Part shown: positions 1 through 11,349 of the stretch, piece after piece
Position numbering within the stretch: the first letter of the stretch is position 1
Layout of the letters: each line of letters opens with the position of its first letter
Notes under the pieces: generated by a model
Database searches by the model: none
The model's input: the letters and a program-made list of their open reading frames with translations, nothing else
What the model was told of the DNA's origin: nothing
From: an uncultured Clostridium sp.
Lineage (GTDB): Bacteria; Bacillota; Clostridia; Lachnospirales; Anaerotignaceae
NCBI GenBank assembly: GCA_947246775.1
Contig: CAMXTM010000037.1
Coordinates: forward strand, 1-11,349
DNA length: 11,349 nucleotides
Direction: 5' to 3'
Program-made: the position numbers and the translations under genes

Positions 1-1
1 A

Positions 2-391
2 TATCTTTCATTTAATCCAAACATGGTTGCTTATGCTATGGCAAAAACTTCTTACAGTGGGGAAATGGTACGAAGTAATCAAAAAGTGATTATTACGATT
101 CCTAGTGCAGAAATTGCAGATGTTGTAATGGCTTGTGGAAGCACTACAGGTCGTGACACAGATAAGGCATCTAAATTTGATATTAAACTTATAGAACTTC
201 CAGAAAGTAGTATCAAAATTCCTGCTCATAGCTGTGTAGCAATACAATGCCATTTAAAAGAATATCATGAAGTAGGTGACCACTATTTATATATTTGTGA
301 TGTAGAACAAGTTTATGGTGATGATACTAAAAAAGCCTTGTTCGCATGGAATGGATATGCAGAGGTTGCGCCTGCAATACAACAAAAATAA
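2..391 (+). CDS. Flavin reductase-like (FMN-binding) protein, 3' part only
   Basis: The reading frame is open to the left window edge, so this is the C-terminal part of a longer protein. An ATG at 23 lies inside the frame with no convincing ribosome site and is probably internal. The visible ~129 residues resemble the flavin reductase-like/DIM6-NTAB family: an early SYSGEMVRSN stretch, a strand IITIPSAE, then ACGSTTGRDTDKASKF, like the (S/T)GRDxDKF segment of clostridial family members, and a final strand region HYLYICDVEQVY. Family members form split-barrel dimers that bind FMN and reduce flavins or act as small flavoproteins in the cytoplasm. The full family length is about 170-200 residues, so roughly a third is missing. 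Family assignment is fairly secure; substrate is unknown. A strong hairpin terminator follows about 26 nt after the stop. Confidence 0.75.
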   Translation, partial: YLSFNPNMVAYAMAKTSYSGEMVRSNQKVIITIPSAEIADVVMACGSTTGRDTDKASKFDIKLIELPESSIKIPAHSCVAIQCHLKEYHEVGDHYLYICDVEQVYGDDTKKALFAWNGYAEVAPAIQQK

Positions 392-417
392 TAAAGTTTT
401 TAGAAAATAAAAATAAC

Positions 418-450
418 AGTAGCGTATTCGAGAGAATACGCTACTTCTTT
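418..450. terminator. Bidirectional rho-independent terminator
   Basis: A perfect 12-bp stem (418-429 with 434-445) closes a GAGA loop. A T-rich tail follows on the plus strand, and GTTATTTTTATTTTC follows on the minus strand. It lies between the convergent flavin reductase-like gene and the HD-domain gene and should end both transcripts. Confidence 0.85.
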
Positions 451-862
451 ACATTTCCAACATTTTTTTCGCTTTTTTATATTTTTCTACTCTTTGCCTA
501 TCTTTTTCTGTTACATTTTTTATTCTTTTTAAATTCATATTATCCGCTAGGTCTGCCAATTTTACCACTTTAGCAATCTGATTCTGTTTTACTCTTTCGA
601 TATAGTCAAAATAATCTTCCCTTTCTTTTTTTGTCAAGCAAACCACAGCATCTACAATTTCCTTATCAAAATCACTCTCTATCAAGCATTGTTGTGTTAC
701 TTCTGTATCCTCCAACACATCATGAAGCACTGCTACTATTTTTTCTTTTTCGTTTTCACATCTCAGCATAACCCTCAAGCTATGCAATATATAACACTCT
801 CCTCCCTTATCTTTTTGTCCCTCATGTGCTTTTGCTGCCAACATAATCGCCTTTTCCAGCAT
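449..862 (-). CDS. Small HD-domain phosphohydrolase, MESH1/SpoT-hydrolase-like
   Basis: This 137-residue protein consists almost entirely of one HD domain. Visible motifs are AHEGQKDKGG near residue 12, H27 in ILHSLRV, the HD pair H47-D48 in LHDVLEDT, and D104 in VKLADLADN. This order (AH.GQ..K.G, HD..EDT, KLAD) is that of the hydrolase half of RelA/SpoT and of stand-alone small alarmone hydrolases. Those Mn-dependent enzymes remove the 3' diphosphate of (p)ppGpp. No synthetase or TGS domain is present. Activity on (p)ppGpp is inferred from family; other nucleotides are possible. I chose ATG 862 because AAGGG at 875-871 then sits 8 nt upstream; the ATG at 868 and GTG at 871 are too close to it. 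The gene stands alone and converges on the flavin reductase-like gene. Confidence 0.8.
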   Translation of the reverse strand: MLEKAIMLAAKAHEGQKDKGGECYILHSLRVMLRCENEKEKIVAVLHDVLEDTEVTQQCLIESDFDKEIVDAVVCLTKKEREDYFDYIERVKQNQIAKVVKLADLADNMNLKRIKNVTEKDRQRVEKYKKAKKMLEM

Positions 863-912
863 ATCCATCACCCTTTTTTTATAATATTACACCTTTTTTT
901 ATCAAATCACAC

Positions 913-938
913 CACTTTTTACAAAATAAGTGTATAAT
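913..938 (+). promoter_or_regulatory. Possible promoter for the EFR1-type gene, with small dyad
   Basis: A consensus -10 box TATAAT lies at 933-938, about 38 nt before the start at 976. No good -35 box is present at the usual distance. Just upstream, CACTT (913-917) and AAGTG (928-932) form an inverted repeat where a -35 would be expected. This could be an operator or chance in AT-rich DNA. Confidence 0.35.
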
Positions 939-975
939 AAAAAGAAAAGCAAAAAATGAAGAAGGGATTTTTTTT

Positions 976-1736
976 ATGATATTTTATTTTTCAGGAACAG
1001 GAAATTCTTTGTATACTGCTGAAAGACTTTCCACTTCTTTACAAGAACCGATATGCAATATCGCACAAGCAATACAAGAAAAAAAATTTAGTTACATACT
1101 CTCAGAAGAAGAACGTTTAGGTTTTGTATTCCCTGTATACGCTTGGGGGATTCCAAAACCAGTTGCTACTTTTTTAAAAAATATAGAAATTTCCTCTATC
1201 GCCCCCTATTATACATTTGCTGTTATCACTTGTGGCGACAGTATAGGATTGACAATGGACACACTTAAAAAATTATTAAAACAAAAAAATATCTATTTAA
1301 ACAGTGGTTTTTCTCTCGCTATGCCCGACAACTATGTTGATTTGATGTCATCAGCAAGCAACAACAGTTAGAAAAACTCGACCAAGCAGACAACATGATA
1401 TACAAAATTGCAAAAATGATTGCGCTAGAAAAAGATGACTTTTTCCGTGTAGAAACAGGAAAATTTGCTTTTTTAAAAAGCACACTTTTCAATTATTTAT
1501 TTTCTGAATTTTATACTAACACAAAACGCTTTTATATCACTGGCGACTGCACAGGCTGCGGAAAATGTGAGTCTATTTGTCCTGCCAATATGATACACAT
1601 GGATTCGGAAAAACCTCGCTGGGACGAGGGCAACTGTTATATGTGTCTTGCTTGCCTAAATCATTGCCCCAAAAAAGCAATACAATACACCAAAAATACA
1701 GAAAAACATGGTCGTTATGTCAATCCACGTCTATAA
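976..1736 (+). pseudogene. EFR1-family flavodoxin/ferredoxin protein, split by a frameshift
   Basis: Two overlapping frames together encode one EFR1-type protein of about 250 residues. The first part (976-1371) starts with the flavodoxin phosphate-binding loop FSGTGNS and continues through FPVYAWGIPKP to MPDNYV. It then runs into nonsense and a TAG. The second frame is open from 1341 and reads FDVISKQQQLEKLDQADNMI, which is how the family continues after MPDNY. It ends in a two-cluster ferredoxin domain with CTGCGKCESICP and CYMCLACLNHCP, eight cysteines for two 4Fe-4S clusters. A -1 shift (loss of one base) near 1336-1345 explains the break. No slippery heptamer is visible, so mutation or sequencing error is likelier than programmed frameshifting. 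Such proteins are thought to move electrons between flavin and iron-sulfur centres. The ribosome site GAAGGG is at 961-966. If translated as two pieces, the second could begin at ATG 1395. Confidence 0.75.
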
Positions 1737-1740
1737 TATA

Positions 1741-1778
1741 AAACTCCCCTAGTTCATTACTAGAGGAGTTTATTTTTT
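1741..1778. terminator. Bidirectional rho-independent terminator
   Basis: A 13-bp stem with one mismatch (1741-1753 with 1759-1771, C1748/A1764 unpaired) closes a 5-nt loop and is followed by ATTTTTT. It sits in the 40-nt gap between the convergent EFR1-type gene and the aldolase gene. The minus-strand side also has a T-rich tail, so it probably serves both. Confidence 0.85.
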
Positions 1779-2433
1779 ACAATCCTAATGTATCTTTTCC
1801 TGTGTATTTTTTCCATGCAGAAACAAAATCACCTACTGCCTTTGCAGTATTTGTATTATATATCAATTTTTCCATTAAATCTACACTAATTGTTACTGCA
1901 TCAATGCCATTTACCATAAGCTCTTTTACTTGCATCATATTTTTAAAACTTGCTGCAAGCACCTTACAATCTATATTTTGTTCTCTAAACGCTTTTTGTA
2001 TCTCCAATGCCGCTTTGACACCATCTATTTCTAAATCGCAAATTCGATTAACATATGGTGCTACATATGCTGCCCCACAATTTGCCGCCATAAGCGCCTG
2101 CTCTACAGAATAAATACCTGTAGCAAGCGTTCTTATATTTTCATCTTTTAAAAGTTTAATTGCTTTTAAGCCATTTGCTGATGCTGGTATCTTGACAATA
2201 ATATTTTTTCCTAATGACATCAGTTTTTTTGTTTCTTCTATAATACCTTCTACTTCATCTGATATGACTTGCACAAAAAGTGTTTTATCTTTTGGTACAA
2301 CTTCCACAAGTTTTAAAATATTCGCTTTGTCATTTACAATAATCGTTGGATTGCTTGTCACTCCTGTTATATTATACGCCTCAACATATTCTTTGATTTT
2401 TTCATAATTTGCACTATCTAAATAAAATTCCAT
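1777..2433 (-). CDS. Transaldolase / fructose-6-phosphate aldolase-like protein
   Basis: This 218-residue protein has the short length of the FSA/TalC group of transaldolases (about 215-220) rather than classical transaldolase (about 310). Family motifs are complete: LDSAN at the N-terminus, GVTSNPTII, the Schiff-base lysine K81 in IIVKIPAS, VAPYVNRI with Y127, and AASFKN. These enzymes are class I aldolases of the cytoplasm that either cleave fructose 6-phosphate or transfer dihydroxyacetone units. Sequence alone does not separate the two activities. Ribosome site GAGGAGG (2449-2443) is embedded in the last codons of the SorC gene, 5 nt separate the two genes, and they form an operon. The regulator probably controls the aldolase in response to a sugar phosphate. 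Confidence 0.88.
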   Translation of the reverse strand: MEFYLDSANYEKIKEYVEAYNITGVTSNPTIIVNDKANILKLVEVVPKDKTLFVQVISDEVEGIIEETKKLMSLGKNIIVKIPASANGLKAIKLLKDENIRTLATGIYSVEQALMAANCGAAYVAPYVNRICDLEIDGVKAALEIQKAFREQNIDCKVLAASFKNMMQVKELMVNGIDAVTISVDLMEKLIYNTNTAKAVGDFVSAWKKYTGKDTLGL

Positions 2434-2438
2434 ACTGC

Positions 2439-3416
2439 TTATTCCTCCTCACAACATATCGCTTTTGCTGTTATACTATCCGTAATTAACACATTTATAA
2501 TTCCTGTAGAAACAGCTACTTTAATTGCTTTTACTTTTTCTTCTCCAAACGCAATACCTACTCTAGTAGGTACTTTTTTTACTTCTTCTAGGGTAACTCC
2601 TATTACTCTATCATTAAATTCACTTTCTAATGTATTACCATATTTATCATATACTCTGCCTACAATTTCTCCCTCTCCGCCTTGTTTTGACAAATTCAAT
2701 ATCATATCTCTTTGCTCACAATCTAATATTGCTATAGAAGAATTTTCAGCCAAAGCGCCTATGCCAAATATTCCTATGTCGCAATCTTTTGCTTTCTGTA
2801 ACACATTTTTTATTTGTGGTTCTTTTAAAAGCATTTTTTTTGTTTCTATATTTTTTACATACATAGGTGAAGCAAAATGATAACTTATGCCATTTACCAT
2901 TTCTGCTAATTTTGATGAAAGTAAACTCGCATAACTTAATGCTAAATCATTACTATGCGCTGTCTCAGGCAGCATTGTTCCTAAAAATGGAACAACTTCT
3001 ATATTTTTTGCTCTTACTTGATTCCCTACCTTATACTCATCAAATACATCAACTATTTTTTTAATCATATGCCCCCAAGCAATTCCTACTGTTACATTAC
3101 TTTTTAGCACTCTTGAAATGTAATAGGCAGCCTCTTTTGCTACAGCAGCATCTCTTTGCTCTATATCATATACCTTTACAGCAATGACTTCTTTTAATTG
3201 ATATTTTTTTTCTAAATTCTTTTCCAGCTCAATAAAATTTTCTGTCGGAAAATCAATAACAATTTTTACATATCCCTCCTTTTTCGCCTTTGTTAATGCC
3301 CTAGAAACTGTCGTACGTGATACATTTAGCTTTTTAGCAATTTCATCTTGTAACATTTCTTGTTGATAATACATATCAACTACTTTCATTAAAAATCTTT
3401 CATCGCTTTTTATAAT
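2439..3416 (-). CDS. SorC/DeoR-family sugar-binding transcriptional regulator
   Basis: An N-terminal helix-turn-helix (QDEIAKKLNVSRTTVSRAL) is followed by a SorC-type effector domain, including VGIAWGHMIKKIVD and the C-terminal VLITDSITAKAI. These cytoplasmic regulators bind sugar phosphates and usually control the operon they sit in; here the partner is the aldolase directly downstream. The first ATG (3389) gives 316 residues but has no good ribosome site. The frame is open upstream for 11 more codons, encoding IIKSDERFLMKVVDMYY..., and the DERFL stretch looks like the usual N-terminal helix of the family. A ribosome site AGAGGTGA (3430-3423) lies 7 nt before an in-frame ATT at 3416. I therefore set the start there, giving 325 residues with a near-cognate start. 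If that is wrong, use 3389, whose ATG overlaps the TAA of a four-codon ORF (MKDF, from 3403). Confidence 0.85.
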   Translation of the reverse strand: MIKSDERFLMKVVDMYYQQEMLQDEIAKKLNVSRTTVSRALTKAKKEGYVKIVIDFPTENFIELEKNLEKKYQLKEVIAVKVYDIEQRDAAVAKEAAYYISRVLKSNVTVGIAWGHMIKKIVDVFDEYKVGNQVRAKNIEVVPFLGTMLPETAHSNDLALSYASLLSSKLAEMVNGISYHFASPMYVKNIETKKMLLKEPQIKNVLQKAKDCDIGIFGIGALAENSSIAILDCEQRDMILNLSKQGGEGEIVGRVYDKYGNTLESEFNDRVIGVTLEEVKKVPTRVGIAFGEEKVKAIKVAVSTGIINVLITDSITAKAICCEEE

Positions 3417-3469
3417 ATCGCTTCACCTCTTTTGCACATATAACACATAATGTAATTACGTTCATCTTT

Positions 3470-3497
3470 ATTATACTACTCTATTTTTTATTGTCAA
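3470..3497 (-). promoter_or_regulatory. Consensus promoter of the SorC-aldolase operon
   Basis: On the minus strand TTGACA (3497-3492) and TATAAT (3475-3470) are 16 nt apart, both perfect to consensus. Transcription would start near 3463, giving a leader of about 45 nt. The leader includes a small palindrome GTAATTAC (3459-3452), a candidate operator for SorC autoregulation. Confidence 0.8.
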
Positions 3498-3556
3498 TCT
3501 ATTTTTTATTTTTATGATAATTAAAACAAATAAAATACGACACCTTTTTATTATTG

Positions 3557-3617
3557 TATTGACAATATATGACTTTTATAGTATGATTACGCTATAGTCA
3601 TACTAATTAAGTAGGAG
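3557..3617 (+). promoter_or_regulatory. Promoter P1 (first copy of a duplicated promoter cassette)
   Basis: TTGACA (3559-3564), a 17-nt spacer and TATGAT (3582-3587) form a strong sigma-A promoter. The -10 is covered by an inverted repeat TAGTATGA (3579-3586) / TCATACTA (3598-3605), a candidate operator. The whole segment matches 4041-4101 at about 53 of 61 positions. It drives the small membrane protein at 3628 with a leader of about 35 nt. Confidence 0.8.
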
Positions 3618-3627
3618 AGTGATAACA

Positions 3628-3978
3628 ATGCAAAAAAAATATCTTATTACAACAGTGGCTACATTTGGTGTTTGCATATTGTGTTTTATGGTATATCTTT
3701 TTCATACACCCAAAGTTACTATGCAAGACAGTGACCTAAATACAAGCGAATGGACAAACATTTACCAAACAGCAAACTCCAATGATTTCAGCATTATAAA
3801 TGATGCAAACAATGATGATATGATTGTTTGTAGAATACTCGACAAACAACAAAATATCATTCAAGAGCCTTTTGCTGTAGAACTTGGCGAAAAAAAAGAG
3901 CTGCTTTCTTTACAAAGCGACTGCATTATACAGGCACAAGCAATACAAGGAAATTACCGAATTAGAATTTTAGAATAA
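3628..3978 (+). CDS. Small membrane-anchored protein of unknown function
   Basis: I do not recognise this 116-residue protein. It begins with a basic MQKKY followed by a single hydrophobic segment (about residues 6-25, ITTVATFGVCILCFMVYLF). It therefore looks like a signal-anchored protein with its body outside the membrane; no lipobox is evident. The remainder (about residues 27-116) is polar, rich in N, D and Q, and ends in alternating hydrophobic residues (YRIRILE), suggesting a small beta-rich domain. ATG 3628 was chosen over GTG 3619 because AGGAG (3613-3617) is 10 nt upstream of the ATG. The gene is monocistronic: its own promoter lies upstream and a terminator directly downstream. Its promoter is a duplicate of the one driving the next two genes, so shared regulation is likely. 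Confidence 0.75.
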   Translation: MQKKYLITTVATFGVCILCFMVYLFHTPKVTMQDSDLNTSEWTNIYQTANSNDFSIINDANNDDMIVCRILDKQQNIIQEPFAVELGEKKELLSLQSDCIIQAQAIQGNYRIRILE

Positions 3979-3995
3979 ATTACATAAATAATCTG

Positions 3996-4032
3996 ATACA
4001 GCATGATATTTTTTATTATGCTGTATTTTTTT
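3996..4032 (+). terminator. Rho-independent terminator after the small membrane protein
   Basis: ATACAGCAT (3996-4004) pairs with ATGCTGTAT (4018-4026), with three more inner pairs possible (G-T, A-T, T-A). A run of six T follows. It ends the 3628 transcript just before promoter P2. Confidence 0.85.
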
Positions 4033-4040
4033 ATATCTAT

Positions 4041-4101
4041 TATTGACAATATATGACTTTTATAGTATAACTATACTATAGTAATACTAATTAAATAGGT
4101 A
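4041..4101 (+). promoter_or_regulatory. Promoter P2 (second copy of the duplicated cassette)
   Basis: TTGACA (4043-4048), a 17-nt spacer and TATAAC (4066-4071) form the promoter for the 4186-5491 operon. A perfect 9-2-9 inverted repeat TATAGTATA (4061-4069) / TATACTATA (4072-4080) covers the -10. A wider TAGTAT (4063-4068) / ATACTA (4084-4089) dyad is kept from P1. The leader is about 108 nt. Confidence 0.78.
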
Positions 4102-4120
4102 CTACTATAAACTATATTAT

Positions 4121-4179
4121 GAAAGGGGCGTACAAACGACATAATTATCAAAAGCATAAAATTTTAAATGGAAAGGGGC
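4121..4179 (+). repeat. Repeated ribosome-site sequence GAAAGGGGC in the P2 leader
   Basis: GAAAGGGGC occurs at 4121-4129 and again at 4171-4179, where it serves the 4186 gene with a 7-nt spacing. The same string precedes the 5012 gene (4996-5004). The copy at 4121 has no ATG at a usable distance. It may be the relic of a lost small gene or a decoy site in the leader. Confidence 0.5.
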
Positions 4180-4185
4180 TATACT

Positions 4186-4989
4186 ATGTATATCAATACA
4201 ACATCATTTGCAAGCACTTTTTTATCAAAAAAGCAAAATACAACTATCACAAACAGTTTGCAAAAAAATTTAGAAAAAATTGCAAACCATGTTAATGAAA
4301 AACAGTGCGAAAATCAAAAAATTGAGCAAAAAAACTTTGAAAATGTCAAAAAAGAAACCGTATTTGTAGCAGAACAGCAGCAACAGATGCAATCTATTGA
4401 GGACATTGTAAAAGTAGATGACAAAACCACATTAAAAGAATTTGTTGCAATGTTATGCAGCGCTAGCCGTACTGCTGACAATTATTGTCAAGAAATTGAA
4501 CAGTTTCAAGACGCTTTACAGCAATTTGACAAAGAAATACAGTCTTATCAAGACATGATAAACGACCCATCAAAATTAAAAGATGGTTTAACGATTGCAG
4601 ATGCTATGGACTACTTAGAGCAAATCAAACAAAAAAAACAAGACTATGTTAAACAAAAAAGTGATGAATTTCAAAACAGAAGTGAATTTCATACAGCGCT
4701 TCTCAAAGGTACACTTGGTTGCAGCAATATTGTTTCTCAAAAAGAACTAGACAGTTTGCTATTTCACAATACAGATGATGTCTCTCAAGAATTAGAGCGC
4801 ATCTCCAAAGGAATCCATACTATCAAAAACAGCATCGCAGACACACTAAAAAATATCATGGATAAACTGGAGCAAAAAGGAGAATCAACACAATTTATTT
4901 TATATAACAAAAATGGTCAAAAAGATGATATAACACTTCAGCTATGGCAATTAGAAAAAAAACAAAGTGAATTAAATTATTTTATTTGA
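4186..4989 (+). CDS. Unknown glutamine-rich coiled-coil protein
   Basis: I do not recognise this 267-residue protein. It has no signal peptide or membrane segment and is probably cytoplasmic, unless exported by a signal-less route. It is very rich in Q, K, E and N, and much of it looks helical: residues about 25-70 (LEKIANHVNEKQ...) and about 95-165 (QEIEQFQDALQQFDKEIQSYQDMI... and AMDYLEQIKQKKQDYVKQK) have heptad-like patterns. A third helical part (ELERISKGIHTIKNSIADTLKNIM) is near residues 198-225. The C-terminus is ELNYFI. ATG 4186 follows GAAAGGGG by 7 nt; the ATG at 4168 would leave the ribosome site inside the gene. It is cotranscribed with the 5012 gene, 22 nt downstream. It could be a structural, scaffold or secretion-substrate protein; nothing decides between these. 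Confidence 0.8.
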   Translation: MYINTTSFASTFLSKKQNTTITNSLQKNLEKIANHVNEKQCENQKIEQKNFENVKKETVFVAEQQQQMQSIEDIVKVDDKTTLKEFVAMLCSASRTADNYCQEIEQFQDALQQFDKEIQSYQDMINDPSKLKDGLTIADAMDYLEQIKQKKQDYVKQKSDEFQNRSEFHTALLKGTLGCSNIVSQKELDSLLFHNTDDVSQELERISKGIHTIKNSIADTLKNIMDKLEQKGESTQFILYNKNGQKDDITLQLWQLEKKQSELNYFI

Positions 4990-5011
4990 CAACAGGAAAG
5001 GGGCATGATTT

Positions 5012-5491
5012 ATGAATACAGGTATGATACAAAATTTAATTGGTGCAGGCAATAGCTTAAAACTTGCTTCTGTCTCTATGAATGTTTATACACAGGCAAA
5101 GCTTAACGGTGACGAACAAACTATGAACAGAGCAATGGGCTATACCATAAATTCTACAAAACAGGCACAAAAATATAGCGAAAATTTAGAGCAGTATGCA
5201 AAGGCTGACCAACAAGAAAATGCAGAAAAAGTTGAGGCAGAAAAGGCAGAAGCTCTTGCAGAGAAAAAAGCAGAAAATAAAATAGAAAATGAAATCAAAA
5301 AGGAACAACTATATTACAATACTGAAAATACAGACAATGTACAATTTAGCGAACAGGCAAAACAATACATTGCGCAGCAAGTAAAACTTGCTACCAAAAA
5401 TAATCTTGTTACAGAAACTCCAAAAACTTACAGTGCTACAGGAGAAATAGAAAATAATATAGATGTTCCAGAATTAGATATTATCGTATAA
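5012..5491 (+). CDS. Unknown small helical protein, partner of the preceding gene
   Basis: This 159-residue protein matches no family I can name. It begins with a conserved-looking segment of about 50 residues (IGAGNSLKLASVSMNVYTQAK, then MNRAMGY). A strongly charged helical stretch follows, rich in A, E and K (about residues 55-95, AEKVEAEKAEALAEKKAENK). The C-terminal part contains VQFSEQAKQYIAQQ and a final acidic DVPELDIIV. There is no signal peptide or membrane segment. The ribosome site GGAAAGGGG (4995-5003) is 8 nt before the ATG. It shares operon and ribosome-site sequence with the 4186 gene and is followed by a terminator. The two proteins may interact through their helices, which is inference. 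Both are Cys-poor and Gln/Lys-rich. Confidence 0.8.
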   Translation: MNTGMIQNLIGAGNSLKLASVSMNVYTQAKLNGDEQTMNRAMGYTINSTKQAQKYSENLEQYAKADQQENAEKVEAEKAEALAEKKAENKIENEIKKEQLYYNTENTDNVQFSEQAKQYIAQQVKLATKNNLVTETPKTYSATGEIENNIDVPELDIIV

Positions 5492-5499
5492 ATTTTTAT

Positions 5500-5535
5500 A
5501 GGCAGAGGTATTTTATCTCTGCTTGTTTTTATTTT
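5500..5535 (+). terminator. Rho-independent terminator of the 4186-5491 operon
   Basis: GCAGAGGTA (5502-5510) pairs with TATCTCTGC (5514-5522) around a TTT loop; the stem extends two pairs outward. The tail TTGTTTTTATTTT follows. It separates this operon from the first stalk-protein operon. Confidence 0.88.
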
Positions 5536-5540
5536 GCAAT

Positions 5541-5585
5541 CTTAATAAAAACGTAAACAATCTTAATAAAAATGTAATAGATAAA
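5541..5585 (+). promoter_or_regulatory. Tandem direct-repeat element, copy 1 (candidate activator site)
   Basis: CTTAATAAAAACGTAA (5541-5556) and CTTAATAAAAATGTAA (5562-5577) are direct repeats with a 21-nt period, two helical turns. Each holds TTAATA and GTAA half-motifs 11 nt apart. The whole 45-nt block matches 7949-7993 in 43 positions. OmpR/PhoB-type response regulators typically bind such helically phased direct repeats. The regulator is not identified here. Confidence 0.65.
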
Positions 5586-5597
5586 CGATTACTTTAA

Positions 5598-5616
5598 TAT
5601 TACAATTATAGTAATA
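5598..5616 (+). promoter_or_regulatory. -10 region of the first stalk operon, no -35 box
   Basis: TATAGT (5607-5612) starts exactly 45 nt after the start of the second direct repeat (5562). The same distance separates repeat and TATAAT (8015-8020) in the other operon. No -35 match exists 16-18 nt upstream, as in activator-dependent promoters. An inverted repeat TATTAC (5598-5603) / GTAATA (5611-5616) spans the -10. Confidence 0.55.
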
Positions 5617-5645
5617 CAAATACTACAAAAATATCCTAAAAATAC

Positions 5646-6575
5646 ATGAACCAAAAGGAAGTGTTTATCATAAAAAAACTACTACTTACTACAGCAACTA
5701 TTTTTACAGTAATTTATTTTATTTTTATCTTTGTCAGTGCAGCACAACAAAATACAAATTTCTTTTATACAGAAAAACAAATACGACAGTATGAACAACA
5801 ACAATATCAAAAAATTCAAAATGATATAGAAAATATTCATGCTGAAATTGCACAATATCAAAAAACGCACCCACAATTACGCATTTTTGTAAATGGGGAA
5901 CAAAAAGAGATTGTCCAATATGCTTACAATGATAAACAATATTTTTTACCTGTGCGTTGGCTTGCAGAGCAACTTCATTACAACATTACTTGGAACAATG
6001 ACACCAAAACAGCACAACTACAAAATCAAAACAACACCATTTCTTTTACAGAAAATGACAATCATATGCTTATTAACGGAAATCGTATTGAAATGGAATA
6101 TGCTTCAATGCTTTCTGATGGTTCTTTGCTTGTGCCAATTCCATACGAAAGTAGTTTTCTAAAAACTGCAAAAAACAACGATACCAACGCACTTTACATT
6201 ATAGAGCCTCAGCGCATTTTATATGAAAATAAAACTTTAGGGATTGGGGTACTTATGCCTGAGGGCTATCAAAATAATTGCTTTAAAGTAACAGAAAACA
6301 ACAGTGATACTAATACAATCATACAGTTTTTTGATTCTGAGGGAGAAATGTTAATTTTTTCATTGTGGTATGGCAATTTAGACTACTGGGAAAAAGAAGT
6401 AAAACCAACTTTTTCTATTCCTTATACAGAAGTTTGCCAAAATAATAACCATATCCTATTGTGTGTCAATACTTCTGATGTGCAGTATGACAGCGACACC
6501 AAAAAAGCAATCTACGAAACCTTACTCCAGTTAAAACAAAAAATATATGATAGTGTTTATTTTTTTACAGAATAA
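5646..6575 (+). CDS. Secreted copper-amine-oxidase N-terminal (stalk) domain protein
   Basis: Residues 10-33 form a signal peptide or signal anchor (KKLLLTTATIFTVIYF...). Residues 41-75 are a Q-rich helix with coiled-coil character. Residues 79-170 resemble the copper amine oxidase N-terminal-like domain (Cu_amine_oxidN1): IFVNGEQKEI, FLPVRWLAEQL, ITWNNDTKTAQL, then a second half MLINGNRIEM...LLVPIPY. The rest (about 190-309) is an extracellular domain beginning LGIGVLMPEGY, similar in tone to the end of the 9202 protein. In Clostridia such 'stalk' domains occur in many secreted or wall-associated proteins and do not imply amine oxidase activity. ATG 5646 has no ribosome site. By contrast AAAAGGAAG sits before an in-frame ATA at 5670 (IKKLLL), exactly where the sister genes have ATGAAAAA. 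The true start may be that ATA (301 residues). First gene of a bicistronic operon. Confidence 0.82.
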   Translation: MNQKEVFIIKKLLLTTATIFTVIYFIFIFVSAAQQNTNFFYTEKQIRQYEQQQYQKIQNDIENIHAEIAQYQKTHPQLRIFVNGEQKEIVQYAYNDKQYFLPVRWLAEQLHYNITWNNDTKTAQLQNQNNTISFTENDNHMLINGNRIEMEYASMLSDGSLLVPIPYESSFLKTAKNNDTNALYIIEPQRILYENKTLGIGVLMPEGYQNNCFKVTENNSDTNTIIQFFDSEGEMLIFSLWYGNLDYWEKEVKPTFSIPYTEVCQNNNHILLCVNTSDVQYDSDTKKAIYETLLQLKQKIYDSVYFFTE

Positions 6576-6604
6576 AATAGTATCAAACTTAGGAGGGAAG
6601 TATC

Positions 6605-7945
6605 ATGAAAAAAATATTTGCAATAATACTATCTTGTAGCATGATTTTTGGAAACATGGCTACAACATTTGCTATGACAAAAGAAGACGACCTAAACTAT
6701 CAAAAAGTAATACAACTCTTAAATGAAATGCCTGATTTCTATAGTGGATATTATATGGTCGCTGATGACTTACATATTATACCGCTCCGAAATGGAAAAG
6801 ACATAAAAGAAATTTTAGATTTTACAACAATTAAATACAAAAAAATTGTCATTGACATTCCCCAAAAGTATAGCGTAAGCCGATTAAATCAAGCATTTGA
6901 AATATTGCGCAACAAAAGAGACGATTTAGGCATTACAAAATATGGTATTGATATTAGAAATAACGGTTTAGAAGTCGCCGCAAAAGAGTGGACAGAGGAA
7001 AAAAAACAGCTCATACAGAAAGTAACTAATATTGAAAATATTACTTATGTAACTGAAATAGGTGACAACAGTTCCAGCCAATTTGAGCCAAGAACAGAAA
7101 ATACAGAAAGAACAGCCACAGTTCAAAAAGAGAACATACTACAGCCCAGAAAACAAAGAGAAGCAAAATTAACACTCAATAACAAAAATTACATACAAAA
7201 TGGAGAAAATAAAGTATTTTTAGAAGCGCCCTATTTGTCCCAAACAGGCAAAACAATGATAGCAGCAAAAGACTTTTTTACTATGATAGGTATGCCCGAA
7301 CAAACCATATTTGATAAAACACAACAAGAGGAGCAATTTTTCCAAGTAAGAGATGGTCACTTTGGTAATTTTCAAATTTTTATTGAAAAAAATGGTGTCA
7401 TTGATATGGGTATCGAAACATGGGAAGATGACAAAAGAAACTATAAAAGATTTTTGCAAAGTATAGATGTAGAATGCAAAAATGATGTGCTATTTCTTCC
7501 AATGTCTGATATGTTGCAATTTTTAGAACAAAACTTTTACGAATTTTATAACGAAATCACTTGGGACAACAACGAAAAATCTATTTTACTCAAAACACCT
7601 GAATTGTTTGACTATGACATTGCATTAGACCAACAAGTTTACGCAGCAGGCACAGATACGATTACAGCACAAATATATAACTATGGACTAGGCGAAATTT
7701 GTTTTGGAGAAGATTTTTGTATTGAAAAGTGGGACGGCAGCAAATGGATACAATATTACAGACCAACTTGCATTGATGATGTTGGTTATAGTTCTTTGCC
7801 ATTTTATAAAGTTTCAAAACAAAGAAAATCAAAAAAACCATTTACCGCAGGACAGTATCGATTAAAAGAAGTTTCTATGTCTTATGATTTTGCTGATTTT
7901 CAGCATATTAAGATTGCTCCCATTGCTTATTTTACAGTAGAATAA
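6605..7945 (+). CDS. Secreted multidomain protein with stalk-like and Ig-like domains
   Basis: This 446-residue protein starts with a clear signal peptide (MKKIFAIILSCSMIFGNMATTFA, cut near residue 23). Residues about 30-150 form an alpha/beta module (KIVIDIPQKYSVSRLNQAFEIL, KYGIDIRNNGLEV, EEKKQLIQKV). It is loosely like small modules that precede secreted domains, but I cannot name it. A polar linker covers about 152-187. Residues about 188-330 look like a diverged stalk-type region (KLTLNNKNYIQNG, KTMIAAKDFFTMIG, VLFLPMSDMLQFL, ITWDNNEKSILL). The C-terminus (about 337-446) resembles a bacterial Ig-like domain of the Big_14 type: DQQVYAAGTDTITAQIYNYG, FCIEKWDGSKWI, AGQYRLKEV. No sortase motif or transmembrane tail is visible, so it is probably secreted. 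Ribosome site AGGAGGG (6591-6597) is in a 29-nt gap after the preceding gene, so both share one transcript. Confidence 0.82.
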   Translation: MKKIFAIILSCSMIFGNMATTFAMTKEDDLNYQKVIQLLNEMPDFYSGYYMVADDLHIIPLRNGKDIKEILDFTTIKYKKIVIDIPQKYSVSRLNQAFEILRNKRDDLGITKYGIDIRNNGLEVAAKEWTEEKKQLIQKVTNIENITYVTEIGDNSSSQFEPRTENTERTATVQKENILQPRKQREAKLTLNNKNYIQNGENKVFLEAPYLSQTGKTMIAAKDFFTMIGMPEQTIFDKTQQEEQFFQVRDGHFGNFQIFIEKNGVIDMGIETWEDDKRNYKRFLQSIDVECKNDVLFLPMSDMLQFLEQNFYEFYNEITWDNNEKSILLKTPELFDYDIALDQQVYAAGTDTITAQIYNYGLGEICFGEDFCIEKWDGSKWIQYYRPTCIDDVGYSSLPFYKVSKQRKSKKPFTAGQYRLKEVSMSYDFADFQHIKIAPIAYFTVE

Positions 7946-7948
7946 TGT

Positions 7949-7993
7949 CTTAATAAAAACGTAAATAATCTTAATAAAAATGTAATGGATAAA
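7949..7993 (+). promoter_or_regulatory. Tandem direct-repeat element, copy 2 (candidate activator site)
   Basis: CTTAATAAAAACGTAA (7949-7964) and CTTAATAAAAATGTAA (7970-7985) repeat the element at 5541 with two differences in 45 bases. It begins 3 nt after the stop of the 6605 gene, with no terminator in between. Some read-through into the next operon is therefore possible. Confidence 0.65.
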
Positions 7994-8014
7994 TTACTTC
8001 TTTAGTGGTATAAG

Positions 8015-8020
8015 TATAAT
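8015..8020 (+). promoter_or_regulatory. -10 box of the second stalk operon, no -35 box
   Basis: TATAAT begins 45 nt after the start of the second direct repeat (7970), matching the spacing at the first operon. The expected -35 position (near 7992) has no consensus. The inferred leader to the start at 8218 is about 190 nt, unusually long for this window. Confidence 0.55.
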
Positions 8021-8056
8021 ATAGTTATATGATTGTAATAGACAGTAAAAAAATCC

Positions 8057-8145
8057 TTTTTTGGTATTGCTTTAAAAATCCATTTTATGGCTTATATTGC
8101 CAATTTTTTATATAAGCATATAAAAATATACACAATACCACAAAA
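8057..8145 (+). other. Long imperfect inverted repeat in the 8218 leader
   Basis: Three nested arms can pair. TTGGTATTG with flanking T run (8057-8069) pairs with CAATACC and the following A run (8133-8145). TTTTAT (8083-8088) pairs with ATAAAA (8120-8125). GCTTATAT (8090-8097) pairs with ATATAAGC (8110-8117), leaving a 12-nt loop. It could be a structured 5' leader or the remnant of a small inverted-repeat element. No known riboswitch class is recognised. Confidence 0.5.
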
Positions 8146-8217
8146 ACGGCGTAAAATACCCTTTTAAAGCGCTAAAAAGAGCATTAAAAATAACTTGATA
8201 GAAAGGAAGTATATATT

Positions 8218-9165
8218 ATGAAAAAATTGATTGCATTTGCCTTTACTTTTATTATAACAACTACTACAATAATACCTTGTTTTGCTATGGACAGCAACGA
8301 CATTGCTTTCGCTCATTATTATGATGTAACAGCACAGCAAGATGGCAGCATTACTATAACAGATAGGAATGGTGTTTGTATGGAAGGGCTTGCCTATGAA
8401 AAAGATAACTGTATTATGCTTCCTCTAAAAACAGTTATCAACACAGAAAACAAGCACTATACCGCAAATAGACAGGCAGTATATACAAAAAATCAAGATA
8501 CTGCAACCATTACACTAGACGGCAAAGAAATTACATTTTTTGAGGGCAAAAGAGAAGTTACCATTGATGGCAAAAAAAGAGGACTCTATACTGTGCCTGA
8601 TATAAAACAAAATGATGTATTTGTTGCAACAGAAGATTTATATGTCTTATTAAGTATGCATACTAGAACTAATTCTAACAAATTTATTTGGGAACCTGGC
8701 AGCAAACAAATTGGCTGGTATTTTAGAGGTGATGATGGCGCTCATATCAACAATACAGAGTATGAACAAAAAAAATATAGACTATCTGTAGAATATGATG
8801 GAACGCTTTTTGAGGGGAAATTTGAAAAAAATATGCCTGCTTATCAAAAAAATAATCATTTTATGATTGGTTTAAAAGAGATTTCTTACTTTGTGGAGCC
8901 TAAAATATTACTAGAAACCAATTGGGACCAACAAAACAATCAATTGTTTATTAAAACATGGGACGGCAATGCAAAAGATATTGTATTGCAAAAAGACAGC
9001 AATATTATGACAGTAAATGGTGTTGCAGTAAAAATGGAAGAAAAAGCAGAAATCAAAAATGACTGCTGGTACATTCCTATTACAGCATTATTTGATATAT
9101 TAGACATTCCTCAGCAAAATATTGATTGGATAGAAAAAGGAAAAAATGTATCTATCGTATATTAA
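8218..9165 (+). CDS. Secreted stalk-domain protein
   Basis: This 315-residue protein has a signal peptide MKKLIAFAFTFIITTTTIIPCFA, probably cut after residue 23. Two stalk-like (Cu_amine_oxidN1-like) stretches follow. One is at about 55-145 (CMEGLAYEKDNCIMLPLKTVI, ATITLDGKEITFFEG, DVFVATEDLYVLL). The other is at about 215-315 (HFMIGLKEISYFV, TNWDQQNNQLFI, IMTVNGVAV, WYIPITALFDIL). In each, the pattern of 'VNG ... functional LP/IP ... hydrophobic helix ... W-D' recurs. No catalytic residues or cell-wall anchor are visible. It is probably an extracellular structural or binding protein. ATG 8218 follows GAAAGGAAGT (8201-8210). It is the first gene of an operon with the 9202 gene, 36 nt downstream, and paralogous in layout to 5646-7945. 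Confidence 0.82.
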   Translation: MKKLIAFAFTFIITTTTIIPCFAMDSNDIAFAHYYDVTAQQDGSITITDRNGVCMEGLAYEKDNCIMLPLKTVINTENKHYTANRQAVYTKNQDTATITLDGKEITFFEGKREVTIDGKKRGLYTVPDIKQNDVFVATEDLYVLLSMHTRTNSNKFIWEPGSKQIGWYFRGDDGAHINNTEYEQKKYRLSVEYDGTLFEGKFEKNMPAYQKNNHFMIGLKEISYFVEPKILLETNWDQQNNQLFIKTWDGNAKDIVLQKDSNIMTVNGVAVKMEEKAEIKNDCWYIPITALFDILDIPQQNIDWIEKGKNVSIVY

Positions 9166-9201
9166 ACAAAAGTAGTATCATTGCAGAGGGGGAGCATTGC
9201 C

Positions 9202-10458
9202 ATGAAAAAGAAAAATGTAATACTGACTTTATTGTGTTGTCTGTTATATTGTGTCACCGCATTTGCGGCTAACAATACAACAATCGAAAAAGCAATTGGT
9301 GTCCAAAATGCTTCAGACATTACGATGGTTTGCATTGAAAATGAACAATATAGCACTATTTTTCATGTGGTTGACAAAAGTGAAATCCAACAGCTATATC
9401 ATAAGCTCATCAATACAGCAGTAGAAAAAACAACAGACACTGCTGATATTTGGGGAAAAGGGTTTAATGGTTGGTATAGTGTAAGGTTCTATCAAAAAGA
9501 AGATAAACTAATGACAGAATTTTATGTTTCTGGAGATATGATATTTACGCAAGATGATGCCTTTTTCTCTGGAAGTAATCAGTACGGAAAAGAAAACGAA
9601 TTTTGCAAATACATTGAGGAAATCGAAAAAATAAAACAAAAATATTTTGCTGATTTAAAACAAAATGAAATTTACAATAATGAAGTCATTGTAGAGTACG
9701 AAAAATTAAATTACAAATGGGGCAAACCTTATTTTAATCAAAAGAATCAGCTAATGGTGCCTTTTCAAGAACTAAATACTGCTTTAAACACACAGGCAAG
9801 TTATGATGTCAAAACACAGTTGGTTTCTATTCGTAGGGGAGAACCTATACCACTCTATGGAGAAGTCACAGACGAAATTGTATATGTACCCGTAAAAGCA
9901 CTTGCAGAAATGGGAGAATATGATATTTATTGGGACGAGGAACTAAAAACAGCATTACTCACCAAAAATAACAGAATAGAATTATGGAATCAAAGAAATC
10001 TTTGCCCTCCACAAACGCACATTGAAACACAAGATTTTATTGTAGATTTGCCTGATAGTATAACCTATGAAAAAGATGAACTAGAAGATAATAGTATGCA
10101 TCTTTATAGAGTAAATACACCAAACTCATCTTATATAGGTCGTATTAAAAAATATACTGATGATGACAAAGACTTTGATTTTGCGCAGCAACAAAAGAAT
10201 GGAAAAATAGGAACAATAACAAGCCATTTTTTAAATATGATGGGAATGACCTATATAACAGAATTTAACATTGATATGATGGCAGGTTCTTCAAAATATG
10301 CTGATATGGAAATTTGGCTTGGTAGGGAAGATTTTGACGAAATGTATTATTTCTTTGTAAATGGAAAAGATGTCTATGTTTTTTATTTTAGACAAAACAA
10401 AATTGATAGAGAAGAACAACAAAAAATTCTTTCTACTTTCCAATACAACAAAAATTAA
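9202..10458 (+). CDS. Secreted stalk-domain protein with distinct N- and C-terminal domains
   Basis: This 418-residue protein has a signal peptide ending CVTAFA at about residue 22. An N-terminal domain of about 30-150 follows (DITMVCIENEQYSTIFHVVDKSEI, GWYSVRFYQ), which I do not recognise. Residues about 164-255 form a stalk-like domain (KWGKPYFNQKNQLMVPFQEL, VYVPVKALAEMGEYDIYWDEELKTALL). The C-terminal domain (about 275-418) begins TQDFIVDLPDSITYEKDEL and ends EEQQKILSTFQ. That layout is typical of small extracellular alpha/beta domains, and it is similar in position to the end of the 5646 protein. ATG 9202 was chosen over TTG 9181 because AGAGGGGGAG (9185-9194) lies 7 nt upstream and would fall inside the coding region otherwise. 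It is the second gene of the operon. No clear terminator follows for about 200 nt. Confidence 0.82.
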   Translation: MKKKNVILTLLCCLLYCVTAFAANNTTIEKAIGVQNASDITMVCIENEQYSTIFHVVDKSEIQQLYHKLINTAVEKTTDTADIWGKGFNGWYSVRFYQKEDKLMTEFYVSGDMIFTQDDAFFSGSNQYGKENEFCKYIEEIEKIKQKYFADLKQNEIYNNEVIVEYEKLNYKWGKPYFNQKNQLMVPFQELNTALNTQASYDVKTQLVSIRRGEPIPLYGEVTDEIVYVPVKALAEMGEYDIYWDEELKTALLTKNNRIELWNQRNLCPPQTHIETQDFIVDLPDSITYEKDELEDNSMHLYRVNTPNSSYIGRIKKYTDDDKDFDFAQQQKNGKIGTITSHFLNMMGMTYITEFNIDMMAGSSKYADMEIWLGREDFDEMYYFFVNGKDVYVFYFRQNKIDREEQQKILSTFQYNKN

Positions 10459-10632
10459 AAAATTTTAATAAAATATACAATAGAAATGCGATATTATACA
10501 AAAATGCAAGCTGAATAATATGTAAACTATCACGATATGAAAATAAAAAAACTCTTTTTATGTAATATAAAATAAAAATATAGTAAAAAAATAAAAATTA
10601 ATTTTTTTTATTTCTTTTTATCAAAATTATTG

Positions 10633-10661
10633 TTGAAAAATTCTATAAAACATAGTAAAAT
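10633..10661 (+). promoter_or_regulatory. Promoter-like sequence placed directly before a hairpin
   Basis: TTGAAA (10633-10638), a 17-nt spacer and TAAAAT (10656-10661) make a good sigma-A match. The predicted start (about 10668) coincides with the foot of the hairpin at 10666, so any transcript would be very short, unless the match is chance in AT-rich DNA. Confidence 0.45.
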
Positions 10662-10665
10662 AGAG

Positions 10666-10701
10666 AAATTTCCTAAAAGTTTAACTTTTAGGAAATTTTT
10701 T
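10666..10701 (+). terminator. Strong hairpin terminator
   Basis: A perfect 15-bp stem (10666-10680 with 10684-10698) closes a TTA loop and is followed by a T run. It is the best terminator candidate for the 8218-10458 operon, although 208 nt beyond its last stop codon. Confidence 0.75.
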
Positions 10702-10716
10702 AATAAATAGCATTGT

Positions 10717-10740
10717 TGCAATATTTTCTATTGCATTTTT
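10717..10740 (+). terminator. Second, weaker hairpin with T tail
   Basis: TGCAATA (10717-10723) pairs with TATTGCA (10729-10735) around a 5-nt loop and is followed by TTTTT. It lies 16 nt after the stronger hairpin and could be a back-up terminator or the second stem of a small RNA. Confidence 0.45.
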
Positions 10741-10829
10741 GTTCTATTCCGTTTATGATAGATATAGTAGTTAGGAAAATGTTTTAGTAAACCTAATATA
10801 ATATTGATATAAAAAAATAAAAAAATATC

Positions 10830-10858
10830 TTGACTACTAGGTTTATTATACATATAAT
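10830..10858 (+). promoter_or_regulatory. Promoter of the BlaI/MecI-family gene
   Basis: TTGACT (10830-10835), a 17-nt spacer and TATAAT (10853-10858) form a near-consensus sigma-A promoter. Transcription would start near 10865, giving a leader of about 65 nt. Confidence 0.78.
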
Positions 10859-10861
10859 AAA
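10842..10861. promoter_or_regulatory. Candidate operator over the -10 of the BlaI-type gene
   Basis: TTTATTATA and TATAATAAA form a perfect 9-bp inverted repeat with a 2-nt centre. The core TATA-CA-TATA recalls the TACA-nn-TGTA core of known BlaI/MecI operators. Overlap with the -10 box fits autorepression. Confidence 0.5.
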
Positions 10862-10869
10862 ATATGAAA

Positions 10870-10893
10870 ACTATCAAACTAGTTTTTGATAGT
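10870..10893. promoter_or_regulatory. Second dyad downstream of the BlaI-type promoter
   Basis: ACTATCAAA (10870-10878) and TTTGATAGT (10885-10893) form a perfect inverted repeat around CTAGTT. It falls just after the predicted transcription start. It may be a second operator or a leader hairpin; it has no T tail, so it is not a terminator. Confidence 0.5.
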
Positions 10894-10930
10894 CTAATAA
10901 TATTTATACTTAGAAAAGGAGATGACACAC

Positions 10931-11284
10931 ATGAAAATATTTGATTCAGAATTAAAAGTATTAAAAGTGTTATGGGAAGAAGAAGAGATTAGAGCAAGTC
11001 AGGTTTGTAAGATATTGGAGGAAAAAATACATTGGAACAGAAACACAACCTATACTGTAATTAAAAAATGTATAGAAAAAGGATATGTAGAAAGAATAGA
11101 GCCTCACTTTGTTTGTAAAGTATTGATTTCCAGAAAAGATGTGCAAAAACAAAGTATCTCTGATATGATAGGCAGACTATTTGAAGGTTCAAGCAGCGAA
11201 TTTCTCAAAACATTTTTAGAACAAGGCAACTATTCAGAACAAGAAGTAGAAGAATTTAAAAAAATAGTAAATGAATCAAAATAA
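10931..11284 (+). CDS. BlaI/MecI/CopY-family transcriptional repressor
   Basis: This 117-residue protein has the family length and layout. A winged helix lies at about residues 3-70 (FDSELKVLKVLWEEEEIRASQVCKIL, WNRNTTYTVIKKCIEKGYVERI), followed by a short C-terminal dimerisation helix region (ISDMIGRLFEGSSSEFLKTFLEQGNYSEQEVEEFKKIV). Family members bind dyad operators as dimers and are inactivated by cleavage in the C-terminal part by an M56 (BlaR1/MecR1-type) membrane protease, often encoded next door; copper-responsive CopY relatives exist. No CopY-like CxC metal motif is visible, so the protease-coupled type is likelier. Any partner would be beyond the right edge. ATG 10931 is chosen because AAAGGAG (10915-10921) is 9 nt upstream; the ATG at 10922 abuts it. 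The promoter carries two dyads, so autoregulation is probable. Confidence 0.88.
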   Translation: MKIFDSELKVLKVLWEEEEIRASQVCKILEEKIHWNRNTTYTVIKKCIEKGYVERIEPHFVCKVLISRKDVQKQSISDMIGRLFEGSSSEFLKTFLEQGNYSEQEVEEFKKIVNESK

Positions 11285-11349
11285 TAAAATGGCAATATTT
11301 TTATAGCATATCATAAATATTGGCGATATTAAAATAAAAAACTTCTCAA

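Follow-up and report, generated by a model that had tools for sequence, protein, structure and literature searches.

The closest described systems are sites at which activators bind short repeats upstream of a promoter. According to the parts of the literature drawn on here, KdpE and WalR/VicR recognize two 6-bp half-sites around a 5-bp spacer (PMC3264566, PMC4168254), and the excerpt used for CiaR places its site 10 nt upstream of the −10 box (PMC3091779). In the sections consulted, LytTR sites are located 4–11 bp upstream of the −35 box in S. mutans, the distance elsewhere being 10 bp in most cases (PMC2714321, PMC6193735), while the portion used for RemA describes at least six protected stretches of 7 bp in steps of ~10 bp (PMC8481266). 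Further background was taken from parts of two other papers (PMC9210968, PMC6222199).

Here, we analysed a window, i.e. a whole stretch of DNA of 11,349 nt, in which a 45-bp block occurs twice. The block is a genuine, strongly conserved promoter-type element. It is well supported that it constitutes a cis-element shared by two promoters without a good −35 box, ahead of genes for secreted proteins. Since the window is AT-rich, with a GC content of 0.30, we speak of a low-GC bacterium, in which the element is probably a docking site for an activator of both promoters.

The element, its promoters and its genes

The features of the locus are as follows.
5498–5526, plus strand: terminator-like stem-loop, 3′ of the upstream gene (5012–5491) and ahead of copy 1
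5541–5585, plus strand: element copy 1, with 16-mers at 5541–5556 and 5562–5577 (period 21 nt)
5607–5612, plus strand: putative −10 box TATAGT of promoter 1, with no good paired −35 box
5646–6575, plus strand: gene D, hydrophobic N-terminus (by eye), PF07833 stalk domain over the cut-off
6605–7945, plus strand: gene E, signal-peptide-like N-terminus (by eye), Big_14 over and PF07833 below the cut-off
7949–7993, plus strand: element copy 2, with 16-mers at 7949–7964 and 7970–7985
8015–8020, plus strand: putative −10 box TATAAT of promoter 2
8218–9165, plus strand: gene F, PF07833 over the cut-off, signal-peptide-like N-terminus (by eye)
9202–10458, plus strand: gene G, PF07833 over the cut-off, signal-peptide-like N-terminus (by eye)
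10922–11284: gene of a BlaI-family regulator

Of the 45 bases, 43 are identical between the two copies (36 of 37 across the tandem itself), whereas the flanks agree at 9 of 41 positions directly upstream and at 6 of 27 past the −10 box, compared to a mean of 8.3 of 28 for random pairs drawn from the window. The original prediction of a 45-nt block recurring with two differences in diverged surroundings is thereby borne out. From the end of the block to the −10 box (5586–5613) 18 of 28 bases are identical between the copies, and a repeat search joins them into one 74-nt pair of 84% identity. Each copy consists of two 16-nt direct repeats CTTAATAAAAAYGTAA spaced at 21 nt, an architecture which had likewise been proposed and which is visible from the lag-21 self-match of 17/24 in both copies (P ~1e-4 versus an order-1 Markov sequence). 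At lag 11, the self-match reached P values of 0.014 for the copy at D and 0.031 for the copy at F against the Markov background, and 0.14 and 0.22 at lag 10. A further subdivision into half-motifs about 10.5 nt apart, also part of the original prediction, was not supported, as it is not significant when the letters of the 21-nt unit are shuffled (P 0.15). The spacers between the nominal half-sites are conserved as strongly as the half-sites. In both copies, the first 16-mer carries a C where the second carries a T, so that the whole tandem, rather than single boxes, appears to have been shared by descent or copying.

Both putative −10 boxes begin 45 nt downstream of the second repeat, as predicted, if the distance is counted from the start of this repeat; its end and the −10 box are separated by 29 nt. 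Hexamers of such quality are found 98 times in ~7,100 plus-strand positions and further candidates lie near both copies, rendering the shared 45-nt offset helpful, not strong evidence. No good −35 box was found for the shared −10, with at most 4/6 (D) and 3/6 (F) matching −35 letters among the best-scoring pairs. For D, the best pair is TAGATA-17-TACAAT (9/12), which starts directly 3′ of the tandem and uses another −10 box; it is this pair to which the 4/6 belongs, while the best partner of TATAGT among the matches listed reaches 3/6. The best pair in F is ATTACT-16-TATAAT. The predicted lack of a −35 box is supported for the shared −10, but D does contain a 9/12 candidate for an ordinary promoter with a different one.

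Proteins D and F are only ~22% identical over 120 aa, and the near-identity of the block must therefore reflect either constraint or copying. The graded decrease in identity, from 43/45 in the block to 18/28 up to the −10 box, speaks for a homologous promoter that is under constraint. PF07833 accounts for 27 matching stretches in the genome of origin. For protein E, a related-locus search of a genome-contig collection returned no confirmed relative, and 0 PHROGs families were found for four proteins of the window. Copy 2 begins 4 nt past the stop codon of gene E, and no terminator-like site is listed between the two, in scans of two regions, one of them covering positions 3400–8300, whose yield was near the shuffled level (2 sites in each region, with 1.7 expected in shuffles). 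Consequently, one D-E-F-G unit with an internal promoter is just as likely as two operons, and from the original claim that the same element controls two secreted-protein operons we retain its position ahead of two promoters of such genes, but not the operon separation. If promoter 2 is used, gene F has a leader of ~190 nt, whose predicted fold is barely better than that of shuffled sequences (z −1.85; 8 of 200 shuffles as good). With respect to gene boundaries, gene D may in reality start at a non-canonical codon near 5671, and the list of open reading frames places the start of gene G at an upstream TTG (9181).

Copy number and possible relatives of the element

In the genome of origin, the assembly of which is 78% complete so that more copies could be missing, the tandem was found at up to 3 mismatches only at these two sites, both of which precede PF07833 genes, with 0 hits in the reversed control; none of the four congeners contained it. 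When up to 2 mismatches were allowed, single boxes gave 47 matches, including four exact ones that represent the two copies, versus 59 in the reversed control, and no dispersed family is seen from these numbers. The many copies in non-promoter positions, which the original prediction had named as the contrary outcome, did not occur.

Relaxed searches for the exact tandem yielded 0 matches in the genome-contig collection (84,980 species, contigs of at least 3,000 bases, records of the genome of origin possibly excluded) and 0 among viral contigs. Among plasmids, none of six records covered 80% of the query at one place, and the three Rfam matches were each far under the gathering score. In a BLAST search of the promoter block against 58 genomes of the family, only the genome of origin was covered over most of the block among the matches listed, where the best match in another genome (E 4.4e-5) extended across 41 query bases. 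Four of the seven loci returned for other genomes were inspected and rejected, two of them (L180, L182) being inside coding DNA and two (L178, L181) displaying no such element ahead of a comparable gene. The element is also absent upstream of the F orthologues of two congeners (G004, 61% by BLAST; G003, 57%; loci L062 and L063).

Upstream of an F-like gene in the genome of origin (G000:C54, locus L065) and of its counterparts in two congeners (G002, L068; G004, L069), the DNA resembles degenerate arrays of four half-sites, with a −10 box that follows the third half-site at a distance of 43 nt and lacks a good −35 partner. Alignment of these arrays to D and F with MAFFT is one base off the half-site register, and 11 nt off for the 41-nt stretches alone. 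A profile (R1), for which D, F and the three loci served as the training set, reached E<1e-7 for its five training sites only and E 0.0046 for the next match, which is circular; it scored 150 of 1,370–3,816 candidates per genome. Using weights from D and F alone, the score of the respective site is equalled or exceeded at 47 (L069), 114 (L068) and 90 (L065F; 404 in the other register) positions out of 1.2 million, in loci which partly overlap and one of which contains copy 2 of the window; without the −10 term, these numbers are 347, 1,045 and 637 (4,162 in the other register). Owing to the ambiguous alignment, the circular profile and high but not top scores, the three loci are not counted as members, and a link of their arrays to the element of D and F is suggestive only. 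Past its training sites, R1 gave 14 matches, 12 of which were inspected (one had no locus and L116 was left out), and among these only L129 precedes a relevant gene, as judged by eye. The gene has five orthologues in the genus, with the promoter conserved in three (L166–L168) and not in two (L169, L170). This locus, which had stood on a first list of half-sites, was dropped, being by eye a plain TTTACA-16/17-TATNAT promoter. It could be imagined that a cluster of secreted stalk-domain proteins which evolves fast is driven by a regulon that has an undescribed tandem site to itself, and that its regulator predates the sequence of the site, given degenerate arrays at G000:C54 and the two congener promoters; we regard this extended scenario as doubtful.

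A proposed activator site and its alternatives

We tentatively propose a model in which the block is an upstream activator site, most likely for an OmpR/PhoB-type response regulator, that would co-express the secreted proteins of D-E-F-G. Activator binding would be the most likely mechanism. The site would serve two homologous sigma-A promoters without a good −35 box, and its two boxes, two helical turns apart, would present themselves on the same face of the DNA. Assuming transcription starts ~7 nt past the −10 boxes (~5619 and ~8027), the tandem would extend from about −78 to −42. A regulator bound to the boxes head to tail could then recruit RNA polymerase, leading to co-expression of the cluster, with copy 2 acting either within D-E-F-G or at the head of F-G. 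The repeat unit of 16–17 nt equals two 6-bp half-sites plus a 5-bp spacer (6+5+6), which we count for the OmpR/PhoB type. The ordinary 9/12 promoter candidate in D, the equally conserved spacers, the weak or misplaced fits of single boxes and the F orthologues lacking the element count against the model. With the half-motif period not being significant, the main sequence argument for half-sites of this class is gone, while the unit length still fits. From the originally predicted OmpR/PhoB-type activator, the 16–17-nt unit and the tandem at 21 nt therefore remain in agreement, but its half-motif basis does not, and a LytTR site fits the period and the position about as well; the OmpR type appears likeliest, with only the unit length placing it before LytTR.

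The genome of origin contains five matches to PF00486, i.e. OmpR-type genes, of which that at L104 lies narrowly over the cut-off for YycF/WalR (341 vs 340 bits). Two of the five have equal-scoring matches in all five members of the genus and the other three plausibly do, judged from scores alone; presence of these genes genus-wide does not discriminate. It had been suggested to look for a regulator with the element in its own promoter, a common though not obligatory trait of the class; no copy was found in promoter position in the stretches around the five genes (L103–L107), where one weak coding match in L103 and, with weights from D and F only, one antisense match within the kinase gene of L105, likewise in the similar locus L149, were observed.

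Fits to regulator consensuses were scored versus 4,000 random 45-mers, and the P values, uncorrected for the five consensuses tried, do not decide the regulator class. In a single box, the WalR/VicR consensus TGTWAH-N5-TGTWAH shows 2–3 mismatches of 12, with a P of 0.19 for at most 2 in one box, and a WalR/VicR site was rejected as no better than chance. The CiaR-type consensus NTTAAG-N5-WTTAAG is nearly matched on the minus strand (1 and 2 mismatches of 11, single-box P 0.0045), yet a CiaR site was likewise rejected, since the motif lies 29 nt from the −10 box instead of 10, and on the other strand. For the PhoP-type consensus, one mismatch was found in D (P 0.036) and two in F. With two boxes at 21 bp, a test favouring any tandem repeat whatever its letters, we obtained 5 mismatches for WalR/VicR (P 0.005), 0 of 4,000 random sequences as good for CiaR and P 0.00025 in D for the PhoP type. 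The ArgR consensus reached P 0.05 with one box and 0.16 with two. A LytTR pair showed 3 mismatches in 16 specified letters on the minus strand (P 0.0025), the variant of the consensus being our own choice.

This last fit is one reason to consider a LytTR-type site, in which a LytTR-domain regulator would bind two 9-bp direct repeats with 12 bp between them, just upstream of a degenerate −35 box. We consider it somewhat unlikely. In LytTR sites, the repeats are separated by 11–13 bp. A site of this type would account for the period (9 + 12 = 21), the end of TACRTTTTT, read on the minus strand, would lie 7 bp before the vacant −35 position (hand count), and the genome of origin has three LytTR matches. 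Published sites sit directly upstream of the −35 box in the parts of the literature used (PMC2714321, PMC6193735), one of which also describes repeat letters that vary widely while the spacing is kept (PMC6193735). However, the conserved unit comprises 16 nt and not 9, the window contains no LytTR gene, and the fit is on the opposite strand and to a variant of our own choosing, though its core TACGTTAAT is also given in the excerpt of PMC2714321. Another arrangement would require no dedicated regulator, if two A5 tracts 21 bp apart bent the DNA or acted as an UP element. AAAAA is present in each 16-mer, in phase, and the location ahead of a promoter that has no good −35 box suits it in AT-rich DNA, but the non-A positions (CTTAAT, YGTAA) are conserved equally, and pairs of A5 tracts with a 21-nt spacing are no rarity in the window (4, vs 0–5 at other lags), while the rest of the element is found at two loci only, so that we judge such a purely structural role unlikely.

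The identity of the copies might also represent age instead of selection, if a piece of promoter was recently copied by recombination or gene conversion. The sharp left boundary at the first repeat base, the spacers conserved like the repeats and the missing tandem in all four congeners are in line with this; identity, by contrast, falls off towards the −10 box instead of being uniform, and the likeness stops at the −10 box as for a functional promoter unit, leaving recent copying distinctly unlikely. Binding of another homodimeric or repressor-type protein, such as the BlaI-family regulator encoded at 10922–11284 or ArgR, seems very improbable: BlaI homologues do occur near genes of the E/F families in the window and in two further loci (L062, L072), but each box is palindromic at just 6 of 17 positions, the fit to ArgR reaches the P values given above, and a different palindrome is seen by eye upstream of the BlaI gene itself.

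If one regulator binds the element, this would provide a handle on the timing with which the bacterium produces part of its numerous PF07833 proteins. The element is also an example of a regulatory site that has hardly changed although its target genes are only ~20% alike.

Comparison with described sites

The sites of RemA at the Bacillus eps and tapA promoters share with the element AT-rich, weakly conserved direct repeats in helix phase upstream of an activated promoter (PMC8481266), but here two repeats at 21 nt are present. LytTR sites (PlnC, AgrA, LytTR Regulatory Systems) resemble it in the 21-nt repeat period and in the position just upstream of a would-be −35 box, and the AgrA site, in the section used, is likewise centred near −60 (PMC4227749), counted here from the assumed start; the unit of 16 nt rather than 9 and the likeness to TACGTTAAT on the minus strand only are different. 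The CiaR-like motif differs from a CiaR site by its strand and by a distance of 29 nt, instead of 10, between its end and the −10 box. With the OmpR/PhoB sites of KdpE, WalR/VicR and CiaR, the element has in common AT-rich direct repeats, two boxes of 16–17 nt two helical turns apart, a weak core promoter and a genome that encodes such regulators, whereas an 11-nt half-site period is not significant here. Striking in sequence, the element is ordinary in kind.

Start of gene D and leader of gene F

In the region 5655-5680 of the secreted-protein gene D, inspection by eye showed a Shine-Dalgarno-like AAGGAAG followed 8 nt on by ATA, at the place where the secreted-protein gene F has ATG, while the listed ATG of gene D at 5646 lies upstream of AAGGAAG and has no evident Shine-Dalgarno of its own. 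From these sequence features, use of a non-canonical start codon in gene D is possible. The leader of gene F (8027-8217, ~190 nt) contains a long imperfect stem. It folded only slightly better than its shuffles (z -1.85), and an Rfam scan of this leader returned no family above its gathering score.

Other repeats and a split gene in the window, and a half-site match elsewhere

A repeat search of the window additionally revealed a second repeated promoter pair of 59 nt with 90% identity, including 28 consecutive identical bases that constitute the longest exact repeat in the window:

3557-3615, first copy, with TTGACA and, by eye, an 8-bp inverted repeat TAGTATGA/TCATACTA
4041-4099, second copy, with TTGACA
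3628 and 4186, positions of the genes that the pair precedes

A gene that by eye resembles flavodoxin/ferredoxin genes (976-1736) is split between two frames, 976-1371 and 1395-1736.

A high-scoring stretch of four half-sites, the assumed sub-motif of the tandem repeat, scored with weights derived only from the element copies before D and F, lies antisense within a histidine-kinase gene adjoining a PhoB-like regulator, both in the OmpR-type regulator locus L105 (2894, minus) and in the similar locus L149 (327). We take it as a chance match.

Related secreted-protein genes and their neighbours

In three genus members (L065 in the same genome, L068 and L069 in congeners), an operon for a BMP-type lipoprotein and ABC transporter, named by eye, adjoins an F-like stalk-protein gene, with a G-like gene between the two in L065. 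Upstream of a G-like secreted-protein gene, three species (L166, L167, L168) share a conserved promoter around TACACTTTTTAMAACAATATTTACAAA with a -10 after 16-17 bp, which is not conserved in the remaining two genus members. Three genomes carry a BlaI-family regulator near E/F-family genes:

10922-11284, window; by eye, an upstream near-palindrome TATTATACATATAATA overlaps a -10-like site
10082-10465, locus L062; by eye, followed by a gene for an M56-like membrane protein
6888-7238, locus L072
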